This document shows positions 1-64,000 of a stretch of DNA of 64,000 nt, piece by piece. Source of the stretch: an uncultured Erysipelotrichaceae bacterium. Its GTDB lineage: Bacteria; Bacillota_I; Bacilli_A; RFN20; CAG-826. Location of the stretch: the NCBI GenBank assembly GCA_947166565.1, contig CAMVEL010000002.1, positions 62,001-126,000 of the forward strand, in the 5' to 3' direction. The translations under genes and the position numbers were made by a program. Numbering within the stretch: the stretch's first letter is position 1; the number at the start of each line of letters is the position of its first letter. Below the pieces are notes generated by a model that worked only from the letters and a program-made list of their open reading frames with translations, made no database searches and was not told the DNA's origin.

Positions 1-431
1 TCGATGGGGAGGATATCCGCCTTGAAGCCGTTAAGTTGTTGGTTAATGCTAGACTTGAGGACAATGTTTTTCAAATAAGCGAAGCCCTTTTAAACGATAA
101 CGTCAAAAAAGCATTATCGACCTATTACGACTTAAAGGTTTTGAATACCGATGAGGTTTCACTGATTTCGATTTTGGCGACGCAATTCCGCTTCGCAGAT
201 CAAGTTTCCTATCTTGATTCGATGGGTCGAACAAAAAGGGAAATCGCCTCGATTCTTTCCGCTAATGAATGGCGCGTTGGGAAAACGTTGCAAACCCTAT
301 ATGGAGTTAAACGCGAAACAATAGCCAGAATAATCGAACAACTATATGAAGCGGATAAAATGATATTGACGGGATCCGCGAATCCCGAATTCGCCTTTAC
401 TAGATTCTTGGCTAACTTCAGTTTAGATTAA
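1..431 (+). CDS. holA: DNA polymerase III delta subunit, C-terminal part (cut by window edge)
   Basis: This is the end of the clamp-loader delta subunit, which opens the beta sliding clamp so it can be loaded on DNA. The reading frame is open from base 3, so the true start lies outside the window; the TTG at 36 is internal. The visible residues match the helical C-terminal oligomerisation domain of HolA, with a segment around LISILATQFRFADQVSYLD and a later Arg-Glu-Thr-Ile-Ala-Arg-Ile-Ile helix. Its neighbour rpsT, on the opposite strand, is the usual Bacilli partner of holA, which supports the call. The two genes converge on a shared terminator hairpin. Confidence 0.85.
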   Translation, partial: DGEDIRLEAVKLLVNARLEDNVFQISEALLNDNVKKALSTYYDLKVLNTDEVSLISILATQFRFADQVSYLDSMGRTKREIASILSANEWRVGKTLQTLYGVKRETIARIIEQLYEADKMILTGSANPEFAFTRFLANFSLD

Positions 432-435
432 AGAA

Positions 436-460
436 AACGCCGATTGCTCGGCGTTTTTTT
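436..460. terminator. Bidirectional terminator between holA and rpsT
   Basis: AACGCCGA (436-443) pairs perfectly with TCGGCGTT (448-455) around a TTGC loop. A T run follows on the plus strand and TTTTCTTT follows on the minus strand, so it can end both convergent transcripts. Confidence 0.85.
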
Positions 461-474
461 CGTTAGATTGATGC

Positions 475-738
475 TTAGGCTAAGCTAGCGACGAGACGCT
501 GAAGGCGAGCTTTCTTGCGGGAAGCGGTGTTCCTTGCGAAGATCTTATCGCCAGCGGCCCTATCAATGAGGGAGATAACCTCCGGAAGAGCCTTGAGCGC
601 TTCGTCCTTTTTCCCTTCGGCAGCAAGAGCTTCAAGCTTCTTGGTGGCGGTGCGGATTTCGTTCTTGCGGGAATTGTTCGCAACGTTGGTCTTCTTGGAA
701 TTGAGGTCGCGTTTCACAGCGGATTTGATATTTGCCAT
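475..738 (-). CDS. rpsT: 30S ribosomal protein S20
   Basis: S20 binds 16S rRNA early in 30S assembly. The 87-residue product starts MANIKSAVKRD and is rich in Lys, Arg and Ala, with the usual S20 sequence (NEIRTATKKLEA, then a C-terminal KARLQRLVASLA). The frame is open further upstream, but ATG at 738 is the start because it gives the family N-terminus and is preceded by AAGGAA about 10 bases away. It is a single-gene unit with its own promoter (773-801) and shares the terminator at 436-460 with holA. Confidence 0.93.
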   Translation of the reverse strand: MANIKSAVKRDLNSKKTNVANNSRKNEIRTATKKLEALAAEGKKDEALKALPEVISLIDRAAGDKIFARNTASRKKARLQRLVASLA

Positions 739-772
739 TTTTATATTGTTCCTTATCGATATTTGCCCGCAT

Positions 773-801
773 ATATTAGCCTTGAGGCTAAGAGTAATCA
801 A
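773..801 (-). promoter_or_regulatory. rpsT promoter with a palindrome in the spacer
   Basis: On the minus strand TTGATT (796-801) and TAATAT (773-778) are separated by exactly 17 bases. The spacer holds most of the inverted repeat TTAGCC-TTGA-GGCTAA (776-791), which also touches the -10. It could be an operator or chance; the transcript would start near 766, giving a leader of about 28 bases. Confidence 0.55.
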
Positions 802-829
802 GACTTTTTAACGGGAACAAGTCTATTTG

Positions 830-2842
830 TTATTTGTTTTTCTTGAGGTCGATGATGCACTTGGTGAAATCGTAGACATGGGCAAGCGCGCCATATTTCT
901 CTTCGGGAATCTCAACGTCAAATTCCTTATTTAGAAGTTGGCACATCTCGATGTAGCTCATGGAGTCACCACCTAAATCCGTGGTCCAAATCGCGGTTGG
1001 GCCGATTTTGAATTCCGGAAGAAGAAGGACTTTGGAGAAGATCTTGGTGATGCGCTTTGCGACTTCATCAACCTCTTTTTGGTCGTACCCTTCAAAGGAG
1101 ACAACGACTTTCTTTGCTCCAGAAGTATCGACGAAATCGTCACTTCCGGCTTCAATCGCCTTCTTGAGTTCGAAGCGCTTGACCTTCATTGATCCGGAGA
1201 CAGGAAGAGGACGTTTGTCAATGAGGACATCCATAACTTTCTTTTCGTTAGGAAGCGTATCGTTGATGGCTTTGATGTCCTCGTTGATTTTCTTCATCTT
1301 CTTTTCGTCGACGGTATTATCGACTTCGACGACGAGGACGATGCTTTCGTCAGCGTGCCCTGGAATCTTCGCACCTAAGCAGACGACGTTGTTAACGTTC
1401 TTGATGTCCTTGAAATAATATTCGATTTCATCGGGGAAAACGTTTTCGCCATTAGAAAGGATGATCGTGTCTTTGATACGTCCTTTGATATAGAAGTAGC
1501 CCTGGCTATCCTCCATGACGATATCGCCGGTTGGGAAGAAATCATCCTCCCAGCTAACGCGTTTGAGCATGCCTCCGATGATTTCGCGGGTATGGGTGAT
1601 TGGGGAGCGGATGAAGAGCTCGCCTTGCCTTTCCCCGTTTTCGTTGCGGACGACATTGCCATCGCCGATGCGGTATTCGATGCCATGGAATGGCTTTCCA
1701 ATCGCGCCTTTTAGCCTTTGGGCGACATCGGTCGACATCTCAACGGAGGTAACGCCGACTTCGGTCATACCGAAACCGTTATATAAAGGGTACCCGAGAC
1801 CGTTGATGGTCGCCGCGGTCTTCGGGGAGAGATAGCCTCCGCCGGAGATGCAGTATTCGACTTCCGTTCCGAAAAGCTTCTTCTGGAAGGCTTTTCTAAC
1901 GGTATTGCTAGCGCCGAAACCGGCTTCCTTTTTGGAGATGCGGCCAGTATTGAAAGCAACCATTTTGGAGAATAAGTCGGCTTTGTTTCCGCCTAAGGAA
2001 GCGACGGTGCGGTGAATGTTCTGGGCAACGCCGTCCCAAAGCATTGGAACGCTATATATATGGGTGCATTTTGCTTTCCTAATGGCATAAAGGAGGTCGC
2101 TCGTAGCAATGGAGGTTGGGTAAACGAGTGTCTTTCCGTAATAGGTATACCAAAGGAGAACCGCGACGAAACCAAAGATATGGTGGAAGGGTAGCATTGC
2201 GAGGATGCGGATTTTTCCAGGATGCATGAGGGTCGTTGTTTTCTCTGGCATCGAGATTGATGAAACGATTTGATTGGTGAGGTTAGCCCCGTTATAAACC
2301 ATCATTTTGGCTGCTCCCGTCGTTCCAGAGGAGCAGAAGATAACGTGGTTCGCCCAATCTGGCTGGAAGTCATAGTCATCGGGCTCATTGAAGATTTCCC
2401 GAAGCCTTAATCTCCTGACGGCGAATTCTTCCTCGTCATTGGTGATGATGGCTTGCGCCTTGGCTTGGACTAAGAGGTTATCGGTATTCTCCTTAGCGAG
2501 TTTCGCGTCGATTAGAAGCGGGGAATGTCCACTCATGAGAAGGGCCCAAAAGATGACGACCCAACGTGGGGAATTCTTGAGTTTCAAACCGATGACGCAT
2601 CCTGCTCTTGTCGATGAGAGCAAGCGGCTTAACTTCCCGGCGGTTAAGAAGACCTGATTGCGGAATTCTTCATAGGAAGCGCGCTGGATTTTTCCGTTTT
2701 CATCGAAGGATATCGAGATATCGTCGCGAGGATTCCTCTTGACAATGACGTTGAATATATCCTCCATGGATTGTCTCGTTGCGAGCAAATCCTTGGTTGG
2801 AATCATAAACGAAGCAACTTCAGATTGTTTGTATTTCTTCAT
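830..2842 (-). CDS. AMP-dependent acyl ligase fused to an acyl carrier protein domain
   Basis: The 670-residue protein should activate a carboxylic acid as an acyl-adenylate and pass it to its own carrier domain. The adenylation domain fills about residues 20-570 with the ANL motifs in order: P-loop CSSGTTGAAK (near 170), YNGFGMTEVG, TGDIV, KGRIKDTIILSNGENVFPDE, and a C-terminal PVSGSMKVKR that carries the likely catalytic Lys. A carrier domain follows, with DLGGDSMSYIEM around 622-634; its Ser is the phosphopantetheine site. ATG at 2842 is preferred to upstream frame because AAAGGA lies about 12 bases before it. The substrate cannot be read from sequence; a fatty acid is a reasonable guess given fakAB and plsY elsewhere. 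It stands alone, divergent from fmt. Confidence 0.85.
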   Translation of the reverse strand: MKKYKQSEVASFMIPTKDLLATRQSMEDIFNVIVKRNPRDDISISFDENGKIQRASYEEFRNQVFLTAGKLSRLLSSTRAGCVIGLKLKNSPRWVVIFWALLMSGHSPLLIDAKLAKENTDNLLVQAKAQAIITNDEEEFAVRRLRLREIFNEPDDYDFQPDWANHVIFCSSGTTGAAKMMVYNGANLTNQIVSSISMPEKTTTLMHPGKIRILAMLPFHHIFGFVAVLLWYTYYGKTLVYPTSIATSDLLYAIRKAKCTHIYSVPMLWDGVAQNIHRTVASLGGNKADLFSKMVAFNTGRISKKEAGFGASNTVRKAFQKKLFGTEVEYCISGGGYLSPKTAATINGLGYPLYNGFGMTEVGVTSVEMSTDVAQRLKGAIGKPFHGIEYRIGDGNVVRNENGERQGELFIRSPITHTREIIGGMLKRVSWEDDFFPTGDIVMEDSQGYFYIKGRIKDTIILSNGENVFPDEIEYYFKDIKNVNNVVCLGAKIPGHADESIVLVVEVDNTVDEKKMKKINEDIKAINDTLPNEKKVMDVLIDKRPLPVSGSMKVKRFELKKAIEAGSDDFVDTSGAKKVVVSFEGYDQKEVDEVAKRITKIFSKVLLLPEFKIGPTAIWTTDLGGDSMSYIEMCQLLNKEFDVEIPEEKYGALAHVYDFTKCIIDLKKNK

Positions 2843-3077
2843 AGATGCAAGTTTCCTTTCATTTCTTGCGGGTAATAATCTAGGGACAAACCAAAAGAAC
2901 AAAATTGATTTTTATGCGACGGCATCAAGTCTATCTTTGAAGACTGGACGGCCCTCTTCTTTTATGTCCTTGTTCATTTTGACTTTTTCAGCATCCGTTT
3001 TCGCTTAAGGCTAAAGCCTTTACGTTTCGGATGTGCTAACATAGTAAAGTAAACGAAGTGAATTATCTAGCATTATC

Positions 3078-4019
3078 ATGATCAACGAATTGAAAAACCT
3101 GAAAATTCTCTATCTCGGAACCCCCGAGATTTCCGCGGATACCCTTTCCTATCTTCTCGAAGGCGGGGCCAATATAGTCGCGGTTATCACCAATCCCGAT
3201 AAACCCCAAGGAAGAAAGGGAATAGAAGTGCCACCTCCTGTTAAATCCCTCGCTTTATCCAAAGGGATACCAGTCTATCAAAAGGCAAGAATCCGTGACG
3301 ATTACGCCTTTTTGGACGATATCGATTTCGATATTCTCCTTACCATGGCCTATGGGCAAATCCTCCCCATGGAGATTTTGAATAAAGCTCCTTTGGGCGC
3401 ATATAACCTCCATGGATCCCTACTTCCCGAATATCGCGGAGCCGCCCCAATCCAAAGGGCCATCATGGATAACAAAAAGGAAACCGGCGTTACTTTGATG
3501 GAAATGGTCGCGAAGATGGATGCCGGGAAGATGTTTGCCAAAAAAGTAGTGGAAATCGGGGAAAACGACAATTATACCTCGTTATGCAAGAAGATCTCAA
3601 AGGCCGCCGCCGATTTGGCCTTATCCTCTCTTTTAGATGTTGTTAATAAGGTTAATCTAGGGGAAGAGCAAGACGAAAACCTCGTTACCTTTGCCGCTAA
3701 AATCGGCGTCGATGAGGAAAGGCTTGATCTTAATCTCCCCGTCAATGAACTTTACGCGAGGATTAGGGGTCTATCCCTTATTCCAGGCGGGCATTTCATT
3801 CTGAATGGATTGAAGCTAAAGGTATTCAAAGCCTCGATCGCTTCGGATGAACAAAAAGGTGAAATCGGCGAGATTATCGGCGTTAAGAAAGGGATTTTCG
3901 TCTCCGTCAAAGGCGGGGTTATCCGCCTTGAGGAAGTCCAACTCGAAGGCAAGAAAGCGATGGATGCCGCCTCATTTGCTAATGGGATGCATAATCTCTT
4001 AGGAAACAAATTGGAATAA
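3078..4019 (+). CDS. fmt: Methionyl-tRNA formyltransferase
   Basis: Fmt formylates Met on initiator tRNA using 10-formyltetrahydrofolate. The 313 residues match the usual length. The catalytic signature N110-L-H112-GSLLPEYRGAAPIQ is intact and the catalytic Asp follows at D148 (MDAGK). An oligonucleotide-binding-like C-terminal domain fills about 205-313. It leads an operon with the helicase gene, whose ATG follows the fmt stop by one base. The 235-base gap before it is shared with the divergent ligase gene and contains a small inverted repeat (AAGGC-TAAA-GCCTT) near 3008-3021; I could not assign a convincing -35/-10 pair. Confidence 0.95.
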   Translation: MINELKNLKILYLGTPEISADTLSYLLEGGANIVAVITNPDKPQGRKGIEVPPPVKSLALSKGIPVYQKARIRDDYAFLDDIDFDILLTMAYGQILPMEILNKAPLGAYNLHGSLLPEYRGAAPIQRAIMDNKKETGVTLMEMVAKMDAGKMFAKKVVEIGENDNYTSLCKKISKAAADLALSSLLDVVNKVNLGEEQDENLVTFAAKIGVDEERLDLNLPVNELYARIRGLSLIPGGHFILNGLKLKVFKASIASDEQKGEIGEIIGVKKGIFVSVKGGVIRLEEVQLEGKKAMDAASFANGMHNLLGNKLE

Positions 4020-4020
4020 A

Positions 4021-6384
4021 ATGGCGAAAAAAGAAGACGAGAAGCCCTTTATTCGCCTTTCCGTCCACGGATTGGTGGATTTTCTTTTACGTTCCGGCGA
4101 TATCGATGATCGCGTCTATAACCAAGACACCATGGAAGAAGGCACCCGTCTTCATTCCTCATATCAAAAAAAGCAAGGCGATGACTACCTATTCGAAGTC
4201 TTCCTGCAAGAGACCATCGAGACGAAAGAAGGGACTATCGTTTTACAAGGAAGGGCCGATGGAATCATCGATATCCCAGGAAAGCCTCCCATTATCGATG
4301 AATTGAAATCCACCGTCATGGGCCTCGAGGAATTCTTCGAGCAGCAAAAGGAATGGCATCTAGGCCAAGCCCTTTGTTATGCCTTCATGTATCTGCATCA
4401 AGAGAAAAAGGATAAGTGCATCGTTAGGCTCACCTACCTTTCCCAAGAATCAAACGATAAGCTTATCAAGGAATTCCCCTTTGCCTTAAAGGAAGTGGAG
4501 AAACGGGTATATAAATATATAAAGGAATACTTTGAGCTCGAAAGCATCGTCTACGAACACCGTAAAAAACGCGACGAATCGGTCGTTAACCTGCCTTTTC
4601 CTTATGGGGATTTCAGGCCAGGCCAAAGAGAGCTTGCCAAATATTCCTATGGGACCGCGATAAAAGGAGGGGTGTTTTTCGCAGAAGCACCAACCGGCAT
4701 CGGGAAAACCATGTCGACCCTTTACCCCTTCGTCAAATCCTTTAAGGAAGGAAGAAACGAAAAACTGTTTTACCTTACCGCGAAAACATTAGGCGGAATC
4801 GCTGCCTATGACGCCTTGACCGAAATGTATGGAAAAGGGTTAGTTGCTAACGATTCTTTCCTGCATTCTCGCGATAAGATCTGCTTTTTGCCAGGCCACG
4901 CCTGCAACCCCGATGATTGTCCTTTCACCAAAAACTATTACGGCAAACTCAAAGAGGCGATGCTTGAAGTCGCTAAAAGCGGAAAGAGGTTCTCAAGGGA
5001 GACGATCATCGAGACCTGCATGGAAAAGACCATGTGCCCTTTTGAGTTCCAACTCGACCTCAGTTTATGGGCGGATATCGTCATCTGCGATTACAATTAT
5101 TTCTTCGATCCTCTCGTCCATTTGGAACGTTATTTCGACGAAAGTGTCGACACATCGCGCGATATCGTCCTAATTGACGAGGCCCATAACCTTGTCGAAA
5201 GGGGAAGGAGCATGTTCTCCGCGGAGCTTTCGACGGAACTTTGCTTCTATGCCAAGAAAGCACTTGGCAAATCCAAGGAGGCCTTATCCTTGAAGAAAGG
5301 CATCGGAAAGCTCGAAAACGCGATTCTTTCCTGTTTGAAGATAGACGAGAAGGAGCAAGTATACCAAAAAGTCCCTGAGGAATTGGAGAAAGCCATCGAA
5401 TCCTTGATTAACGCGAATATTCGTCATAAGAAGAAAGGAAAAATGACTCTCCCTTCAGAAACCAAGGAACTGATGAGGGAGACATATCGCTTCAAAACGC
5501 TTTACGAGAACTATTTCAAGGGCAACAGCAAACTCTATTGCTATGAAGAGGGAAAGGAAGTCCATTTCAAATTGCTTTGCCTCGATGCTTCGCCGTTTTT
5601 AAGGCAGCAGCTTAGCCGCGTCCGCTCCGCGATTCTTTTCTCCGCCACCCTTTCCCCCATCAGATATTTCATGCAGTCGATTCTAGGAAGGGACGATTAT
5701 CCTTATCTTCTTTTGCCTTCCCCATTCCCGAAGGAAAACTTCAAGTTACTTTTAGCCCCCAAAGTCAGCGTCCGTTATAAGGATAGGGAATCGACTTACG
5801 TAGAGGTCGCCAAATACCTCGAGGAATTCGTCAAAGCCAAAAAAGGCAATTACTTCATTTATTTCCCTTCCTATGAATATCTGAGGAACATCCGTTCCCT
5901 TATCGATATCAAGGATGCCTCTATTTTCGTTCAGGACCGTTCGATGAATGCCTTGGAAAAGGAAGAATTCCTCGCGAATTTCCCACCTTCCCCAGAAGGT
6001 ACCAACGTCGGTTTGATGATTCTTGGGGGAAGCTTCTCCGAAGGCATCGACATGGTTGATGACCGCCTTATCGGAGTGGCAATCGTAGGCATTGGTCTTC
6101 CAGGAATCGGCACCGAGAATAACCTAATCCGCGATTATTATTCAGGAAAAGGCGAAGATGGATTCGAGGTCGCCTACAAGAATCCCGGCATGAACAAAGT
6201 CATGCAGGCAGTCGGAAGATTGATTAGAAGCCCAAGTGACGTTGGGGCCGCCTTACTCCTTGATGACCGTTATATGAAGGAAGAGTACCGAAGGCTATTT
6301 GAGCGCCTTTGGAGCGAATATGAGGTCATCATGGAACCAAAGGAAATAAGGGAATCCCTCAAAGCCTTCTACAAAGATAAATAG
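4021..6384 (+). CDS. DinG/XPD-type helicase with N-terminal PD-(D/E)XK nuclease domain
   Basis: This 787-residue protein joins a RecB/Cas4-like nuclease to an iron-sulphur helicase and probably acts in DNA repair. The nuclease part (about 1-185) shows E40-GTRLH45, D80, E94-L-K96 and the RecB-family Q116-xxx-Y120 motif. The helicase part has Walker A APTGIGKT (223-230), cysteines C288, C295, C300 and C339 spaced like the 4Fe-4S cluster of XPD/DinG, and the box D386-EAH. Motif VI-like AVGRLIRSPSD lies near the C-terminus. It is translationally close to fmt (1-base gap). The domain order is known from DinG/Cas4-like proteins; the cellular role here is inferred. Confidence 0.85.
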   Translation: MAKKEDEKPFIRLSVHGLVDFLLRSGDIDDRVYNQDTMEEGTRLHSSYQKKQGDDYLFEVFLQETIETKEGTIVLQGRADGIIDIPGKPPIIDELKSTVMGLEEFFEQQKEWHLGQALCYAFMYLHQEKKDKCIVRLTYLSQESNDKLIKEFPFALKEVEKRVYKYIKEYFELESIVYEHRKKRDESVVNLPFPYGDFRPGQRELAKYSYGTAIKGGVFFAEAPTGIGKTMSTLYPFVKSFKEGRNEKLFYLTAKTLGGIAAYDALTEMYGKGLVANDSFLHSRDKICFLPGHACNPDDCPFTKNYYGKLKEAMLEVAKSGKRFSRETIIETCMEKTMCPFEFQLDLSLWADIVICDYNYFFDPLVHLERYFDESVDTSRDIVLIDEAHNLVERGRSMFSAELSTELCFYAKKALGKSKEALSLKKGIGKLENAILSCLKIDEKEQVYQKVPEELEKAIESLINANIRHKKKGKMTLPSETKELMRETYRFKTLYENYFKGNSKLYCYEEGKEVHFKLLCLDASPFLRQQLSRVRSAILFSATLSPIRYFMQSILGRDDYPYLLLPSPFPKENFKLLLAPKVSVRYKDRESTYVEVAKYLEEFVKAKKGNYFIYFPSYEYLRNIRSLIDIKDASIFVQDRSMNALEKEEFLANFPPSPEGTNVGLMILGGSFSEGIDMVDDRLIGVAIVGIGLPGIGTENNLIRDYYSGKGEDGFEVAYKNPGMNKVMQAVGRLIRSPSDVGAALLLDDRYMKEEYRRLFERLWSEYEVIMEPKEIRESLKAFYKDK

Positions 6385-6451
6385 GGTTTGAAAATTTCTT
6401 GTATAAGAAAGACTTCGAAGTTGGTATTATTTCCTGCGTGAGAAAAACGCC

Positions 6452-8266
<1,815 letters not shown>

Positions 8267-8288
8267 TTTCTTTCCTAATTTTCTAATC

Positions 8289-8326
8289 ATGCCCCGTTTA
8301 TTCCGAAAAAATGGGGCATTTCTTTA
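8289..8326 (+). terminator. Terminator after lepA
   Basis: ATGCCCC (8289-8295) pairs with GGGGCAT (8313-8319), followed by TTCTTT. The 17-base loop is long and partly A-rich. Confidence 0.7.
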
Positions 8327-8358
8327 ACATCCGACTATTAAAATTAGTAGTTTTCTGG

Positions 8359-8387
8359 TTGAAAGGGAACCTTTGTTCTCCTACAAT
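8359..8387 (+). promoter_or_regulatory. Promoter for the 8417-11208 operon
   Basis: TTGAAA (8359-8364) and TACAAT (8382-8387) are 17 bases apart. The spacer contains nested short inverted repeats (AAAGG-GAA-CCTTT and GAAC-CTTT-GTTC). Directly upstream, 8343-8354, is one copy of the recurring word ATTAGTAGTTTT. Confidence 0.65.
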
Positions 8388-8416
8388 AATGAAACCAAGA
8401 AAAGGAAAGATTCGCC

Positions 8417-9829
8417 ATGGATGAGAATTCACGTGAAGTTCGTTATACCGACCTTGAGTATCTATCCCCCAAAGGGGTAGCCGAGAAGCTTGGTTTTTCC
8501 TCGATTGATTTCGTTTGGAAGGACGTCAAAAACTACCGCGACGCCCACAAAGCCACGCTTTCGATTCGCACGATCGCCCGCGGCCCGTTCTATTACACGG
8601 CCTTGGAATCGGTAATCAGAAAACTGGAAGCCAACGAAACGGCGATAACGGAGTTTCTCCGTCAATACAAAACGGTCGCTAGATTCGATGAAACAAAGGA
8701 AGAAGCGGATAAGGATTGCTATGTCCATAACCTTCTTTGCGCCGGCCAATTGCTTAAGGCTGACGTCCCAGAATTAGCGGTCAAGGCGATGTTAAGCGGA
8801 GTTTTCAACGAAACAAGTCCCGCCAAACGCATTGTCTATGGCTATAAGAAACTCCTCGACAATATGCCAAGGATGGTCGAGACTTGTGAGAATGAGGACG
8901 CCTTCCTCGGCGATGCCTTCGGGATGCTTCTTGGCACCGAGGAAATCACGACTTTATATAGAAGCAGCGATCAAAAAACCTTCATGACCGATTCCTATTC
9001 CTCCGGGGCCCCAGCTCAGCAAATCAAAGAGCTCCTCAAGGAATTATGGAATTATCTAAATACATCGGATAACAGCTTGCTTTTCAAAGCGTTGGTCGCC
9101 ATTTATTACATCGTTTATGTCCAACCCTTCGATTCCAAGGAACTCACCAAGCTTTTGGCGGTGGCCCTTGGGAAATTCATCCTCGCGAAGAACGGGCTAG
9201 TCAATGTGGCCGCCCTTTTGCCCCTTGAGGAAGTGTTGCTCTATTCCCCCCACTTCGAAAAATACGAAGAACCCGAAATCAGGAGAACGGGGGATATCAC
9301 CTATTTCGTCCTTGAAGGCGGTCAAATCCTATATCGCTCGATAATCTCGATGCTCGATGGGTTCCAAGCCATTCAAAATTCGGCTATCGAAAGGGAAAAA
9401 CGCGAGATTCCTAAGGAAGAACTAAAAGAAGTCAAAGCAGAAGAGGAAGTGATCGAGGAGCCCAAGAAAGAGCGTAGGCCCCCGAAAGTTGCTGACATAG
9501 AGGAGGCAACCGACTATTATTCCGTGGAGGAAGATGGTGATTCCGCCTTCTCGGCTCCCAGAAAAGCCACGAAGAGTGACAAAGAAGTAAAGGAAATGAC
9601 GCGTTATCTTCTCGAGACGCATCCCTTGCTTCGCAAAGCCCAAGCTTCCTTCTATGCGAACCATTGCACGATGGGCCGCTATTACACCATCCAGGATTTC
9701 AAGCGCAGCGTCCGTTGCGCCTATGAAACAGCTCGCACCTCCATGGATCTCCTCGCCGAGGAAAAACTCTATAAGAAGTTGCGTGTCAAAAACAAATACG
9801 TCTACACCCCAATCAAACAAGGAGATTAA
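8417..9829 (+). CDS. Fic-fold-like protein without the catalytic motif, with C-terminal winged helix
   Basis: I do not know a named family for this 470-residue protein. Residues about 175-280 read like a Fic domain: TLYRSSDQ, an APAQQIKELLKELWNYLN stretch, then a helix ending YVQPFDSKELTKLL at 234-247. Active Fic enzymes have H-P-F-x-(D/E)-G-N-(G/K)-R there; here the His is Gln236 and the GNGR part is absent, so AMP transfer is unlikely. Residues 330-395 are an acidic, low-complexity linker. Residues about 395-470 look like a winged helix ending KNKYVYTP. It heads an operon with a small membrane protein and hemW, from the promoter at 8359. It may be a scaffold or regulator; the Fic assignment is inference by eye. 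Confidence 0.5.
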   Translation: MDENSREVRYTDLEYLSPKGVAEKLGFSSIDFVWKDVKNYRDAHKATLSIRTIARGPFYYTALESVIRKLEANETAITEFLRQYKTVARFDETKEEADKDCYVHNLLCAGQLLKADVPELAVKAMLSGVFNETSPAKRIVYGYKKLLDNMPRMVETCENEDAFLGDAFGMLLGTEEITTLYRSSDQKTFMTDSYSSGAPAQQIKELLKELWNYLNTSDNSLLFKALVAIYYIVYVQPFDSKELTKLLAVALGKFILAKNGLVNVAALLPLEEVLLYSPHFEKYEEPEIRRTGDITYFVLEGGQILYRSIISMLDGFQAIQNSAIEREKREIPKEELKEVKAEEEVIEEPKKERRPPKVADIEEATDYYSVEEDGDSAFSAPRKATKSDKEVKEMTRYLLETHPLLRKAQASFYANHCTMGRYYTIQDFKRSVRCAYETARTSMDLLAEEKLYKKLRVKNKYVYTPIKQGD

Positions 9830-9832
9830 AAA

Positions 9833-10117
9833 ATGCTAGCTATATTCGAAACTCTTCCAGGATTTGTAATCGCGTTGCTCATCGTTGGCATCTTCGGTGT
9901 CATCGTCGTGGCGGTTATCCTTCTTAAGAAATATACGAAGCTCTTCAAAAGCGACGAAAAACCCAAATCCGAAAAGGAAATAGCCGCCGAGGAATTAGAC
10001 CGTCTTCTCCAACCAATCGAAGAAGATGTGGTCGAAAAAACCGAGGAAAGCGAGGAAGAAGTCAAGCCGGAAGAGCCAAAAGAAGAAAAGAAGGACGACG
10101 ATCCTAGCAATCAATGA
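9833..10117 (+). CDS. Small single-pass membrane protein with acidic tail
   Basis: I do not recognise this 94-residue protein. One hydrophobic helix (about residues 8-31) is followed by a short basic stretch (KKYTKLFK) and a cytoplasmic-looking tail very rich in Glu, Lys and Pro (about 35-94). The bias KxE-rich/PEEPKEEKK suggests a disordered tail. It starts three bases after the Fic-like gene and overlaps hemW by four bases (ATGA), so the three are co-translated. It could tether the preceding protein to the membrane, which is a guess from position. Confidence 0.7.
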   Translation: MLAIFETLPGFVIALLIVGIFGVIVVAVILLKKYTKLFKSDEKPKSEKEIAAEELDRLLQPIEEDVVEKTEESEEEVKPEEPKEEKKDDDPSNQ

Positions 10118-11208
10118 ACCCTTCTCCGAAATCGGCTTATATCCATATTCCCTTTTGCAAAAGCATCTGCACCTATTGCGACTTTTGCAAATTGTTGAAG
10201 AATCCCGTTTTCGAACAATCTTACGTCGAAGCCCTTCTTGAAGATATCAAAAAGGCCAATTTAATGAACATGAAGACCATCTATGTGGGAGGAGGAACGC
10301 CCTCTTGCCTCGAAGATGGTCTTTTTGCCTCCTTATTGGCCGAATTAGGCGAATCTTTGGGTGAAGGGTATGAATTTACGGTCGAATGCAATCCGGAGTC
10401 CCTGACGCCCGAAAAAGCGCGAATTATGAAAGCAGTCGGCGTCAACCGCGTATCGATTGGCCTACAAAGCGCGAATCCCAAATACCTCTCCTATTTGGGT
10501 AGGACGCATACATTCAAGGCCGTTGAAGAAGCAATCATCACCCTTAGGAGTAACGGCATCAAAAACATCAATGTCGATTTGATGTATGGCTTCGAAGGTC
10601 AGAATGAGGAAGAATTGCTCGATGACATCAAAGCGATTCTTTCCTTAAAAGTCCCTCACCTATCGACTTATTCTTTAATTTTGGAAAAAGGGACGATCCT
10701 TTACGGAAAAGGGGTAAAGGAAACAGAAGGCGATATTCTTGCTAATTTCTATGAAATAATCCTAAAAGAGCTTAGGAAAGCCGGTTATAGACGTTATGAG
10801 GTCAGCAATTTCGCTCTTCCTGGTTATGAATCCCGCCATAACCTCGTCTATTGGCGCGATGAACAATATTATGGCCTAGGTCTTGGGGCCTCGGGCTATG
10901 AAAACGGGGTCCGTTACAGAATAACCCCTTCGATAAACAACTACCTAAAAGGAATTCGCAAAGTCGAAGAGGAAAAAGTGAACAAGGCCGATGACCGTTC
11001 CTATTATCTTCTAACTTTATTAAGGCTAGAAGAAGGTTTTGATCTCCGAGAATTCCGCGATCGTTTCGATGAGGACTTGCTATTTAGCAGAAAGACCGCG
11101 ATCGAGAAGCACTTGAAATACGGAAATGTCATCGTCGAAAACGATAGAATCAAGGTAACAGACAAGGGTATGCTTCGGCTTGATTCGATATTGGTTGATT
11201 TACTTTAA
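10114..11208 (+). CDS. hemW: Radical SAM protein HemW (heme chaperone family)
   Basis: HemW is a radical SAM protein related to oxygen-independent coproporphyrinogen oxidase HemN but acts in heme trafficking. The cluster motif HIPFCKSICTYCDFC (C-x3-C-x2-C-x-C) is at residues 9-23, followed by YVGGGTPS and the HemW-type RVSIGLQS and HNLVYW segments. The 364-residue length and absence of the HemN N-terminal extension favour HemW. In Firmicutes hemW normally follows lepA; here two unknown genes are inserted between them. Whether this organism handles heme cannot be told from the window. Confidence 0.88.
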   Translation: MNPSPKSAYIHIPFCKSICTYCDFCKLLKNPVFEQSYVEALLEDIKKANLMNMKTIYVGGGTPSCLEDGLFASLLAELGESLGEGYEFTVECNPESLTPEKARIMKAVGVNRVSIGLQSANPKYLSYLGRTHTFKAVEEAIITLRSNGIKNINVDLMYGFEGQNEEELLDDIKAILSLKVPHLSTYSLILEKGTILYGKGVKETEGDILANFYEIILKELRKAGYRRYEVSNFALPGYESRHNLVYWRDEQYYGLGLGASGYENGVRYRITPSINNYLKGIRKVEEEKVNKADDRSYYLLTLLRLEEGFDLREFRDRFDEDLLFSRKTAIEKHLKYGNVIVENDRIKVTDKGMLRLDSILVDLL

Positions 11209-11284
11209 GGGTAATTTTCCTTCTTTTCTCTATGGAGAAGATTCTTCATGGAGATTATACTTTTACCCGAGGAAACAACCCCCT

Positions 11285-11722
11285 ATGCCAACATGTCGTC
11301 ATTGTAATCGTCAAATCGAGAAATTCGAAACTGATATCTGCCCTTATTGCGGCGGAAAAGACCCGATTCCCGCCTCCTATAAAACGATGGATATAACCAA
11401 AAACATCGCCAAGATGGATGGGAAGAACGTCAATCTTTATAAATCGAAATCCCAGGCAGTTTATGCGAATCTATGCTTATTTTTAGGATTTGCCGGGGTT
11501 CATAATTTCTATATCAAGAAGCCTAAGCTCGGTTATATCGACATCGCGATAACCGTTTTCATCCTCGCCCTTATGGGAAGCCTTCTGACTTTCCTCACCC
11601 CTTTGCAGGGATTTGGCTATCTAATCGCTTTCGGCGTGGCCTTTTTGCTTTTCGCCATCTATTCATTCTATCTCCGTCAAAAGGATTCGCCCCGTGACGG
11701 TGAAGGGGAGTTCCTCCGTTAA
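11285..11722 (+). CDS. TM2-domain membrane protein with N-terminal zinc ribbon
   Basis: The 145-residue product begins with a small zinc ribbon (C-x2-C near residues 4-7 and C-x2-C near 18-21), then a TM2 domain with the motif GFAGVHNFYIKKPKLGY followed by two hydrophobic helices. The TM2 family is widespread and of unclear function. The frame is open from 11180, but ATG at 11285 is the likely start because GAGGA sits about 11 bases upstream and the upstream part reads like hemW in another frame. Its stop overlaps the rsmE start (TAATG). Confidence 0.78.
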   Translation: MPTCRHCNRQIEKFETDICPYCGGKDPIPASYKTMDITKNIAKMDGKNVNLYKSKSQAVYANLCLFLGFAGVHNFYIKKPKLGYIDIAITVFILALMGSLLTFLTPLQGFGYLIAFGVAFLLFAIYSFYLRQKDSPRDGEGEFLR

Positions 11723-12435
11723 TGCAGCATTATTTCGGAAAAATCGTTGGAGACGGGGCCTTCCTTGAAGAGGATGATTTACGCCATCTTAAGGTTAGAA
11801 GGGCAGAAATCGGCGAGCCCATCGAGATTTCTACCGAAGACGGAAAGCTTTATCAATGCGAAATAACTTCGCTTTCCCCGTTAAGAATAACGGTTAAGGA
11901 AGAAGTCGAGAATAAGCGGGAACCGGACATCAAACTAACCTTGGCTTTCTCGTTGCTAAAATCCGACCATAACGAATTAATCATCCAAAAAGCCACGGAG
12001 GTCGGAGCGACCTCATTCGCCCCGTTCGTCTCCGAGCGCTCGATCGTCCGTCCCGAGGGGAAAGAGGACAACAAACTCCAAAGGATGCGGAAAATCGCCA
12101 AGGAAGCCGCCGTCCAATGTCGTAGAAACATCGTCCCTGCCGTTTTGCCATATTCTTCTTTTGAAGAAGTATTAAGGCTCAAAGCTTCACATCGCTATCT
12201 CGCCTACGAAGGTCTTTTGGGGGATTCCAAATCGCTTTTCAAAGAGCTAAACAACATCAAAAAAGGCGAGGACATCTTGGTTTTGATTGGTCCTGAAGGA
12301 GGTTTTTCGGATAAGGAGATTCTTAAGGCCAAGGAAGTGGGATTCGAATTCGTAAGCCTAGGAAGAAGCATGTTAAGGGCGGAAACCGCGGCGATTTATT
12401 CGACGAGCCTAATAGTCGCGAAGGGGGAAGAATAA
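11722..12435 (+). CDS. rsmE: 16S rRNA (uracil-1498-N3)-methyltransferase
   Basis: RsmE methylates U1498 near the decoding centre of 16S rRNA using SAM through a SPOUT (knotted) fold. The 237-residue length is normal. The N-terminal PUA-like part begins MQHYF and contains HLKVRRAEIGE; the SPOUT part shows QKATEVGATSFAPFVSERS, then LIGPEGGFSDKE and a C-terminal LGRSMLRAETAAI, all family signatures. It overlaps the TM2 gene by one base and sits upstream of mtaB as in Bacillus, with one unknown gene between. Confidence 0.95.
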   Translation: MQHYFGKIVGDGAFLEEDDLRHLKVRRAEIGEPIEISTEDGKLYQCEITSLSPLRITVKEEVENKREPDIKLTLAFSLLKSDHNELIIQKATEVGATSFAPFVSERSIVRPEGKEDNKLQRMRKIAKEAAVQCRRNIVPAVLPYSSFEEVLRLKASHRYLAYEGLLGDSKSLFKELNNIKKGEDILVLIGPEGGFSDKEILKAKEVGFEFVSLGRSMLRAETAAIYSTSLIVAKGEE

Positions 12436-12436
12436 A

Positions 12437-13234
12437 ATGGATTTCTTCACATTGACCCGCAAAAGGCAGAGGAGGACGCATTTCAATCGCTCTTCTGAAA
12501 TGCAATTTTTCCTCGATAACAACGTGCTTTTACGTTCAAACCCCATGTTTATGACCTATGCGAATGCGCAACGTTCTTTCGATATCGTCAGGGCCAACAT
12601 CATAATTCGTGGACTCATTAACAAAAAGACCATCGAAAAAATCTATTTTTCCTTGATGGAAGGCCAACTTCTTGAAACAATCAACAAAGAGCAGAAGGAA
12701 GAAGTATCCAAAAAGGTCCAAGCCGAGATAAGCGATCTCCCATATGCCTTTGACCAAGAAAGCAAAATCTATATCCCTTTCTTTTCAAGAAGTATCAATA
12801 GAATCTACGAGAAGGACTTCTGGAAATTGGAGGAAATGCCCTATAAATCGTTATTAAAGGACTTCGATTCAATCATTTCCGATCCTTTCGACCTCTATGG
12901 CGATGACCTATATAACTCCATTTTCACGAAGCTTGTCAGGTTGAAGAAAGCCAGAGAGGGCTCGGCATTCTATGATTACGATGCCTTGGCAATTTATTTC
13001 GTCAATAAAGGCGGGCGTTTGGAAGAAGCGATATATCTTTTCGACAAGGATTTAAGGAAGCCTTCGCCCAACCATATGATCGGAAAGCTCATTCCGGTGG
13101 TCAATGCATACTATTCCGGCAACAAAGACGCCTTCTTTGCTGAATTGGTAAAAAATAGGTTAATTTCTAGTAGATTATTAGCAAAGCATTTAGATTCAAT
13201 TCGCTCGAATAAATCGGGAGAAAACGCGGAGTAG
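12437..13234 (+). CDS. Protein of unknown function between rsmE and mtaB
   Basis: I do not recognise this 265-residue protein. It has no signal peptide or membrane helix, and no Cys pair or nucleotide motif. It is mostly charged and predicted helical, with many aromatic residues (for example DFWKLEEMPYKSLLKDF) and a basic N-terminus (TRKRQRRTHFNR). The ATG at 12437 is supported by a GGGGGAAG ribosome-binding site seven bases upstream. It lies two bases after rsmE and six before mtaB, so it is in the same operon, in a place where Bacillus has no gene. A link to RNA modification is only positional. Confidence 0.75.
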   Translation: MDFFTLTRKRQRRTHFNRSSEMQFFLDNNVLLRSNPMFMTYANAQRSFDIVRANIIIRGLINKKTIEKIYFSLMEGQLLETINKEQKEEVSKKVQAEISDLPYAFDQESKIYIPFFSRSINRIYEKDFWKLEEMPYKSLLKDFDSIISDPFDLYGDDLYNSIFTKLVRLKKAREGSAFYDYDALAIYFVNKGGRLEEAIYLFDKDLRKPSPNHMIGKLIPVVNAYYSGNKDAFFAELVKNRLISSRLLAKHLDSIRSNKSGENAE

Positions 13235-13240
13235 TAGGTA

Positions 13241-14524
13241 ATGTTTGAATCATTTTACCTTCATACATTAGGTTGCAAAGTCAACGCTTATGAGACCTCT
13301 GCCCTTGGAGAGGAATTATCGCGACACGGGTTGCGTAAAGTCCAAAATCCGGAAGAGGCTGATGTCATTGTCTTAAATACCTGCTCAGTCACCGCAAGGG
13401 CCGATCAGAAATCTCGTCAACATATATCTTCTTTTAGGCGTAGGAATCCTAATGCATCGATCCTCGTGATGGGGTGCTATTCCCAGACACACGCAGATGA
13501 ATGCGTATCTTTAGGCGCCAACGTCGTCTTAGGTTCCGCCAACCGTTCCAAGGCCTTTAGCCTACTGGAAGAGTCGCTTAGGAAAAACGAGCCAATAATC
13601 GACGTTAAGCCAAGCGTTCGCAATGAATCCTATGAAGAACTAGGCTTCAATGCCTATTCGGATAACGCCCGCGCCTACCTTAAGGTACAAGATGGATGCA
13701 ATAACTTTTGCTCATATTGCTATATTCCCACTCTACGCGGGAATTCACGCTCCCGCGAACCGAGGGAAGTCGTAGAAGAGGCGATTGCCCTCGAAAACAA
13801 AGGCTTCCGCGAGATCATCATCACGGGAATCCATATAGGCGCCTATGGGGAGGATCTTGACGGCCATTTCCGTCTCGCCGATTTGCTTAACGCCATATTG
13901 AACAAATGCGAAAAGCTCGATAGATTGCGGATTTCCTCAATCGAGGAATCGGAGATCGACGATGGCTTCCTCTCCTTGCTAAGAAACAAGAAGCAGGTCG
14001 TCGATCACCTCCATATCCCCCTCCAATCCGGCTCCTCCGATGTCTTGAAGGCCATGCACCGCCATTACGATACCAAGGCTTTCCTCGAAAAGCTTTCCGC
14101 TATTAGATCAATCCGTCCGGAAATCGCGATTACCACCGATATAATCGTTGGTTTCCCTTCCGAAACCGAAGAGGATTTCGCAAAGACCCTCGAATTCTGC
14201 GAGGAAGCCAAATTCGCGGAAATCCACGTGTTCCCCTTTTCCCCTCGTCCGAACACGCCCGCCTACTATATGAAGGACCTCTCCCCGCAGATAAAGAAGG
14301 AACGCGTCAAACGTCTTATGAATCTTTCCAAATCCTTAAGGAAGAAATACGAATCGCAATTTTATGGAAGAAGCATGCCCGTCCTGTTCGAGGATTACGA
14401 CGAAAAGAAGCGCCTTGCCTTTGGTCATACCGAAAACTATCTCCTCGTCGCCCTTCCTAGCGATAAACCACGTCATGGAGAAATCGCGGAAATTATTTAT
14501 GACGATAAGGTGGCATCGGACTAA
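13241..14524 (+). CDS. mtaB: tRNA threonylcarbamoyladenosine methylthiotransferase
   Basis: MtaB adds a methylthio group to t6A at tRNA position 37. The protein has the UPF0004 domain with LGCKVNAYET at residues 8-17 (the MtaB form of the motif), further Cys in VLNTCSVT and VMGCYSQT for the auxiliary cluster, and the radical SAM motif DGCNNFCSYCYIPTLRG near 150. A TRAM-like C-terminal region follows. Its length (427) is usual. It ends the operon from the TM2 gene; the next gene, rpmF, has its own promoter. Confidence 0.95.
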   Translation: MFESFYLHTLGCKVNAYETSALGEELSRHGLRKVQNPEEADVIVLNTCSVTARADQKSRQHISSFRRRNPNASILVMGCYSQTHADECVSLGANVVLGSANRSKAFSLLEESLRKNEPIIDVKPSVRNESYEELGFNAYSDNARAYLKVQDGCNNFCSYCYIPTLRGNSRSREPREVVEEAIALENKGFREIIITGIHIGAYGEDLDGHFRLADLLNAILNKCEKLDRLRISSIEESEIDDGFLSLLRNKKQVVDHLHIPLQSGSSDVLKAMHRHYDTKAFLEKLSAIRSIRPEIAITTDIIVGFPSETEEDFAKTLEFCEEAKFAEIHVFPFSPRPNTPAYYMKDLSPQIKKERVKRLMNLSKSLRKKYESQFYGRSMPVLFEDYDEKKRLAFGHTENYLLVALPSDKPRHGEIAEIIYDDKVASD

Positions 14525-14559
14525 TTCGGAATTTTTTTGACATTGTCTCAAAAATCATG

Positions 14560-14587
14560 TTGCCTACGCACACAAGACAAATATAAT
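14560..14587 (+). promoter_or_regulatory. rpmF promoter
   Basis: TTGCCT (14560-14565), a 16-base spacer and a perfect TATAAT (14582-14587). A TTGACA at 14537 is 39 bases from that -10 and cannot pair with it. The ribosome-binding site AAAAGGAGATGA follows at about 14598-14609. Confidence 0.75.
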
Positions 14588-14616
14588 TTGCTCGCTCAAA
14601 AGGAGATGAAAAGAAA

Positions 14617-14802
14617 ATGGCAGTCCCACAGAGAAGAATCAGCAAAACTCGCAAGCGTCTACGCCGCACCCACTTCAAGCTAGAAGTCACCGGCCTCGTC
14701 GCCTGCCCACACTGCGGAGAAATGATCCGCTCCCATCGCGTTTGCCCGAAATGCGGCTATTATGGCGGCAAGTCGGTCGTCGCTAAGAAAGAAGAGGAAT
14801 AA
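14617..14802 (+). CDS. rpmF: 50S ribosomal protein L32
   Basis: L32 is a small zinc-binding protein of the large subunit. The 61-residue product starts [19 protein letters not shown] and has both Cys pairs intact (CPHC and CPKC), so this is the zinc-containing form. It forms a one-gene unit between the promoter at 14560 and the terminator at 14811. Confidence 0.95.
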
Positions 14803-14810
14803 GTCACCTC

Positions 14811-14834
14811 AAGGCCCTTTGTATGGGCCTTTTT
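14811..14834 (+). terminator. Terminator after rpmF
   Basis: AAGGCCC (14811-14817) and GGGCCTT (14825-14831) form a perfect 7-bp stem followed by TTTG. deoC starts 20 bases later, so some read-through into deoC is possible. Confidence 0.75.
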
Positions 14835-14854
14835 GTTAGAAGAAGGAGAAAACA

Positions 14855-15505
14855 ATGGAATTCAACAAATACTTTGACCACACGTTGCTCAAACCAGAAG
14901 CCACCGAAAAGGACATCATCCGCCTTTGTGAGGAAGCGAAGAAATACGATTTCGCCTCCGTCTGCGTCAATCCTTGCTTTGTTTCCTTGGCTAAGGAACA
15001 GCTCGAAGGCTCTAACGTCAAGGTCTGCACCGTCATCGGTTTCCCTTTAGGGGCCAATTCCTCCTCGGTCAAGGCCACCGAAGCCTCCATCGCCGTCATG
15101 AACGGGGCGGAAGAGGTCGACATGGTCATCAACGTCGGCTGGGTCAAGGAAAGAAGATACGAGGACCTCGTCTACGAAATCGCCCTCATCAAGGATGCCT
15201 GCGAGGGAAAACTCCTCAAGGTCATCCTCGAAACCTGCCTCCTAACCGATGAGGAGATCGCTTACGCCAGCAAAGCAGCGATGGACGCCGGTGCCGATTT
15301 CGTGAAGACCTCGACCGGTTTCTCCAAAGGAGGAGCGACCGTCGAAGCCGTCAGGATCATGCGCGAAACCGTCGGTGATAAGCTCGGCGTTAAGGCTAGT
15401 GGAGGCATCCATACCCTCGCCGAAGCCAAAGCCCTCATCGAAGCCGGCGCGAACCGCCTTGGATGCTCCGCTTCCGTCAAGATAATGGAAGAACTTGGCA
15501 AATAA
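14855..15505 (+). CDS. deoC: Deoxyribose-phosphate aldolase
   Basis: DeoC splits 2-deoxyribose 5-phosphate into acetaldehyde and glyceraldehyde 3-phosphate during deoxynucleoside breakdown. The 216-residue TIM barrel has the catalytic set: D89 in EVDMVIN, the Schiff-base K151 in FVKTSTGF and K180 in GVKASGGI. The start at 14855 follows GAAGGAG. It works downstream of phosphopentomutase (deoB at 44571), and with cytidine deaminase (cdd) forms a nucleoside salvage route, although the three are not in one operon here. Confidence 0.96.
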   Translation: MEFNKYFDHTLLKPEATEKDIIRLCEEAKKYDFASVCVNPCFVSLAKEQLEGSNVKVCTVIGFPLGANSSSVKATEASIAVMNGAEEVDMVINVGWVKERRYEDLVYEIALIKDACEGKLLKVILETCLLTDEEIAYASKAAMDAGADFVKTSTGFSKGGATVEAVRIMRETVGDKLGVKASGGIHTLAEAKALIEAGANRLGCSASVKIMEELGK

Positions 15506-15528
15506 GATCCAAAAGTTAAATTTTCCGA

Positions 15529-15557
15529 TTGAAACGTCCATCTTTTGATGGTATGTT
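15529..15557 (+). promoter_or_regulatory. rpsU promoter
   Basis: TTGAAA (15529-15534) and TATGTT (15552-15557) with a 17-base spacer, about 34 bases before the rpsU ATG. An AGAAAGGAAGG ribosome-binding site lies at about 15571-15581. Confidence 0.7.
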
Positions 15558-15590
15558 ATTGCTCGCGACCAGAAAGGAAGGTGATTATAG

Positions 15591-15767
15591 ATGGCAGTTA
15601 AGACAACTCTCCGCGAAGGGGAAAACGTCGACGAACTCCTCCGTCGTTTCAAACGCGGCGTGAACAAGTCTGGCATCCTTCTTGAAGCTCGCAAGCGCGA
15701 AGCCTATCTCAAACCAGGCCTAAAGAGGAAAATGAAATCCAAAATGGCCAGGCGCAAGAAGTTCTAA
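15591..15767 (+). CDS. rpsU: 30S ribosomal protein S21
   Basis: S21 is a 30S protein needed for initiation. This 58-residue gene reads [20 protein letters not shown] and then [18 protein letters not shown], followed by a strongly basic C-terminus. It follows mtaB as in Bacillus, here with rpmF and deoC in between. It is a single-gene unit with promoter (15529) and terminator (15784). Confidence 0.94.
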
Positions 15768-15783
15768 GCCCTTAGCTAACTAG

Positions 15784-15810
15784 ACCCGTCCAAGCGACGG
15801 GTTTTTTCTT
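15784..15810 (+). terminator. Terminator after rpsU
   Basis: ACCCGTC (15784-15790) and GACGGGT (15796-15802) form a perfect 7-bp stem with a 5-base loop, followed by a T run and CTT. Confidence 0.85.
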
Positions 15811-15831
15811 GCCCGAAAAGGAAAGTGCAAA

Positions 15832-15915
15832 AAAATAGTTTCGATTAAAAGCCATCTTTGCAAAAAGTTTTCAAAAAAGTGAGCCAATTTTCGATTTTTT
15901 CCACTATTAGTTAGT
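15832..15915 (+). repeat. Upstream element shared with 58185-58277 (copy A)
   Basis: The last 35 bases (15881-15915) match 58243-58277 at 30 positions, and weaker similarity continues upstream for about 50 bases (AAATA..TTCGAT, then CAAAAA.TTTTCAA). The shared part ends in CACTATTAGT and TAGT, directly before the ATG at 15916. TATTAG could be a -10; no canonical -35 is present, only the conserved GAGCC. The element is probably a promoter or regulator site. Confidence 0.6.
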
Positions 15916-17112
15916 ATGAAGACAAAAATCGTTTACCAATCACAGGAGAAGGGCTGCGGCTATGCCGCGGTGAAGATGGCCCTGATCCATATGTCCAAAA
16001 GGAAGGACTTCGCTTATGCGGAGGAACCGGAGATCGAGGGAATGGCCCCTTCCTTATTGGATATAAAGGAATATGCCCTTAACCACGGCCTTTCCCTCGA
16101 GGTCTTTAGGACAAAAGACCCATCCGAACTATTCGAGAACAAGGAATATCCCCTTTTGCTGATCCTAAGCGAAAGCAAATCGACCCACATGGTCTATTTG
16201 GAGAGGAAAAGGCGGAAGGACTATGTTGTTTATGACCCCAAGAGAGGAAAGCGTTATATCCCCCACGAGGACCTCCACCGCGTGTTTTCCGGAACCTTCG
16301 TTTCCCTCCTTTCATATAGGGAACTTGGGCAATCGTTCCAAAAGAAGAAGGACAAAACCAGGAGATGGAACCTCCTCGATGCCTTTTTCTCCTTCTTGCC
16401 CCTGCCCTTTCTCCTTTTGGGGATGTCGACCCTTGAAGGATACGTCTTGGCGATTCCGATAACCTTCTTCCTTCTTTCGTTAACGTCGGTTTTCATCGGG
16501 AGATTCATCAAGATCGCCTCCTTCAAGGCGTTCGACCGTAATTACGGGCGTTTCCTCCTCCATAACGACCCCCTCAAAAGGAGGAGCCTCTACACGCATT
16601 ATTGCCAATACAAAGCCTACGCCTTCACTAGCCTTGGCCAATTCGCGGCGACCCTAGCGGAGACGATTGGCCTCGTGACGATTCTAGCGATCCGCAACCT
16701 CTTCTTCGGGACCCTTCTTTGCCTAGCGATCCTCATGAGCGTCCTCCTTGTGATCCTCGATACCCCAAGGGAAAAGAAAACCTTAGGAATGATCGAGGAA
16801 AAGGAGGATACCTTCCTCAACGTCCGCCTCTCGGAAGAAGATAGGAAGACGGCTTTGCTTGGGGTCTTCGCCTCCTCGACTTCCTACGCCTCGTTTTTGC
16901 TTTCTAGGGAGACCTTCACGTTCGTTATCTCCGTCGCTTTCTCCTCCATCGCGATGGCGATAACGGGCCTAGCCTCACTCGAGACCTTCATCTTCTATTG
17001 CCTTTCCATCCATATCGTGGTGAGTTTGACCATCGAGACCTTCAAATCCTATGAAGGGGTGGAGAAGAAAAGGAAGGAGGAGCCCTTTTTCCTCCGTTAT
17101 TTCGTGGAGTGA
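15916..17112 (+). CDS. C39 peptidase domain joined to six membrane helices, no ATPase domain
   Basis: Residues about 1-140 form a C39 (double-glycine) peptidase of the type found in bacteriocin ABC exporters. The set is complete: Gln8 and Cys14 in QSQEKGCGYAAVKM, His in STHMVYLE and Asp in VVYDPKRG. Residues about 155-385 hold six hydrophobic helices in the 2+2+2 layout of an exporter membrane domain. The protein then stops at 398 residues: there is no Walker A, signature motif or Walker B, and no ATPase gene beside it. Such enzymes cut leader peptides after Gly-Gly; this one may process or escort a peptide using a separate ATPase, or without one. No ribosome-binding site precedes the ATG, so the mRNA may be leaderless. 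It stands between rpsU and ybeY with no terminator visible after it. Confidence 0.75.
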   Translation: MKTKIVYQSQEKGCGYAAVKMALIHMSKRKDFAYAEEPEIEGMAPSLLDIKEYALNHGLSLEVFRTKDPSELFENKEYPLLLILSESKSTHMVYLERKRRKDYVVYDPKRGKRYIPHEDLHRVFSGTFVSLLSYRELGQSFQKKKDKTRRWNLLDAFFSFLPLPFLLLGMSTLEGYVLAIPITFFLLSLTSVFIGRFIKIASFKAFDRNYGRFLLHNDPLKRRSLYTHYCQYKAYAFTSLGQFAATLAETIGLVTILAIRNLFFGTLLCLAILMSVLLVILDTPREKKTLGMIEEKEDTFLNVRLSEEDRKTALLGVFASSTSYASFLLSRETFTFVISVAFSSIAMAITGLASLETFIFYCLSIHIVVSLTIETFKSYEGVEKKRKEEPFFLRYFVE

Positions 17113-17136
17113 CCCTACTCCAAGACCCCTTGTTTA

Positions 17137-17145
17137 TGGTAAAAT
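17137..17145 (+). promoter_or_regulatory. Possible extended -10 promoter before ybeY
   Basis: TG-G-TAAAAT (17137-17145) ends ten bases before the ybeY ATG, and no Shine-Dalgarno sequence intervenes. If used, the transcript would have at most a few bases of leader. No good -35 is visible. Confidence 0.4.
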
Positions 17146-17154
17146 AACTTAGTT

Positions 17155-17619
17155 ATGGAATTGCTATTCGAAAACGAGTTGGACCCTAAATACGATGTCC
17201 TCGAAAAGGAATACGCCCTCATCATGGGCAAAGCCTTTGAATACCTAAACATCAAGACGAATTACGAAGTCGACGTCTCCCTCGTCGATTTCGAATCCAT
17301 CCAACAGATCAACCGCGACTACCGCGGGATCGACAGGATAACCGACGTCATTTCCTTCGCCTTCAATGACGATAAGAGCGAATTGGGCGCGATAAAAGGG
17401 GATGTTCCCCGCCTATTAGGTGAGATCTTCATCTGCGTGCCCCGCGCCCTTGAGCAGGCTAAGGAAATCGGCAATACCCCCGAAAGGGAACTATCCTTCC
17501 TCTTCTGCCATGGCCTCCTCCATCTTCTAGGCTATGACCACATGAAGAAGGAGGACGAGGAGATCATGTTCCCCCTTCAGGAAAAAATCCTTGAGCTAAC
17601 CAAGGAAGAAAGGAAATAA
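17155..17619 (+). CDS. ybeY: Endoribonuclease YbeY
   Basis: YbeY is a zinc endoribonuclease for 16S rRNA 3'-end maturation and ribosome quality control. The metal motif HGLLHLLGYDH is present near residues 122-132, and ITDVISFAF is the conserved upstream segment. Length 154 is normal. It starts the ybeY-cdd-era-recO block; Bacillus has dgkA between ybeY and cdd, missing here. No ribosome-binding site is seen before the ATG (see the extended -10 at 17137). Confidence 0.95.
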   Translation: MELLFENELDPKYDVLEKEYALIMGKAFEYLNIKTNYEVDVSLVDFESIQQINRDYRGIDRITDVISFAFNDDKSELGAIKGDVPRLLGEIFICVPRALEQAKEIGNTPERELSFLFCHGLLHLLGYDHMKKEDEEIMFPLQEKILELTKEERK

Positions 17620-17621
17620 CC

Positions 17622-18029
17622 ATGGACAAGAACCTTCTGATCGAAGAAGCCAAGAAAGCGAGGGAGAAATCCTATTCCCCCTATAGCAAATTCAAGGTCG
17701 GCGCGGCCGCTTTGATGCGCGATGGAAGGATATTCCACGGCGCGAACATCGAGAATTCCTCCTACCCCCTTTGCATGTGCGCCGAAAGGAACGCGATCTA
17801 TAACGCGATGAATAACGGTTACAAGAAAGAGGATTTCCTTGCTTTGGCCCTTATCGCCGATACCGAAGGGCCGGTGACACCCTGTGGGGCCTGCCGTCAG
17901 GTCATCAGCGAACTCATGCCTAAGGGCACCCCGATATTGATGGCCTCCCTCCGCGGCGATCTCCAGGAGACGACCCCCGAGGAGCTTTTGCCTTTCGCTT
18001 TCGACGAAAAGGCCCTGAAAAACCTATGA
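17622..18029 (+). CDS. cdd: Cytidine deaminase
   Basis: Cdd deaminates cytidine and deoxycytidine to uridine forms. The zinc site is C53, C88 and C91 (CAERN, PCGAC) with catalytic Glu55. The 135-residue length fits the small tetrameric class. It starts two bases after ybeY and ends in a four-base ATGA overlap with era, so translation is coupled. Confidence 0.96.
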   Translation: MDKNLLIEEAKKAREKSYSPYSKFKVGAAALMRDGRIFHGANIENSSYPLCMCAERNAIYNAMNNGYKKEDFLALALIADTEGPVTPCGACRQVISELMPKGTPILMASLRGDLQETTPEELLPFAFDEKALKNL

Positions 18030-18904
18030 GAAACGGATTCATTGCCATTTTGGGAAAACCGAATGTCGGGAAAAGCACCCTTTTGAACGCGCTTTTATCG
18101 AAGAAGGTCTCGATTGTCACCCCTAGAGCCCAAACCACGCGCGATTCTATCATGGGCATCCTCACCGAAAAGGATTATCAGATGGTCTTCGTCGATACCC
18201 CGGGCATCTTCTTCGGCAAGCAACGCCTCGACAAGATCATGCGTAAATCCGCCTTCGAATCCGCTAGGGACGTCAATTTGATCCTCTACCTAATCGATGC
18301 CTCGACCCGCAATATCGAAGACGACATCAGGATTTTCAATTCCATACATTCGGAATCGCCCCGCGTTTTCGTCATCAACAAAATCGACTTGATCAGGCCC
18401 GAAAAGGCGATGAAGCTCAAGGAAAAACTAAGGGAATCCCACCCGGATACCCCGATAATCGAGGCTTCCTTCATCGAGAATTTCGGTATCAAGGAAATAA
18501 AGGAAGCGGCCTTGCCCTATTTGGAGGAAGGACCTTTCTTCTTCCCCGAGGATTCCTTGACCGATAAGGACAAAGCCTATCAGGCCAAGGAAGCGATACG
18601 CGAGGTCATGCTCAAGTACCTCCTTGACGAAATCCCCCATCAATCCGCGGTTTTCATTGAATCCATCAAGGAAAAAGAAGGGGAAATCGCCCTTAACGCG
18701 ACGATTGTCACCGAGCGCGACGCCCATAAGGGCATCGTGATAGGAAAAGGCGGGGAGATGATCAAGAAGATCCGCCTTGGGGCGAGCAAGGAACTCGCGA
18801 GGATGTGGCATTTAAGCGTGGAGATGAACCTCAAGGTCATCGTCGACCCCTCATGGAGGGATAATCCCGGGAAGCTCTCCCGTTATGGGTATGGGGAATC
18901 TTGA
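18026..18904 (+). CDS. era: GTPase Era
   Basis: Era couples 16S rRNA maturation to growth. It has a GTPase domain (G1 GKPNVGKST near 9-17, G3 DTPGI, G4 NKID) and a C-terminal KH domain with VIGKGGEMIKKI that binds the 3' end of 16S rRNA. The 292-residue length is normal. It overlaps cdd by four bases and recO by about 20 bases or less, depending on the recO start. Confidence 0.97.
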   Translation: MRNGFIAILGKPNVGKSTLLNALLSKKVSIVTPRAQTTRDSIMGILTEKDYQMVFVDTPGIFFGKQRLDKIMRKSAFESARDVNLILYLIDASTRNIEDDIRIFNSIHSESPRVFVINKIDLIRPEKAMKLKEKLRESHPDTPIIEASFIENFGIKEIKEAALPYLEEGPFFFPEDSLTDKDKAYQAKEAIREVMLKYLLDEIPHQSAVFIESIKEKEGEIALNATIVTERDAHKGIVIGKGGEMIKKIRLGASKELARMWHLSVEMNLKVIVDPSWRDNPGKLSRYGYGES

Positions 18905-19628
18905 TACTTTCAGAATCAAAGGCATCGTCTTGAGGAGGACCGCGGTCAAAGACGCGGATGCGATGGTCAGTTGCATCGGCGAGGACGGCTGTTTTTCCTT
19001 TTACGGAAGAGGGGTCAAGAAGTTAACGAGCAAAAACGGCGCCGCCCTTTCCGAGCTTTCCTATTCGGATTTCCTCCTTATCAAAAGCAAAAACGGGGTC
19101 TACGCCCTTAAGGAAGCCGCGCCCATCGAATCCTATATAAAAGAAGGGGATTTGTCCGCGATCGCCGTCGAGAACTTCCTATGCGAGCTAATAAGCCATA
19201 TTTTCAACGAAGAGGAAACGGAGGGTAAATTCCTCTATCCATATCTAAAAAAGGCTCTAGAGGCCATTAAACAGGGTTTTGAGCCCTTTACCGCGGGCAT
19301 CATCTGCTTCGCGAAGGCCTTGATAGAACTAGGATTAGGCTTGGAAGTCGATTCCTGCGTTAGGTGCAAGGGGAAGAAAGGAATCGTCGGCCTATCGCTT
19401 CTTGACGGGGGCTTTGTCTGCGCGGATTGTTTGTTGGAAGAAGATGTCAAACTCGACCCCTATCTCCTGAAGATCATCCGTTATGTCTTCCGTTGCGGAT
19501 TAGACGATCTATCCCGCGTCCCCTTCAAGAAGGAGGACCTCCTCCCCCTTTACGATTTGCTGGCGACCCATCTTGAAAACGCGACCAATTTCAAGCCTCG
19601 CAGTCTGGAACTATTGAGACAACTTTAA
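18885..19628 (+). CDS. recO: DNA repair protein RecO
   Basis: RecO loads RecA at gaps with RecF/RecR and anneals single strands. The 247-residue protein has an N-terminal OB fold (FRIKGIVLRRTAVKDADAMV) and a zinc site with CVRC and CADC in the middle. ATG at 18885 is taken; ATG at 18891 is also possible since neither has a clear ribosome-binding site and both overlap the end of era. Order era-recO-glyS is typical of Bacilli. Confidence 0.9.
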   Translation: MGMGNLDTFRIKGIVLRRTAVKDADAMVSCIGEDGCFSFYGRGVKKLTSKNGAALSELSYSDFLLIKSKNGVYALKEAAPIESYIKEGDLSAIAVENFLCELISHIFNEEETEGKFLYPYLKKALEAIKQGFEPFTAGIICFAKALIELGLGLEVDSCVRCKGKKGIVGLSLLDGGFVCADCLLEEDVKLDPYLLKIIRYVFRCGLDDLSRVPFKKEDLLPLYDLLATHLENATNFKPRSLELLRQL

Positions 19629-19748
19629 GCGAAAATAGGCTTCACGCGCCCATTTTGCAGAAATTAATCAAAATCTTTCATTTCGGACATTGGAAAATGG
19701 GGATTTTTGGAAATAATTAGTGATTGCATTAGCAACGAGGTAAGAAAT

Positions 19749-21128
19749 ATGTCCGACAAATATTCATTTGAACAAATCACGACCCATCTTCAAACGACGG
19801 GTTATGTATATCAGGGATCCGCGATTTACGGCGGGCTCTCCAACACCTGGGATTATGGCCCCCTCGGGGCGGAGCTTAAGCGCAATATCCGCGACGCCTG
19901 GTGGAAAAGGTTCGTTCAGGAAAGCCCGACCAACGTCGGCATCGACGCGGCCATTTTGATGAACCCCCGCGTATGGGAGGCGACCGGCCACGTCTCGACC
20001 TTCAACGACCCGATGGTCGACTGCAAATGCTGCAAGGCCCGTCATCGCGCGGATAACCTCATTAAATCGGAACATCCCGAAGCCGACGTTGAGGCTATGA
20101 GCTATGAGCAGATGGACGCCTTCATCAAGGAGCACGGCATCACTTGCCCAGAATGCGGCAAAGCCGACTTCACCCCGATTCGCAAATTCAACATGATGTT
20201 CAAGACCCATATAGGCGTGACCGAGGACGCTTCCTCGACCGTCTATCTCCGTCCGGAGACCGCCCAAGGCGTCTTCGTCAACTTCAAAAACGTAGCCCGC
20301 ACGGCCAGAAAGAAGCTTCCCTTCGGCATTTGTAACGCGGGTAAGAGCTTCCGTAACGAGATCACCCCGGGGAATTTCACCTTCCGCACAAGGGAATTCG
20401 AACAGCTCGAAATGGAATTCTTCTGCAAGCCGGGCACCGATCTTGAATGGTTCGAATATTGGAAGGAATATTGCCGTAAGTTCCTCATGTCTTTGGGCGT
20501 GAAGGAGGAGAACCTCCGCTTCCGTGACCACGAACAGGCCGAACTCGCCTTCTATTCGAAGGCCACGACCGACGTCGAATACGATTTCCCGACCCTTGGA
20601 TTCGGAGAAATCCTCGGTGTCGCCGACCGTACCGATTATGACCTCAAGAGGCACATGGAATATTCCAAGGAAGACCTCACCTATTTCGATCCCGACACCA
20701 ACGAGAAATACGTCCCCTATTGCATCGAACCCTCGATGGGACTCGATAGATTGCTCCTCATGGTCGTCATGGATTCCTATGAAGAGGAGGAGCTTGAAGG
20801 CGGCGACAAGCGCGTCGTCATGCATATCTCCCCGGCCCTTGCCCCATATAAGGTCGCGGTCTTACCTTTATCGAAGAAACTTGGCGATAAGGCCCTCGAA
20901 GTCAATTCCCTTCTCTCCAAGAGACTATCTTCCGTCTATGACGAGACCGGTTCCATCGGCAAGAGGTACCGCCGCCAAGACGAGATAGGCACACCATTCT
21001 GCGTGACCGTTGATTTCCAGACCCTAGAAGATGAGACCGTCACTATCCGCGACCGCGATTCGATGGAGCAGATCCGCCTTCCGATCGCCGAATTATCCGA
21101 ATATTTCGCCAAGAAGATTGAGTTCTAA
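19749..21128 (+). CDS. glyS: Glycyl-tRNA synthetase, single-chain (alpha2) type
   Basis: This class II enzyme charges tRNA-Gly. It is the dimeric type with one chain of 459 residues, not the alpha2-beta2 type. Signatures are VYQGSAIYGGLSNTWDYGP at the N-terminus, a zinc site (CKCC and CPEC), motif 2 FRNEITPGNFTFRTREFEQLE and motif 3 PSMGLDRLLL. ATG at 19749 follows GAGGT and gives the usual N-terminus; the frame is open a little further upstream. The 120-base gap before it is too short for a T-box and I see none. Confidence 0.96.
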   Translation: MSDKYSFEQITTHLQTTGYVYQGSAIYGGLSNTWDYGPLGAELKRNIRDAWWKRFVQESPTNVGIDAAILMNPRVWEATGHVSTFNDPMVDCKCCKARHRADNLIKSEHPEADVEAMSYEQMDAFIKEHGITCPECGKADFTPIRKFNMMFKTHIGVTEDASSTVYLRPETAQGVFVNFKNVARTARKKLPFGICNAGKSFRNEITPGNFTFRTREFEQLEMEFFCKPGTDLEWFEYWKEYCRKFLMSLGVKEENLRFRDHEQAELAFYSKATTDVEYDFPTLGFGEILGVADRTDYDLKRHMEYSKEDLTYFDPDTNEKYVPYCIEPSMGLDRLLLMVVMDSYEEEELEGGDKRVVMHISPALAPYKVAVLPLSKKLGDKALEVNSLLSKRLSSVYDETGSIGKRYRRQDEIGTPFCVTVDFQTLEDETVTIRDRDSMEQIRLPIAELSEYFAKKIEF

Positions 21129-21203
21129 TTTCTAGTAATTATCTAGCACTAAATTAGTAGTTAATCCCTATACCTATATATTTATATATAAGAAAGGAGG
21201 CCC

Positions 21204-23033
21204 ATGTATAGTCAGGACTTGATTGATGCAGTCTTGAAAGCCGCAGATATCGTCGACGTTATTTCGGCCTACCTTTCCGTCGAAAAGCATGGCCGCAACT
21301 ATGTCGCGGTCTGCCCTTTCCACGATGACAAAAACCCCTCTCTCCAAATCTCCAAGGACAAGCAGATCTTCAAATGCTTTGCCTGTGGGGCCGGAGGCAA
21401 CGCGATTACCTTCGTCCAACGTTACGATAAGCTCTCCTTCATGGAAGCGGTTCGCAAAGTCGCGGATATCGTCAACTTCAGCGACCCTCGTTTGATCGAT
21501 AACGCCCCCAAGGTCCAAATCGATCCCGCGAAGGAACGTCTATATAATTGCATCAACGACTTGCAAACCTTCTATAAATACGCTTTGTCGATCGATGAAA
21601 GTCAAATCGCCAGGGATTATCTAAAGAATAGGAACATCGATGCCGCGCAGCAAAAGAAATACGGGATCGGCTATTCCCCAAACGATGGAGCCTTGACGAT
21701 CCAATATCTCACAACGCGCGGGCATTCCCTCAAAAGCATTGAGGATATCGGCATCGCCGTCCCAAAAGGGGAAGCGGTCGTCGACGTTAACGCCGGCAGG
21801 CTCATCTTTCCGATCGCGGACCATAACGGCCAGGTAATCGGCTTCTCCGCGAGAAGGTTGGACGGAATCCACGACAAGAAATACGTCAATAGCAAGGAAG
21901 GGCCGATCTTCCATAAGGGAAACGTCCTCTATAACTACCATAACGTCGTCTCATCCGCCAAACACGACGGATACTGCTATATCCTCGAAGGCTTCATGGA
22001 CGTCATGGCCTTGGAGAGGGCCGGTATCCAATCCGCGGTGGCCCTAATGGGCACAGCCCTCACCCAAGACCACGTCGAACTCCTTAAAAAACTTCGATGT
22101 GAACTCCGTATTTGCCTCGATGGCGATGCAGCTGGGCAAGATGGGATGATCAGGATGATCCCCTTACTCCTTAAAAACGGGATATCCTTCCGCTTCGTCG
22201 ATTACGGCAAGGACCTCCGTGACCCCGACGATATCCTCCAACAAGAAGGCAAGGAAGCCCTTAAGGCCAAGATGGAAACCCTGATTGAGCCTCTTGATTT
22301 CCAGCTCAATTACTTCACCAACACCAAAAGGGTCGAGACCAGCGTCGAAAAGCAAAAGCTCATCGAACAATTCCTCCCGACCATCCGCTCCCTCCCCTTT
22401 GGGATAGAGCAGGAGAATTACCTCGCTAAACTCTCCAAGGCCACCGGTTATGAAATCGAGGCCATCAGAAACCTCCTTAACAAGGAGCCAACCCCAACAC
22501 TCACCCGCGAGGAAGCGATTTACCGCGACGCCGTCAAAAAGCGTAGCCTCAACCATCCGGAGAAGAAGGCCCTCAGCCGCCTAGTTAGGGCCGAGCGCAC
22601 CATCCTCTATTACATGATGTATGAAAAGGAGGCCGTCGAATTCTTCAAATCCTCGATTGGCGATTTCCATACCGATTTATACGAAGCGATCGCGATGTAT
22701 ATCCTCGATTATGAGAAAGACCACCCCGGAACGATCGTCGATATCTCCTCCATCACCGCCGCCATGCAATCCAACGACGACGAGAACTCGATGGTCCTAG
22801 TCGACGCGACCTCGCAACTAGCGATGTCCAAGGATTTCCCCGCCTATGACCGCAAAACCCTCGATACCTGCCTTAAGGTCATCGCGGAAGAAGCGGAAAG
22901 CAAGAGGGAGAAGGAGAAAACCAAGGAAGCCATCCGCCAAAGCGATGACCCGAACGCCGCCGCCAAGGCGATCGCGGAATTCGCCAAACGCAAGAAAAGC
23001 CTCGGCGAATGGCCGAAGAAAAACAAGAAATAA
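21204..23033 (+). CDS. dnaG: DNA primase
   Basis: DnaG makes RNA primers for replication. The zinc domain is C37-x2-H40-x17-C58-x2-C61, the TOPRIM core has E262-GFMDV and D306-GDAAG, and a helicase-binding C-terminal part follows to residue 609. A strong AAAGGAGG ribosome-binding site precedes ATG 21204. The gap upstream (21129-21203) is AT-rich with TATATA runs and one TTAGTAG word. It is followed by rpoD as in most Bacilli. Confidence 0.97.
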   Translation: MYSQDLIDAVLKAADIVDVISAYLSVEKHGRNYVAVCPFHDDKNPSLQISKDKQIFKCFACGAGGNAITFVQRYDKLSFMEAVRKVADIVNFSDPRLIDNAPKVQIDPAKERLYNCINDLQTFYKYALSIDESQIARDYLKNRNIDAAQQKKYGIGYSPNDGALTIQYLTTRGHSLKSIEDIGIAVPKGEAVVDVNAGRLIFPIADHNGQVIGFSARRLDGIHDKKYVNSKEGPIFHKGNVLYNYHNVVSSAKHDGYCYILEGFMDVMALERAGIQSAVALMGTALTQDHVELLKKLRCELRICLDGDAAGQDGMIRMIPLLLKNGISFRFVDYGKDLRDPDDILQQEGKEALKAKMETLIEPLDFQLNYFTNTKRVETSVEKQKLIEQFLPTIRSLPFGIEQENYLAKLSKATGYEIEAIRNLLNKEPTPTLTREEAIYRDAVKKRSLNHPEKKALSRLVRAERTILYYMMYEKEAVEFFKSSIGDFHTDLYEAIAMYILDYEKDHPGTIVDISSITAAMQSNDDENSMVLVDATSQLAMSKDFPAYDRKTLDTCLKVIAEEAESKREKEKTKEAIRQSDDPNAAAKAIAEFAKRKKSLGEWPKKNKK

Positions 23034-23070
23034 AGCCATCGCGGAAGAAGGACCGCAACAAAAGATGGCT
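23034..23070 (+). other. Hairpin between dnaG and rpoD
   Basis: Starting at the base after the dnaG stop, AGCCATC-GCGG pairs with CCGC and GATGGCT across short unpaired stretches (23034-23044 with 23053-23070). No T run follows, so it is not a simple terminator. It may set relative dnaG/rpoD levels by mRNA processing, as known for this operon in E. coli. Confidence 0.5.
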
Positions 23071-23104
23071 AAACCTCAACGAATAAAGAAAGGGAGTAAA
23101 AAAC

Positions 23105-24454
23105 ATGCCAGAAAAGAAGAAAGCCGCCAAAAAAGCCAAAGAAGCCGTCGAAAAGGATGATCTCCTCGACGCGGACATCCCCTTTGATGACGAAGACGAA
23201 GACCTCGTTTCTTTGGATACCTTGAAGAAACAGCTTCTCGAGGAAGCGAAAAAGCGTGGTTACCTCAACCTCGATGACGTCTTCGACGCCACCAGAAGGC
23301 TCGACCTCTCCGAAGATGATTTGGAAGGGATGATCGAGTATTTCCGCGCTTCCGGCATCCAAATCGAATCCGATGACGATGAATCCGAAGAAGAACCTGA
23401 AGGCCCAAGCGCCGAGGATCTCGATTCGGAGATGGACCTCGAATCGGAAATGGACGCAGACGAAGACGAGATGGTCGAAGAGGATTCGACCCTCGATGAC
23501 GAAGAGAAGGAAGTGGCCGCGATCAGCGATTTATCAAAGATCTCCATCGGCGAGGTCAAGGTCAACGACTCCGTTAAGATGTATCTTAAGGAAATTGGCA
23601 AAGTCGAGCTCCTTTCCGCTAAGGAGGAGACCGAACTCGCCAAGGCGATCGTCGCCGGCAACGCCCCAGGGGCGACCGAATGGGAAATCGAGGAAGGGCA
23701 AAGGGCCAAAGACCACCTAATCAACGCTAACCTCCGCCTTGTCATCGCCATTGCAAAGCATTATGTCGGTAGGGGCATGCATTTCCTTGACCTTATCCAA
23801 GAAGGCAACATGGGCTTGATAAAGGCCGTCGAGAAATTCGATTACACCAAAGGTTTCAAATTCTCGACCTACGCCACCTGGTGGATCCGTCAGGCCATCA
23901 CCCGCGCAATCGCCGACCAGGCTAGGACCATCCGCATCCCCGTCCATATGGTCGAGACCATCAACAAGATGACCCGCGTCCAACGCCAACTCGTCCAAGA
24001 GCTTGGCCGCGACCCAACGCCAGAGGAAATCTCCGATAAAATGGACGGTTCCCTCTCCCCTGAACGCATCAGGGAGATTCAACGTATCGCTCTTGAACCG
24101 GTTTCTCTAGAAACCCCGATCGGCGAGGAAGACGATTCCCATCTCGGCGACTTCCTTGAGGACAAGGAAGCCCAAAGCCCCGAGGAATACACGACCAAAT
24201 CCTTGCTTAAGGACGAGCTATACGAAATCATGAAGGACCTCACCGACCGTGAGGAAAGGGTCCTCCGCCTCCGTTATGGGCTTGACGATAACCGCCCCCG
24301 CACCCTCGAGGAGGTCGGACGCGAATTCGGGGTCACCCGCGAACGTATCCGTCAAATCGAGGCCAAAGCCATCAGGAAGCTCCGTCATCCGACGAGGGCC
24401 AAGAGGCTTGGCGATTATCGCGACTCCTTCTCAGACGGCTCCGGAAGGCGTTAA
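23105..24454 (+). CDS. rpoD: Primary sigma factor
   Basis: This is the housekeeping sigma-70 (SigA/RpoD). After an acidic N-terminal part of about 150 residues come region 1.2 ([16 protein letters not shown]), region 2 ([19 protein letters not shown], then [13 protein letters not shown]), region 3 and region 4 with [18 protein letters not shown]. The 449-residue length exceeds Bacillus SigA (about 371) mainly because of the Glu/Asp-rich stretch at about 85-140. The ribosome-binding site GGGAG lies about 10 bases before the ATG. Confidence 0.97.
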
Positions 24455-24483
24455 AATAGGATAACGAACAAGGAGGAAGCAAA

Positions 24484-25164
24484 ATGGCAACAAACAAGCG
24501 CAACGTCCATAAGGCTTCCTCCTTTTCTTCTACCTTGAACGAGCAGGAATTATTCGCCCTCATCGAAAAAGGCCGCGTCTCCGATTCGCTTGAGGATAAG
24601 GCCAAAGGGCAAGAAGCGGCCTATCTCGTCGCTTCCTCCTATTTCCCTTACGCGGAAGCAACCGTCATCAAGGAATTCTCCGATGTCTGCACCCCGGGAA
24701 CCACCGAGGATTTGTTCCAAGAGGCCAAAATCGCTCTTCTTGAGGCCGCGAATTCCTTCGATTACCGCAAAGGGGCCATTTTCTCGACCTACGCCTACCC
24801 TTGGATCAGGAATTCCTGCAACAATTATTTGAAGAAGCTCCGCCGTAGCCTCAATCGCCCAGACCCTGGCTTTGATAACGGGAATTTCGTCTCCCTAAAT
24901 CAGGATGTCGAGGAAATGGAAGAGGAGAACGAGGAGAACCAAACCGCGAGGTTACAGGCCATCCAGGCGGTTTTGCCTAAACTCACGAGCAAGCAAAAAG
25001 ACGCGATCGGCTATCGTTATGGATTATTCGGAAAGCCCCAGCTCAAAACCTTCGCGGAGATTGGCAACGCGATGGGGATAAGCGACGAAGCCGCGAGGAT
25101 GCATTATCAAGTCGGCATTGGAAAACTGTCTACATTATTAAAGAAAAATAACGATGAATACTAA
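24484..25164 (+). CDS. Second sigma-70-family factor next to rpoD
   Basis: The 226-residue protein has sigma region 2 (DLFQEAKIALLEAANSFDY, FSTYAYPWIRNSCNN) and region 4 (LTSKQKDAIGYRYGLFG, then a helix-turn-helix around TFAEIGNAMGISDEAARMHY). Region 1 and most of region 3 are absent; the linker (about 130-155) is acidic. It resembles RpoD more than an ECF factor in region 2, but the -10-reading residues differ, so it should read other promoters. It begins 30 bases after rpoD with AGGAGG and overlaps trmK by 11 bases. Bacillus has no gene here. Confidence 0.82.
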   Translation: MATNKRNVHKASSFSSTLNEQELFALIEKGRVSDSLEDKAKGQEAAYLVASSYFPYAEATVIKEFSDVCTPGTTEDLFQEAKIALLEAANSFDYRKGAIFSTYAYPWIRNSCNNYLKKLRRSLNRPDPGFDNGNFVSLNQDVEEMEEENEENQTARLQAIQAVLPKLTSKQKDAIGYRYGLFGKPQLKTFAEIGNAMGISDEAARMHYQVGIGKLSTLLKKNNDEY

Positions 25165-25825
25165 TCTTTCCCTTCGTTTAGAGGCGATTGCCAAGATGGT
25201 CCCACCAAGTCGCGGCCTTGCCGATATCGGCTCCGACCATTGTCTTTTGCCCCTATCTTTGGCAAATAGGGAGGATATCGCCTTCCTACAGGCAATCGAC
25301 AATAAACAAGGGCCGTATCAGAATATGGTTAAGGCGGTTAAGGAAGCCCATATGGAGAATCGGATTTCCCTTTCCTTATCCAACGGGCTCGATTGCCTTG
25401 ACGAAAAAGTCGATACCATCGTCCTCGCGGGGATGGGGGGCAAACTTATCGCCGATATCTTGACTCGGGGCAAACGCAACCTCACCCATATCGAATATAT
25501 CCTTCTTGACGCCCATCGCGACCTCCGTTATGTTCGCGAATTCGTCTTGGGGTTAGGTTATGCCATAATCGATGAGAACCTCATCAAGGAGAAGGACCTT
25601 TTCTATTCGATCATCCTCTTCAAAAAGGGGGAAACGCCCATATTGAATGAGGAGGACCTCCTCTTTGGGCCCTTTATCAGAAGGAAAAGAGGGAAGGATT
25701 ATATCGATTTTCTCCTCCAAAACAAAAAGAGGATCGCGAAGATCCTCCAAGGTGATATTTCCCTCAATAACCGTCGTTATTACGATTATCTGCTTAACGC
25801 GATAAACAAGGAATTGTCCGCTTAA
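25154..25825 (+). CDS. trmK: tRNA (adenine-22-N1)-methyltransferase
   Basis: TrmK methylates A22 in tRNA. The Rossmann SAM site ADIGSDHCLLPL is at residues 23-34, with LAGMGGKLI as the second family motif near 92-100. Length 223 is normal and the position after the sigma gene matches Bacillus yqfN. The nif3-type gene that usually follows is missing. The stop overlaps that of convergent ispH within four bases (TTAA at 25822-25825), with no terminator between. Confidence 0.93.
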   Translation: MNTNLSLRLEAIAKMVPPSRGLADIGSDHCLLPLSLANREDIAFLQAIDNKQGPYQNMVKAVKEAHMENRISLSLSNGLDCLDEKVDTIVLAGMGGKLIADILTRGKRNLTHIEYILLDAHRDLRYVREFVLGLGYAIIDENLIKEKDLFYSIILFKKGETPILNEEDLLFGPFIRRKRGKDYIDFLLQNKKRIAKILQGDISLNNRRYYDYLLNAINKELSA

Positions 25826-26688
25826 AGAGAAAGAAGATAGTCTTTCACGGCAAGATAGGTTTCCAAGGAAGTGCTCGCCCCGGTCGCTAAGGCGACGTAG
25901 CAAGAAGAAGAGAGGTCGATGGCCTTAACCGCGTCCAGATTCAAGGCGAGGTAGGCCTTTTTCTTACTCTTAAGGGCGATTTCATATAGCTTCAAGGAAT
26001 TATTCGATGAATTGCTGCCTAGCACGATGACCGTATCGATATCTTCGGGCAGTTCCTTCATGGCTTTTTGCCTCGCGCTTGTCGCAAGGCAACGGAGCTT
26101 CCCTTTCCTTAAAGCGGGATAGAAGGAAGATAGATAAGCCAAGGAAGATTCGATTTCCGTTTCGCTTAAGGTCGTTTGGGAAAGGGCTATCGGGGAATCG
26201 CCCTGGATTTTGTCTTTATCGAATTCATGGCTATGGACATCATAGAAGCAAGCTTCCCTGACGTTGGCCCTGAAGCCTTCCGATTCAAGATGGCCCTTAA
26301 CCCCGAGATAAATAATCTCTTCCTTTTCCTTTATGAGTTTTTTGGCCTCGGCCTCGTTTTCCTTGACGAAAGGGCAGGTCGCATCGATTATCTCCACCCC
26401 GTTTTCCCTTGCGATTTCATCGTAAATCTCGGGGTGGCCATGCGCGGAGAAGATGACCGAATCGCCTTGGCCTAACTTTCTAAGCTGGCTTTCCAAATCC
26501 CCTTTCCTTTCATCAAGAAGGATGAGTCCCGCGTTTTGCAAAAGCTCGATAGTCTCTTCGTTATGGACGAGCATCCCCAAAAGGTATACGCGGCGGTTAG
26601 GGCGATTCCTCTTCGCTTCATAGGCTTTCCTTAAGGCAAGGAGGACGCCCGCGCAATACCCGTATGGCTTGACTTCATAAACCTTCAT
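25822..26688 (-). CDS. ispH: 4-hydroxy-3-methylbut-2-enyl diphosphate reductase
   Basis: IspH performs the last MEP step, making IPP and DMAPP with a 4Fe-4S cluster. The cluster cysteines are C12 (GYCAGV), C105 (DATCPFV) and C200 (LRCLATSARQ). The 288-residue length is normal. It keeps its Bacillus position next to trmK and cshB but is inverted. Together with ispG and dxs in this window it shows that isoprenoids are made by the MEP route. Confidence 0.95.
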   Translation of the reverse strand: MKVYEVKPYGYCAGVLLALRKAYEAKRNRPNRRVYLLGMLVHNEETIELLQNAGLILLDERKGDLESQLRKLGQGDSVIFSAHGHPEIYDEIARENGVEIIDATCPFVKENEAEAKKLIKEKEEIIYLGVKGHLESEGFRANVREACFYDVHSHEFDKDKIQGDSPIALSQTTLSETEIESSLAYLSSFYPALRKGKLRCLATSARQKAMKELPEDIDTVIVLGSNSSNNSLKLYEIALKSKKKAYLALNLDAVKAIDLSSSCYVALATGASTSLETYLAVKDYLLSL

Positions 26689-26771
26689 ATCCTAATTATT
26701 TGCGCCTTTTTCCCAAAAGGGAAGGGCAATAGGGTATAATCCCCCCGAAAAAAGAGAAGGAGGAAGAAAGA

Positions 26772-28142
26772 ATGGGTAGTTTCAAGGAATTCGCCTTAAG
26801 CGAGACGATGATCAACGCGCTTAAGAAACAAGGGTATGTCTCGCCCTCCCCCGTGCAGACTAGGGTCATCCCCAAAGCCCTAAGGGGAACGAGCCTCGTC
26901 TGCCAAAGCGCGACAGGGTCCGGGAAAACCCACGCTTTCCTCATCCCGATCATCTCGCGTCTTGACCTTAACCTTCACCGCCTTCAGGCCATCATCATCG
27001 CCCCTAGCCGCGAACTCGCGAGGCAAATCTATGATTTCACCTTGCCTTTCCGCGACTTTTTCCCTTCCCTCAAGGTAAGGCTATTCACAAGCGAGGTCGG
27101 CAAGGAGCAAAACCAGGAAGGCCTATCGATCTCCCCGCATATCGTAATCGGGACCCCGGGCCGTCTTTCCGCGATGCTTTCGGAAGATTATGAACTCGAT
27201 CTCCATGGGGTCAAAACCCTTGTCCTCGATGAAGCCGACATGCTTATGGAACTAGGCTATTTCGATGAGGTCGATTCCCTTTTCGACAAATTGCCCGAAA
27301 AGATGCAGACGATGGTCTTCTCGGCGACCCTCGAAGAAGGGCTTAAGGCCAAATTAGCCAAATACATCTCCGCGAGCTTCCTCTATGAAGGGGAGGAAGA
27401 CAAAACCGCGAGTTCGGTCTCCCACCACCTCGTCGATATCAAGCACGCGGGGACCGAAGACGCCCTCATCCGTTTCCTTAAGGCTAGGGGAACCTATTTG
27501 GCGATGATCTTCTCTTCCACGAAGGAAGGGGTTAAAAAAGCTTACGAAGCCTTAAAGGCGGCGGGGCTAAATTCCGTCGTCTTCTATGGCGATTTGGACG
27601 AAAGGGAAAGAAGGAAGGCCATAAGGGCCATAAAAAGCAACGCCTATCAGTTCATCGTCTGCAGCGATCTGCTTTCCCGCGGCATCGATATAGCCGATGT
27701 CACCGACGTTATCTCACTTGATTTGCCTAGCGATAACGCCTATTACTACCATCGTGCAGGTCGCACGGGCAGATTCGACCGCCACGGCGATTCCTGGGTT
27801 TTCTATAACCGCGATTCCCTCAAAAAGCCCACCGAGCTTTTGGGGGAAGGGGTCCCTTTCGATTATTATGAACTCAAGGGCGAAACCCTCGTCAAAGACG
27901 AACTCGGCCTCATCAACAAACGCAAATTCACCAACAAGAAGAAATGGGATAACGAGGACGAAGCTAGGGAAATCAAAATCGCGAAGGCCCGCACGAGAAG
28001 CGATAAGGTGAAGCCTGGCTATAAGAGGAAGACCGAACGGGCGATCGAAAGGGTCAAGGGCAAATATCGCCGCAAGGCCATCAAGGAGAATATCCGCAAG
28101 GCCAAAAACGAGGCTTACGCCAAGAAGGCCAAGAAGCAATGA
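26772..28142 (+). CDS. cshB: DEAD-box RNA helicase
   Basis: The 456-residue protein has the motifs in order: Q motif (SPSPVQTRVIP), QSATGSGKT, PSRELARQ, TPGRL, DEAD, SAT and HRAGRTGRF. A basic C-terminal tail (about 370-456) rich in Lys and Arg should bind RNA. The symbol is taken from position: Bacillus has cshB between ispH and nfo. AAGGAGG precedes the ATG, and a TATAAT at 26735-26740 may be its -10, without a good -35. It overlaps nfo by four bases. Confidence 0.9.
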   Translation: MGSFKEFALSETMINALKKQGYVSPSPVQTRVIPKALRGTSLVCQSATGSGKTHAFLIPIISRLDLNLHRLQAIIIAPSRELARQIYDFTLPFRDFFPSLKVRLFTSEVGKEQNQEGLSISPHIVIGTPGRLSAMLSEDYELDLHGVKTLVLDEADMLMELGYFDEVDSLFDKLPEKMQTMVFSATLEEGLKAKLAKYISASFLYEGEEDKTASSVSHHLVDIKHAGTEDALIRFLKARGTYLAMIFSSTKEGVKKAYEALKAAGLNSVVFYGDLDERERRKAIRAIKSNAYQFIVCSDLLSRGIDIADVTDVISLDLPSDNAYYYHRAGRTGRFDRHGDSWVFYNRDSLKKPTELLGEGVPFDYYELKGETLVKDELGLINKRKFTNKKKWDNEDEAREIKIAKARTRSDKVKPGYKRKTERAIERVKGKYRRKAIKENIRKAKNEAYAKKAKKQ

Positions 28143-29023
28143 ACGAGTGTTTGATCATAGGTTGCCACGTCGGTCTATCCGGCCCTTCCTATTTCCTTTC
28201 CTGTGCGGAATTCGCCCTTTCCCTTAAGGCCAATGCCTTTATGTTCTATACGGGCGCGCCGCAGAATTCGGTGAGGAAAAGCCTCGATGAAATGCATATA
28301 GATGAAGGGAAAGCCTTCTTAAAGGAAAAGGGGATTCCCCTTTCTAACCTCGTGGTCCACGCCCCCTATATCATCAATTTGGCGAATAAGGAAAACCTCG
28401 AGAATTACGAATTCGCGAAATCATTCCTAAAGGAGGAAATAAGGAGGACCGCGGCTTTCGGCGTGCCTACCCTCGTCCTCCATCCCGGGGCTAGGAAGGA
28501 AGCCTCCTTTGAGGAAGGGGCCCAAAACCTAGCCGATGCCCTAAATGAGATTTTGGAAGAAGAGAATAACGTCAAAATCGCCCTGGAGACGATGGCGGGG
28601 AAAGGAAGCGAAATCGGGCGCAGTTTCGAAGAGCTTTCCTATATCCTCTCCCTTATCAAGCATAAGGAAAAAGTCGGCATTTGCCTTGATACCTGCCATA
28701 TCTTCGACGCGGGCTATGACATTGAGGATATCGATAAAACCTTAGGCGAATTCGATAGAATCATCGGTTTATCCAAGATCCTCGTCGTCCATCTTAACGA
28801 TTCGAAGACCTTCAAAGGCTCCCATAAGGACCGTCATGAAAACCTCGGTTATGGGGCGATCGGGTTCGAAACGCTGCTTAAATACGCGTATGACGAAAGG
28901 CTAAAAAGCGTCCCGAAGATCCTCGAGACGCCTTATGTGAATGGTTTGCCTCCATATAAGAAAGAGATCGAAATGCTAAGAAACGGGGAATACCAAGAGA
29001 ACTGGAAAGAAGAAATCTCCTAA
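28139..29023 (+). CDS. nfo: Endonuclease IV (AP endonuclease)
   Basis: Nfo cuts DNA at abasic sites in base-excision repair. The zinc-binding TIM barrel is recognisable by VVHAPYIINLA, VLHPGARKE, LETMAGKG, ICLDTCHIFDAGYD and VHLNDSKTFKGSHKDRHENL. Length 294 is normal. It is translationally coupled to cshB by a four-base overlap. Its stop interleaves with that of convergent ispG (29020-29023). Confidence 0.96.
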   Translation: MNECLIIGCHVGLSGPSYFLSCAEFALSLKANAFMFYTGAPQNSVRKSLDEMHIDEGKAFLKEKGIPLSNLVVHAPYIINLANKENLENYEFAKSFLKEEIRRTAAFGVPTLVLHPGARKEASFEEGAQNLADALNEILEEENNVKIALETMAGKGSEIGRSFEELSYILSLIKHKEKVGICLDTCHIFDAGYDIEDIDKTLGEFDRIIGLSKILVVHLNDSKTFKGSHKDRHENLGYGAIGFETLLKYAYDERLKSVPKILETPYVNGLPPYKKEIEMLRNGEYQENWKEEIS

Positions 29024-30075
29024 CCGAGTTTCTCGATTTCCTTTAACAAATCCCCCACGATATGCTCGTTATCGGAATTGCGGAGGATCTCCCCGTGGGA
29101 GAAGATGACCCAACTTCCATTGCCTCCCGCGGCCCCGATATCCGCATGTCTTGCCTCCCCCGGCCCATTGACGATGCAGCCCATCACCGCGACCGTGATG
29201 GGTTTTCTTTTCTCCTCGAGGTAATTTTGGATGGCCTTCGCGGTGGGGATCAAATCAACCGCGGTCCTCCCGCAGGTTGGGCAACTGATGAAGGTCGGAT
29301 AATCCTTATATAAACCTAGGTCATGAAGCAAGCGGCAACAGGCCTTGACTTCCTCTTCTGGCTCATCGGAAAGGGAAATGCGGATGGTATCGCCGATCCC
29401 ATCAAGAAGAAGGGGCGAAAGCCCCGCGGAGGAGCGGATTAGCCCAATATCCTTGGGACCGGCTTCGGTTATCCCTAGATGAAGGGGATAAGGGAAAGTG
29501 GAGGCGGCTAGGCGATAGGCCTCGATCGTTTCCTTGACGTCACTCCCCTTTAGGGAGATGACGATATCGTGGAAATCGTATTTTTCCAAGATGGCAACGT
29601 GCTTTTTCGCGCTTTCGACGAGGATCTTGGCCCCAATTACGTCCTTGCCGAAATAGATGGATTTATCGATGGAGCCGGAATTGACCCCAACCCTGATCGG
29701 GGCGTGATGGGCCTTCGCGGCTTCGATGACCTTCTTTATCTTCCATTCCTCCCCGATATTCCCGGGGTTTATCCTAATGGCATCGACCCCGGCTTCGAGC
29801 GCCTCAAGGGCGAATTCATATTGGAAATGGATATCGGCGATTAACGGGATCGAAACCCTTTTCTTGATCTCCTTGAAGGCACGGGCATCCTCCATATCGA
29901 GGACGGATAGCCTCATGAGTTTGGCCCCAAGGGCGGCGCAGCGGTTGATTTGGGCGGAAACCTCCTCGACCTTGCTCGTTTTGATGGAACACATCGACTG
30001 GATGATGACTTCCTCCTGACCTCCGAGGGTCAATTCCCCGATTCTGACCTGACGGGTTTTGCGCCTATCGACCAT
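29020..30075 (-). CDS. ispG: 4-hydroxy-3-methylbut-2-enyl diphosphate synthase
   Basis: IspG converts MEcPP to HMBPP with a 4Fe-4S cluster. The cluster ligands are in SCPTCGRTAVDLI and MGCIVNGPGEA near the C-terminus, and the N-terminal barrel starts TRQVRIGELTLGG. The 351-residue length is normal for the bacterial short form. AAGGAGAG lies before ATG 30075. It is a single gene on the minus strand, convergent with nfo. Confidence 0.95.
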   Translation of the reverse strand: MVDRRKTRQVRIGELTLGGQEEVIIQSMCSIKTSKVEEVSAQINRCAALGAKLMRLSVLDMEDARAFKEIKKRVSIPLIADIHFQYEFALEALEAGVDAIRINPGNIGEEWKIKKVIEAAKAHHAPIRVGVNSGSIDKSIYFGKDVIGAKILVESAKKHVAILEKYDFHDIVISLKGSDVKETIEAYRLAASTFPYPLHLGITEAGPKDIGLIRSSAGLSPLLLDGIGDTIRISLSDEPEEEVKACCRLLHDLGLYKDYPTFISCPTCGRTAVDLIPTAKAIQNYLEEKRKPITVAVMGCIVNGPGEARHADIGAAGGNGSWVIFSHGEILRNSDNEHIVGDLLKEIEKLG

Positions 30076-30168
30076 TGCATCTCTCCTTTTCTATTAAGAA
30101 AAAACTTTGTAGATTTTTCCTCCCTATTATGATACATTATGCGGGCAATAGGAGCGTAGTAAGAAAAA

Positions 30169-30330
30169 ATGGCTAAGAACAAAAGGGATCAAGTCATCCT
30201 CAAGTGCACTGACTGCGGCAACGAGAACTACCTAACGACTCGCAACAAGAAGCTTCATCCAACCAAGATGGAGATCAAGAAATTCTGCCCGCATTGCCGG
30301 AAGATGACCCTTCATAAGGAAAAGAAATAA
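30169..30330 (+). CDS. rpmG: 50S ribosomal protein L33
   Basis: The 53-residue product reads MAKNKRDQVILKC and continues with CTDCGNENYLTT and KKFCPHCRKM. Both Cys pairs are present, so this is the zinc-binding form. A possible extended -10 (TG-A-TACATT, 30130-30138) lies 30 bases upstream. The stop codon sits inside the stem of its own terminator. Confidence 0.93.
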   Translation: MAKNKRDQVILKCTDCGNENYLTTRNKKLHPTKMEIKKFCPHCRKMTLHKEKK

Positions 30331-30349
30331 GGCCTCGGCCTTATTTTTT
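30325..30349 (+). terminator. Terminator overlapping the rpmG stop codon
   Basis: AAATAAGGCC (30325-30334) and GGCCTTATTT (30337-30346) are perfectly complementary, with a T run at the end. The rpmG TAA (30328-30330) is in the left arm, so a ribosome at the stop would cover part of the stem. Confidence 0.8.
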
Positions 30350-30362
30350 GTAGATAGGCTAT

Positions 30363-30995
30363 ATGGATAATCAGGTCTTGCTCATAAATTACGGAGGATA
30401 TGACGGGAACGTCTATCTTTTCGGCGTCAAAGGCGGACCCTGCCTTATCATCGACGTCGGTTCCTCACACTTTGATAGGATCATGGATTTGGTGAAAACT
30501 CGCCATAGCAAAATCGAAGGCGTCCTCTTGACCCACGGCCATTTCGACCACATCATGGGCATCGAGCAAATCCATGGCGATATCCCCGTCTTCATGGGGG
30601 AAGAGGATATCCCTAGCCTTGAGGACCCCAAATATAACCTTTCCTTCGATCTTCTCGGGGAACCGCTTTCCTTCAAGACCCCAAAAGGGATATACGCGGT
30701 CGAAGACGGGGATGAAATAGTCACCGAATCCTTTGCCTTCAAGGTCATCCATACCCCCTTCCATACCGAAGGAAGCGTCTGTTTCCTTTTCCCTAGTGAG
30801 AAGATAATGTTCACGGGCGACACCCTCTTCGCTAGAGGAATCGGAAGGACCGACTTAAAAGGCGGGAGGAGTTCCTCAATCGAATCAAGCCTAGGAAAAC
30901 TCGATTCCCTCGACCCAACCATCCGTATCTACCCCGGACATTATGGATCAAGCAATCTAGGGGAGGCCCTCCGCTTCGCCAAAATGGTCATCTAG
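30363..30995 (+). CDS. Metallo-beta-lactamase-fold hydrolase (glyoxalase II-like)
   Basis: The 210-residue protein belongs to the small MBL hydrolases such as Bacillus YqgX. The metal motif is H58-G-H60-F-D62-H63, with a further ligand in HTPFHTEGSVCF, TGDTLFARGIGRTD and a final YPGHY. The fold is certain; the substrate (a thioester in glyoxalase II) is not. It is a one-gene unit, followed by the terminator at 31029. Confidence 0.9.
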   Translation: MDNQVLLINYGGYDGNVYLFGVKGGPCLIIDVGSSHFDRIMDLVKTRHSKIEGVLLTHGHFDHIMGIEQIHGDIPVFMGEEDIPSLEDPKYNLSFDLLGEPLSFKTPKGIYAVEDGDEIVTESFAFKVIHTPFHTEGSVCFLFPSEKIMFTGDTLFARGIGRTDLKGGRSSSIESSLGKLDSLDPTIRIYPGHYGSSNLGEALRFAKMVI

Positions 30996-31028
30996 TCAAC
31001 GATACTAGAAGTATTTATAAAAATAACG

Positions 31029-31064
31029 AAGTGGCGATTCACCCGATGAAATAGCCACTTTTTC
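31029..31064 (+). terminator. Terminator after the MBL hydrolase gene
   Basis: AAGTGGC (31029-31035) pairs with GCCACTT (31054-31060), followed by TTTCG. The loop is 18 bases. Confidence 0.7.
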
Positions 31065-31105
31065 GACTTTCAGTCAGGAAAAGGGGAAAAAACCTTTAAT
31101 TCTTT

Positions 31106-31191
31106 CCTTCCTTTATAGGAAGGGGCAATGTATAATGCTCTCGCTACAAGGCCCGTGCCATGTTTTAGAATGCGGGCCAAGCCAAAAGGAG
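31106..31191 (+). promoter_or_regulatory. efp promoter and structured leader
   Basis: TATAAT at 31131-31136 is the -10. The perfect inverted repeat CCTTCC-TTTATA-GGAAGG (31106-31123) covers the place of the -35 and part of the spacer. In the leader, GGCCCG (31150-31155) pairs with CGGGCC (31173-31178). The ribosome-binding site AAAAGGAG is at 31184-31191, about 13 bases before the ATG. Confidence 0.55.
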
Positions 31192-31204
31192 TACATTAAG
31201 ATTT

Positions 31205-31765
31205 ATGATTAACGTAACTGAAGTCCGTCCAGGGAATTACTTCATCGACGAAGGAAACCTCTATCAATGCCTCGATATCCTTCTTAACAAAACGGCCATG
31301 AGGAAAATGGTCGCGAAGGTCAAGGTCAAGAACATGCGCACCGGGGCTATCATCGAATTAGCCCGTAACTCCGGCTACCAAGTCGATGACGTCCATGTCG
31401 AGAAGAAGGTCATGAATTACCTCTATGACGCGGGCGAAACCCTCGCCTTCATGGATGGTAAGACCTATGAGCAAGTCGAAATCGGCAAACCCCAGCTCAC
31501 CAACGAGATCCCTTATCTCGCCCCGAATGCCGAGGTCACGGTCGTCATGTATGAGGATGAGATCCTCGGCGTCGTCCTTCCTTCCAAAGTCGCCCTCGAG
31601 GTCATCGAGTGCGAGCCAGGCGTCAGGGGTGACACCGTTTCCAACGGTGGCAGCAAGGATGCCGTCCTCGAAACCGGCATCACGATCCGCGTCCCGCTTT
31701 TCATCAACCAAGGCGAGAAGGTCCTCGTTGACACCGAGACCGGCAAATACGACGGGAGAGCCTAA
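31205..31765 (+). CDS. efp: Elongation factor P
   Basis: EF-P relieves ribosomes stalled at polyproline. The 186-residue, three-domain protein is clear from VTEVRPGNYFIDEGNLYQCL, VKVKNMRTGAI and a C-terminal VSNGGSKDAVLETGITIRVP. The loop that reaches the peptidyl centre reads NKTAMRKMVAK; aligned without gaps to Bacillus EF-P, Met32 occupies the position of the modified Lys32. As I recall, mycoplasma EF-P have a similar NKTAMR loop. It leads an operon with the UPF0154 gene (one-base overlap). Confidence 0.95.
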   Translation: MINVTEVRPGNYFIDEGNLYQCLDILLNKTAMRKMVAKVKVKNMRTGAIIELARNSGYQVDDVHVEKKVMNYLYDAGETLAFMDGKTYEQVEIGKPQLTNEIPYLAPNAEVTVVMYEDEILGVVLPSKVALEVIECEPGVRGDTVSNGGSKDAVLETGITIRVPLFINQGEKVLVDTETGKYDGRA

Positions 31766-32007
31766 TGATGGTTATCCTCTTCGCTTTTGACGGGGCTTGG
31801 CTAGGCCTAACGATCGGGGCCCTAATCCTCGGCCTCATCGGAGGTTTCTTCGGAGCCCGCGCCTTCTTCAAGAAGCAGCTCCGCGAACATCCCCCGATAA
31901 CGGAAGCCCAAATCAGGGCCATGTATGCCTCCATGGGTAAGAAACCAAGTGAAAAACAAGTTCGCGCCACCATGAACGCCCTCAAGCGCGGCGGCGACAA
32001 CTATTGA
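31765..32007 (+). CDS. UPF0154 (YneF-like) small membrane protein
   Basis: The 80-residue protein has one N-terminal membrane helix (about 5-32) and the family core PPITEAQIRAMYASMGKKPSEKQVRATMNALK. This family is typical of Bacilli and Mollicutes; its function is unknown. The start overlaps the efp stop (TAATGATG; the second ATG at 31768 is also possible). fakB begins 20 bases after its stop. Confidence 0.92.
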   Translation: MMVILFAFDGAWLGLTIGALILGLIGGFFGARAFFKKQLREHPPITEAQIRAMYASMGKKPSEKQVRATMNALKRGGDNY

Positions 32008-32027
32008 TTGAAAGGAAAAAAACAACA

Positions 32028-32930
32028 ATGAAAACATTCGATATCCTCATCGATTCCTGTGGCGAAATGCCACGCGACATGCGCGAAGCATATGGCGTCG
32101 ACTTCATCCCGATGTATCTTTCCACCGACATCAAGGGCGATATCCACGAATTCCCCGCCCTCATCGATTATGATGGCGAATACGATTTCCATTCCTTCTA
32201 TGAACTTATGAGGAAGGGCATCCGCATCCGCACCGCGGCCGTCTCCGAAGCCGCCTTCGAGGAATATTTCCGCGAAGCCGTCAAACGCGGACACGACGTC
32301 CTCTATCTTGCCTGCTCCAGCGGATTATCCGTCTCCGTCGAGCTCGCCAAGAAAGTCGCGGCCAAATTGAACGCCGAAAACCCCGAATGGCATGGCTATT
32401 GCCTCGATACCCTCATCTCTGGCTTCCCAATCGCCGACATGGCGATTAAGGCCGATGCCATGAGGAAAGAAGGCAAAGACGTGAACGAAGTCGGCGAATA
32501 TCTCGATTCCATCAAGTTGAAATACAACCAATTCGCGACCGTCGAGACCCTCACCTACCTCAAGAACGCCGGTAGGGTCACCGCCTCCAAGGCCTTCTTC
32601 GGCAACCTCTTCCACGTCAAGCCGATCATCATCTCCGACGTCAAGGGCCATAACGTCGCGACACTCTCCGAGAAAGGCCGCCGCGCCTCGCTCCAAAAGA
32701 TCGTCGACCTCACCGTCGAAGCCGCCGAAAACATCGAAGAACAGACCATTTATATCTCCCATGGTGACGATGAAGCCGCGGCGAATTTCGTCAAGGAAGC
32801 CATCCTCAAAGTCGCTAAGCCGAAAGATATCCGCGTCGATAAGGTCGGCCCGATCATCGGTGCCTCCTCCGGTCCAGGCCTCGTCATCTGCTATTGCTTT
32901 GGTAAGGAAGTAACCTTCGCGGGCGAATAA
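32028..32930 (+). CDS. fakB: Fatty-acid-binding DegV-family protein, partner of FakA
   Basis: FakB proteins hold a fatty acid while FakA phosphorylates it. The 300-residue DegV fold is seen in TAAVSEAAFEEYF, ACSSGLSVSVELAKK (fatty-acid pocket Ser region), ETLTYLKNAGRVTASKAF and KPIIISDVKG. The frame opens at 32004, but ATG 32028 is preferred since GAAAGGAAA precedes it and it gives the family N-terminus. fakA follows 66 bases later, which supports the pairing. The acyl preference cannot be read by eye. Confidence 0.88.
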   Translation: MKTFDILIDSCGEMPRDMREAYGVDFIPMYLSTDIKGDIHEFPALIDYDGEYDFHSFYELMRKGIRIRTAAVSEAAFEEYFREAVKRGHDVLYLACSSGLSVSVELAKKVAAKLNAENPEWHGYCLDTLISGFPIADMAIKADAMRKEGKDVNEVGEYLDSIKLKYNQFATVETLTYLKNAGRVTASKAFFGNLFHVKPIIISDVKGHNVATLSEKGRRASLQKIVDLTVEAAENIEEQTIYISHGDDEAAANFVKEAILKVAKPKDIRVDKVGPIIGASSGPGLVICYCFGKEVTFAGE

Positions 32931-32996
32931 GCCCATAGAGCAAGGGATCAACGCCCTTGCCTTTTCATTCGCTAGTATCAAAAAGGAATACTTATT

Positions 32997-34652
32997 ATGA
33001 AAGTTTTGGATGCAAGTTCGTTCCGAGAGATGGTGTTGAACGGTTTCCGTGACATCAAATCGAAGTACCAGCACATCAACGATTTAAACGTCTTCCCGGT
33101 CCCCGATGGCGACACGGGGACGAATATAACCTCCACGATCTCCGGTGGCGTCAAGGCCATGGAGAGGGAGGAGAACGAGAACCACCTCGGCAAGCTCGCC
33201 CTTGCCTGCTCCGCCGGGATGCTTCTTTCCGCTAGAGGCAATTCCGGGGTCATCGTCTCGCAGTTCTTCCAAGGCCTCGCCGAAGGACTTGAAAACAAAG
33301 AGACCGCGACCGTCCGCGATTTCGCTTTCGCCTTGTCTTGTGCGACCCGCAAAGCCTACGACGCGGTTGTCCATCCAGTTGAGGGCACGATCCTCACCGT
33401 GGCTAGGGAAGGAAGCGATTATGTCGCGGAGAATATCGATAAGATCAAGGATTTCGATGCCTTGTTCCGCGTTTTGCTCAAGCAGATGGAAGTCTCCTTG
33501 GAACATACGCCCGACCTTCTTGATGTCCTTAAGGAAGCCGGCGTCATCGATTCTGGCGGAGCGGGGCTCGTCGCCATCATCGAGGGCATGGGCAAAGCCG
33601 TCAGGGGCGAAGAGGTCGATGATTCGGTCGAATGGAACGGCCCGACCAATTCCTTATCCTCCACGGGCGAAGTCCCATTCGATGAGAATTCCGAGCTTGA
33701 ATACGGTTATTGCGCCGAATTCATCCTTCAGCTTCTAAATTCCAAGCAAGGCCCCGAGAAATTCGACCTAAAGGCCATGATCTCCTTCCTTGAAGGCATC
33801 GGCGATTCGATCGTCGCCTTAAGGCAAAAGAACATCGTCAAGGTCCATGTCCATACCAAAACCCCATTCAAAGCCATGGAATACGCTCAGCAATATGGCG
33901 AATTCGTGACCTGGAAGATGGAGAACATGTCGATTCAGCATAACGAGGTCCTTTTGAAGGAAATGCCGATTGAGGCCCCCGAAAAGAAGGCGATTGCCCT
34001 AATCGCGGTCGCCCCAAGCGTGGAGATCGCCGATCTATTCACCAAATTAGGAGTCGATGTCACGATTCCAGGCGGACAGACCATGAATCCTTCCGCGGAA
34101 GATTTCATCAAGGCCTTCGAAACCGTAAACGCCGACGCGATCATCGTTTTCCCGAATAACTCGAACATCATATTGACTGCTGAACAAGCCGGGAAACTCT
34201 ACGATAAGGCCCGCGTCGAAGTCGCGAAGACCAAATCCGCCGTCGAATGCTATAGCGCCCTATCGATGTTAAATACCTACGATAACACCGTCGAGGAAAA
34301 CCTCGCGATCGTCGAGGAATCGATAAGGAACCTCATCTGCGCGGAAGTCTCCAAGGCCGTCCGCGATTCCGTCAATAACGGGATCAACGTCAAGGAGAAC
34401 GATTTCATCGGCATCGCTAACCATGAGGTAAGAAGCAGCGATCCCTCTATGCTGGAATGCATCAGGAAACTCTTCGAATCCATCGAGGACTTCAAGGACC
34501 GTTCCGTCCTGACCGTCTTCTATGGCACGGGCATCACCGAGGAAGACAAGGAAGGCCTCCGTTCGATGGTCGCCTCCATGAATTCCTGGATGGACCTAAT
34601 GGAAATCGAGGGCAACCAAACCATCTACCCATTCATCTTCGCGATTGAATAA
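32997..34652 (+). CDS. fakA: Fatty acid kinase FakA (DAK2/YloV family)
   Basis: FakA phosphorylates FakB-bound fatty acids to acyl phosphates, which feed phospholipid synthesis. The N-terminal DAK2 kinase domain has NDLNVFPVPDGDTGTN and SARGNSGVIVSQFFQG; the middle and C-terminal domains bind FakB. Length 551 is normal. It is followed by a strong terminator. plsY, which uses acyl phosphate to acylate glycerol 3-phosphate, lies next on the opposite strand, so exogenous fatty acids likely go FakAB to PlsX/PlsY; plsX is not in this window. Confidence 0.94.
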   Translation: MKVLDASSFREMVLNGFRDIKSKYQHINDLNVFPVPDGDTGTNITSTISGGVKAMEREENENHLGKLALACSAGMLLSARGNSGVIVSQFFQGLAEGLENKETATVRDFAFALSCATRKAYDAVVHPVEGTILTVAREGSDYVAENIDKIKDFDALFRVLLKQMEVSLEHTPDLLDVLKEAGVIDSGGAGLVAIIEGMGKAVRGEEVDDSVEWNGPTNSLSSTGEVPFDENSELEYGYCAEFILQLLNSKQGPEKFDLKAMISFLEGIGDSIVALRQKNIVKVHVHTKTPFKAMEYAQQYGEFVTWKMENMSIQHNEVLLKEMPIEAPEKKAIALIAVAPSVEIADLFTKLGVDVTIPGGQTMNPSAEDFIKAFETVNADAIIVFPNNSNIILTAEQAGKLYDKARVEVAKTKSAVECYSALSMLNTYDNTVEENLAIVEESIRNLICAEVSKAVRDSVNNGINVKENDFIGIANHEVRSSDPSMLECIRKLFESIEDFKDRSVLTVFYGTGITEEDKEGLRSMVASMNSWMDLMEIEGNQTIYPFIFAIE

Positions 34653-34670
34653 AGAAGTAGAACCTCTTAT

Positions 34671-34697
34671 AGCCGTCTCGTGCGAGACGGCTTTTCT
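34671..34697 (+). terminator. Strong terminator after fakA
   Basis: AGCCGTCTCG (34671-34680) and CGAGACGGCT (34683-34692) form a perfect 10-bp inverted repeat, followed by TTTTC. Confidence 0.9.
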
Positions 34698-35082
34698 TTA
34701 TCCCTCTAAACCCCTTATACATTGACATTATTGATAACGGAGTTTTGACATCCATAACTGGCGAATACAGAAGGCATTTGGACAAGCGGATATCTTTAGC
34801 AGACGCCCAAATATAAGAGTCGTATATCAAGAAGTAGAAGTCATCAAGAAGGCTTTGAGATTACCTAAAAAGAGGGTCTATTAAAGTTGATGGGTGGAAG
34901 AATCGAAGTCTTATCCTAGCCATGAACAAGAGGAATACCGAAGTAGAAGGAGTAAATAAAAAGAGAACCAAAAAAGGCTGTTATTCTTTTGATTAAAACT
35001 ATTTATCCACCGAGCGGAAAAAGAGAGCAAAAACAATTTTACAAAAATTTTGTCAATTAAAATATCGCGATTAATCGGGCAT
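34698..35082. other. Gene-free AT-rich stretch between fakA and plsY
   Basis: No convincing gene. One frame (34738-34884, plus strand) is open for 48 codons without a start and reads like protein (Asn-Trp-Arg-Ile-Gln ... Lys-Arg-Val-Tyr-stop), so it may be a decayed remnant. TTATCCACC at 35003-35011 is one base from a DnaA box. Short inverted repeats ACAAAA-A-TTTTGT and ATCGCGAT lie near 35040-35072. Confidence 0.4.
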
Positions 35083-35125
35083 AAAAAAGGCATTGTGGAA
35101 AGTTCAATCGAGTTTTCCACAATGC
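35083..35125 (-). terminator. plsY terminator
   Basis: On the minus strand GCATTGTGGAAA (35125-35114 side) pairs perfectly over 12 bp with TTTCCACAATGC, then CTTTTTTAT follows. The stem contains one exact TTTTCCACA word (35113-35121) and one 8/9 copy. Confidence 0.8.
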
Positions 35126-35153
35126 GATTCTAAGTTTTCAAACTACTAATTCT

Positions 35154-35888
35154 TTACTTCATCCAAGTGATTTTGGATTCGGTTCCTTCCTTTAATCTAG
35201 CAATGTTGCCATGGTGTCTGATGACGATGACCGCGGATAGGACAGTCAAGACAATCGCGCTTTCAAGCCCTAGCACCGGCAAGATAATCGAACCCGCCCC
35301 GGCATTATAGGTGAAGAAGGCCGGATTGAAGACTCCGGTTAGTCCAAGAATTGCGAATACCCAAGCGGCAACAGCGACGCTAATCGACATGATGATTGAC
35401 GAAAGCGAGACATATTTCGAAGCCTTCAAAGTCCCAAAGAAACTAAGTCCGACGACGATGAAGAATCCCCAGGAGGAAAGAAGGCAAAGGCCCACGAAGC
35501 AGGAGACCGCCTTCCCGCCTTGGAAGCGGAGGAAGATGGAATAGCAGTGGCCTAACGCGGCCCCAAAGCCCGCTAGCCAATAATAGAGGACGCCAAGGAA
35601 ATAGCCGTTCACGGTCAAATAGGTGTTCACCGGGGTGAAACTGATGATGGCCCAGGCCGCATATAGGGCGATGCCGGCCTTCAAGGAATCGATGACGATG
35701 GTCAATAAGCCGATTTTCTTGCCCAAGACGCGTCCCGTGTTGGTCCCGCCCGAATTATGGGAATAATAGTCGCGGGGATCCTTTTTGAAGAAGACCTTGC
35801 CGATGAAGACCCCAGTAGGGAAACTCCCTAGCAAATAGCCGACGAGCAGGCATCCTAAGCCAACCAAGACATTTACCAATACATCCAT
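35154..35888 (-). CDS. plsY: Acyl-phosphate:glycerol-3-phosphate acyltransferase
   Basis: PlsY is an integral membrane enzyme that makes lysophosphatidate from acyl phosphate. All three family motifs are present: GSFPTGVFIG (near 21-30), HNSGGTNTGRVLG (near 44-56) and GHCYSIFLRFQGGKAVS (near 113-129). The 244-residue length is somewhat above the usual 200, with extra sequence between the last helices. AAAGGA precedes ATG 35888. It is divergent from parE, an arrangement also seen in Bacillus (plsY-parEC). Confidence 0.94.
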   Translation of the reverse strand: MDVLVNVLVGLGCLLVGYLLGSFPTGVFIGKVFFKKDPRDYYSHNSGGTNTGRVLGKKIGLLTIVIDSLKAGIALYAAWAIISFTPVNTYLTVNGYFLGVLYYWLAGFGAALGHCYSIFLRFQGGKAVSCFVGLCLLSSWGFFIVVGLSFFGTLKASKYVSLSSIIMSISVAVAAWVFAILGLTGVFNPAFFTYNAGAGSIILPVLGLESAIVLTVLSAVIVIRHHGNIARLKEGTESKITWMK

Positions 35889-36003
35889 AATAGATTTCCT
35901 TTAGATTCCCTTTCCAATCGCCAACATTTTAATCCGAAGAGGTTTCTTTTCCAACAAACTTCGCGCTATAATATGTCAGTCTTTGACTGAAGCAACTATT
36001 TTA

Positions 36004-38007
36004 ATGATGGAAGAAGAGAATAAAGCAAATATTATCGACGATGCCGCCGAGGAACGCAGACGCGCCAAGGCCGAGGAATCATATACATCGAAGGACATCG
36101 AGGTTTTAAGCGAGCTCGAAGGTATCCGCAAAAGGCCCGGTATGTATATCGGATCGACCAATTCCAGCGGTCTTCACCACCTTATTTGGGAAATCGTCGC
36201 GAACTCCGCCGACGAAGCGATCAATGGCTTCGGTTCCAATATCGAGGTCACTTTGCATAAAGACGGTTCCTGCTCCGTCGAAGACGAAGGACGCGGAATC
36301 CCCGTCGATATCCATAAGGGGACCGGCATGCCTGCCGTCCAAGTCCTCTTCACCCGTCTCCACGCGGGCGGTAAATTCTCCGATAAGAACTACACGACCT
36401 CCGCTGGTTTGCATGGCGTAGGCGCGACGGCGACCACCGCCTTAAGCGAATATACCGACGTCACCATCTGCCGCGGCGGGAAGATGTACCATATCCGTTT
36501 CGGACAAGGCGGAAAACTCGAGGTTCCCTTAGAGGAACTCGGTCCAACAAGAAAACATGGGACCACCGTCAGGTTCAAGCCGGATCCCACGGTTTTCTCG
36601 ACCGTCGACTTCAAATGGGATTCGGTCTATAACCACCTTCAGGAGAAGGCCTTCCTCATCAGGGGGGTCCATTTCTTCCTCAAGGACGAAAGGAACAAAC
36701 TCCAACACGAATTCTACGCGGAGAACGGCCTCCACGATTATATCGATACCCTCTGCGCCTCAAAGGAGAGGCTAGGGGATTCCATCTATTTCGACGACAA
36801 CACCTCGCCGATTAAGATCGAGCTCGCCCTCCAGTGGTGCCAGAAGGACTATAACTCCGATAATATCTTCTCTTACGCGAACTCCGTCCATACCTTCGGG
36901 GGCGGTACCCACGTGACCGGTCTAAAAGCCGGCATCACCAAGGCCGTCAACGACTGGGCCATCAAGAACGAGGTCATCAAGGAGAAGGACAAATTGGGAA
37001 GGGAGGATATCTTCGAAGGCCTTACCGCCATCATCCATGTCCGCATCCCCCAATCCAACAACGAATTCGAAGGCCAGACCAAGGAAATCCTCGGCCTTCA
37101 GGAAGCGGAATCCGCGGTTAGGGAATTCACGGTCAAGAACCTCACCTATTACCTATCCGAACACAAGGATTTCGCGATCGACTTGATCCATAAATGCCAA
37201 TCCTCCAAAGCCGTGCGCGATGCGGCGAGGAAGGCCAAGGAAGCCGCAAGAAGCGGCAAAACCCAGAAGAAGGCCGATTTCGTCATCTCCGATAAGCTCG
37301 CCGCGGCCCAAAGCAAGGATTACGCGGAAAACGAGCTCTTCATCGTCGAGGGCGATTCCGCGGGCGGCTCCGCGAAATCCGGCCGTGACCGCCTCCATCA
37401 GGCGATCTTGCCCCTTCGTGGAAAACCGCTCAACACCAACGACACCACGATGGAGAAGATGAGGGCCAACGCCGAATTCTCCACGATCATCCAGACCATC
37501 GGAGCTGGGGTCGGGGCCGATTTCGACGCGAGCGAAAGCAAATACGGCAAGATCATCATCATGACCGATGCCGATACCGACGGAGCCCATATCCAGATCC
37601 TTTTGCTCACTTTCTTCTATAATTACATGAAACCCCTTATCACCAACGGGATGGTCTATATCGCCTGCCCGCCCCTATACCGCGTCTATAAGAAAAGCGA
37701 TCCCAAGAACAAATTCATCTACGCTTGGGACGACGCGGATTTGGAGGAAGCCAAAGAGAAAATCGGGCCAGGGTATGGCATCAACCGTTATAAAGGTTTG
37801 GGCGAGATGAACGCCGACCAACTCGCCGCGACCACGATGAACAAAGCGACCCGCAAACTCCTCCGCGTGAGGATCGATGACCCGATCGTCGTCGAGAAGC
37901 GCATCTCCGTCCTTATGGGCAACGACGCCTCCTTACGCAAACAGTGGATCGAGGAGAACGTCAAATTCGATGAGGTCGACTCCTTCATGAAGGAGGTCAA
38001 ACTCTGA
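36004..38007 (+). CDS. parE: DNA topoisomerase IV subunit B
   Basis: ParE is the ATPase subunit of topoisomerase IV, which decatenates sister chromosomes. It has the GHKL ATP site (ANSADEAINGF, DEGRGIPVD, GLHGVGA), the transducer, and a TOPRIM domain with VEGDSAGGSAKSGRD and MTDADTDGAHI. It is called ParE rather than GyrB because the partner gene carries ParC signatures. A TATAAT (35967-35972) lies upstream; the start could be ATG 36004, ATG 36007 or TTG 35983, and none has a good ribosome-binding site. The stop overlaps the parC ATG (TGATG). Its position 6 kb from dif fits a decatenation role at the terminus. Confidence 0.93.
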   Translation: MMEEENKANIIDDAAEERRRAKAEESYTSKDIEVLSELEGIRKRPGMYIGSTNSSGLHHLIWEIVANSADEAINGFGSNIEVTLHKDGSCSVEDEGRGIPVDIHKGTGMPAVQVLFTRLHAGGKFSDKNYTTSAGLHGVGATATTALSEYTDVTICRGGKMYHIRFGQGGKLEVPLEELGPTRKHGTTVRFKPDPTVFSTVDFKWDSVYNHLQEKAFLIRGVHFFLKDERNKLQHEFYAENGLHDYIDTLCASKERLGDSIYFDDNTSPIKIELALQWCQKDYNSDNIFSYANSVHTFGGGTHVTGLKAGITKAVNDWAIKNEVIKEKDKLGREDIFEGLTAIIHVRIPQSNNEFEGQTKEILGLQEAESAVREFTVKNLTYYLSEHKDFAIDLIHKCQSSKAVRDAARKAKEAARSGKTQKKADFVISDKLAAAQSKDYAENELFIVEGDSAGGSAKSGRDRLHQAILPLRGKPLNTNDTTMEKMRANAEFSTIIQTIGAGVGADFDASESKYGKIIIMTDADTDGAHIQILLLTFFYNYMKPLITNGMVYIACPPLYRVYKKSDPKNKFIYAWDDADLEEAKEKIGPGYGINRYKGLGEMNADQLAATTMNKATRKLLRVRIDDPIVVEKRISVLMGNDASLRKQWIEENVKFDEVDSFMKEVKL

Positions 38008-40679
38008 TGGCTAAGAAAAAAGTAGTGGAAAAGCCCATCATCGTCGAGAACATCGTCCATTCGGCGATGGATGAATTGATGGGCGAAAGATTCGATATCT
38101 ACGCCAAAGACGTCATCCAAGACCGCGCGATCCCCGATGCTAGGGACGGCCTTAAGCCCGTCCAACGCCGCATTATCTACGCGATGTGGAACACCAACAA
38201 CACCATCGATAAACCGACGAAGAAATGCGCGCATATCGTCGGTGAGGTCATGGGCAAATACCATCCCCATGGCGACTCCTCGATCTATGAAGCCCTCGTC
38301 AGGATGTCCCAGCCCTGGAATCTTCGCGCGCCCTTAATCGATTTCCAAGGCAACAACGGCTCAATGGATGGCGATGGCCCCGCCGCTTATCGTTATACCG
38401 AAGCCAGGTTATCCGCTCTTTCCAATGAACTTATCCGCGACTTGGAGAAGGATACGGTCCCCATGGGCCTGACTTTCGATGATGCGAATTATGAGCCTCT
38501 CGTCTTGCCTGCCCGTTTCCCGAACATGTTCGTCAACGGGGCCAAAGGCATCGCGGTTGGTATGGCGACGGAGATCCCTCCCCATAATCTAGGCGAGATC
38601 ACCCGCGCGGTCATCCACCGCATCGAGCATCCTTCCTGCCCCATCGAATCCTTGATGAAATTCGTGGCGGGCCCAGACTTCCCAACAGGAGGAGTCATCT
38701 ATAATTCCCAGGGCCTAAGCGATATCTACCTTACCGGCAAGGGCAAGATCGAGATGCAATGCAAATACCACATCGAGGAAAACGATGGGGTCAACTCAAT
38801 CATCATCACCGAAATCCCATATCAAGTCGTCAAGAGCAGCCTTGTTTTCTCAATCGACAAGATCCGTCATGACAAGGATATCGATGGCATCGACGAAGTC
38901 AGGGACGAAACCGATAAGAATGGGGTCCGCATCGCGATTGATTTGAAACCTAATTTCAAACCCGAGGCGATCATCGCCTATTTGATGGGCAAGACCGATA
39001 TGCGCACCTCCTATACGGCCAATATGGTCGCGATCGTCGATGGGCGTCCGGCCACCTTGAATTTGCTTTCCTATTGCGATACCTATATCGCCCATCAAAG
39101 GGAAGTCATCACCAGAAGAAGCATCTTCCTTAGGAAAAAGGATATCGCGAGACTCGAAATCGTCGACGGCCTCATCAAAGCCAATTCCGTCATCGACGAA
39201 GTCGTCCATATCATCCGCGCCTCCGCGGATAAGGCTGATGCGAGGAAAAACCTCGAGGCCCGTTTCGGTTTCACCGAGAATCAAAGCGAAGCCATCGTCA
39301 TGATGCCCTTATACAAGCTCTCCCATACCGATATCGTCTCATTGGAAGAGGAAGCGAAGGCCCTCCGCGATGATATCGCCTATCTTGATGGCATCCTCAA
39401 ATCGCAGGAAGCCCTCGATAAGGTCATCGTCGCCGATTTGCGCGAGATCATGAAGAAATACGATTCGCCAAGGCGCACCGCCATCGAGGAGGAGAACAAG
39501 AACCTCCGCGAAGTCAAGAGGGCGGAGCTCATCGCAAGCGAGGAGGTCATGGTCGCCGTTAGCCGCGATGGCTACGTCAAGCGTTCCTCTTTGGCTTCCT
39601 ATAAAGGCTCAGGAGGCCATAATGGCGTGCTTCCTGGCTGTAAGGAAAAGGACACCCTCATCTTCATCGGGCCTGCCCAAACTACCGACCATATGCTGAT
39701 GTTTACCTCCAAGGGCAATTATCTATATGTCCCTGTCCATATGCTTAAATCCAATAAATGGAACGATGAAGGGGTTCACGTCAATATCGCGATTAATCTT
39801 GAGGCTGACGATAAGATCATCAAAGCCTTCGCGGTGGAATCTTTCCGTGAAGGAATCAATGTCGTGATCGCCTCCAAAAATGGGCAGATCAAGCGTACGA
39901 AGCTTTCCGCCTTCCCCGTCACGAGGTTTACCCGTCCGGTCAAGGCCATTAAGCTTTTCGCGGATGACGAATTAGCCGATGTCGTCTTCACTTCGGGGAA
40001 TGACAACCTCCTCGTTATCTCCTCTAGCGGAGGCAAAGACGAAACGGTCCTCGCCTCTTTCTATAACGAGAACGAGATCAGTATCACCGGCACCTCAAGT
40101 TCAGGCATGAAGGCCGCTTCCTTCAAAGGGAAGCCGGTCGCCGCCCTTATCGCCTTCAATCCGGAAGAGCGCGGCAAGGTCATGTTGGTCACCGACCATG
40201 GCGTCACCCGCGTATTCGGCATCAACAACATCGAAGAAGGGACAAGAACCGGGAAGGCCACGATCCTCTATCGTTATTTCAAGAAAGAGGAGAACGGCCT
40301 CGTCTATGCCCAAAAGGCCCAGAACGTCGAGGTTCCAAAGACCTTCAAAGTCACTCTCGACGATGGCTCTTATGCCGAAGTCGTCTATGAGGATCTTCTC
40401 CTTACCCCAATGGATAAATACGCTAAGAGCGAGAAGGAACTCCCTAAGGGAAGGACCATCGCTTCCGTCTTTAGGGGCGATTCCATGAGGATCGATGATT
40501 CCTTCAAGACCTTCGAATCTCCAAAAGGCGAGGGCGATGAAGGCGAGGAGATGCCAGTCCCAACCGAATCTTCGAGCACCGAATCCAATCAGCTTCTTGA
40601 AGGTAATGAAGAAGGGGATAATGAAGGCCCCGTCGAACTCTTCGAGCAGATGTCGATATTCGGGGACGACGATTTCTAA
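38007..40679 (+). CDS. parC: DNA topoisomerase IV subunit A
   Basis: ParC cuts and rejoins DNA. The breakage-reunion domain has GKYHPHGDSSIYEALVRMSQ at about 83-102 and catalytic Tyr130 in AAYRYTEARLS. The DFQGNNGSMDGDG segment is the ParC form (GyrA has GNFGS). Quinolone-target positions are Ser91 and Glu95 (sensitive-type residues). A beta-propeller C-terminal domain follows and ends in a long acidic tail (about 830-890). It is translationally coupled to parE; a terminator follows at 40683. Confidence 0.93.
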   Translation: MAKKKVVEKPIIVENIVHSAMDELMGERFDIYAKDVIQDRAIPDARDGLKPVQRRIIYAMWNTNNTIDKPTKKCAHIVGEVMGKYHPHGDSSIYEALVRMSQPWNLRAPLIDFQGNNGSMDGDGPAAYRYTEARLSALSNELIRDLEKDTVPMGLTFDDANYEPLVLPARFPNMFVNGAKGIAVGMATEIPPHNLGEITRAVIHRIEHPSCPIESLMKFVAGPDFPTGGVIYNSQGLSDIYLTGKGKIEMQCKYHIEENDGVNSIIITEIPYQVVKSSLVFSIDKIRHDKDIDGIDEVRDETDKNGVRIAIDLKPNFKPEAIIAYLMGKTDMRTSYTANMVAIVDGRPATLNLLSYCDTYIAHQREVITRRSIFLRKKDIARLEIVDGLIKANSVIDEVVHIIRASADKADARKNLEARFGFTENQSEAIVMMPLYKLSHTDIVSLEEEAKALRDDIAYLDGILKSQEALDKVIVADLREIMKKYDSPRRTAIEEENKNLREVKRAELIASEEVMVAVSRDGYVKRSSLASYKGSGGHNGVLPGCKEKDTLIFIGPAQTTDHMLMFTSKGNYLYVPVHMLKSNKWNDEGVHVNIAINLEADDKIIKAFAVESFREGINVVIASKNGQIKRTKLSAFPVTRFTRPVKAIKLFADDELADVVFTSGNDNLLVISSSGGKDETVLASFYNENEISITGTSSSGMKAASFKGKPVAALIAFNPEERGKVMLVTDHGVTRVFGINNIEEGTRTGKATILYRYFKKEENGLVYAQKAQNVEVPKTFKVTLDDGSYAEVVYEDLLLTPMDKYAKSEKELPKGRTIASVFRGDSMRIDDSFKTFESPKGEGDEGEEMPVPTESSSTESNQLLEGNEEGDNEGPVELFEQMSIFGDDDF

Positions 40680-40682
40680 ACC

Positions 40683-40709
40683 AAGGGAAGGCTTGTCCAT
40701 CCCTTTTTT
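40683..40709 (+). terminator. Terminator after parC
   Basis: AAGGGA (40683-40688) pairs with TCCCTT (40700-40705), continuing into a run of T. The stem is short (6 bp) with an 11-base loop. Confidence 0.6.
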
Positions 40710-40736
40710 CTTTCGGAATTCCCTTTATATATATGT

Positions 40737-40752
40737 ATGCGCGTGCGCGCAT
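40737..40752. repeat. Palindrome ATGCGCG-TG-CGCGCAT (copy 1 of GCGCGTGCGCGC)
   Basis: A perfect 7-bp inverted repeat around TG, inside a 29-base run of strictly alternating pyrimidine and purine (40726-40754), a sequence type that can adopt Z-DNA. The 12-mer GCGCGTGCGCGC recurs at 41007-41018. Confidence 0.7.
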
Positions 40753-40766
40753 GTTCGCTTAGATTG

Positions 40767-40807
40767 TTGTGGAAAAAGATATGTGGAAAAAGCGGTAGTT
40801 TTCCACA
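40767..40807. promoter_or_regulatory. Cluster of three DnaA-box-like sites
   Basis: TTTTCCACA, which fits the relaxed DnaA consensus TTWTNCACA, occurs three times in 41 bases: 40768-40776 and 40782-40790 (minus orientation) and 40799-40807 (plus). The remainder of the 353-base gap (40680-41032) holds a TTTTTAGTAGTTTTATAGTAG stretch near 40884 and no gene. Confidence 0.45.
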
Positions 40808-40997
40808 AAATAGGCCATACATGCATAGGTTATTTGAGGCCATGAATGAAACCCTTAATTTATTACTTTTGAAATCTAGTATCTTTTTAGTAGTTTTATA
40901 GTAGTGAGGAAAACTCGATGCTTTCGAAGCAATTCGGTGATTGAAAATGGAAATAAGGAGGGGCATGCATGGTTTTTTGATTTGTTTTGTTTCCTTC

Positions 40998-41026
40998 TTG
41001 CCTATAGCGCGTGCGCGCTTTACAAT
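40998..41026 (+). promoter_or_regulatory. yqeG promoter with the second palindrome in its spacer
   Basis: TTGCCT (40998-41003), 17 bases, TACAAT (41021-41026). The spacer contains AGCGCG-TG-CGCGCT (41006-41019), the second copy of GCGCGTGCGCGC. The -10 ends six bases before the ATG, so the transcript would be leaderless. Confidence 0.65.
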
Positions 41027-41032
41027 TTCCCC

Positions 41033-41551
41033 ATGAGGAAAAACGAGATTCCAAGCGCCTATTACGAATGCTCTAGGGATATCGACCCGGACATGCTCGC
41101 TAGGCACGGCTTTAAGCTCATTCTCTTCGATTTGGATAATACCCTCGATCCCTATGCGGTCAAGGAACCGACCGAAGAAGCCAAAGCCATGAAGGAAAGA
41201 TTCGTCTCCGCCTCGCTCCGCTTGATGATCGCTTCCAACAACAAAGGCAAAAGGGTTGGCCATTATGCCGAACTCCTTGGCATCGAATACCGTTGTTGGA
41301 TGCTGAAGCCCTTTGCCTTTAGGCTAAGGAAGCTCATCAAGAAGCTCGGATACAAAAAAGAGGAAGTCGTCTTGATCGGCGATCAGATCCAAACCGATGT
41401 CAAAGCCGGGAATAGGGCGGGGATAACGACGATTCTCGTCGAACCCCTCGACCCTTCCATCGAACCTCCATGGACCAGATGGAATCGTCGCTTCGATAAG
41501 CCCAAAAGGGCCAAACTAAAAGAACAAGGACTTCTAAAACCCTTAGAATAA
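41033..41551 (+). CDS. yqeG: YqeG-family HAD phosphatase
   Basis: This 172-residue HAD IIIA-type phosphatase has motif I FDLDNTLDP near residues 28-36, a Ser/Asn motif II (MIASNN), and motif III-IV IGDQIQTDVKAGNRAG. The substrate is unknown; the family begins the yqeG-yqeH block. The frame is open from 40904, but ATG 41033 is preferred because it gives the family N-terminus and fits the promoter. No ribosome-binding site is present, which agrees with a leaderless mRNA. Confidence 0.9.
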   Translation: MRKNEIPSAYYECSRDIDPDMLARHGFKLILFDLDNTLDPYAVKEPTEEAKAMKERFVSASLRLMIASNNKGKRVGHYAELLGIEYRCWMLKPFAFRLRKLIKKLGYKKEEVVLIGDQIQTDVKAGNRAGITTILVEPLDPSIEPPWTRWNRRFDKPKRAKLKEQGLLKPLE

Positions 41552-41566
41552 AGAAGGAGTAAAGAA

Positions 41567-42709
41567 ATGAGCCGTATCCAGGTAATCAGGCGTTGCTTCA
41601 ATTGCGGAACGCCCCTCCAAACCGATGACCCCGAAGCTTTGGGCTACATCAACAAGGAAACGTTCGAGAAATACGGGCCTTCCTCCGTTTTGCTTTGTGA
41701 CAAATGCTTCCATGAAGCCCGTTATAACATCGCCCCAAGGGCCCCCGAGATCGACGATGACTTCCTTTCGATCGTCCAAGACGCCAAAGCAAGCGATTCC
41801 CTTATCGTCTATTTCGTCGATGTCTTCTCATTCGAAGCCTCCTTTGCCCCTGAACTCGTCGATGAACTTGAGGGTGCGAAGGTGCTTGTCTGCGCGAATA
41901 AACGCGACCTCCTCCCCCCAAAGGAATCCGATGACGCCTTAAGGGAATACGTCGCCCACCGTTTCCGCGCCGCGAAAGTCTCGGTCAAAGCCGATGACGT
42001 CATCCTCACCTCCTTGAATTCCTTATCTAACGTCTCTGCGCTGGTCGAGGAAATCCAACGCCGCAGGGAATTCCATGACGTCTATCTCCTCGGCTCCAAA
42101 AACGCCGGGAAAAGCGCCTTCCGCGACGCTTTCTTAAGGACCTACAACAATTCCTTCGACCGTCCAGTCGAGACGGTTCTCTATCCGCGCACGGAAATAC
42201 CCGTGATGCAGATTCCCCTAGACGCCTCGACCTATCTTTACGATTTCCCAGGCTTCCCGATAACCAACGATATCCGTGGGGTCTGCGAAGGCTTGGTCCG
42301 TAAAATCACGCCTTTGAAGCACGTTAACGGCCGCAAGCTCACCCTTCCTAAAGGCGGGGCCTTCTCTTTGGAAGGCTTGCTCTATGTGGCCCTAACATCC
42401 GGAAAGAAAACCAATATGAACCTCTATTTCAAAAACGAACTCGCCGTTCGCCATGGTTCATCCAAGGTCCTCGAAGGCTCTTTCTTCCGTAAGCTTAAAG
42501 ACGGCAAGGTCGGGGTTTATGACCCATCTTATGACGAACCCGCGGATTTCGATGCCTTCGATATCGAGGTCACCGAAACCGGAAAGAGAGATATCGGCAT
42601 CGAGGGTTTGGGCTGGTTCAGCTTTGAGGCTGATAAGCAAACCTTCCGCATTATGGTTCCTAAGGGCGTCTCCGTTTACACATCAAGGACTAAGATCAAG
42701 AGAAAATGA
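41567..42709 (+). CDS. yqeH: Ribosome-assembly GTPase YqeH
   Basis: YqeH is a circularly permuted GTPase for 30S assembly. A zinc finger at C10, C13, C44 and C47 comes first. The GTPase motifs are in permuted order: G4 NKRDLLPP, then G1 GSKNAGKSAF and G3 DFPGF. The C-terminal domain probably binds RNA. Length 380 is normal. AAGGAG precedes the ATG and it overlaps yhbY by four bases. Bacillus has aroE after yqeH, missing here. Confidence 0.94.
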   Translation: MSRIQVIRRCFNCGTPLQTDDPEALGYINKETFEKYGPSSVLLCDKCFHEARYNIAPRAPEIDDDFLSIVQDAKASDSLIVYFVDVFSFEASFAPELVDELEGAKVLVCANKRDLLPPKESDDALREYVAHRFRAAKVSVKADDVILTSLNSLSNVSALVEEIQRRREFHDVYLLGSKNAGKSAFRDAFLRTYNNSFDRPVETVLYPRTEIPVMQIPLDASTYLYDFPGFPITNDIRGVCEGLVRKITPLKHVNGRKLTLPKGGAFSLEGLLYVALTSGKKTNMNLYFKNELAVRHGSSKVLEGSFFRKLKDGKVGVYDPSYDEPADFDAFDIEVTETGKRDIGIEGLGWFSFEADKQTFRIMVPKGVSVYTSRTKIKRK

Positions 42710-43002
42710 CTTTAAAAGGCAAGCAGAAGGCCTATCTACGCGGTTTGGCCAACCGCATCGACCATCGTTACCTCCTCGGGAAGAACGAGCCTGACGAGGG
42801 CTTTTATGAGATCCTCGATAAGGCTTTGGAAGCCAAAGAGCTCATCAAGGTCGGAATATTGCAAAATAGCGATCAGGAGAAAGAGGAGCTTTGCGACCTC
42901 TTGAAGAAGCGTTTAGACTGCGAAATCGTCCAGCTCCTCGGCAGGGTCATCACGATCTACCGTCCGAGCAAGAAAGATCCAAAGATCGTCCTTCCTAAAT
43001 GA
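42706..43002 (+). CDS. yhbY: RNA-binding CRM-domain protein YhbY
   Basis: The 98-residue protein is a single CRM domain that binds pre-50S RNA. Family features are LKGKQKAYLRGLAN at the N-terminus, ELIKVGILQNS and a C-terminal LLGRVITIYRPSK. The usual GxxG loop is present as LLGK. It overlaps both neighbours by four bases. nadD, which usually follows, is absent. Confidence 0.93.
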   Translation: MTLKGKQKAYLRGLANRIDHRYLLGKNEPDEGFYEILDKALEAKELIKVGILQNSDQEKEELCDLLKKRLDCEIVQLLGRVITIYRPSKKDPKIVLPK

Positions 43003-43673
43003 ACAATAACCTCGAAGCCATCATCTACGGGGTTTGCCCGAATCTAAAAAACGTCGATAGGAACATGTTTCTTACCGGCTTTTCCTTTTTGGATGAGGAC
43101 GGATTTGAGAAGGAGGAGCTTAGTGAGGATCTTGATGAACGGGCCTTGCTTGGCTTCATGGTCAGCAAGAAACGTTATATGCATTCCCTTTCGGTGGCCG
43201 CCTTATGCCGTAAAATCGCCTTAATCCATGGTTTGGACGGGCGCAAGGCCTATATCGCCGGGATGCTCCACGATTGTGGAAAAAGGAAGGTTGACGGTAT
43301 GCTCAGACCCTTAATCGAGGAATATATGCCAGAATACCTCGATTTCCCCGAATGGGCTTATCACCAATTCGCCGGGGCTTTCCTCGCCAAAGAGGTCTTT
43401 AGGATAGAGGATGAGGATATCCTCGAGGCCATAAGGTTCCATGCGACGGGGAAGAAGGAGAGCGGAACCTACGCGAAGCTCGTCTACGCAGCCGATAAGA
43501 TCGATCCCTTGCGCGGATACGATTCCAAATACATGATCGACGCGATGGAGAAGGATATCGACAAGGGTTTTGCCTTTGTATTGCAGGAAAACAAAGACTA
43601 TTTGACCAAAAACGGGTATAAAGTGGATAATCCTTTGACGAGAGAGTGTTTTATTTATTACAAAATTAAATAA
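42999..43673 (+). CDS. yqeK: HD-domain hydrolase YqeK (probable Ap4A hydrolase)
   Basis: YqeK-type HD proteins cut diadenosine tetraphosphate symmetrically. The HD motif GMLHDCGK and further ligands (H in RYMHSLSV, H in YHQFAGAF, H in IRFHATG) are visible in the 224-residue sequence, with YAADKIDPLRGYDS as the conserved downstream part. The first 55 residues are an extension without a match I recognise; they are not NadD. It follows yhbY by a four-base overlap and precedes rsfS. One TGTGGAAAA word occurs inside the gene at 43275-43283. Confidence 0.9.
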   Translation: MNNNLEAIIYGVCPNLKNVDRNMFLTGFSFLDEDGFEKEELSEDLDERALLGFMVSKKRYMHSLSVAALCRKIALIHGLDGRKAYIAGMLHDCGKRKVDGMLRPLIEEYMPEYLDFPEWAYHQFAGAFLAKEVFRIEDEDILEAIRFHATGKKESGTYAKLVYAADKIDPLRGYDSKYMIDAMEKDIDKGFAFVLQENKDYLTKNGYKVDNPLTRECFIYYKIK

Positions 43674-43697
43674 AAGAAGAAGGAGAGAAACAGGAAA

Positions 43698-44063
43698 ATG
43701 TACGATCAGGACATCGAAAAAGAACTAAAAGTCGCCCTAGATTGCCTAGGCGAGCACAAAGTCAGCGACGTCTCTTACCTAGACGTTGCCGAATATACCC
43801 CATTCGCTTCCTATTACGTTTTGGCGACATGTATGAACCTAAGGCAGCTAGAAGCGATGGCCGGGCATCTGGAGGAAGCCTTCGAAAAGAACAAAATTGA
43901 GGTTTTCGCCAAGGAAGGCATCCCTGATTCCGGCTGGGTGATCGTTCAAGGCGGCGACATCATCATTCATTTATTCTTAGACGTCAACCGTAAAGAGATT
44001 GATCTCGAAGGATTGATAGTTGATATGGCCAAGCGTTCCGAGAAAAATCGTGCCCGTAAATAG
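43698..44063 (+). CDS. rsfS: Ribosomal silencing factor RsfS
   Basis: RsfS binds L14 and blocks subunit joining when nutrients are low. The 121-residue protein shows the conserved VSDVSYLDVAEYTPFASYYV, EAMAGHLEEA, GIPDSGWVIVQGGDIIIHLF and DVNRKEIDLEG segments. It closes the yqeG block and is the last plus-strand gene before the strand switch at the dif site. Confidence 0.95.
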   Translation: MYDQDIEKELKVALDCLGEHKVSDVSYLDVAEYTPFASYYVLATCMNLRQLEAMAGHLEEAFEKNKIEVFAKEGIPDSGWVIVQGGDIIIHLFLDVNRKEIDLEGLIVDMAKRSEKNRARK

Positions 44064-44110
44064 TTTTGGAAAATAGGTTAATCATTAATTTCAGTTTCCA
44101 TAAAATCAAT

Positions 44111-44163
44111 TTGGAGGAATTCCGCAAAAACATAAACAGTGGAATTCCTCCAATTTCTTTTTC
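44111..44163 (+). terminator. Long-stem terminator after rsfS
   Basis: TTGGAGGAATTCC (44111-44123) pairs perfectly with GGAATTCCTCCAA (44141-44153) over 13 bp, followed by TTTCTTTTTC. It lies eight bases before the dif site. Confidence 0.8.
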
Positions 44164-44170
44164 AAAACCT

Positions 44171-44198
44171 ACTTCGCATAATGTCCATTATGTTAATC
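44171..44198 (+). other. dif: dif chromosome-dimer resolution site
   Basis: Two 11-base arms flank a 6-base centre: ACTTCGCATAA (44171-44181), TGTCCA (44182-44187), TTATGTTAATC (44188-44198). The inner arms CATAATG and CATTATG are inverted repeats. From memory the E. coli site has arms GGTGCGCATAA and TTATGTTAAAT around TGTATA, so the match is strong in both arms. It sits exactly where gene direction switches and 1.6 kb from a XerD-type recombinase. Confidence 0.9.
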
Positions 44199-44512
44199 AG
44201 AATATAAAAATAAAATGGCAATCGGAAATTTTTTGAGGCAAAATTTATAAAGGAAAACTATTGATACGTAAATTGTGGAAAATTCCAAACCTTATAAAAA
44301 ACTACTAAATTTATACTATCGATTTTTTTTCCTAATTTACCGAAACGATTTTGAGTATCTAAAACTTGGTTTCCAAAAAGCAGTTGAGTTTGCGCTTTCT
44401 TAATTCATCCATAAATCATTGTTAAATGGCATTTTCGATTCATTTAAAGATAATCCATTTGCTCAATTCGAAATTTCGTCATCTGAAATGCTCGTTTTGA
44501 CCGCATTTTGCT
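44199..44512. other. AT-rich gene-free stretch beside dif
   Basis: No gene is supported. It holds one TTTTCCACA word (44274-44282, minus orientation), followed 14 bases later by AAAAAACTACTAAATTT, and a T8 run near 44324-44331. A short frame starting with TTG at 44419 runs into the deoB terminator and is not believable. Confidence 0.5.
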
Positions 44513-44545
44513 ATATAAAACCCCGGACGGCCTGCCGTTCGGGGG
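44513..44545 (-). terminator. deoB terminator
   Basis: CCCCGGACGG (44521-44530) pairs with CCGTTCGGGG (44535-44544) with one G-T pair; on the minus strand TTTTATAT follows. Confidence 0.8.
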
Positions 44546-44570
44546 TTGATTTGCTTTTGACTGCTTCTGC

Positions 44571-45779
44571 TTATTCGAAGATTTCCATTAACGGTTCGCC
44601 AAGCATCGAAGCGTCCTTATTGAGGAAGAAATTATGCAATGCCGTCGCGCCAATGCAGGCAAACGTAGCGTTTTCTTCGAGCTTACGACCTTTATTGAGG
44701 GATGGAGAATACATCAATAGAGGGACTTTCTCCCTGGTATGGTCGGTTCCTCTGAATGTTGGATCATTCCCGTGATCGGCAGTGACCATCAAAAGGTCGT
44801 TATCGTCCATTTTCTCGATGAATTCGGCTAATCTGACGTCTAAAGCCTCTAAACAACGGGCATATCCAACGGGATTACGGCGATGTCCGTATTCGGAATC
44901 GAATTCGACGAGGTTGACAAAACACAATCCGGTGTAGTCCTCGCCTAGCTGACGAATCGCTTCATCCATACCTTCTTCGTTTGTGGCGGTATGGATGGTC
45001 CTAGTCACTCCTACTCCATTGAAGATATCGTTGATTTTGCCGATCGCGGAGACTTCGTAGCCAGCGTTTTTGAGGATATCAAGCGCGGTTACGCCAGTTG
45101 GGGAGACCGTATAATCGTGTCTATCGGCCCCAACGCGGTGGAAATCGTTCTTATTCGTCCCTAGATATGGCCTAGCGATGACCCTACCGACGAAATAACG
45201 GGGATCCATGCAGAGTTCCCTTGCGATCTCGCAGCAGCGATATAGCTCTTGTAAGCCGGTAACTTCTTCATGGGCGGCGATTTGGAGAACGGAATCGCTG
45301 GAGGTATAGACGATTAGCGAATTGTCCCTCATCTGCTCCTCACCTAACTGCTTGAGGATCTCCGTTCCGCTTGCGGCGACGTTGCCGATAATCTTATGTC
45401 CGGTCCTTCTTTCGAGTTCATCGATTAAATCCTGGGGGAAGCCGGTGTCGGTGAAGGTTTGAAACGGCTTGGTGGTGTTGATGCCCATCATCTCCCAGTG
45501 GCCCGTCATCGTGTCTTTCCCGCGGCTTGTTTCGCGTAAGGCCAGGTTATAGGCGTGAGGATGGTCGTTATTCTCCTTTACGCCCATGATTTCGTCGAGA
45601 TTTCCTAAACCCATCGCCTCCATCACGGGGGTTTTAAGCCCTCCGACGGATTCCGCGGCATGGGCAAAGGTATTGGACCCGCAATCGCCGAAATCCGCGG
45701 CATCCGGCTCCTCGCCGATGCCCGCGCTATCCGCGACGATCACGAATATGCGTTTGAATTTCCGATATTCTTTTTTCAT
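44571..45779 (-). CDS. deoB: Phosphopentomutase
   Basis: DeoB interconverts (deoxy)ribose 1- and 5-phosphate. The 402-residue alkaline-phosphatase-like enzyme has VADSAGIGEEPDAADFGD at the N-terminus, CGSNTFAH, DTMTGHWE (nucleophile Thr region), YTSSDSVLQIAAHEE and a C-terminal TADHGNDPTFRGTDHTRE. GAAAGGAAAG precedes the ATG. It supplies substrate to deoC (14855). It is the first minus-strand gene right of dif and ends at the terminator 44513. Confidence 0.97.
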   Translation of the reverse strand: MKKEYRKFKRIFVIVADSAGIGEEPDAADFGDCGSNTFAHAAESVGGLKTPVMEAMGLGNLDEIMGVKENNDHPHAYNLALRETSRGKDTMTGHWEMMGINTTKPFQTFTDTGFPQDLIDELERRTGHKIIGNVAASGTEILKQLGEEQMRDNSLIVYTSSDSVLQIAAHEEVTGLQELYRCCEIARELCMDPRYFVGRVIARPYLGTNKNDFHRVGADRHDYTVSPTGVTALDILKNAGYEVSAIGKINDIFNGVGVTRTIHTATNEEGMDEAIRQLGEDYTGLCFVNLVEFDSEYGHRRNPVGYARCLEALDVRLAEFIEKMDDNDLLMVTADHGNDPTFRGTDHTREKVPLLMYSPSLNKGRKLEENATFACIGATALHNFFLNKDASMLGEPLMEIFE

Positions 45780-45844
45780 TTATGCTTTCCTTTCGATTTC
45801 GCAACTAATATAGACCTTTTATTGGGCCTTTTCATTCATTTTGA

Positions 45845-46732
45845 TTAGGCTTCGTCACGAAGATAGGCCTCGTAGGCGCTCTTGATGCGCTTACTTGATA
45901 CATGCGTGTATATTTCGGTGGTCTCAAGATGGGAATGGCCCAAAAGGGCGCTGACGATGCGCAAACTCGCCCCGTTTTCAAGTAGATGGGTCGCAAAGCA
46001 ATGACGCAAGGTGTGGGGGCTAATCGGCTTATCGATGCCCACTTCTAGGGCGTATTTCTTGATTTGATTATAAAAATAGATTCGGGATAGGGCCTTTCCA
46101 TAACGGTTAAGGAAAAGAGTCGAGGTATTCGCGCCTATATTATTGATGCGGAAATGCTCGATGTAATCCTTCAAACAATCTAGGGCATATTCACCGATTG
46201 GGACCACTCTTTCCTTCTTTCCTTTGCCGGAAGCGACCTTCACGACCCTTTCGACGAAGGATATATCGTAGGTATTGAGGGCCAAAAGCTCAGAGACGCG
46301 CAATCCACTCGCGTACATGCATTCGAGCATCGCCTTATCCCTCGCGCCATATTCATCCGTGGCTTTTGGGGCGTTAAGCAAATCCTCGACTTCCTCGACG
46401 CTAAGGACGTTAGGCAGGTGTTTCCCGAGCTTTGGACGGTCAATCGTCGGGAATTCCCCCTGGATCAGCCCTTCATCTTCCAAGAAACGGAAGAACATAT
46501 AAAGGGCGGATAGCCTTCTTGCAACGGTGCGCGGAGAAAGGAAACGCTCGGTCTCCGCGATCGCGAAATCCTCGATGTCGGTCAAAAGGATGTCCTCAAG
46601 GTCCTTCTTCTCGGGGAAAGCCTGCAGGAACATCATGATATCCTCACGGTATGAGGAAATCGTCGCCTCGCTTAGGCCTTTCTCGCTGCGGAGATGCTCG
46701 ACGTATTCTTCGAAAGCCTCGAGGATGCTCAT
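45845..46732 (-). CDS. xerD: Tyrosine recombinase of the XerC/XerD family
   Basis: This 295-residue recombinase should resolve chromosome dimers at dif. The N-terminal SAM-like domain ends near 95; the catalytic domain has R145 (ASGLRVSELL), K around 170, H240-x2-R243 (SPHTLRHCFATHL), H266 (LLGHSHLE) and Tyr275 (TTEIYTHVS). It resembles XerD slightly more than XerC, but the choice is not firm, and only one Xer gene is in the window. It overlaps dinB by four bases and lies 1.6 kb from the dif site. Confidence 0.92.
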   Translation of the reverse strand: MSILEAFEEYVEHLRSEKGLSEATISSYREDIMMFLQAFPEKKDLEDILLTDIEDFAIAETERFLSPRTVARRLSALYMFFRFLEDEGLIQGEFPTIDRPKLGKHLPNVLSVEEVEDLLNAPKATDEYGARDKAMLECMYASGLRVSELLALNTYDISFVERVVKVASGKGKKERVVPIGEYALDCLKDYIEHFRINNIGANTSTLFLNRYGKALSRIYFYNQIKKYALEVGIDKPISPHTLRHCFATHLLENGASLRIVSALLGHSHLETTEIYTHVSSKRIKSAYEAYLRDEA

Positions 46733-47916
46733 TTTTTCTTGGCCTCACTTGCCCTAATGAGGACGTCTTTATCGAAATGGCGGTTCATCTCGTTGATGAA
46801 GAGCCTCGTCTTATCCATTTCCTCGAATTCCTGGTAATTCCAAAAGCTCATCTGCACGTCGCGACGCGTCTTATCCTCCAAACGGGACAAGGAGACCCCG
46901 ACCAGGCGGATTTCCATGACCCCATCGAAATTATCCTTATATAAGCGTTCCGCAAGGGCGTAGATCGCATCGAAGGAATCGGTTGGGGAAGGGAAACTAT
47001 CCGCGCGGGAATGAAGATGGAAGGAGCCTTCGGTATCCTTGACGGTCAAAGTCAAGGTGTTCCCGACCTTATGGGCTTCCTTCATCCTGCTCGCGACTTC
47101 CATGCAAAGCATCTTCAAGGTGCCCTCTATTTCGTAGAATTCGCTGCAATCGTGGCTTAACGTGGAGGAATTGCCGATGGATTTAGGGTCCCATGGCTCC
47201 AAATCGAGGGTATTCTCCCCGCCACCTAGAACCCATTCCTTCGCGGTGAAGAAGAATTTGCCGAGGAAGCGCATCAAAATCGGGTCATCGACTTTGGCTT
47301 TCTCCGCGAAATCCCCAATCGTATTTATGCCCAGCTCCCTAAGTTTGGGGCTGCTTTTCTTGCCGATTCCCCAAAACGATTCAATGGGCAATCCATAAAG
47401 GATGCTCGGGATATCCTTTTTCCTAATTATCGTTAGGCCCATCGGCTTTTTGAGGTCGCTAGCCATCTTGGCGAGCCATTTGGTCGGGGCGATGCCGATC
47501 GAAGCCGTCAGGCCGGTTCTTTTATATAGGTCATTTTGGAAATGCTGGAAATAGGCGATGGGATCCTTGACGTTAACGATGGCCTCGGAGAAATCCGCGT
47601 AGCATTCATCGATTGAGGCCACTTCGATATCCTTGACGTATTCCTTCACGATCGCGAAAAAGGAATTCGACATCATCTTGTAATAGGAGAAATCGGGTTC
47701 GACCACGATGAGGTTTTTGCATAATTTGTCCGCTTGAAAGGTCGGCATGCCCGAATGGATGCCATATTCCCTGGCCTTATATGAGCAAGTGGAGACGATT
47801 CCCCCTCTTCCGCGATGGCCGATGACAAGAGGCTTATCCTTCAAGGAAGGGTTACGCAAAACCTCCGCGTTGGCGAAGAAGGCATTGAGGTCAATATGCG
47901 CGATAACCTTTCCCAT
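46729..47916 (-). CDS. dinB: DNA polymerase IV
   Basis: DinB is a Y-family polymerase for bypass of damaged bases. The catalytic residues are in HIDLNAFFANAE and SIDECYADFSE; TASIGIAPTKWLAKMASDLKKP and the little-finger domain follow. Length 395 is typical. It is co-transcribed with xerD. An inverted repeat lies in the promoter region at 47928-47946. No LexA-type box of the Bacillus form is seen. Confidence 0.95.
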   Translation of the reverse strand: MGKVIAHIDLNAFFANAEVLRNPSLKDKPLVIGHRGRGGIVSTCSYKAREYGIHSGMPTFQADKLCKNLIVVEPDFSYYKMMSNSFFAIVKEYVKDIEVASIDECYADFSEAIVNVKDPIAYFQHFQNDLYKRTGLTASIGIAPTKWLAKMASDLKKPMGLTIIRKKDIPSILYGLPIESFWGIGKKSSPKLRELGINTIGDFAEKAKVDDPILMRFLGKFFFTAKEWVLGGGENTLDLEPWDPKSIGNSSTLSHDCSEFYEIEGTLKMLCMEVASRMKEAHKVGNTLTLTVKDTEGSFHLHSRADSFPSPTDSFDAIYALAERLYKDNFDGVMEIRLVGVSLSRLEDKTRRDVQMSFWNYQEFEEMDKTRLFINEMNRHFDKDVLIRASEAKKK

Positions 47917-47927
47917 ACATGGATATT

Positions 47928-47946
47928 ATCCTATTAAAATTAGGAT
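47928..47946 (-). promoter_or_regulatory. Possible dinB operator
   Basis: ATCCTA-TTAAAAT-TAGGAT is a perfect 6-bp inverted repeat overlapping a -10-like GATAAT (47925-47930 on the minus strand), 12 bases before the dinB ATG. Confidence 0.35.
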
Positions 47947-47986
47947 AAAAAAAGGATGGACGAGAGGTTTTGTCTCTTTCCATCCA
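47946..47986 (-). terminator. dxs terminator
   Basis: On the minus strand GGATGGA (47985-47979) and TCCATCC (47960-47954) pair, and TTTTTTTATCC follows. Confidence 0.8.
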
Positions 47987-47990
47987 CTTC

Positions 47991-49865
47991 TTATTTCCCA
48001 AGCGTTTCCTTGATAAGAGGCAGCATTTCCTCGGGGTTAAGCTTTCCTAAGGACCTTTGGTTAACCAAGGAATCCGAAGCGATGAATTCGCTGGGGACGG
48101 CCTTAACGATGATATTGCCCTTATATCCTAGTTCCATGAGTTTGGCGGACAAAGAATCCGCGAAGCCTTCCTTCGTGGAATAGGCGTCATAAATAAGGAT
48201 GTTCTTATATCCAAGAAGCCCTTTGACCGCTTCGTCGGCGATTGGATAAAGGTAGATAGGATCGATATAGGTCAAATCGAGCTTTTCGTTAGCGACGAGC
48301 TTATATAATTCCCTTCCAGCGGGCCCAATTCCCATGACGGCGAGTTCCTTCGAGCCTTCTTGGAGGGTGAGGAAAGAGAGATAATCGAGCTTGAGGTCCT
48401 CGATTTCCTCGTCTTTGCCAACGTGCTCACGCGATAAACGGATGCAGAAGACGCCCTTGTTTTCCTCGAACGATTGCTCATAAAGCTTCGCGGCGACCGT
48501 TTTGGAGGAAGCCATCGTCACGGTCACATGGGGGATCGATTTAAGATAAGCGACATCGTAGATTCCTTGATGGGTATCGCCGTTTTTCCCGACTAACCCC
48601 GCCCTATCGATAAGCAGGGTCATGTTGGCGTTTAGCCTCGCGCAATCATGGCTAAGTTCATCGTAAGCGCGTTGGAGGAAGGTCGAATAAATCGAGACTA
48701 TCGGGTGATAGCCGTTGAGATAGAGGCTTCCCGCAAGGGTAAGGCAATGCTCTTCGGCGATGCCGACATCGATGCAGCGGTCCTTAAACATCGAGAAGGG
48801 TTTCTCCAAACCCGATCCTCTTCCGGTGGCAGGGACAAGGAGGAAGGCGTTTTGGTGCTTTTCCATCATCTCGGCGGTGTAATCGGCGAAGAAATGGGAA
48901 TAGGAGATGGAATCTGGGTACATCTTCTTCGGCTTCCCGGTTTCCAAATCAAACGGGGTGACGCCATGCCAATAGCCGGTCGTGTCCTTCTCGGCGAAAG
49001 GATAACCCTTCCCCTTGATGGTCTTCACGTGCAATACAACGGATTTGCTGGCGGATTTCGCTCTTTTCAGGGCTTTCTCTAACTTCTTTATGTCATGACC
49101 ATCATAAGGTCCCATATAGGTGAAGCCGAGGTTATCGAAGAGGTTAAGGGGAACGAGGCGACGTTTGACCGCGCTTTTGATTTTGTAGGATAAATTGTAG
49201 ATTTTTCTACCAAGAGCGTTCCTTTCGAGGACGTTTTGATAGCCGCGTTTAAGGCGGTTATAGCCTTTCGCGGAGGAGATGCGGCGGAAGAATTTCCCCA
49301 TTCCCCCGACCGATTTGCTTATCGACATCTCGTTGTCATTGAGGATGATGATGATCTTATGCCCTCTAGCGGAGACATCGTTTAAACCTTCGAAGGCCAA
49401 ACCATTGACGATGGAAGAATCCCCGATAAAGGCGACGACATCGAATTTTTCTCCTTTTAAATCGCGGGCGATCGCGAAGCCTTCGGCCGCGGAGATGCTA
49501 TTGGAGGAATGCCCCGCCTCATATGGGTCATATGGGCTTTCCGCGATCTTTTGGAAGCCTTGGGTATGGCCGGGCTCATTAAGATGCTCAAGGCTTCTGC
49601 CCGTAAGGATTTTATGGGCATAGGATTGATGACCGACATCGAAGATCAATTTGTCCTTGGAGAAATCGAAGCTTCTATGGAGGGCAATCGTGATCTCGAC
49701 GTCGCCCAAGTTGGAGGAAAGGTGGCCCCCGTAGGTGGAAACCGCGCGGAGCAATTCCTTCCTTATATCCTCGGAAAGCATGTCCAACTGCTTATACGAA
49801 AGCCCCTTAAGGAATGAAGGGTCCTTAATGGTAGAAACGTCAATTCTTTCGTGTTTATCGGACAT
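47991..49865 (-). CDS. dxs: 1-deoxy-D-xylulose-5-phosphate synthase
   Basis: Dxs makes DXP from pyruvate and glyceraldehyde 3-phosphate with thiamine diphosphate, the entry step of the MEP pathway. The sequence shows DVGHQSYAHKILTGR, the ThDP-binding GDSSIVNGLAFEGLND, DNEMSISKSVGG and the pyrimidine-domain DVGIAEEHCLTLAG. Length 624 is normal. It follows xseB after 37 bases; ispA, usually between them in Bacillus, is missing. A TTAGTAG word lies 14 bases upstream. Confidence 0.96.
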   Translation of the reverse strand: MSDKHERIDVSTIKDPSFLKGLSYKQLDMLSEDIRKELLRAVSTYGGHLSSNLGDVEITIALHRSFDFSKDKLIFDVGHQSYAHKILTGRSLEHLNEPGHTQGFQKIAESPYDPYEAGHSSNSISAAEGFAIARDLKGEKFDVVAFIGDSSIVNGLAFEGLNDVSARGHKIIIILNDNEMSISKSVGGMGKFFRRISSAKGYNRLKRGYQNVLERNALGRKIYNLSYKIKSAVKRRLVPLNLFDNLGFTYMGPYDGHDIKKLEKALKRAKSASKSVVLHVKTIKGKGYPFAEKDTTGYWHGVTPFDLETGKPKKMYPDSISYSHFFADYTAEMMEKHQNAFLLVPATGRGSGLEKPFSMFKDRCIDVGIAEEHCLTLAGSLYLNGYHPIVSIYSTFLQRAYDELSHDCARLNANMTLLIDRAGLVGKNGDTHQGIYDVAYLKSIPHVTVTMASSKTVAAKLYEQSFEENKGVFCIRLSREHVGKDEEIEDLKLDYLSFLTLQEGSKELAVMGIGPAGRELYKLVANEKLDLTYIDPIYLYPIADEAVKGLLGYKNILIYDAYSTKEGFADSLSAKLMELGYKGNIIVKAVPSEFIASDSLVNQRSLGKLNPEEMLPLIKETLGK

Positions 49866-49902
49866 ATCTTTACTAGAAATCTACTAATTTATTACTTGAA
49901 AA

Positions 49903-50109
49903 CTATTTATCTTCTTTTGGTTGCCCGGTGAGCTCCTCAATCTTGGCAACCGCGTTATTCAGCTCTTCTTCCATTCCTTTGATTAGGGTCTGACCTTCCT
50001 GGAAGAGCTTTATGGCCTCATCCAAAGGAAGGGTCGAGCCTTCGATCTTCGCAACGATTTCATTAAGTCTGGATAGCCGAGCCTCGAAACTTTGTTTTTC
50101 TTCTGCCAT
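49903..50109 (-). CDS. xseB: Exodeoxyribonuclease VII small subunit
   Basis: The 68-residue protein is the helical-hairpin small subunit: SFEARLSRLNEIVAKIE, then GSTLPLDEAIKLFQEGQ. It starts two bases after xseA, with GAAGGAGG inside the end of xseA as ribosome-binding site, so the subunits are co-translated. Confidence 0.94.
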   Translation of the reverse strand: MAEEKQSFEARLSRLNEIVAKIEGSTLPLDEAIKLFQEGQTLIKGMEEELNNAVAKIEELTGQPKEDK

Positions 50110-50111
50110 CG

Positions 50112-51344
50112 TTATTTTCCTCCTTCTTTTGATTTGACCGTGGACTTTATTATACCATCTTTAAGATGGGTGAGGATTTCATCTCCGATTTCTATATCGC
50201 TCGCGCGAGTTATGACCTTGCCTTTCGCGTTTTCCGAAATCGTATAGCCTCTTTCCAAGACCTTCTCGGGGTTTAACCCCTGTAGACGGCTGGAGGCCCC
50301 TTCCAGAGCCAGCCTCCTCCTCAATAAGGAAGCGTTCATCGAGGCGATCAACCTCTCCTTCGTCCGTGACAGGTTATCAAGAGGCCTTTCGTAAATGGCG
50401 CTAGGACGGACGAAGAATGGACGGGAGGATAAAGAGTCGAGTTTCTCCTTCTTTTGCCTTAGAAGGGCGTTTATCGCGGTTTTGAGGGCGTTAAACTCTT
50501 CGTCTAAAGCCATCAGGACCTCGTTTTTGTCTGGAGTCGCCAAAACTGCGGCGGCCGTAGGGGTCGAAACGCGCTTATCGCTGACCAAATCAATCAGGGT
50601 CGTATCGATTTCGTGTCCGACCGCGGAGATGACGGGGACCGGGCTATCCGCGACCGCCCTAACGAGGGTTTCGTCGTTGAAGGCCCCTAAATCCTCGCTG
50701 CTTCCGCCACCCCTACCGATGATCAAAACGTCGATATTCGCGGATAAAGCCAGACGATAGGCCCTTAACAAATCCTTCGGGGCATCTTGCCCTTGGACTA
50801 ATGAAGGAACGGTCACGAGGGTCGATAAGGGCCAACGCATACTCGCGTTATGGACGATATCCTTCATGCCCGCGGAATTCTTCCCGGCGATCACGCCGAT
50901 TCTAGATGGGAAAGCGGGTATCTCCCTTTTCCTCGATTCATCGAAAAGCCCTTCCTGACGGAGTTTTTCCGCAAGGGCGCGCAGTTTTGCGAGTTCGTTC
51001 CCTTCGCCATAAAGGCTCACTTCCTCCGCGACGAATTGGTAACTTCCTCTTGGGGGGTAGACAGAAAGATGACCAACGCAAAGAAGTTCGTCACCGTCTT
51101 TTGGGAGGAAGGTCAGTTTCCTAGCATCCCCCGCCCAAATGACCGCGGAGATGACCGATTCCTCGTCCTTCAGGGAGAAATAGCAATGTCCGGAAGGGTA
51201 TTTCTTGAAATTGCTGACTTCGCCCCGAAGATGGATGCCCATAAAGGAAAAATCGCCTTCCAGGGCGCGTTTTATCCTTTTGTTAAGGCCGCTTACGGTC
51301 TCGACGTTCTCGTTTTTGGGGGCCAAGGTTCCCACGAGGATCAA
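50112..51344 (-). CDS. xseA: Exodeoxyribonuclease VII large subunit
   Basis: XseA is the catalytic subunit of ExoVII, which degrades single-stranded DNA. It has an N-terminal OB domain (VSNFKKYPSGHCYFSLKD), the catalytic core with IGRGGGSSEDLGAFNDE and ISAVGHEIDTTLID, then a coiled-coil region and C-terminal LERGYTI. Length 410 is on the short side of the family. It overlaps nusB by four bases. Confidence 0.95.
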   Translation of the reverse strand: MILVGTLAPKNENVETVSGLNKRIKRALEGDFSFMGIHLRGEVSNFKKYPSGHCYFSLKDEESVISAVIWAGDARKLTFLPKDGDELLCVGHLSVYPPRGSYQFVAEEVSLYGEGNELAKLRALAEKLRQEGLFDESRKREIPAFPSRIGVIAGKNSAGMKDIVHNASMRWPLSTLVTVPSLVQGQDAPKDLLRAYRLALSANIDVLIIGRGGGSSEDLGAFNDETLVRAVADSPVPVISAVGHEIDTTLIDLVSDKRVSTPTAAAVLATPDKNEVLMALDEEFNALKTAINALLRQKKEKLDSLSSRPFFVRPSAIYERPLDNLSRTKERLIASMNASLLRRRLALEGASSRLQGLNPEKVLERGYTISENAKGKVITRASDIEIGDEILTHLKDGIIKSTVKSKEGGK

Positions 51345-51787
51345 TCCTCCCTAACCAAGACGTTATCGAGGATCCCGTTGACGAATTTGTAGTCCTTCTC
51401 ATCCGCGTAGGTCTTCGCGAGTTTGACCGCGATGTTGATGACGACCTTCTTATCGACATCCGGCTCCACGTAGAAGAAATGGACATAGCTAAGCAAAAGG
51501 ATCGAGGCGACCACGCGGTTAAGCCTATCGAAGGTCCATTTGCGCATGTTCGCGTTGAAAACCGCCTTGATGGCTTCGTAATTCCTGATGGTCGATATCA
51601 TCGTCGCCTTCAAATAGGGGTCGACGTCTTCGTATTCGCAATCGGAAAGGGAGGAAAGAATCGCCTCCACGTCTATCGCTTCTCCCATAGACATGTAGGT
51701 AAGGGCATCATAGATCGCGCTCATCGCGACCTCTTGGAGGGCGTTACGCGATAACGCCTCTTTTTCGACATCATTGTTAAGAACCAT
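51341..51787 (-). CDS. nusB: Transcription antitermination protein NusB
   Basis: NusB binds boxA with S10 in rRNA antitermination. The 148-residue helical protein has the N-terminal RNALQEVAMSAIYDAL and the C-terminal VVINIAVKLAKTYADEKDYKFVNGILD signature. The frame is open to 51847, but ATG 51787 follows GGGAGAG and gives the usual length. It sits in the tkt-yqhY-orf-nusB-xseA-xseB run. Confidence 0.9.
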   Translation of the reverse strand: MVLNNDVEKEALSRNALQEVAMSAIYDALTYMSMGEAIDVEAILSSLSDCEYEDVDPYLKATMISTIRNYEAIKAVFNANMRKWTFDRLNRVVASILLLSYVHFFYVEPDVDKKVVINIAVKLAKTYADEKDYKFVNGILDNVLVRED

Positions 51788-51882
51788 AGACTTCTCTCCC
51801 GATTTTCTGGGGGCCAAAAAGCCGTGTTCGCTATTTTGACCGCGCATATCTTACCACATACGCGTGACTTTCTATAGGGAAG

Positions 51883-52380
51883 TTATGCGCTTTCCTTTTC
51901 CTTCTTGAGGGCATTGCTAGCCAAAAAATAGAAAACGAGGGCGAGGATCTGCAAGAGGAGGAAAAGGAAATGGATGACCATGCAGAAGACCGCTTCGACA
52001 TCCATGCTTCCCGCTTCCATTCCCTTTTGGATGGAGATGATAAGAAGGAAGATAAAATCCGCAAAATAAAGCGCGGTTATCGAGATATTGGCCCATAATT
52101 TGGCCTTCAGGGCGAAATAGCCGAAAAGAATGAAGATCGCGGCGATGCCAAGGCTTACGAATATCGAGCAATAGGAAACCCCGTTGGAGACGAACACCTC
52201 GTAGAAATAACGGGAGAGCCCGGTGGCCAAGGTGACGTTGCGCCTAGAGGAAAACACCGAGATCATCACGGTGGCCAAATCGATGATCCCGGGGATCAAT
52301 CCGTATAGGGAAAGCCTTTGGTAGGCCTTGATTTTCCTATTCGTATCCTCAACGAGGGCTTTGTTCTTGTTTTTTGACAT
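51883..52380 (-). CDS. Four-helix membrane protein of unknown function
   Basis: I do not recognise this 165-residue protein. It has a charged N-terminus (SKNKNKALVEDTNRKIKAY) and four hydrophobic helices, roughly at 25-45, 70-93, 97-115 and 128-155, with a short Lys/Glu tail. The ATG at 52380 overlaps the yqhY stop (TGATG), so it is translated with yqhY. In Bacillus no membrane gene lies between yqhY and nusB. About 95 bases separate it from nusB. Confidence 0.75.
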   Translation of the reverse strand: MSKNKNKALVEDTNRKIKAYQRLSLYGLIPGIIDLATVMISVFSSRRNVTLATGLSRYFYEVFVSNGVSYCSIFVSLGIAAIFILFGYFALKAKLWANISITALYFADFIFLLIISIQKGMEAGSMDVEAVFCMVIHFLFLLLQILALVFYFLASNALKKEKESA

Positions 52381-52727
52381 CAATAGACCTTAACGACCTT
52401 GACCTTGACCTCAACCGGCAAGGTATCGAGCATCTCGGTTAGGGTCGAGACGATTTCCTTCTGGATGCGGGTGCAGATATCCGCGACGGGGGAGGATTTG
52501 GGGAGGGAGACATCGACCGAGATGGTCGCGACCCCTTCTTTGGAAAGGGAAACCCTCGCGCCGCGTTCAACGGAAAATAACGGATTTATGGCCTGTTTCT
52601 TCCTGACGATGGCAGCCCCGGCGCGTTCGACGCAGCGATTGGCGATCGAGGAGACGCAGGCTCGCGATATGCCCATTTCGCCGATACGGGAATAATTGTT
52701 GATTGGGAGGTAAAGCGCGTTGTTCAT
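52380..52727 (-). CDS. yqhY: Asp23/Gls24-family protein YqhY
   Basis: The 115-residue protein has the Asp23 fold pattern (an early GISRACVSSIANRCVERA helix, then alternating strands SVDVSLPK and VEVKVKVVKV). In Bacillus YqhY lies near nusB and acetyl-CoA carboxylase genes and affects fatty-acid synthesis control. It starts nine bases after tkt stops, with a weak AAGG ribosome-binding site. Confidence 0.85.
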   Translation of the reverse strand: MNNALYLPINNYSRIGEMGISRACVSSIANRCVERAGAAIVRKKQAINPLFSVERGARVSLSKEGVATISVDVSLPKSSPVADICTRIQKEIVSTLTEMLDTLPVEVKVKVVKVY

Positions 52728-52736
52728 ACCTTAATT

Positions 52737-54722
52737 CTACTTCCCGAGGACCATTTCCTCAATGAGTTTGGCGATATTGTCTTTGGTGAATCCGTATTCC
52801 CCAAGGACCATATCGACTTTTCCGGAAGCCCCGAACCTATCGACGCCGAAGTTATGCTTGGCGTATTTGGCCCATCCGAAGGTGCTTCCGCATTCGACGG
52901 ACATCCTCTTCTCGTAATCGCAAGAGAGGATGGAGGCCTTATATTCCTCGTCCTGGGCTTCGAAAAGTTCGAAGGAAGGCATGGAAATGACCTTGATGCG
53001 CGGGGCTAAAGTCTCGATTTCGTTCAAGGCATCGAGGACGAGGCGGACCTCGGAACCGGTCGCGATGACCTCGAATTCGGCGTCTTCCTTGCCAAAGACG
53101 AGATAAGCGCCCTTCTTGGCCTTATCGACATCGGAGGTATAAAGAAGAGGCAAGGCCTGACGGGACAAAACGAGGGCCGTCGGGGTCTTTTTGGATTCAA
53201 GGGCGACTTCGTATCCGGCGACGACTTCGTTGCCATCGGCGGGACGGAAGACGTTGAAATTGGGGATGGCGCGGAGCATCGCGAGTTGCTCGATCGGTTG
53301 ATGGGTGGGGCCATCTTCCCCAACCGCGAGAGAATCGTGGGTGAGGATATAAATGGATGGGAGCTCTTGCAAAGCGGCCATCCTGAGGGCCGGTTTCATG
53401 TAGTCGGCGAAGACGAAGAAGGCGGCGCAGTAAGCGACGATCCCCCCGTGGAGGAGGATACCGTTATTGATCGCGGCCATCGCGAATTCGCGAATGCCAT
53501 AACGCATGTCGCGTCCAGCCGTATTGGTCGAATCGAACCTTTCGATGCCCTTGACGTTGGTGTTGGTGCTGCCCGCGACATCGGCCGATCCACCAAGGGT
53601 GAATGGGAGGGAAGGAAGCAAGGCGGAAAGGTATTCTCCGCTAGTCTGACGGGAGGCTTTCTTGTAATCCGGGGCGAATTCGGGACGCGGAGGGAGATAA
53701 CCTTCGACTTTGCGGTCAAAGGCATCGCAAAGCTCCGCGAATTCCTTCTTATGGGTAAGGCGATAATCGCCGAGGAATTCCTCGTAATCATCGTAGGCTT
53801 TGTTGCCCCTGATGACGAAGGTCTTGCCGAAATACTCGTAGACCTCTCTTGGGATTTCAAATGGCGGATAGGAATATCCATATCTTTCTTTGGCGTAGGC
53901 GCCGTCTTCTTCTCCTAACGGGGAACCGTGGGTGACGTGGCTGCCTTCGTTTTTGGAGCCAAAGCCGATTTTGGAATGGACGATGATGACGGTCGGGAAG
54001 GCCTTCGATTGCTTGGCTTCTGCGATGGATGCGGAGATCCTATCGATATCCTCGCCGTCTTCGACCTCGAGGACGTTCCATTCGGCGGAGAGGAAACGGA
54101 GTTTGACGTTCTCGGTGAGGGAATCGCTGGTCGGACCATCGAGGGTCGCACCGTTTTCATCATAGAAAAGGATGAGCTTATTGAGGCGGAGGTGCCCAGC
54201 GAGGGAAATAGCTTCCTGGGAGATGCCTTCCTCAAGGCAGCCATCGCCGCAAAGGCAATAGGTATAATGGCCCATGAGCTTCTCGCCTTCGTCGTATCTT
54301 CCGCGGATACTGACTTCCGCAATCGCCATACCGACGGCTTGGGCGATACCCTGTCCTAAAGGACCGCCGGAAGAATCGACGCCAGCGGTGACGCCGACTT
54401 CGGGGTGGCCTGGGGTGCGGGAACCAAGCTGGCGGAAAGCCATAAGGTCCTCTTTGGAGACATCATAGCCCGTTACATGGAGCATTGTGTATAAAAGGGC
54501 AGAGGCGTGTCCGCTGGAGAAGACGAGCCTATCGCGGTTTATCCATTCTGGGCGGGAAGGATCGGCGACTAAATGATCGCGGTAGAGCGCGAGCATCGTC
54601 GGGGCGGCGTCAAGAGCCATGCCGGGGTGCCCGCTTTTTGCGCGGTTGGTGACATCGATGACGGTGGCCCTAATGGCGCCAAGAGCGAGTTTTTCCATTT
54701 CCTTCATTTCGTTCTTCTCCAT
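52737..54722 (-). CDS. tkt: Transketolase
   Basis: Transketolase moves two-carbon units in the pentose phosphate pathway, supplying ribose phosphate and linking to the deo genes. The ThDP enzyme has SGHPGMALDAAP, the GDGCLEEGISQEA cofactor motif, and in the pyrimidine domain DSLAVGEDGPTHQPIEQ with the catalytic Glu. Length 661 is normal. AAAAGGAG precedes ATG 54722. It leads the operon running to xseB. Confidence 0.96.
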   Translation of the reverse strand: MEKNEMKEMEKLALGAIRATVIDVTNRAKSGHPGMALDAAPTMLALYRDHLVADPSRPEWINRDRLVFSSGHASALLYTMLHVTGYDVSKEDLMAFRQLGSRTPGHPEVGVTAGVDSSGGPLGQGIAQAVGMAIAEVSIRGRYDEGEKLMGHYTYCLCGDGCLEEGISQEAISLAGHLRLNKLILFYDENGATLDGPTSDSLTENVKLRFLSAEWNVLEVEDGEDIDRISASIAEAKQSKAFPTVIIVHSKIGFGSKNEGSHVTHGSPLGEEDGAYAKERYGYSYPPFEIPREVYEYFGKTFVIRGNKAYDDYEEFLGDYRLTHKKEFAELCDAFDRKVEGYLPPRPEFAPDYKKASRQTSGEYLSALLPSLPFTLGGSADVAGSTNTNVKGIERFDSTNTAGRDMRYGIREFAMAAINNGILLHGGIVAYCAAFFVFADYMKPALRMAALQELPSIYILTHDSLAVGEDGPTHQPIEQLAMLRAIPNFNVFRPADGNEVVAGYEVALESKKTPTALVLSRQALPLLYTSDVDKAKKGAYLVFGKEDAEFEVIATGSEVRLVLDALNEIETLAPRIKVISMPSFELFEAQDEEYKASILSCDYEKRMSVECGSTFGWAKYAKHNFGVDRFGASGKVDMVLGEYGFTKDNIAKLIEEMVLGK

Positions 54723-54807
54723 TTTGATTCTCCTTTTCCTAAATTGTTTTTAGTAGTTTTATGGTGAATATTTAGTTAATGCTATCCTTTGGATAGAATT
54801 CTACTTC

Positions 54808-56538
54808 TTATTCTTCGGTCAACGCTATGCCAAGGACGTCGAGCTGATCTTTGTCTACGCTTTGGGGGGCTTTTGAGAGTGGATCGACCGCGGAGAGGTT
54901 CTTCGGGAAAGCGATGACGTCGCGGATATTGTCCGTGCCCGTCAGGATCATCGTTAACCTCTCTAAGCCAAAGGCCAAACCTCCATGAGGCGGGGCGCCA
55001 TAGGAGAAAGCATCGATGAACCAGCCGAATTTACGGCCGACTTCCTCGTCGCTTAAACCAAGGAGGTTGAAGATCTTCCATTGGACGTCATGGTCATAGA
55101 TACGAAGGGTTCCTCCTCCTGCCTCATAACCGTTGATGACGATATCGTAAGCGTAAGCGAGGACCGCTTCGGGGTCGCTATCAAGAAGAGGAAGATCCTC
55201 GTCGCGAGGACGCGTGAAGGGGTGATGTTCCGCGGTATAACGGTCTTCGCCTTCGACCTTATCGAACATCGGGAAATCGATGACCCAAAGCAAATCGAAA
55301 CGCTTTTCATCGATCAAATCGAGTTTTCTGCCAAGGAACAAACGCAAGGCCCCAAGCGCGTTATCGATATGGCGGCGTGAGGAAGAGGAAGCGAATAAGA
55401 GCATATCGCCTTCGTTCATCGATAGTCCTTCGATTAGCTTCTTGCCCTGCTCCTCGTTAAGGAATTTGGCGAAGGAACCGGCAAGCGCGCCGTTTTCGAC
55501 CTTGAGGGAAAGAACGCCTTTTAGTCCATATTTACGCATCTCGAGGGTGATTTCGTCGATGACTTTGCGGGATATATGGGCGGCTCCTCCTGGAACCACG
55601 ATGCCTTTGATGAAGGGATTGCCTTCAAATCCGGCGAAGCCGACGCCTTCCATATAGGAAGAGAGGTCATTAAGGAGCAATCCGAAACGGGTGTCCGGCT
55701 TGTCGCTGCCGTAATTATCCATGGCATCCCAGAATTTCATCCTCCTTAAGGGGAGGGCAATCTCCACTCCCGCGATTTCCTTGAAAATGCGATAGAGGAA
55801 GCCTTCCATAAGGGAGAGGACCTCATCTTGGCTCATGAAGCTCATCTCAAGGTCAAGCTGGGTGAATTCCGGTTGCCTATCCGCGCGTAAATCCTCGTCG
55901 CGGAAGCATTTGGCGACTTGGTAATACCTCTCAAAACCCGAAACCATCAAAAGCTGTTTCCATAATTGGGGGCTTTGGGGAAGGGCGTAGAAAGAGCCGT
56001 GTTTCAGCCTAGAGGGGACAAGATAGTCCCTCGCCCCCTCTGGGGAAGAGAGGTTAAGGATTGGGGTCTCGACCTCCAAGAAGCCCTTATCATCGAAATA
56101 ATCGCGGAAGATCTTGCAGATTTTGGCCCTGGCTTTGAGCTTGTTGAGCATGCAGGGACGGCGAAGGTCGAGATAACGCTGGGCGAGACGGGTGTCTTCG
56201 AGGGCGTCGGTCTTATCGGCGATTATGAATGGAGGGTTCTTCGCTTTGTTAAGGACCTCCATCTCCTTCAAGACGACCTCGACCTCTCCTGTTGGAAGGG
56301 AGGGGTTAGGCACTTCTTTTAACCTAACGACGCCTTTGATCGCGACGACGTATTCGTTCCTGACGTCAGGAAAATCGTCAGGATGGTCGGTCGTGAGTTG
56401 GATAATGCCGGTCGAATCGCGTAAATCGATAAATAGAAGGCTGCCGAGGTTGCGCCTATTGGCAACCCAGCCGGCAAGGCTCACTTCTTGTCCAGCATGT
56501 TCCTTACGGATGTTCCCGTTAAAAAATGTACGTTCCAT
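54808..56538 (-). CDS. aspS: Aspartyl-tRNA synthetase
   Basis: This class II enzyme charges tRNA-Asp. The 576-residue bacterial form has an N-terminal anticodon OB domain (GWVANRRNLGSLLFIDLRD), motif 2 (QPEFTQLDLEMSF), the GAD insertion and motif 3 (GGLAFGLERLTMILTG). The frame opens at 56568, but ATG 56538 is preferred because AAAGGA precedes it and MERTFF is the usual start. It follows hisS after 57 bases, with a hairpin but no T-box in between. Confidence 0.96.
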   Translation of the reverse strand: MERTFFNGNIRKEHAGQEVSLAGWVANRRNLGSLLFIDLRDSTGIIQLTTDHPDDFPDVRNEYVVAIKGVVRLKEVPNPSLPTGEVEVVLKEMEVLNKAKNPPFIIADKTDALEDTRLAQRYLDLRRPCMLNKLKARAKICKIFRDYFDDKGFLEVETPILNLSSPEGARDYLVPSRLKHGSFYALPQSPQLWKQLLMVSGFERYYQVAKCFRDEDLRADRQPEFTQLDLEMSFMSQDEVLSLMEGFLYRIFKEIAGVEIALPLRRMKFWDAMDNYGSDKPDTRFGLLLNDLSSYMEGVGFAGFEGNPFIKGIVVPGGAAHISRKVIDEITLEMRKYGLKGVLSLKVENGALAGSFAKFLNEEQGKKLIEGLSMNEGDMLLFASSSSRRHIDNALGALRLFLGRKLDLIDEKRFDLLWVIDFPMFDKVEGEDRYTAEHHPFTRPRDEDLPLLDSDPEAVLAYAYDIVINGYEAGGGTLRIYDHDVQWKIFNLLGLSDEEVGRKFGWFIDAFSYGAPPHGGLAFGLERLTMILTGTDNIRDVIAFPKNLSAVDPLSKAPQSVDKDQLDVLGIALTEE

Positions 56539-56561
56539 AAATTGTATCCTTTCAAATGATG

Positions 56562-56578
56562 GACCCATCCAATGGGTC
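56562..56578 (-). other. Hairpin between hisS and aspS
   Basis: GACCCAT (56562-56568) and ATGGGTC (56572-56578) form a perfect 7-bp stem with a CCA loop on the plus strand (TGG on the minus). No T run follows in the direction of transcription, so it is more likely a processing or pausing site than a terminator. Confidence 0.4.
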
Positions 56579-56595
56579 TTTATTTGACATTTATC

Positions 56596-58044
56596 TTAAT
56601 TGTCCCCGTCATCTTTGTGATGATGGCCGCAGCAGCAATGGCCCTCATGTCCTTCTTCGTGGTCATGGTGATGGCCGCAGCAATGTTCGCCATGTCCTTC
56701 TTCGTGGTCATGGTGATGGCCGCAGCAGCAATCGTCGCCTTCGCACTCGTCCCCGCAGCAACAGCCATCGTCGGAATCGATCGCGTTGAAGATGTCGTTG
56801 AGGGTGTGATCGAGGGTAGATAGATCCGCCTCGATTTGTTCCTCGCGGTCGAGGATCTTCACTTGGATCTTCCCGTTATTTATCTCGTCTTCGCCGAAGA
56901 TAAGGGCGACTTTGGCTTTCCTTCTGTTGGCTTTCTTGAATAAGGAGCCGAGTTTGGCCGCTTTATAAGGGGATTCGACCGAATACCCGAGGCCACGGAG
57001 CTGCTCGGAGAGGATATAGCCATGCTCTATAAGGTCTTCGCTTAGGGGCATGACATAGATATCGAGGCCTTTGTCGATGTTATCGAATAAGCCTTTGTCC
57101 TTCATAAGCGAATAGATGCGTTCGATCCCGAAGGCGAAGCCAACGCCGGAATCGACTTCGGCCTTGGCCCCGAAATTATGGAGCATGTTGTCATAATGGC
57201 CTCCGCCAAGAAGCGCGCCATATTCCTCCCCCGAGACCTCGAAGACGATGTGGCCATAATAATCGAGGCCGCGGACGAGGGTATCGTCGATTTCGTAATC
57301 GATGCCTTCGTCGGAAAGGATCGAGAGGGTCTTATAGAACCTATCCTCCGCCTCTTCCGAAAGGAAATCCTTGCTCTTTGGGGCGTTTTTGACGAGTTCT
57401 TGGTCCTCCTTCACCTTGCAATCGAGGATGCGGAGGGGATTCAGCTCGTAACGCGATTTGCAGTCATCGCACATATTCGGCAACAGGGGCTCAAAATATT
57501 TCTTGAGGGCCTCGCGATAGGCGTCGCGGGAAGCTTTGTCGCCAAGGGTGTTGACCTTGACCTTCAAACCCTTGAAACCAAGGTAATTGAGCACGCGCAT
57601 CGCAAGGGCGATCGTCTCCGCGTCGGCGTAGGCGTTATCGACCCCGATATTCTCGACGCCCGCTTGGATGAATTGACGGTATCTCCCAAGCTGTGGGCGT
57701 TCATAACGGAAGGCCGGACCGACATAATAAAGTTTCAATGGGGAATCGAAATTGAAGAGCATCTTGTTCTCAACGATGGCCCTAGCGACCCCCGCGGTGA
57801 TCTCGGGGCGGAGGGTCAATGACCTCTCCCCTTTGTCGAGGAAGGTGTACATTTCCTTCCTAACGACATCGCTCCCTTCGCCCGTCGAACGGCAGAAAAC
57901 CTCGGTATGTTCGAGAATTGGGGTCTCTATAGGCATATAGCCATAGAGCTCTGCAACGGCTTGGAAGACGTTTTTGATGTATTGATAGCACTTCGCTTCT
58001 TCAGCGTAGATATCGTGGGTTCCCTTAACGGCATTTAGACTCAT
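56596..58044 (-). CDS. hisS: Histidyl-tRNA synthetase with a Cys/His-rich C-terminal tail
   Basis: The first about 420 residues are a normal HisRS: VKGTHDIYAEEA, motif 1, motif 2 FRYERPQLGRYRQF, the histidine-specific RGLDYYGHIVFEV, motif 3 GFAFGIERIYSL and the anticodon domain. A 60-residue tail (423-482) follows with 12 Cys and 15 His, built from units of the type CCCGHHHDHEEGHGEH. Two units are encoded by a 45-base tandem repeat (56646-56735). Such a tail should bind zinc, nickel or copper; HisRS normally ends near 420-430 residues. AAGGAGG precedes ATG 58044. apt and dtd, often in this gene block, are absent. Confidence 0.93.
   Translation of the reverse strand: MSLNAVKGTHDIYAEEAKCYQYIKNVFQAVAELYGYMPIETPILEHTEVFCRSTGEGSDVVRKEMYTFLDKGERSLTLRPEITAGVARAIVENKMLFNFDSPLKLYYVGPAFRYERPQLGRYRQFIQAGVENIGVDNAYADAETIALAMRVLNYLGFKGLKVKVNTLGDKASRDAYREALKKYFEPLLPNMCDDCKSRYELNPLRILDCKVKEDQELVKNAPKSKDFLSEEAEDRFYKTLSILSDEGIDYEIDDTLVRGLDYYGHIVFEVSGEEYGALLGGGHYDNMLHNFGAKAEVDSGVGFAFGIERIYSLMKDKGLFDNIDKGLDIYVMPLSEDLIEHGYILSEQLRGLGYSVESPYKAAKLGSLFKKANRRKAKVALIFGEDEINNGKIQVKILDREEQIEADLSTLDHTLNDIFNAIDSDDGCCCGDECEGDDCCCGHHHDHEEGHGEHCCGHHHDHEEGHEGHCCCGHHHKDDGDN
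56646..56735 (-). repeat. 45-base tandem repeat encoding the HisRS tail
   Basis: Copies begin at 56646 and 56691; the first 37 bases are identical. The unit keeps the frame (15 codons) and encodes the Gly-His-His-His-Asp-His-Glu-Glu-Gly-His pattern, so copy number can change without a frameshift. Confidence 0.85.
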
Positions 58045-58073
58045 GGGAAATCCTCCTTTGTTTCGCGGTGAGT

Positions 58074-58104
58074 ATTATATTCTTCGGGAATTGCTTAAGC
58101 AATT
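58074..58104 (-). promoter_or_regulatory. hisS promoter overlapped by a 16-base palindrome
   Basis: On the minus strand TTGCTT (58097-58102), 17 bases, TATAAT (58074-58079). The -35 is inside the perfect palindrome AATTGCTTAAGCAATT (58089-58104), a good candidate operator. The rest of the gap up to relA is described under the copy B element, the short frame and the hairpins. Confidence 0.7.
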
Positions 58105-58184
58105 ACCTTGCATTTTTCCCTCCTCTCCCATCGATCAAAGACGAAAATGATGATTAGAGGAAACGAGGTAATCAGTAACTAGAA

Positions 58185-58277
58185 AAATAAATTCGATAAA
58201 ATCGAGTCTTTTTTGATTTATCAAAATATTTTTCAACAATCTGAGCCGAATTTCGGTTTTTTTCACTATTAGTAAGT
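58185..58277 (+). repeat. Upstream element shared with 15832-15915 (copy B)
   Basis: The core 58243-58277 matches 15881-15915 at 30 of 35 bases, including GAGCC, a T run and CACTATTAGT. It is followed directly by AGGAGG (58278-58283) and an ATG at 58292. In this copy CCGAATTTCGG before the T run can form a tiny stem, but copy A cannot, so a terminator is not the shared function. Confidence 0.6.
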
Positions 58278-58391
58278 AGGAGGTCATTTCCATGATTGAA
58301 AAGATCTGGAATGTATTTCCAACCCCCGTCAATCCGCGCGAAGCCCCTTGGGAAACGTACCCTAGGCGCGGGAGGAAAGGAGGAAGGCGGC

Positions 58392-58505
58392 GTGTCCAAA
58401 AGGCACCGGTCGAGGGAATTGGCCAAGGCGCTTGCGAAAGCGGCGCTAAGGATCCTGCTCGCGGCCCTCCTAATGTTAGGAACGCTGTTCCCCCATAGGT
58501 GGTAA
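58392..58505 (+). CDS. Possible 37-residue cationic single-helix peptide
   Basis: A GTG at 58392 has a near-ideal AAAGGAGG eight bases upstream. The product begins MSKRHRSRELAKALAKAAL and continues as a hydrophobic helix ending LFPHRW, a layout seen in small membrane or bacteriocin-like peptides. In the same frame the open stretch extends up to a TTG at 58296, so a longer form would carry a 32-residue leader ending in KEEGG right before this peptide, which is a possible C39 cut site. A competing frame from ATG 58292 (68 codons, closer to AGGAGG) has an unlikely composition. The coding status is uncertain. Confidence 0.35.
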   Translation: MSKRHRSRELAKALAKAALRILLAALLMLGTLFPHRW

Positions 58506-58532
58506 ATAAAAAGGTCGACCATTAGGCCGACC
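58506..58532 (-). terminator. relA terminator
   Basis: On the minus strand GGTCG and CGACC (58532-58528 and 58517-58513) pair around a 10-base loop, followed by TTTTTATTT. Confidence 0.7.
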
Positions 58533-58549
58533 AATAAACCCATCTAAAT

Positions 58550-58605
58550 AATACGCCAAGGACCGGACCCTTTCAAGGGGGCTATGGCCGGAGACCAGGC
58601 GTATT
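58550..58605. other. Long imperfect hairpin in the relA 3' region
   Basis: AATACGCC (58550-58557) pairs perfectly with GGCGTATT (58598-58605). Inside, GG/CC, CCGG/CCGG and CCC/GGG pairs stack with small internal loops up to a TTTCAA loop. It lies 13 bases after the relA stop. No known RNA family is recognised; it could be a small RNA or a 3'-UTR stabiliser. Confidence 0.5.
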
Positions 58606-58617
58606 GTTTTCCCTAAA

Positions 58618-60855
58618 TCAATGAATAACCCTAGAGACTGAATAAATGCCTTTAATGCCGAGTAAATCAGCGAAGCAATCGCTTAAAACCTTGGCATCAG
58701 GAACCAAAACGGTCATCCCGACGATGACGTTATGGGTCTCGGGGGTCGCATGGGCCTTCAAGTCGTTGCAACCGACGGATTTTGCGGAGATGGTCTGCAA
58801 GATTTCAGCGAGAAGATTCGGACGGTCGTTCGCGAATACCTCGATATCGACGGGATAGGTGCTTATTCCAAGATCCTCTTTCCAGTTCGCGTCGATCAAA
58901 CGGCGTTGCTCCCTAGCGACATTGGGGCAGGAGGCGCGATGGATCGTGATGCCCTTGCCTTTGGTGATATAGCCGACTATCGCATCCCCAGGAATTGGGG
59001 TGCAGCAATGCCCCAAGGTTATGGCCAAGGAATCCCCGGCCCCGCTAATCTCGACGGGGCATTTGTTATCGACGACCGGCTTAAGCTTCTTGACGGCTTT
59101 GGTGAAATCGAAGGTCGAGGCCTTCTTTTTGATCTTGAGGAAATCCAAAACCGCGCTTGGGGTGGGGTTTTTCCCAAACACCATCAAATAGAGGTCATCG
59201 GGTTCGGAGAAACGATATTCCGAACGGAGGTTAACCATGTTGGCATCGAGGATCTTCTCCGCTTCGGCTTCCTCGATGTCAGCGGCTTTGAAAGCCTCGA
59301 GAAGCATCAATTTGCCTTGGATGAGCCTTTCTTCCCTTTGGTCTTCGGCCTCCTTCTTCTGCAAGGCGCGACGGATATGGGCCTTCGCGGAGGAGGTTTT
59401 GGCGATTTCAAGCCAAGAGGAATTCGGGTGGGCGTTCTTGGAGGTGCGGATTTCGCAGACGTCGCCGGTTTTCAAAACCGTATTTAGGGGAACGCCCATG
59501 CCGTTAACGACGGCCCCGGTCGCGGAATCGCCGACCTTGGTATGGATTTTATAGGCGAAATCGAGCGTCGTGGCCCCCGCGGGCAAATCGATGACCTTAC
59601 CGTGAGGGGTGAAGACGTAGACGTTCGCGTAGAAGATGTCGTTGGTGAGGTCCTTCATGTATTCCTTCGCGTCTTCCGCATCATCGCTCATCGCGACGAA
59701 ATCGCGGAACCAGTGGAGACGGTCCTCAATCTCCTTCTGCTCGGCCTTCGCCGAATAATGTCCGCCTTCCTTATAACGCCAATGGGCGGCGACGCCGGTC
59801 TCGGCGATTCTATCCATCTCCTCCGTCCTTATCTGGACTTCATACGTTTGGGAATCGCCAGCCAAAACGGAGGTATGGATCGATTGGTACATGTTGGGCT
59901 TGGGGGTAGCTATGTAATCCTTGAATCTCTCTGGGATAGGGGAGAACAAAGAATGGATGATACCGAAGATCTCATAACAGTTGATAACCGTTTTGGTGAT
60001 GATTCTAATCGCCAAAACATCATATATTTGTTCGAACTTATAGTCTTTCCGATACATTTTCTTATATATCGAATAGATCGATTTGACACGCGACTCCAAA
60101 CGGAAGGGGATGCCCTGTTCGTAAAGGGTGTCCGCGACCTTTTTCTTGAAGGCTTCAAGCGAGCCTTTGGTGTTCTCGCATTTCTCGTCGAGGAGGGCTT
60201 TGATCTTCTGGTATTTCTCGGGTTCGAGGTATTTCAAAGAGAGGTCCTCGAGCTCGCTTTGGATGTTATATAGGCCAAGGCGATGGGCTATGGGAGTGAA
60301 GACATCAAGGGTTTCCCTCGATAGGGCTTTCTGCCTTTCGGGGGAGAGGGAGGAAAGGGTCCTAAGGTTATGGAGTCTATCCGCGAGTTTAATGAGGATG
60401 ACCCTGACGTCTTTAGCCATCCCTAGGAATATCTTACGATGATCCTCCGCCTCAAAATCTTCTTCCGTCTTATGGGAGAGCTTCATGCGTTGGATCTTGG
60501 TAAGCGAATCGACGAGGAATGATACTTCCTCCCCGAATTCGCGGGAAATGTCCTCATTGGTCGCCTCGGTATCCTCGACGACATCATGGAGCAAGGCGGC
60601 CGCGATGGTCGCTGGGCCCGCCTGCAAAGAAGCGATGATATAGGCGACCTCGACCGGATGATGGATATAGGGCTCGCCCGATTTGCGGAATTGGCCTTCG
60701 TGGAGCTTCTTGGCGAAAAGGTAGGCCTTCTCGATCATCTTCCGATCGGCTTCGTTGGTGATATATGGATAAAAAAGGTCCTTGAGATCAAGGTAATCAT
60801 GGCTTTTGTTGCCAAGGTCATCGGTGACTCTCGCCAATGATTTGTCCTTTTCCAT
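58618..60855 (-). CDS. relA: Bifunctional (p)ppGpp synthetase/hydrolase
   Basis: This Rel protein makes and degrades (p)ppGpp in the stringent response. It has an intact HD hydrolase site (AALLHDVVEDTEATN, RLHNLRTL), a synthetase domain with YEVQIRTEEMDRIAETGVAAHWRYK, a TGS domain (VYVFTPHGKVIDLPAGATTLDFAY), a conserved Cys-containing segment (GHCCTPIPGD) and a C-terminal ACT domain. Length 745 is normal. AAGGAAGGG precedes ATG 60855. It is followed by its own terminator, so hisS is separately promoted. Confidence 0.96.
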   Translation of the reverse strand: MEKDKSLARVTDDLGNKSHDYLDLKDLFYPYITNEADRKMIEKAYLFAKKLHEGQFRKSGEPYIHHPVEVAYIIASLQAGPATIAAALLHDVVEDTEATNEDISREFGEEVSFLVDSLTKIQRMKLSHKTEEDFEAEDHRKIFLGMAKDVRVILIKLADRLHNLRTLSSLSPERQKALSRETLDVFTPIAHRLGLYNIQSELEDLSLKYLEPEKYQKIKALLDEKCENTKGSLEAFKKKVADTLYEQGIPFRLESRVKSIYSIYKKMYRKDYKFEQIYDVLAIRIITKTVINCYEIFGIIHSLFSPIPERFKDYIATPKPNMYQSIHTSVLAGDSQTYEVQIRTEEMDRIAETGVAAHWRYKEGGHYSAKAEQKEIEDRLHWFRDFVAMSDDAEDAKEYMKDLTNDIFYANVYVFTPHGKVIDLPAGATTLDFAYKIHTKVGDSATGAVVNGMGVPLNTVLKTGDVCEIRTSKNAHPNSSWLEIAKTSSAKAHIRRALQKKEAEDQREERLIQGKLMLLEAFKAADIEEAEAEKILDANMVNLRSEYRFSEPDDLYLMVFGKNPTPSAVLDFLKIKKKASTFDFTKAVKKLKPVVDNKCPVEISGAGDSLAITLGHCCTPIPGDAIVGYITKGKGITIHRASCPNVAREQRRLIDANWKEDLGISTYPVDIEVFANDRPNLLAEILQTISAKSVGCNDLKAHATPETHNVIVGMTVLVPDAKVLSDCFADLLGIKGIYSVSRVIH

Positions 60856-60892
60856 AAATCGTTTCCCTTCCTTATATATTATATAATATAGG

Positions 60893-62458
60893 TTAGGCCT
60901 TTTCTTCCATCTCAGGGACCATCTTCCCCTGGAATTCGACGTAGATGCGTCCGTTGAATTCGTTGAGGTGGAGATTGCCTTTGAAGGAGACCCTATCCCC
61001 GATGATATCCTCTTTGCTGACCTTGAAGGCCACGAGGTAATTGCCTTGGCTTATCTCCGTCCTAACCGAAGTCCCCATCTTGGAGAAGACGATATTCTCG
61101 ACGGGGAAATCGCGGATGATGAATTTCGGTTCCTCGAAATCCTTGCCGAAGGGCCCGAATTTACGGATGAGGCGATAGGAATCCATGTTGATTTCGCTAG
61201 GAAGGAGCTCGATGGCCTTTTCCTTTTTCATAACGTGAGGATGGCTTGAAGCGAACGAAAGGAAGAATCTCGCGAATTCATCGTAGTCCTTCTTCCTTAT
61301 CGTTAGGCCCCCCGCGAAAGGATGGCCTCCGCTTCTAAGGAGGAAGGAGGCGGCCTCCTCTTGGAAAAGAAGGAAAGAACAGCCTTCCTTGCAACGGAAG
61401 GAACCGACTAGTTCATCTTCGTTGAGGCTGGATTCGGATAGGACTATGACGGGTTTATTGTATTTATCGAGCAATCTCCCCGCGAGCATCCCGTTAAGTC
61501 CTTCGAGGATATTGGCCTTGAGGATGATGCCGGGAACGTTGTCGTCGACCCGAAGACTCGCTTCGGCTTCATTGGCCTTGTTCCTTCTCGAAGTATTGAT
61601 TTCCTCGGCCCAAAAAGCCGTCTTGTTCTTGTCTTTGGCCTCGAGTTCAGCGAAATAATGGACGAGCTTTTGGCATTCATGGGCTTTTAGCATCCTCCCG
61701 ATCGCGTTGATCTTCGGGCCGATTTCGATGCCCAGAACCCTTTCGTCGATATAACGATGCTTCGTTAGCATCATGATCTCGGGGAATTCGAGTTCCCTGA
61801 TCTTCCTTAAGGCTAGGCCCACCAAAACGCGGTTTTGCCCTTTTATCGGCATCAAATCGGTGATGAGGGAAATGGCCCCCAAGGTCAATAGATAGGGATC
61901 GATAACCCCAAGGAGGGTGATTGAGAAAAGGAAACTTAGGCAGCCCGCGGATATACGGGCATCCCCATAATGGAGCAGCCCATCATGGATAATCGCGTTT
62001 GCGGGAGGCAAAGAAGAGGGGAGTTCATGATGATCGATGATCAAGACGTTGACCCCGTTTTGCCTAAGATAGGCGACCTCATCGAAGCAGCTGACCCCGT
62101 TATCGACGAGGATCAGGAGGCCGTAACCGCTTTTGAGGATCTTTTTGGCGTTTTCCATGTTCAGCCCATACCCATCCGTGTAACGGGAAGGGATAAAGAA
62201 GGAAACGTGATGATGGAGCAAAAGGAAGGTCCTCGTGAGGATTGAGGTCGCGAGGATCCCATCCGCATCGTAATCCCCATAGATGAGGATTTTCTGTTTG
62301 GCTTCCAAGGAGGCCTCGATCAAGGCTTTGCCTTCCTTTACGGAAGGTTCCTCATCGATGCGAGGGAATAAGGAAAAGGAAGGCTCTTTGGAAAAGGAGA
62401 TGTAATCATCCTCAGTCAGCCCGTAATAATCAAGCAACCTTTGCTTCAGGCTTTCCAT
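60893..62458 (-). CDS. recJ: Single-strand-specific exonuclease RecJ (short form)
   Basis: RecJ degrades single-stranded DNA 5' to 3' in recombination and repair. The DHH core motifs are visible: IYGDYDADGILATSIL, LVDNGVSC, IDHHELPS and the DHHA1 GGHPFAGGLTI, followed by an OB domain (VENIVFSKMGTSVRTEI, VSFKGNLHLNEFNGRIYVEF). At 521 residues it is shorter than Bacillus RecJ (about 780), which lacks nothing in the catalytic core here but has less C-terminal sequence. It lies between secDF and relA as in Bacilli; apt is missing. Confidence 0.9.
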   Translation of the reverse strand: MESLKQRLLDYYGLTEDDYISFSKEPSFSLFPRIDEEPSVKEGKALIEASLEAKQKILIYGDYDADGILATSILTRTFLLLHHHVSFFIPSRYTDGYGLNMENAKKILKSGYGLLILVDNGVSCFDEVAYLRQNGVNVLIIDHHELPSSLPPANAIIHDGLLHYGDARISAGCLSFLFSITLLGVIDPYLLTLGAISLITDLMPIKGQNRVLVGLALRKIRELEFPEIMMLTKHRYIDERVLGIEIGPKINAIGRMLKAHECQKLVHYFAELEAKDKNKTAFWAEEINTSRRNKANEAEASLRVDDNVPGIILKANILEGLNGMLAGRLLDKYNKPVIVLSESSLNEDELVGSFRCKEGCSFLLFQEEAASFLLRSGGHPFAGGLTIRKKDYDEFARFFLSFASSHPHVMKKEKAIELLPSEINMDSYRLIRKFGPFGKDFEEPKFIIRDFPVENIVFSKMGTSVRTEISQGNYLVAFKVSKEDIIGDRVSFKGNLHLNEFNGRIYVEFQGKMVPEMEEKA

Positions 62459-62478
62459 TAAGTCCTTCCTTTCTTTTT

Positions 62479-64000
62479 TTAGTCGTTGATACCGATGAAA
62501 ATCGATTCCTCGGCTTCGCTGGTCTTCTTCTTCATGAGCTGACCGGTCGTCTTCTTCTTTTTGCGTTTTGGCGCGCGGATATGGATCTTACCGAAGATCT
62601 TCATTAAGAAAGAGGCGACGCCGGGGAAGCAAACGATCATGAAGAGCAACCCAAGGACGATCGCGATGAAGGCTCCAACATAGACCCTGCTATAAACATA
62701 GGGGCCAAAGCCGAAATAGACGATCGCGATATAAGCGGCATAGGCGGAGAAAGTCATGACGTTCCCGGCTTCATAGGTGGTTGCCTTCTCAAGGGAATCG
62801 ACCTTGAATTCGAGGGTCCCCTTCTCCTTTTCCTTGCTTTCCTTCGCGTATTCCTTCTCGCCGTTAAGGATGAATAAGCCATAGGCGAGGATCGCGATGG
62901 AGGAAAGGGCGACGCCAACCGCGACGATTGGGGCCGCGGGGATACGGGTCGCGGCGAGGAAGAGGGTGCCGAATATCGATAGGGCAAAGCCGGAAATCGA
63001 GAGAGCAAGGCCTTTTCCTGGGCGGAAACGAAGCATGAAATAGAGGGCGGAGATCGCAAAGCCGACGCCTAAGGCAAGGGTGACTTGCCATAGATATGGC
63101 TGAGTTTCCGCATGGACGATGGAGGCAAAGCGGGCGTTGAAGTCGCTAACCTCGGATATATAACGGAGCTCGATCATTTCGGAAAGGGCTTCGTTGATAT
63201 CGCTTGAGGCCGCTTCGACATAAACGGGCTTATCCTCCGCGTCGAGGGCCCCGTTCCAGACCTTGATCGCGTGGTCCTTCTTCAAATCGATGGAGGACTT
63301 GAAGGAGATGTCGTAGGTATACCAATATTCGGAGACGCCTTCCCCGGCATCCGGGGTGTAATAGACGAGTTTCGGTTCGGAAAGCTTGATGTCATCGACG
63401 AGGTTATCGAGGATCTTGCCATCGAGTTCGAAGGCCGAGAGAAGACGCGGGGCGCCCGTGTTATCGAGTCCGCGGAGTTCGCTAGAAGAATAGAGGGCGG
63501 CCGCGGTGGTGCCGGAAATCTTGTTTTGGTCTGTGGAGCGGATCTCCAAACGGAGGGAGGTCTCGCTCGATCCTAAGGCCGGATCGTTATAGGGGGTGCC
63601 GTTGACGGCTTGGAAGGCGACGGTCGTCCCGATTCCGGCGGCCAATAAGACCGCGGAGACGATAAGACCGATCTTGCGGCCCTTCTTGAGGTCTTTGTTC
63701 GCGAAGGGGCCGAAATAGGATTGTTTCTCTTCCTTAAGGAGATCGGGGATGAGCTTCTCGTTGACCCTAAGCATCTTCGGGAAGGAGGATTGCATGGTGT
63801 CGTCATTGGTAAGGATCCACATGAGGATTCTGGTGATGATAAGGTTGACGAGCATCGAGATGACCCCGCCGACTGCGAGCATCAAGCCCGCTTTGGAGAA
63901 GATGTCCCCACCGAAAGCGTACATGCAAACGCCAAGGATGACGGAGGCGACGCCCATATCGACGATCGGCCAGGTGGATTTCTTGCTCGCTTCGGCGTTG
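62479..64000 (-). CDS. secDF: SecDF protein-export subunit, C-terminal part (cut by window edge)
   Basis: SecDF uses the proton gradient to pull exported proteins through SecYEG. The frame is open to the window end, so the true start is outside; the ATG at 63957 is internal. The first visible part is the end of the SecD membrane domain (NAEASKKS, then helices ending VNLIITRILMWIL), followed by a SecF half with a periplasmic loop (about 115-285 from 63957) and helices starting LGVGFAISALYFMLRFRPG. SecD and SecF are fused, as in Bacillus. The SecF motif usually rich in Asp/Arg is diverged. A basic tail (RAPKRKKKKTTG) ends the protein. It is followed by recJ after 20 bases. Confidence 0.85.
   Translation of the reverse strand, partial: NAEASKKSTWPIVDMGVASVILGVCMYAFGGDIFSKAGLMLAVGGVISMLVNLIITRILMWILTNDDTMQSSFPKMLRVNEKLIPDLLKEEKQSYFGPFANKDLKKGRKIGLIVSAVLLAAGIGTTVAFQAVNGTPYNDPALGSSETSLRLEIRSTDQNKISGTTAAALYSSSELRGLDNTGAPRLLSAFELDGKILDNLVDDIKLSEPKLVYYTPDAGEGVSEYWYTYDISFKSSIDLKKDHAIKVWNGALDAEDKPVYVEAASSDINEALSEMIELRYISEVSDFNARFASIVHAETQPYLWQVTLALGVGFAISALYFMLRFRPGKGLALSISGFALSIFGTLFLAATRIPAAPIVAVGVALSSIAILAYGLFILNGEKEYAKESKEKEKGTLEFKVDSLEKATTYEAGNVMTFSAYAAYIAIVYFGFGPYVYSRVYVGAFIAIVLGLLFMIVCFPGVASFLMKIFGKIHIRAPKRKKKKTTGQLMKKKTSEAEESIFIGIND

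Follow-up and report, generated by a model that had tools for sequence, protein, structure and literature searches.

The window, which is the whole stretch of 64,000 nucleotides of bacterial DNA analysed here, encodes on its forward strand a protein of 398 aa (P0001) that joins a C39 peptidase to a membrane domain of exporter type and has no ATPase domain. Its gene, the C39-TMD gene, lies in the following surroundings:

15591..15767, + strand: 58-aa S21-like open reading frame, rpsU candidate and upstream neighbour (DNA read by eye)
15782..15804, + strand: stem resembling an intrinsic terminator, situated between rpsU and the C39-TMD gene
15916..17112, + strand: C39-TMD gene (C39 peptidase and exporter-type membrane domain, no ATPase domain), ATG start, 398 aa
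17155..17619, + strand: ybeY, downstream neighbour at the conserved locus
17622..18029, + strand: cdd, conserved neighbour
18026..18904, + strand: era, conserved neighbour
18885..19628, + strand: recO, conserved neighbour

We take the upstream frame to encode ribosomal protein S21 (rpsU). The start of ybeY is 42 bp 3' of the C39-TMD gene, with cdd, era and recO behind it, and no ATPase gene adjoins the C39-TMD gene in the window, as the first-pass annotation of this DNA had stated. A promoter scan was uninformative (2 found, 2.0 expected). Between rsmE and mtaB, at 12437-13234, the window also encodes a 265-aa protein of unknown function, which has the same place in many of the named contigs.

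The N-terminal third of the protein is a C39 peptidase domain, in which the four catalytic residues could be located:

15916..16317, + strand: C39 peptidase domain, residues 1-134 (Pfam residues 3-129; VIA superposition on peptidase domains of ComA and LahT type)
15937..15939, + strand: codon of catalytic Gln8, invariant in the 41 rows of the family alignment A5
15955..15957, + strand: codon of catalytic Cys14, invariant in A5
16186..16188, + strand: codon of catalytic His91, invariant in A5
16234..16236, + strand: codon of catalytic Asp107, invariant in A5

Pfam matches Peptidase_C39 at residues 3-129 with an E value of 3.8e-13 and 49.9 bits (cut-off 22), VIA superposes residues 1-134 on the ComA and LahT-type peptidase domains with Z about 17, and among solved structures the closest in sequence is 6mpz, an AMS/PCAT peptidase domain (E 9e-4). 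Alignment A5 comprises P0001 and 40 of the 42 named loci, L031 having been dropped as a near copy of P0001 and L057 as one of L054; Lys20 and Pro108 are invariant in it together with the catalytic Gln, Cys, His and Asp, whose presence had been claimed from the window alone. The invariance of Cys14 sets the family apart from the C39-like (CLD) exporters such as HlyB, in which the catalytic Cys is lost, and shows that it is not the family devoid of the Cys that had been named earlier as a possible refutation. In a motif table of 102 rows the tetrad is kept in 52 of the 54 rows of the order without a nucleotide-binding domain (NBD), the exceptions being L224 and L228 with Phe and Glu at the Asp column, so that the aligned Asp is absent from 2 of the 5 rows of family f5. 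Outside the order the tetrad occurs in every row with a complete N-terminus; three f11 rows and one f17 row have no N-terminal residues in the reading used.

The remainder of the protein was analysed by means of an AlphaFold2 model built from A5 (pLDDT 93.8, pTM 0.86), from which the following features are predicted or placed:

16360..17103, + strand: six-helix exporter membrane domain, residues 149-396 (AlphaFold2 model)
16558..16569, + strand: tight turn replacing intracellular loop 1 with its coupling helix, residues 215-218, TM2-TM3 (model)
16819..16833, + strand: tight turn replacing intracellular loop 2 with its coupling helix, residues 302-306, TM4-TM5 (model)
16534..16536, + strand: codon of Asp207, a membrane-domain charge, in 98% of A5 rows
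16612..16614, + strand: codon of Lys233, membrane domain, in 95% of A5 rows
16804..16806, + strand: codon of Glu297, membrane domain, in 98% of A5 rows

Six long helices are modelled (residues 149-171 with a break at 161, 179-214, 219-260, 262-301, 307-350 and 355-396), which bears out the exporter layout read earlier from the sequence. Foldseek gave PCAT1 (6v9z) as the best match with E 4.2e-14, the top of the list being 13 PCAT1 chains, and VIA-align placed model residues 1-398 on residues 8-465 of PCAT1 chain 8vp5_B (385 aligned, Z 22.2, rmsd 5.7). Residues 145-398 were matched to TAP, EfrCD, TmrAB and TM287 with Z about 13-15 and rmsd 3.5-3.9; since a common arrangement alone can bring helical bundles to Z about 13, these membrane-only matches are supportive, and it is the PCAT1 rows that carry weight. 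The C-terminus of the model coincides with the start of the PCAT1 ATPase, and Pfam finds no ABC_tran in the protein, in agreement with the earlier statement that it ends before any nucleotide-binding domain. Pfam ABC_membrane is unmatched as well, so that a type IV exporter domain is recognised in the predicted structure and not by this profile. Comparison of the membrane domain with exporter domains by hhalign was weak (E 0.0057, prob 6%), and the link therefore rests on the model, on locus L225 of family f8 and on full-length hits in some mollicutes.

The two intracellular loops that would dock an ATPase are reduced to four and five residues without a separate helix in the model, and the alignment gaps against full-length relatives fall at both turns, amounting to 12-13 residues at loop 1 and about 17 at loop 2. 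The median distance from residue 134 to the end is 264 residues in f1, 259 in f3, 277 in f5 and 300 in f8, while the full-length families have 328-338 residues from the equivalent point to 38 residues before Walker A, and f11, which holds forms with a dead ATPase, has 295. The membrane domain is less conserved than the C39 domain (mean majority fraction 0.33 vs 0.45); within this otherwise variable domain Asp207, Lys233 and Glu297 stand out as a candidate functional set. In many close rows the C-terminal tail (17065-17112 in the window) has a motif near EE-x-(Y/F)-F, which is absent from distant rows.

A search with the window protein gave matches in 48 of 96 relative genomes, none of them with an internal stop and 46 of them in frames of 390-462 aa (the remaining two frames have 185 and 276 aa). 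Of 147 genomes representing this order of gut bacteria, 130 matched the A5 profile, as did 111 of the 121 good assemblies among them; the best match per genome lies in a frame below 500 aa, mostly 380-450, with some fragments at contig ends. Homologues that also stop at the membrane domain thus form an order-wide family, and this family, with its stop-free frames in 48 rows, rules out the frameshift or artefact that the first-pass annotation had named as a possible refutation. Seven of nine pairs compared have dN/dS of 0.02-0.16, the other two being saturated, and the ratio is equally low in the C39 and membrane parts, indicating that the peptidase and the six-helix domain are both kept under purifying selection. 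Loss of the ATPase is itself a kind of decay, and the sampled genomes of families f2 and f4 are mostly without a match; against this, the gene is intact in most of the order, its catalytic residues and locus are kept and dN/dS is well below 1, which makes a functionless relic or assembly artefact scarcely credible.

Second matches in frames of 680-748 aa, corresponding to full-length exporters, were found in 12 of the 147 genomes, including the window's own, where a distinct full-length C39-ABC gene, of 726 aa, lies on contig 39 (L073, L084, L089). The NBD-less protein is therefore no stand-in for a missing peptidase-containing exporter. On contig 39 the 726-aa gene adjoins a second ABC frame of 727 aa, and a frame of 265 aa on contig 37 of the same genome (L075) encodes another C39-like protein, the third, with 29.5 bits.

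Unlike PCAT/AMS exporters, the gene has a fixed position among core genes. The next named gene after it is ybeY in 39 of the 42 named contigs, four of these with one extra gene in between, and cdd in the other three. Outside the order, 47 of the 76 genomes with a hit were read as regions round the match (L209-L217, L229-L265, L268), and other families of the class have at this locus a C39 protein that is about 600-700 aa long. It is directly before ybeY in 10 of 10 f20 loci (L252 had no profile hit and was identified from its C39 and ATPase motifs; L255 is broken into two open reading frames). The C39 protein precedes ybeY in 15 of 15 f11 loci, either immediately or with one or two frames, small or split, intervening, and in 7 of 7 f22 loci and the one f29 locus, most of which have a small one-TM gene in between. 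In f17 it is within a few genes of ybeY in 3 of 10 loci, some of the others being at contig ends, and the single loci of f18, f28, f21 and f14 have it at another place or at a contig end. G347, a hit outside the order whose region is not among the 47, has a 437-aa frame. The small protein measures about 117-149 aa, has by eye a single N-terminal TM helix and comes after the full-length exporter in L216_8, L209_5, L212_11, L235-L239, L242-L245 and L248 (most of f22, f29, some f11 and some f17); it was not seen in the window's order, and is perhaps an accessory protein of the full-length exporter. In one f8 genome a 585-aa gene, aminopeptidase P-like by eye, lies between the C39 gene and ybeY (L225:5351-7108).

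The full-length proteins at this locus include a member of NF045998, the Mbov_0121 family of peptidase domain-containing ABC transporters of mollicutes. This is also the best NCBIfam model for the window protein, which scores 54 bits, far below the cut-off of 500, and is without the last third, the ATPase. L216 (f22) is a true member with 745 bits, lying one gene upstream of ybeY-cdd-era-recO, and L225, from the window's own order, matches positions 2-440 of 673 over nearly its whole length. Pfam finds C39, ABC_membrane and ABC_tran in L216, L217 and L210, C39 and ABC_membrane in L225, and C39 only in L214 and P0001. From position together with sequence, the best explanation, held at the same odds as our overall reading below, is that the C39-TMD gene is an orthologue of the Mbov_0121-type C39-membrane-ATPase exporter.

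In the motif table, ATPase motifs are present in f17, f20, f22, f29, f14, f18, f21 and f28 and in five f11 rows, and in the window's order they are found in none of the 53 rows reaching the end nor in one fragment; two f11 rows and one f20 row are fragments. Walker A is gone in eight f11 rows (L214, L215, L229-L234), which form a dead-ATPase clade of proteins of 599-678 aa. These are like the window protein in having the same locus, no working ATPase and an intact C39 domain (seen in the 7 rows whose N-terminus is complete, the reading of L234 beginning late), but differ from it by retaining a degenerate ATPase remnant. In a quick tree of 72 of the 102 rows, from which 5 fragments and 25 f1 rows were omitted, f1, f3, f5 and f8 form one NBD-less clade, whose SH-aLRT support of 92 is to be read with the long branches of such a tree in mind. 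This clade is nested in a starred clade (97) with f22, f11 and f29, and f11 is one clade (97). The minimum number of changes between ATPase, dead and none is two, and on this phylogeny the dead ATPase of the mollicute clade and the absent ATPase of the order are independent losses, one change each. Family f8 branches first in the order clade and has the longest membrane domain of the order; our reading is that the ATPase would have been lost first and the docking loops shortened afterwards.

The first-pass annotation had offered two interpretations, a split exporter or a peptidase-channel of a new type, and had proposed a search for an orphan ABC ATPase. In the former, an ATPase would act in trans, supplied either by such an orphan or by a degenerate ATPase-like multi-TM protein of the window's genus. 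ATPases are available, as the window's genome has 53 ABC_tran matches, too many to single out one partner. The degenerate family is located as follows:

L042:11255-12376, L044:1393-2307, L045:11241-12383, L106-L116 and L136-L143: degenerate ATPase-like family

It is a fast-evolving family of 300-410 aa, with an N-terminal part resembling ABC ATPases and several TM helices in the C-terminal part. Of 31 genomes of the genus 19 carry it, 4 directly downstream of the C39-TMD gene (G005, G008, G012, G013) and 15 elsewhere. Its N-terminal part matched a profile of 18 real ATPases by hhalign over 131 columns (E 4.8e-5, prob 68%), against E 0.07-0.58 for 18 decoy families of at most 20 rows each and 0.19 for the reversed control. 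A 42-column match between its TM part and the membrane domain of the window family (E 4.4e-4) was taken as a shared TM-helix signal, and a three-row model was too poor to define its fold (pLDDT 57.6), fold searches returning generic helical matches. The family was not found in the window's genome or outside the genus, nor convincingly in G021 and G025. Being genus-restricted, absent from the genome in question and without Walker A, it was discarded as the missing motor and survives as a low-odds rival. The predicted reduction of both docking loops to turns, together with the lack of an adjacent partner ATPase, disfavours the split exporter in either form, and we consider it quite improbable.

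We propose instead, with a probability of about two in three, that the C39-TMD protein would be an ATP-independent, membrane-embedded processing endopeptidase derived from an exporter. This retains the peptidase of a new type from the second earlier interpretation; its channel part stands as a candidate, discussed below. The protein shares with the PCAT/AMS exporters (PCAT1, ComA and LahT type) the C39 Gln-Cys-His-Asp tetrad and the predicted six-helix domain in the same order, and differs from them by having no Walker A, signature or Walker B, by its shortened coupling-helix loops and by being about 60 residues shorter over the matched range. It is also like FapD and the stand-alone C39 peptidases in having a C39 domain without an ATPase; FapD, which gave a weak match of 15.5 bits, is much shorter (model of 224 positions) and is not known to have an exporter domain. 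No description of an NBD-less C39 exporter was found in the literature searched, subscription journals being mostly outside it.

The PCAT1 study (PMC6959990) provides the frame for a mechanism. Without ATP, PCAT1 is inward-facing and its peptidase docks on the membrane core and cuts, whereas with ATP the ATPase dimer closes, the pathway turns outward and the peptidase is freed and has little activity; cleavage in PCAT exporters is there described as strictly coupled to ATP-driven export (PMC6959990). HetC is presented as a PCAT whose ATPase is required (PMC10986499); leader proteases are treated in a review (PMC10885120). In a protein without an ATPase nothing would drive the outward swing or remove the peptidase, and it would stay in the cutting state. 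Thus, having lost the ATPase domain and both docking loops in this order, with the peptidase and six-helix domain remaining, the protein may be held inward-facing and protease-competent, as PCAT1 is when it cuts, with no driven export. We infer its protease activity, the direction and the type of substrate from fold and family, and a dimeric state from exporter architecture. At the cytosolic mouth of the membrane domain, the C39 domain would receive the leader of the substrate, and Cys14, His91 and Asp107, with Gln8 at the oxyanion site, would cleave after a Gly-Gly-like site. The cleaved cargo may then exit into the membrane, via another translocase or passively. A Gly-Gly peptide was not seen beside the C39-TMD gene, and the leader model TIGR01847, whose 15 positions make for a weak test, matched in 12 of 61 relatives without tracking the gene.

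In the peptidase-channel, the dimeric membrane domain would conduct the cut cargo without ATP, by means of the cargo's own folding, the membrane potential or binding on the outside. Retention of what the model predicts to be a complete six-helix exporter fold speaks for this, as does a dN/dS in the membrane part as low as that of the peptidase, and the PCAT1 pathway is described as holding cargo without specific contacts (PMC6959990). Nevertheless, an exporter fold without ATP-driven switching should stay shut to the outside, and the membrane domain is the less conserved of the two, so that we regard conduction as unlikely, if less so than a split exporter.

The processing endopeptidase has a possible counterpart in the minimal cell. 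The JCVI-syn3A paper describes 0401 as a C39-domain protein annotated after the sublancin transporter, states that no double-glycine peptide for it was found in syn3A, as in other mycoplasmas, tentatively assigns it to lipoyl-peptide import and transamidation, and gives 0405 as glycyl-tRNA synthetase (PMC6609329). The gene order at the dead-ATPase loci is C39-ybeY-era-recO-glyS, which would equal 0401-0405; from gene numbers and order, 0401 probably occupies this locus as a protein of the dead-ATPase type. Elsewhere in mollicutes, Mbov_0121 appears in a list of possible virulence factors (PMC5426083) and a peptidase-C39-2 protein is named in passing in a paper on M. hominis (PMC11096450). The assignment of 0401 suggests a further alternative for the window family, in which the C39 domain would perform acyl or peptide transfer in place of leader cleavage. 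It was put forward because syn3A has no double-glycine peptide and its lipoyl transferases are deleted, and is worded as tentative in its source (PMC6609329). The window family shows nothing unusual in its tetrad or in its match to leader-cutting domains, and import by an exporter fold devoid of an ATPase would be unexpected; we therefore find transfer very improbable.

In the processing-endopeptidase reading, most of the order has lost both the motor and its docking loops and the mollicute clade has a dead motor, while the protease has been kept beside ybeY, which suggests that the conserved job is cutting rather than pumping. A tentative extension, possible and yet short of even odds, is that a peptide exporter with a housekeeping role was turned, in each of two small-genome lineages, into a membrane peptidase that needs no ATP, whose cargo would be guided through or into the membrane, and that this is the same system as 0401, with a conserved, so far unrecognised peptide as its substrate. 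For work on C39 exporters these proteins would be naturally occurring uncoupled variants, and they give a new lead on JCVI-syn3A 0401, a minimal-cell gene whose role has so far only been guessed. The substrate also becomes searchable, since it would be expected to be common to the organisms with this locus, beyond those with bacteriocin-like peptides.

Follow-up and report, generated by a model that had tools for sequence, protein, structure and literature searches.

Does the point at which gene orientation switches in this stretch of DNA mark the terminus of chromosome replication, and is the 28-bp sequence located there the dif site at which XerC and XerD resolve chromosome dimers? The window analysed (the whole 64-kb stretch) comprises positions 62001-126000 of contig C2 of a draft genome (G000, hereafter the host genome; 1,849,506 bases in 45 contigs, 92% complete). 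Its species is an uncultured gut or rumen member of the Bacilli; among the matches listed in a scan with its XerD, which come mainly from distant taxa, the nearest named ones are metagenome bins, e.g. the uncultured Erysipelotrichaceae bin RUG10878 and a Bacilli bin from horse faeces.

The 28-bp site and its conservation

The site (44171-44198, plus strand) reads ACTTCGCATAA-TGTCCA-TTATGTTAATC and consists of a XerC-type arm (44171-44181), a centre (44182-44187) and a XerD-type arm (44188-44198), with the two 11-bp arms of partial dyad symmetry and the 6-bp centre that are characteristic of dif. Compared with Escherichia coli dif, as printed in PMC2731167, 21 of 28 bases are identical (8/11, 4/6 and 9/11 for the left arm, centre and right arm, respectively), and the 9-mer core of the right arm, TTATGTTAA (44188-44196, plus strand), is the same in both sites. 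At up to three mismatches, the 28-mer has a single match in the 64-kb window, none in 100 shuffles, and a single copy in the 1.85-Mb host genome. An earlier reading of the window from its sequence only had proposed these two 11-base arms around TGTCCA as dif, had called for a search for further genomic copies and had named several copies or a better dif elsewhere as refuting; the host genome contains neither.

A search pattern that left the centre and the arm ends free and allowed up to two mismatches gave one match each in 27 of the 31 genus genomes, whereas the reversed pattern used as a control gave one match in all 31; of the 27 matches, L060 (genome G019) appears to have arisen by chance. 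Both the draft host genome and this genus scan indicate one copy per chromosome. In an ungapped stack of the genus sites, positions 1-26 show near-full information and the columns outside are at background except for weak A/T tracts, conservation thus being restricted to a core of 26-28 bp. Furthermore, other families of the order were sampled, and most of their genomes contain a match with no or one mismatch; a draw of 139 genomes from the class gave such matches in 86. In one genome of family f18 (L266, G071:C1:1181635-1181713), a pair of dif-like sites lies within 80 bases, one on each strand.

On its left, dif is adjoined by rsfS (43698-44063, plus strand; TIGR00090), the last gene of the rightward-reading arm, and, just before the site, by a terminator-like inverted repeat with a T-rich run (44111-44164, plus strand), which was read from the sequence and was not listed by the terminator scan, its loop being too long for that scan. 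Compared with shuffled sequences, the left flanks of dif sites in congeners have a stronger tendency to fold (mean z -2.5). In addition, A- and T-tracts with a phase of about 10 bp flank dif, which is significant in the genus and order alignments, and they occupy fixed places at about -16, +31, +40 and +61 (loci L001, L038-L063 and L118-L144). The left T-tract coincides at least in part with the T-run in the adjoining gene's terminator, and no folding was found for the right-hand A/T tracts beside dif.

Xer recombinases and other partner proteins

The host genome encodes both XerC and XerD. The tyrosine recombinase gene xerD (45845-46732, minus strand) is located 1.65 kb from dif and reads toward it, close to the 1.6 kb given in the sequence-only reading. 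Its product scores 317 bits against TIGR02225 (cut-off 329.6) and lies above the cut-off of the tyrosine recombinase model NF001399. Residues R145, K170, H240, R243, H266 and Y275 of XerD, which we take to be the catalytic set of tyrosine recombinases, are invariant in 16 sequences. The XerC-type paralogue is encoded on another contig (G000:C17), and each of the two proteins matches its expected model best, both slightly below the equivalog cut-offs. An FtsK/SpoIIIE-type translocase is represented by an FtsK_gamma domain, over its cut-off, encoded on the same contig as dif. Topoisomerase IV, which had been placed 3.5-8 kb away, is encoded by parE (35983-38007) and parC (38007-40679), both on the plus strand and 3.5-8.2 kb from dif. 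A search for polar octamers of the KOPS/SRS kind identified several moderately skewed candidates, the strongest being CGATGGGG at 3.8-fold, and the Bacillus subtilis-type octamer GAGAAGGG shows clear skew only in the congener G010.

With the XerCD/dif systems of B. subtilis (CodV/RipX, Bsdif) and E. coli, the host shares a 28-bp site in which a 6-bp centre separates two 11-bp arms, the presence of just one such site, at the terminus, a pair of tyrosine recombinases and an FtsK-type translocase. It differs from these canonical systems in the proximity of xerD to dif; ripX of B. subtilis is located about 0.5 Mb from dif. With regard to epsilon-proteobacteria, canonical systems have been described as having their two recombinase genes scattered (PMC2731167).

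Location at the replication terminus

On the 158-kb contig C2, 82% of the genes left of dif are on the plus strand and 94% of those right of it on the minus strand, both sets pointing toward dif, and within the window every major open reading frame right of dif is on the minus strand, which bears out the sharp strand switch noticed at the 28-mer. Cumulative gene orientation on C2 peaks between the two genes flanking dif; the peak coincides with dif in the host genome and in G010, and lies within 2.5 kb of dif in the congener G029. The orientation minimum, i.e. the point of divergence, is found at 24,815 on host contig C7, inside dnaA (24,141-25,457).

As a check, a maximum or minimum of cumulative GC skew had been predicted at about 44.2 kb. 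The raw cumulative skew does have an extremum near this position, but it is a minimum at about 41-43 kb and not a maximum, and in most bacteria such a minimum denotes the origin, so that the strand switch and the skew could also be read as marking an origin of replication. However, third-position GC skew is about -0.3 in genes of both strands (C > G), and raw skew reaches its minimum at dif because it follows gene direction. The raw-skew test is confounded by this coding-strand C bias, and raw GC skew misleads in genomes in which such a bias is strong. Skew was therefore corrected by using four-fold sites and removing the coding component, and the difference between leading and lagging strands was assessed by permutation. 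The corrected cumulative skew has its maximum at 271,354 in G010, 0.3 kb from dif (271,620), and at 595,025 in G029, 10.6 kb from dif (605,597), and leading-strand genes are G-richer at four-fold sites in both genomes (+0.115 and +0.136, respectively; permutation p=0.0002). With these maxima at or near dif, and with dnaA sitting on a different contig at the very point of gene divergence, the probability that the switch represents an origin is negligible. On the host contig itself (G000:C2, L064-L071), a replication component of the four-fold skew is absent (leading-lagging difference +0.002, p=0.49), so that skew here speaks neither for nor against a terminus, and the terminus call for the host genome therefore rests on gene orientation and on its relatives. 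That the window spans the replication terminus, as the earlier reading had held, is supported by gene convergence at dif and divergence at dnaA in the host, and by corrected skew in the two congeners.

Xer-dependent mobile elements also carry dif-like sites (PMC5357621), and the 28-mer might be the attachment site of such an IMEX-like element or else a chance palindrome. Either is very improbable given the single copy in each of the 27 genus genomes, its placement, in the congeners read, with rsfS on one side and the deoB-xerD genes on the other, and the housekeeping genes on both sides, with nothing element-like among the immediate neighbours. In view of its single copy, conservation, location and partner proteins, the 28-mer is almost certainly the chromosomal dif at the replication terminus and would serve as the site of XerCD dimer resolution, and this assignment gives a large uncultured genus a defined terminus.

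The best-supported account of how the site functions is that XerCD act at dif in the ordinary resolution of chromosome dimers. By analogy with E. coli and B. subtilis, from which the recombination reaction, the pairing of each arm with its recombinase and the part played by the translocase are inferred, homologous recombination would fuse sister chromosomes into a dimer needing resolution, and an FtsK/SpoIIIE-type translocase would pair the two dif copies at the septum. XerC would bind the left arm and XerD the right arm, and the recombinases would exchange strands across the 6-bp centre to yield two monomers.

Linkage of xerD to dif and lone XerD arms

In the window, deoB (phosphopentomutase; 44571-45779, minus strand) lies between dif and xerD, and dinB (DNA polymerase IV family; 46729-47916, minus strand) is the first gene of a presumed dinB-xerD-deoB operon. 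XerD and dif positions were combined in the 139 class genomes, 56 of which carry the two on the same contig. Ten families (f1, f3, f10, f12, f14, f15, f16, f17, f20 and f23) supply 45 of these 56 genomes in which the distance between xerD and dif is 0.7-9.9 kb, and in all 45 xerD reads toward dif, with dif on the opposite strand. Five families (f18, f19, f24, f26 and f28) are unlinked, with distances of 37-236 kb. By-eye comparison also indicated the linkage in other families of the window's own order. Linkage of a recombinase gene to dif has been described for the single-recombinase systems XerS/difSL of streptococci and lactococci and XerH/difH of epsilon-proteobacteria (PMC5357621, PMC2731167). 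These systems have one recombinase and an atypical site, whereas in the host a canonical 28-bp site is combined with two recombinases, and the XerS model gives 117 bits on the host xerD product (cut-off 267). The locus was accordingly not assigned to the XerS/XerH modules, with which it has linkage alone in common. Linkage in a two-recombinase system goes beyond the textbook, and an earlier report for XerCD in Bacilli may exist.

The xerD-dif linkage is a robust pattern, presumably either ancestral or maintained by selection in a large part of the class. That it reflects only inherited synteny, with no function, is a serious alternative that falls just short of an even chance: xerD and deoB adjoin in most linked loci and families, and the genomes are of common ancestry. 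However, the genes between dif and xerD differ in number and kind from family to family, as do those on the far side, while linkage and orientation persist, and linkage is also kept in f15, in which no deoB was found between dif and xerD, a gene that is sometimes missing.

The 9-mer core of the XerD arm recurs without a XerC arm upstream of the dinB-xerD-deoB operon in congeners. It is rare, with 2 to 12 copies per genome in 18 genus genomes, and a lone copy is located in the dxs-dinB intergenic region at 17 of 23 genus loci around xerD; together with G015 the rate is 18 of 24, and this rate is the evidence, since the aligned sites were picked by exact match and their invariance is partly due to selection. 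The lone copy is found in constant orientation roughly 15-30 bp before dinB and about 1.2 kb 5' of xerD (L005-L028), and G016 contains only two copies genome-wide, one in dif and one upstream of dinB. Lone copies upstream of dinB are also present in G034 and G036 and at the loci L148, L149, L173 and L220, extending to some other genera. The dinB-upstream copy is absent in the window's genome (intergenic region 47917-47990, minus strand) and in its near relatives G025 and G021. Furthermore, three to four additional copies, some of them inside xerD or dxs, are located between dif and dxs in G009, G010, G029, G015 and G014 (L291, L104-L105, L092, L289 and L290) and are rare elsewhere in those genomes. 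The Poisson probability of this clustering is about 1e-8 to 1e-10 per genome, for genomes that are related: xerD DNA of G009, G010 and G029 is 82-85% identical, so these are not independent, and that of G014 shares about 64% identity with theirs. At class-level loci XerD half-sites are not enriched (8 observed versus 14.9 expected), and the half-site pattern is therefore a family-level matter.

With moderate probability, the lone arm of the relatives may be a XerD operator or a site comparable to XDS. In B. subtilis, XerD-dependent unloading of SMC takes place at XDS sites around the terminus (Karaboja 2021, as cited in PMC10945525 and PMC12322038). The XerD-arm sequences without a XerC arm near the terminus of some congeners may be comparable to XDS as described there. 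The arrangement here differs in that the cluster occurs in one congener clade only and that, apart from dif itself, the window's genome has no copy of the 9-mer within 12 kb of dif. We tentatively propose, with somewhat less than even confidence, that in this family XerD may bind the lone arm at its own dinB-xerD-deoB promoter, that xerD, operator and dif would form a linked self-regulating terminus module, and that the extra arms in one clade could serve as SMC-unloading sites, the window's genome being without the promoter copy. Alternatively, the lone 9-mer, which reads TTAACATAA on the coding strand, could be the -35 box (TTAACA) of the operon promoter and no XerD site, an explanation that is less likely than not. 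It would account for the -10-like hexamer at a spacing of 16-18 nt in 13 of 19 cases, but not for the 6 of 19 that have no -10 at this spacing, nor for the retention of all nine bases at a constant place in an otherwise diverged intergenic region. The rarity of the 9-mer genome-wide, its identity to the dif arm and its further copies between dif and dxs in the five genomes of one clade likewise argue against a simple -35 box. Both the linkage and the XerD arm upstream of the xerD operon in relatives raise the questions of why the recombinase gene stays near its site and whether XerD regulates itself. An inverted repeat, TTATCCTA-N7-TAGGATAA, is found before dinB in the window's genome (47925-47947) and in G025 (L003), at the place where other congeners carry the lone XerD arm.
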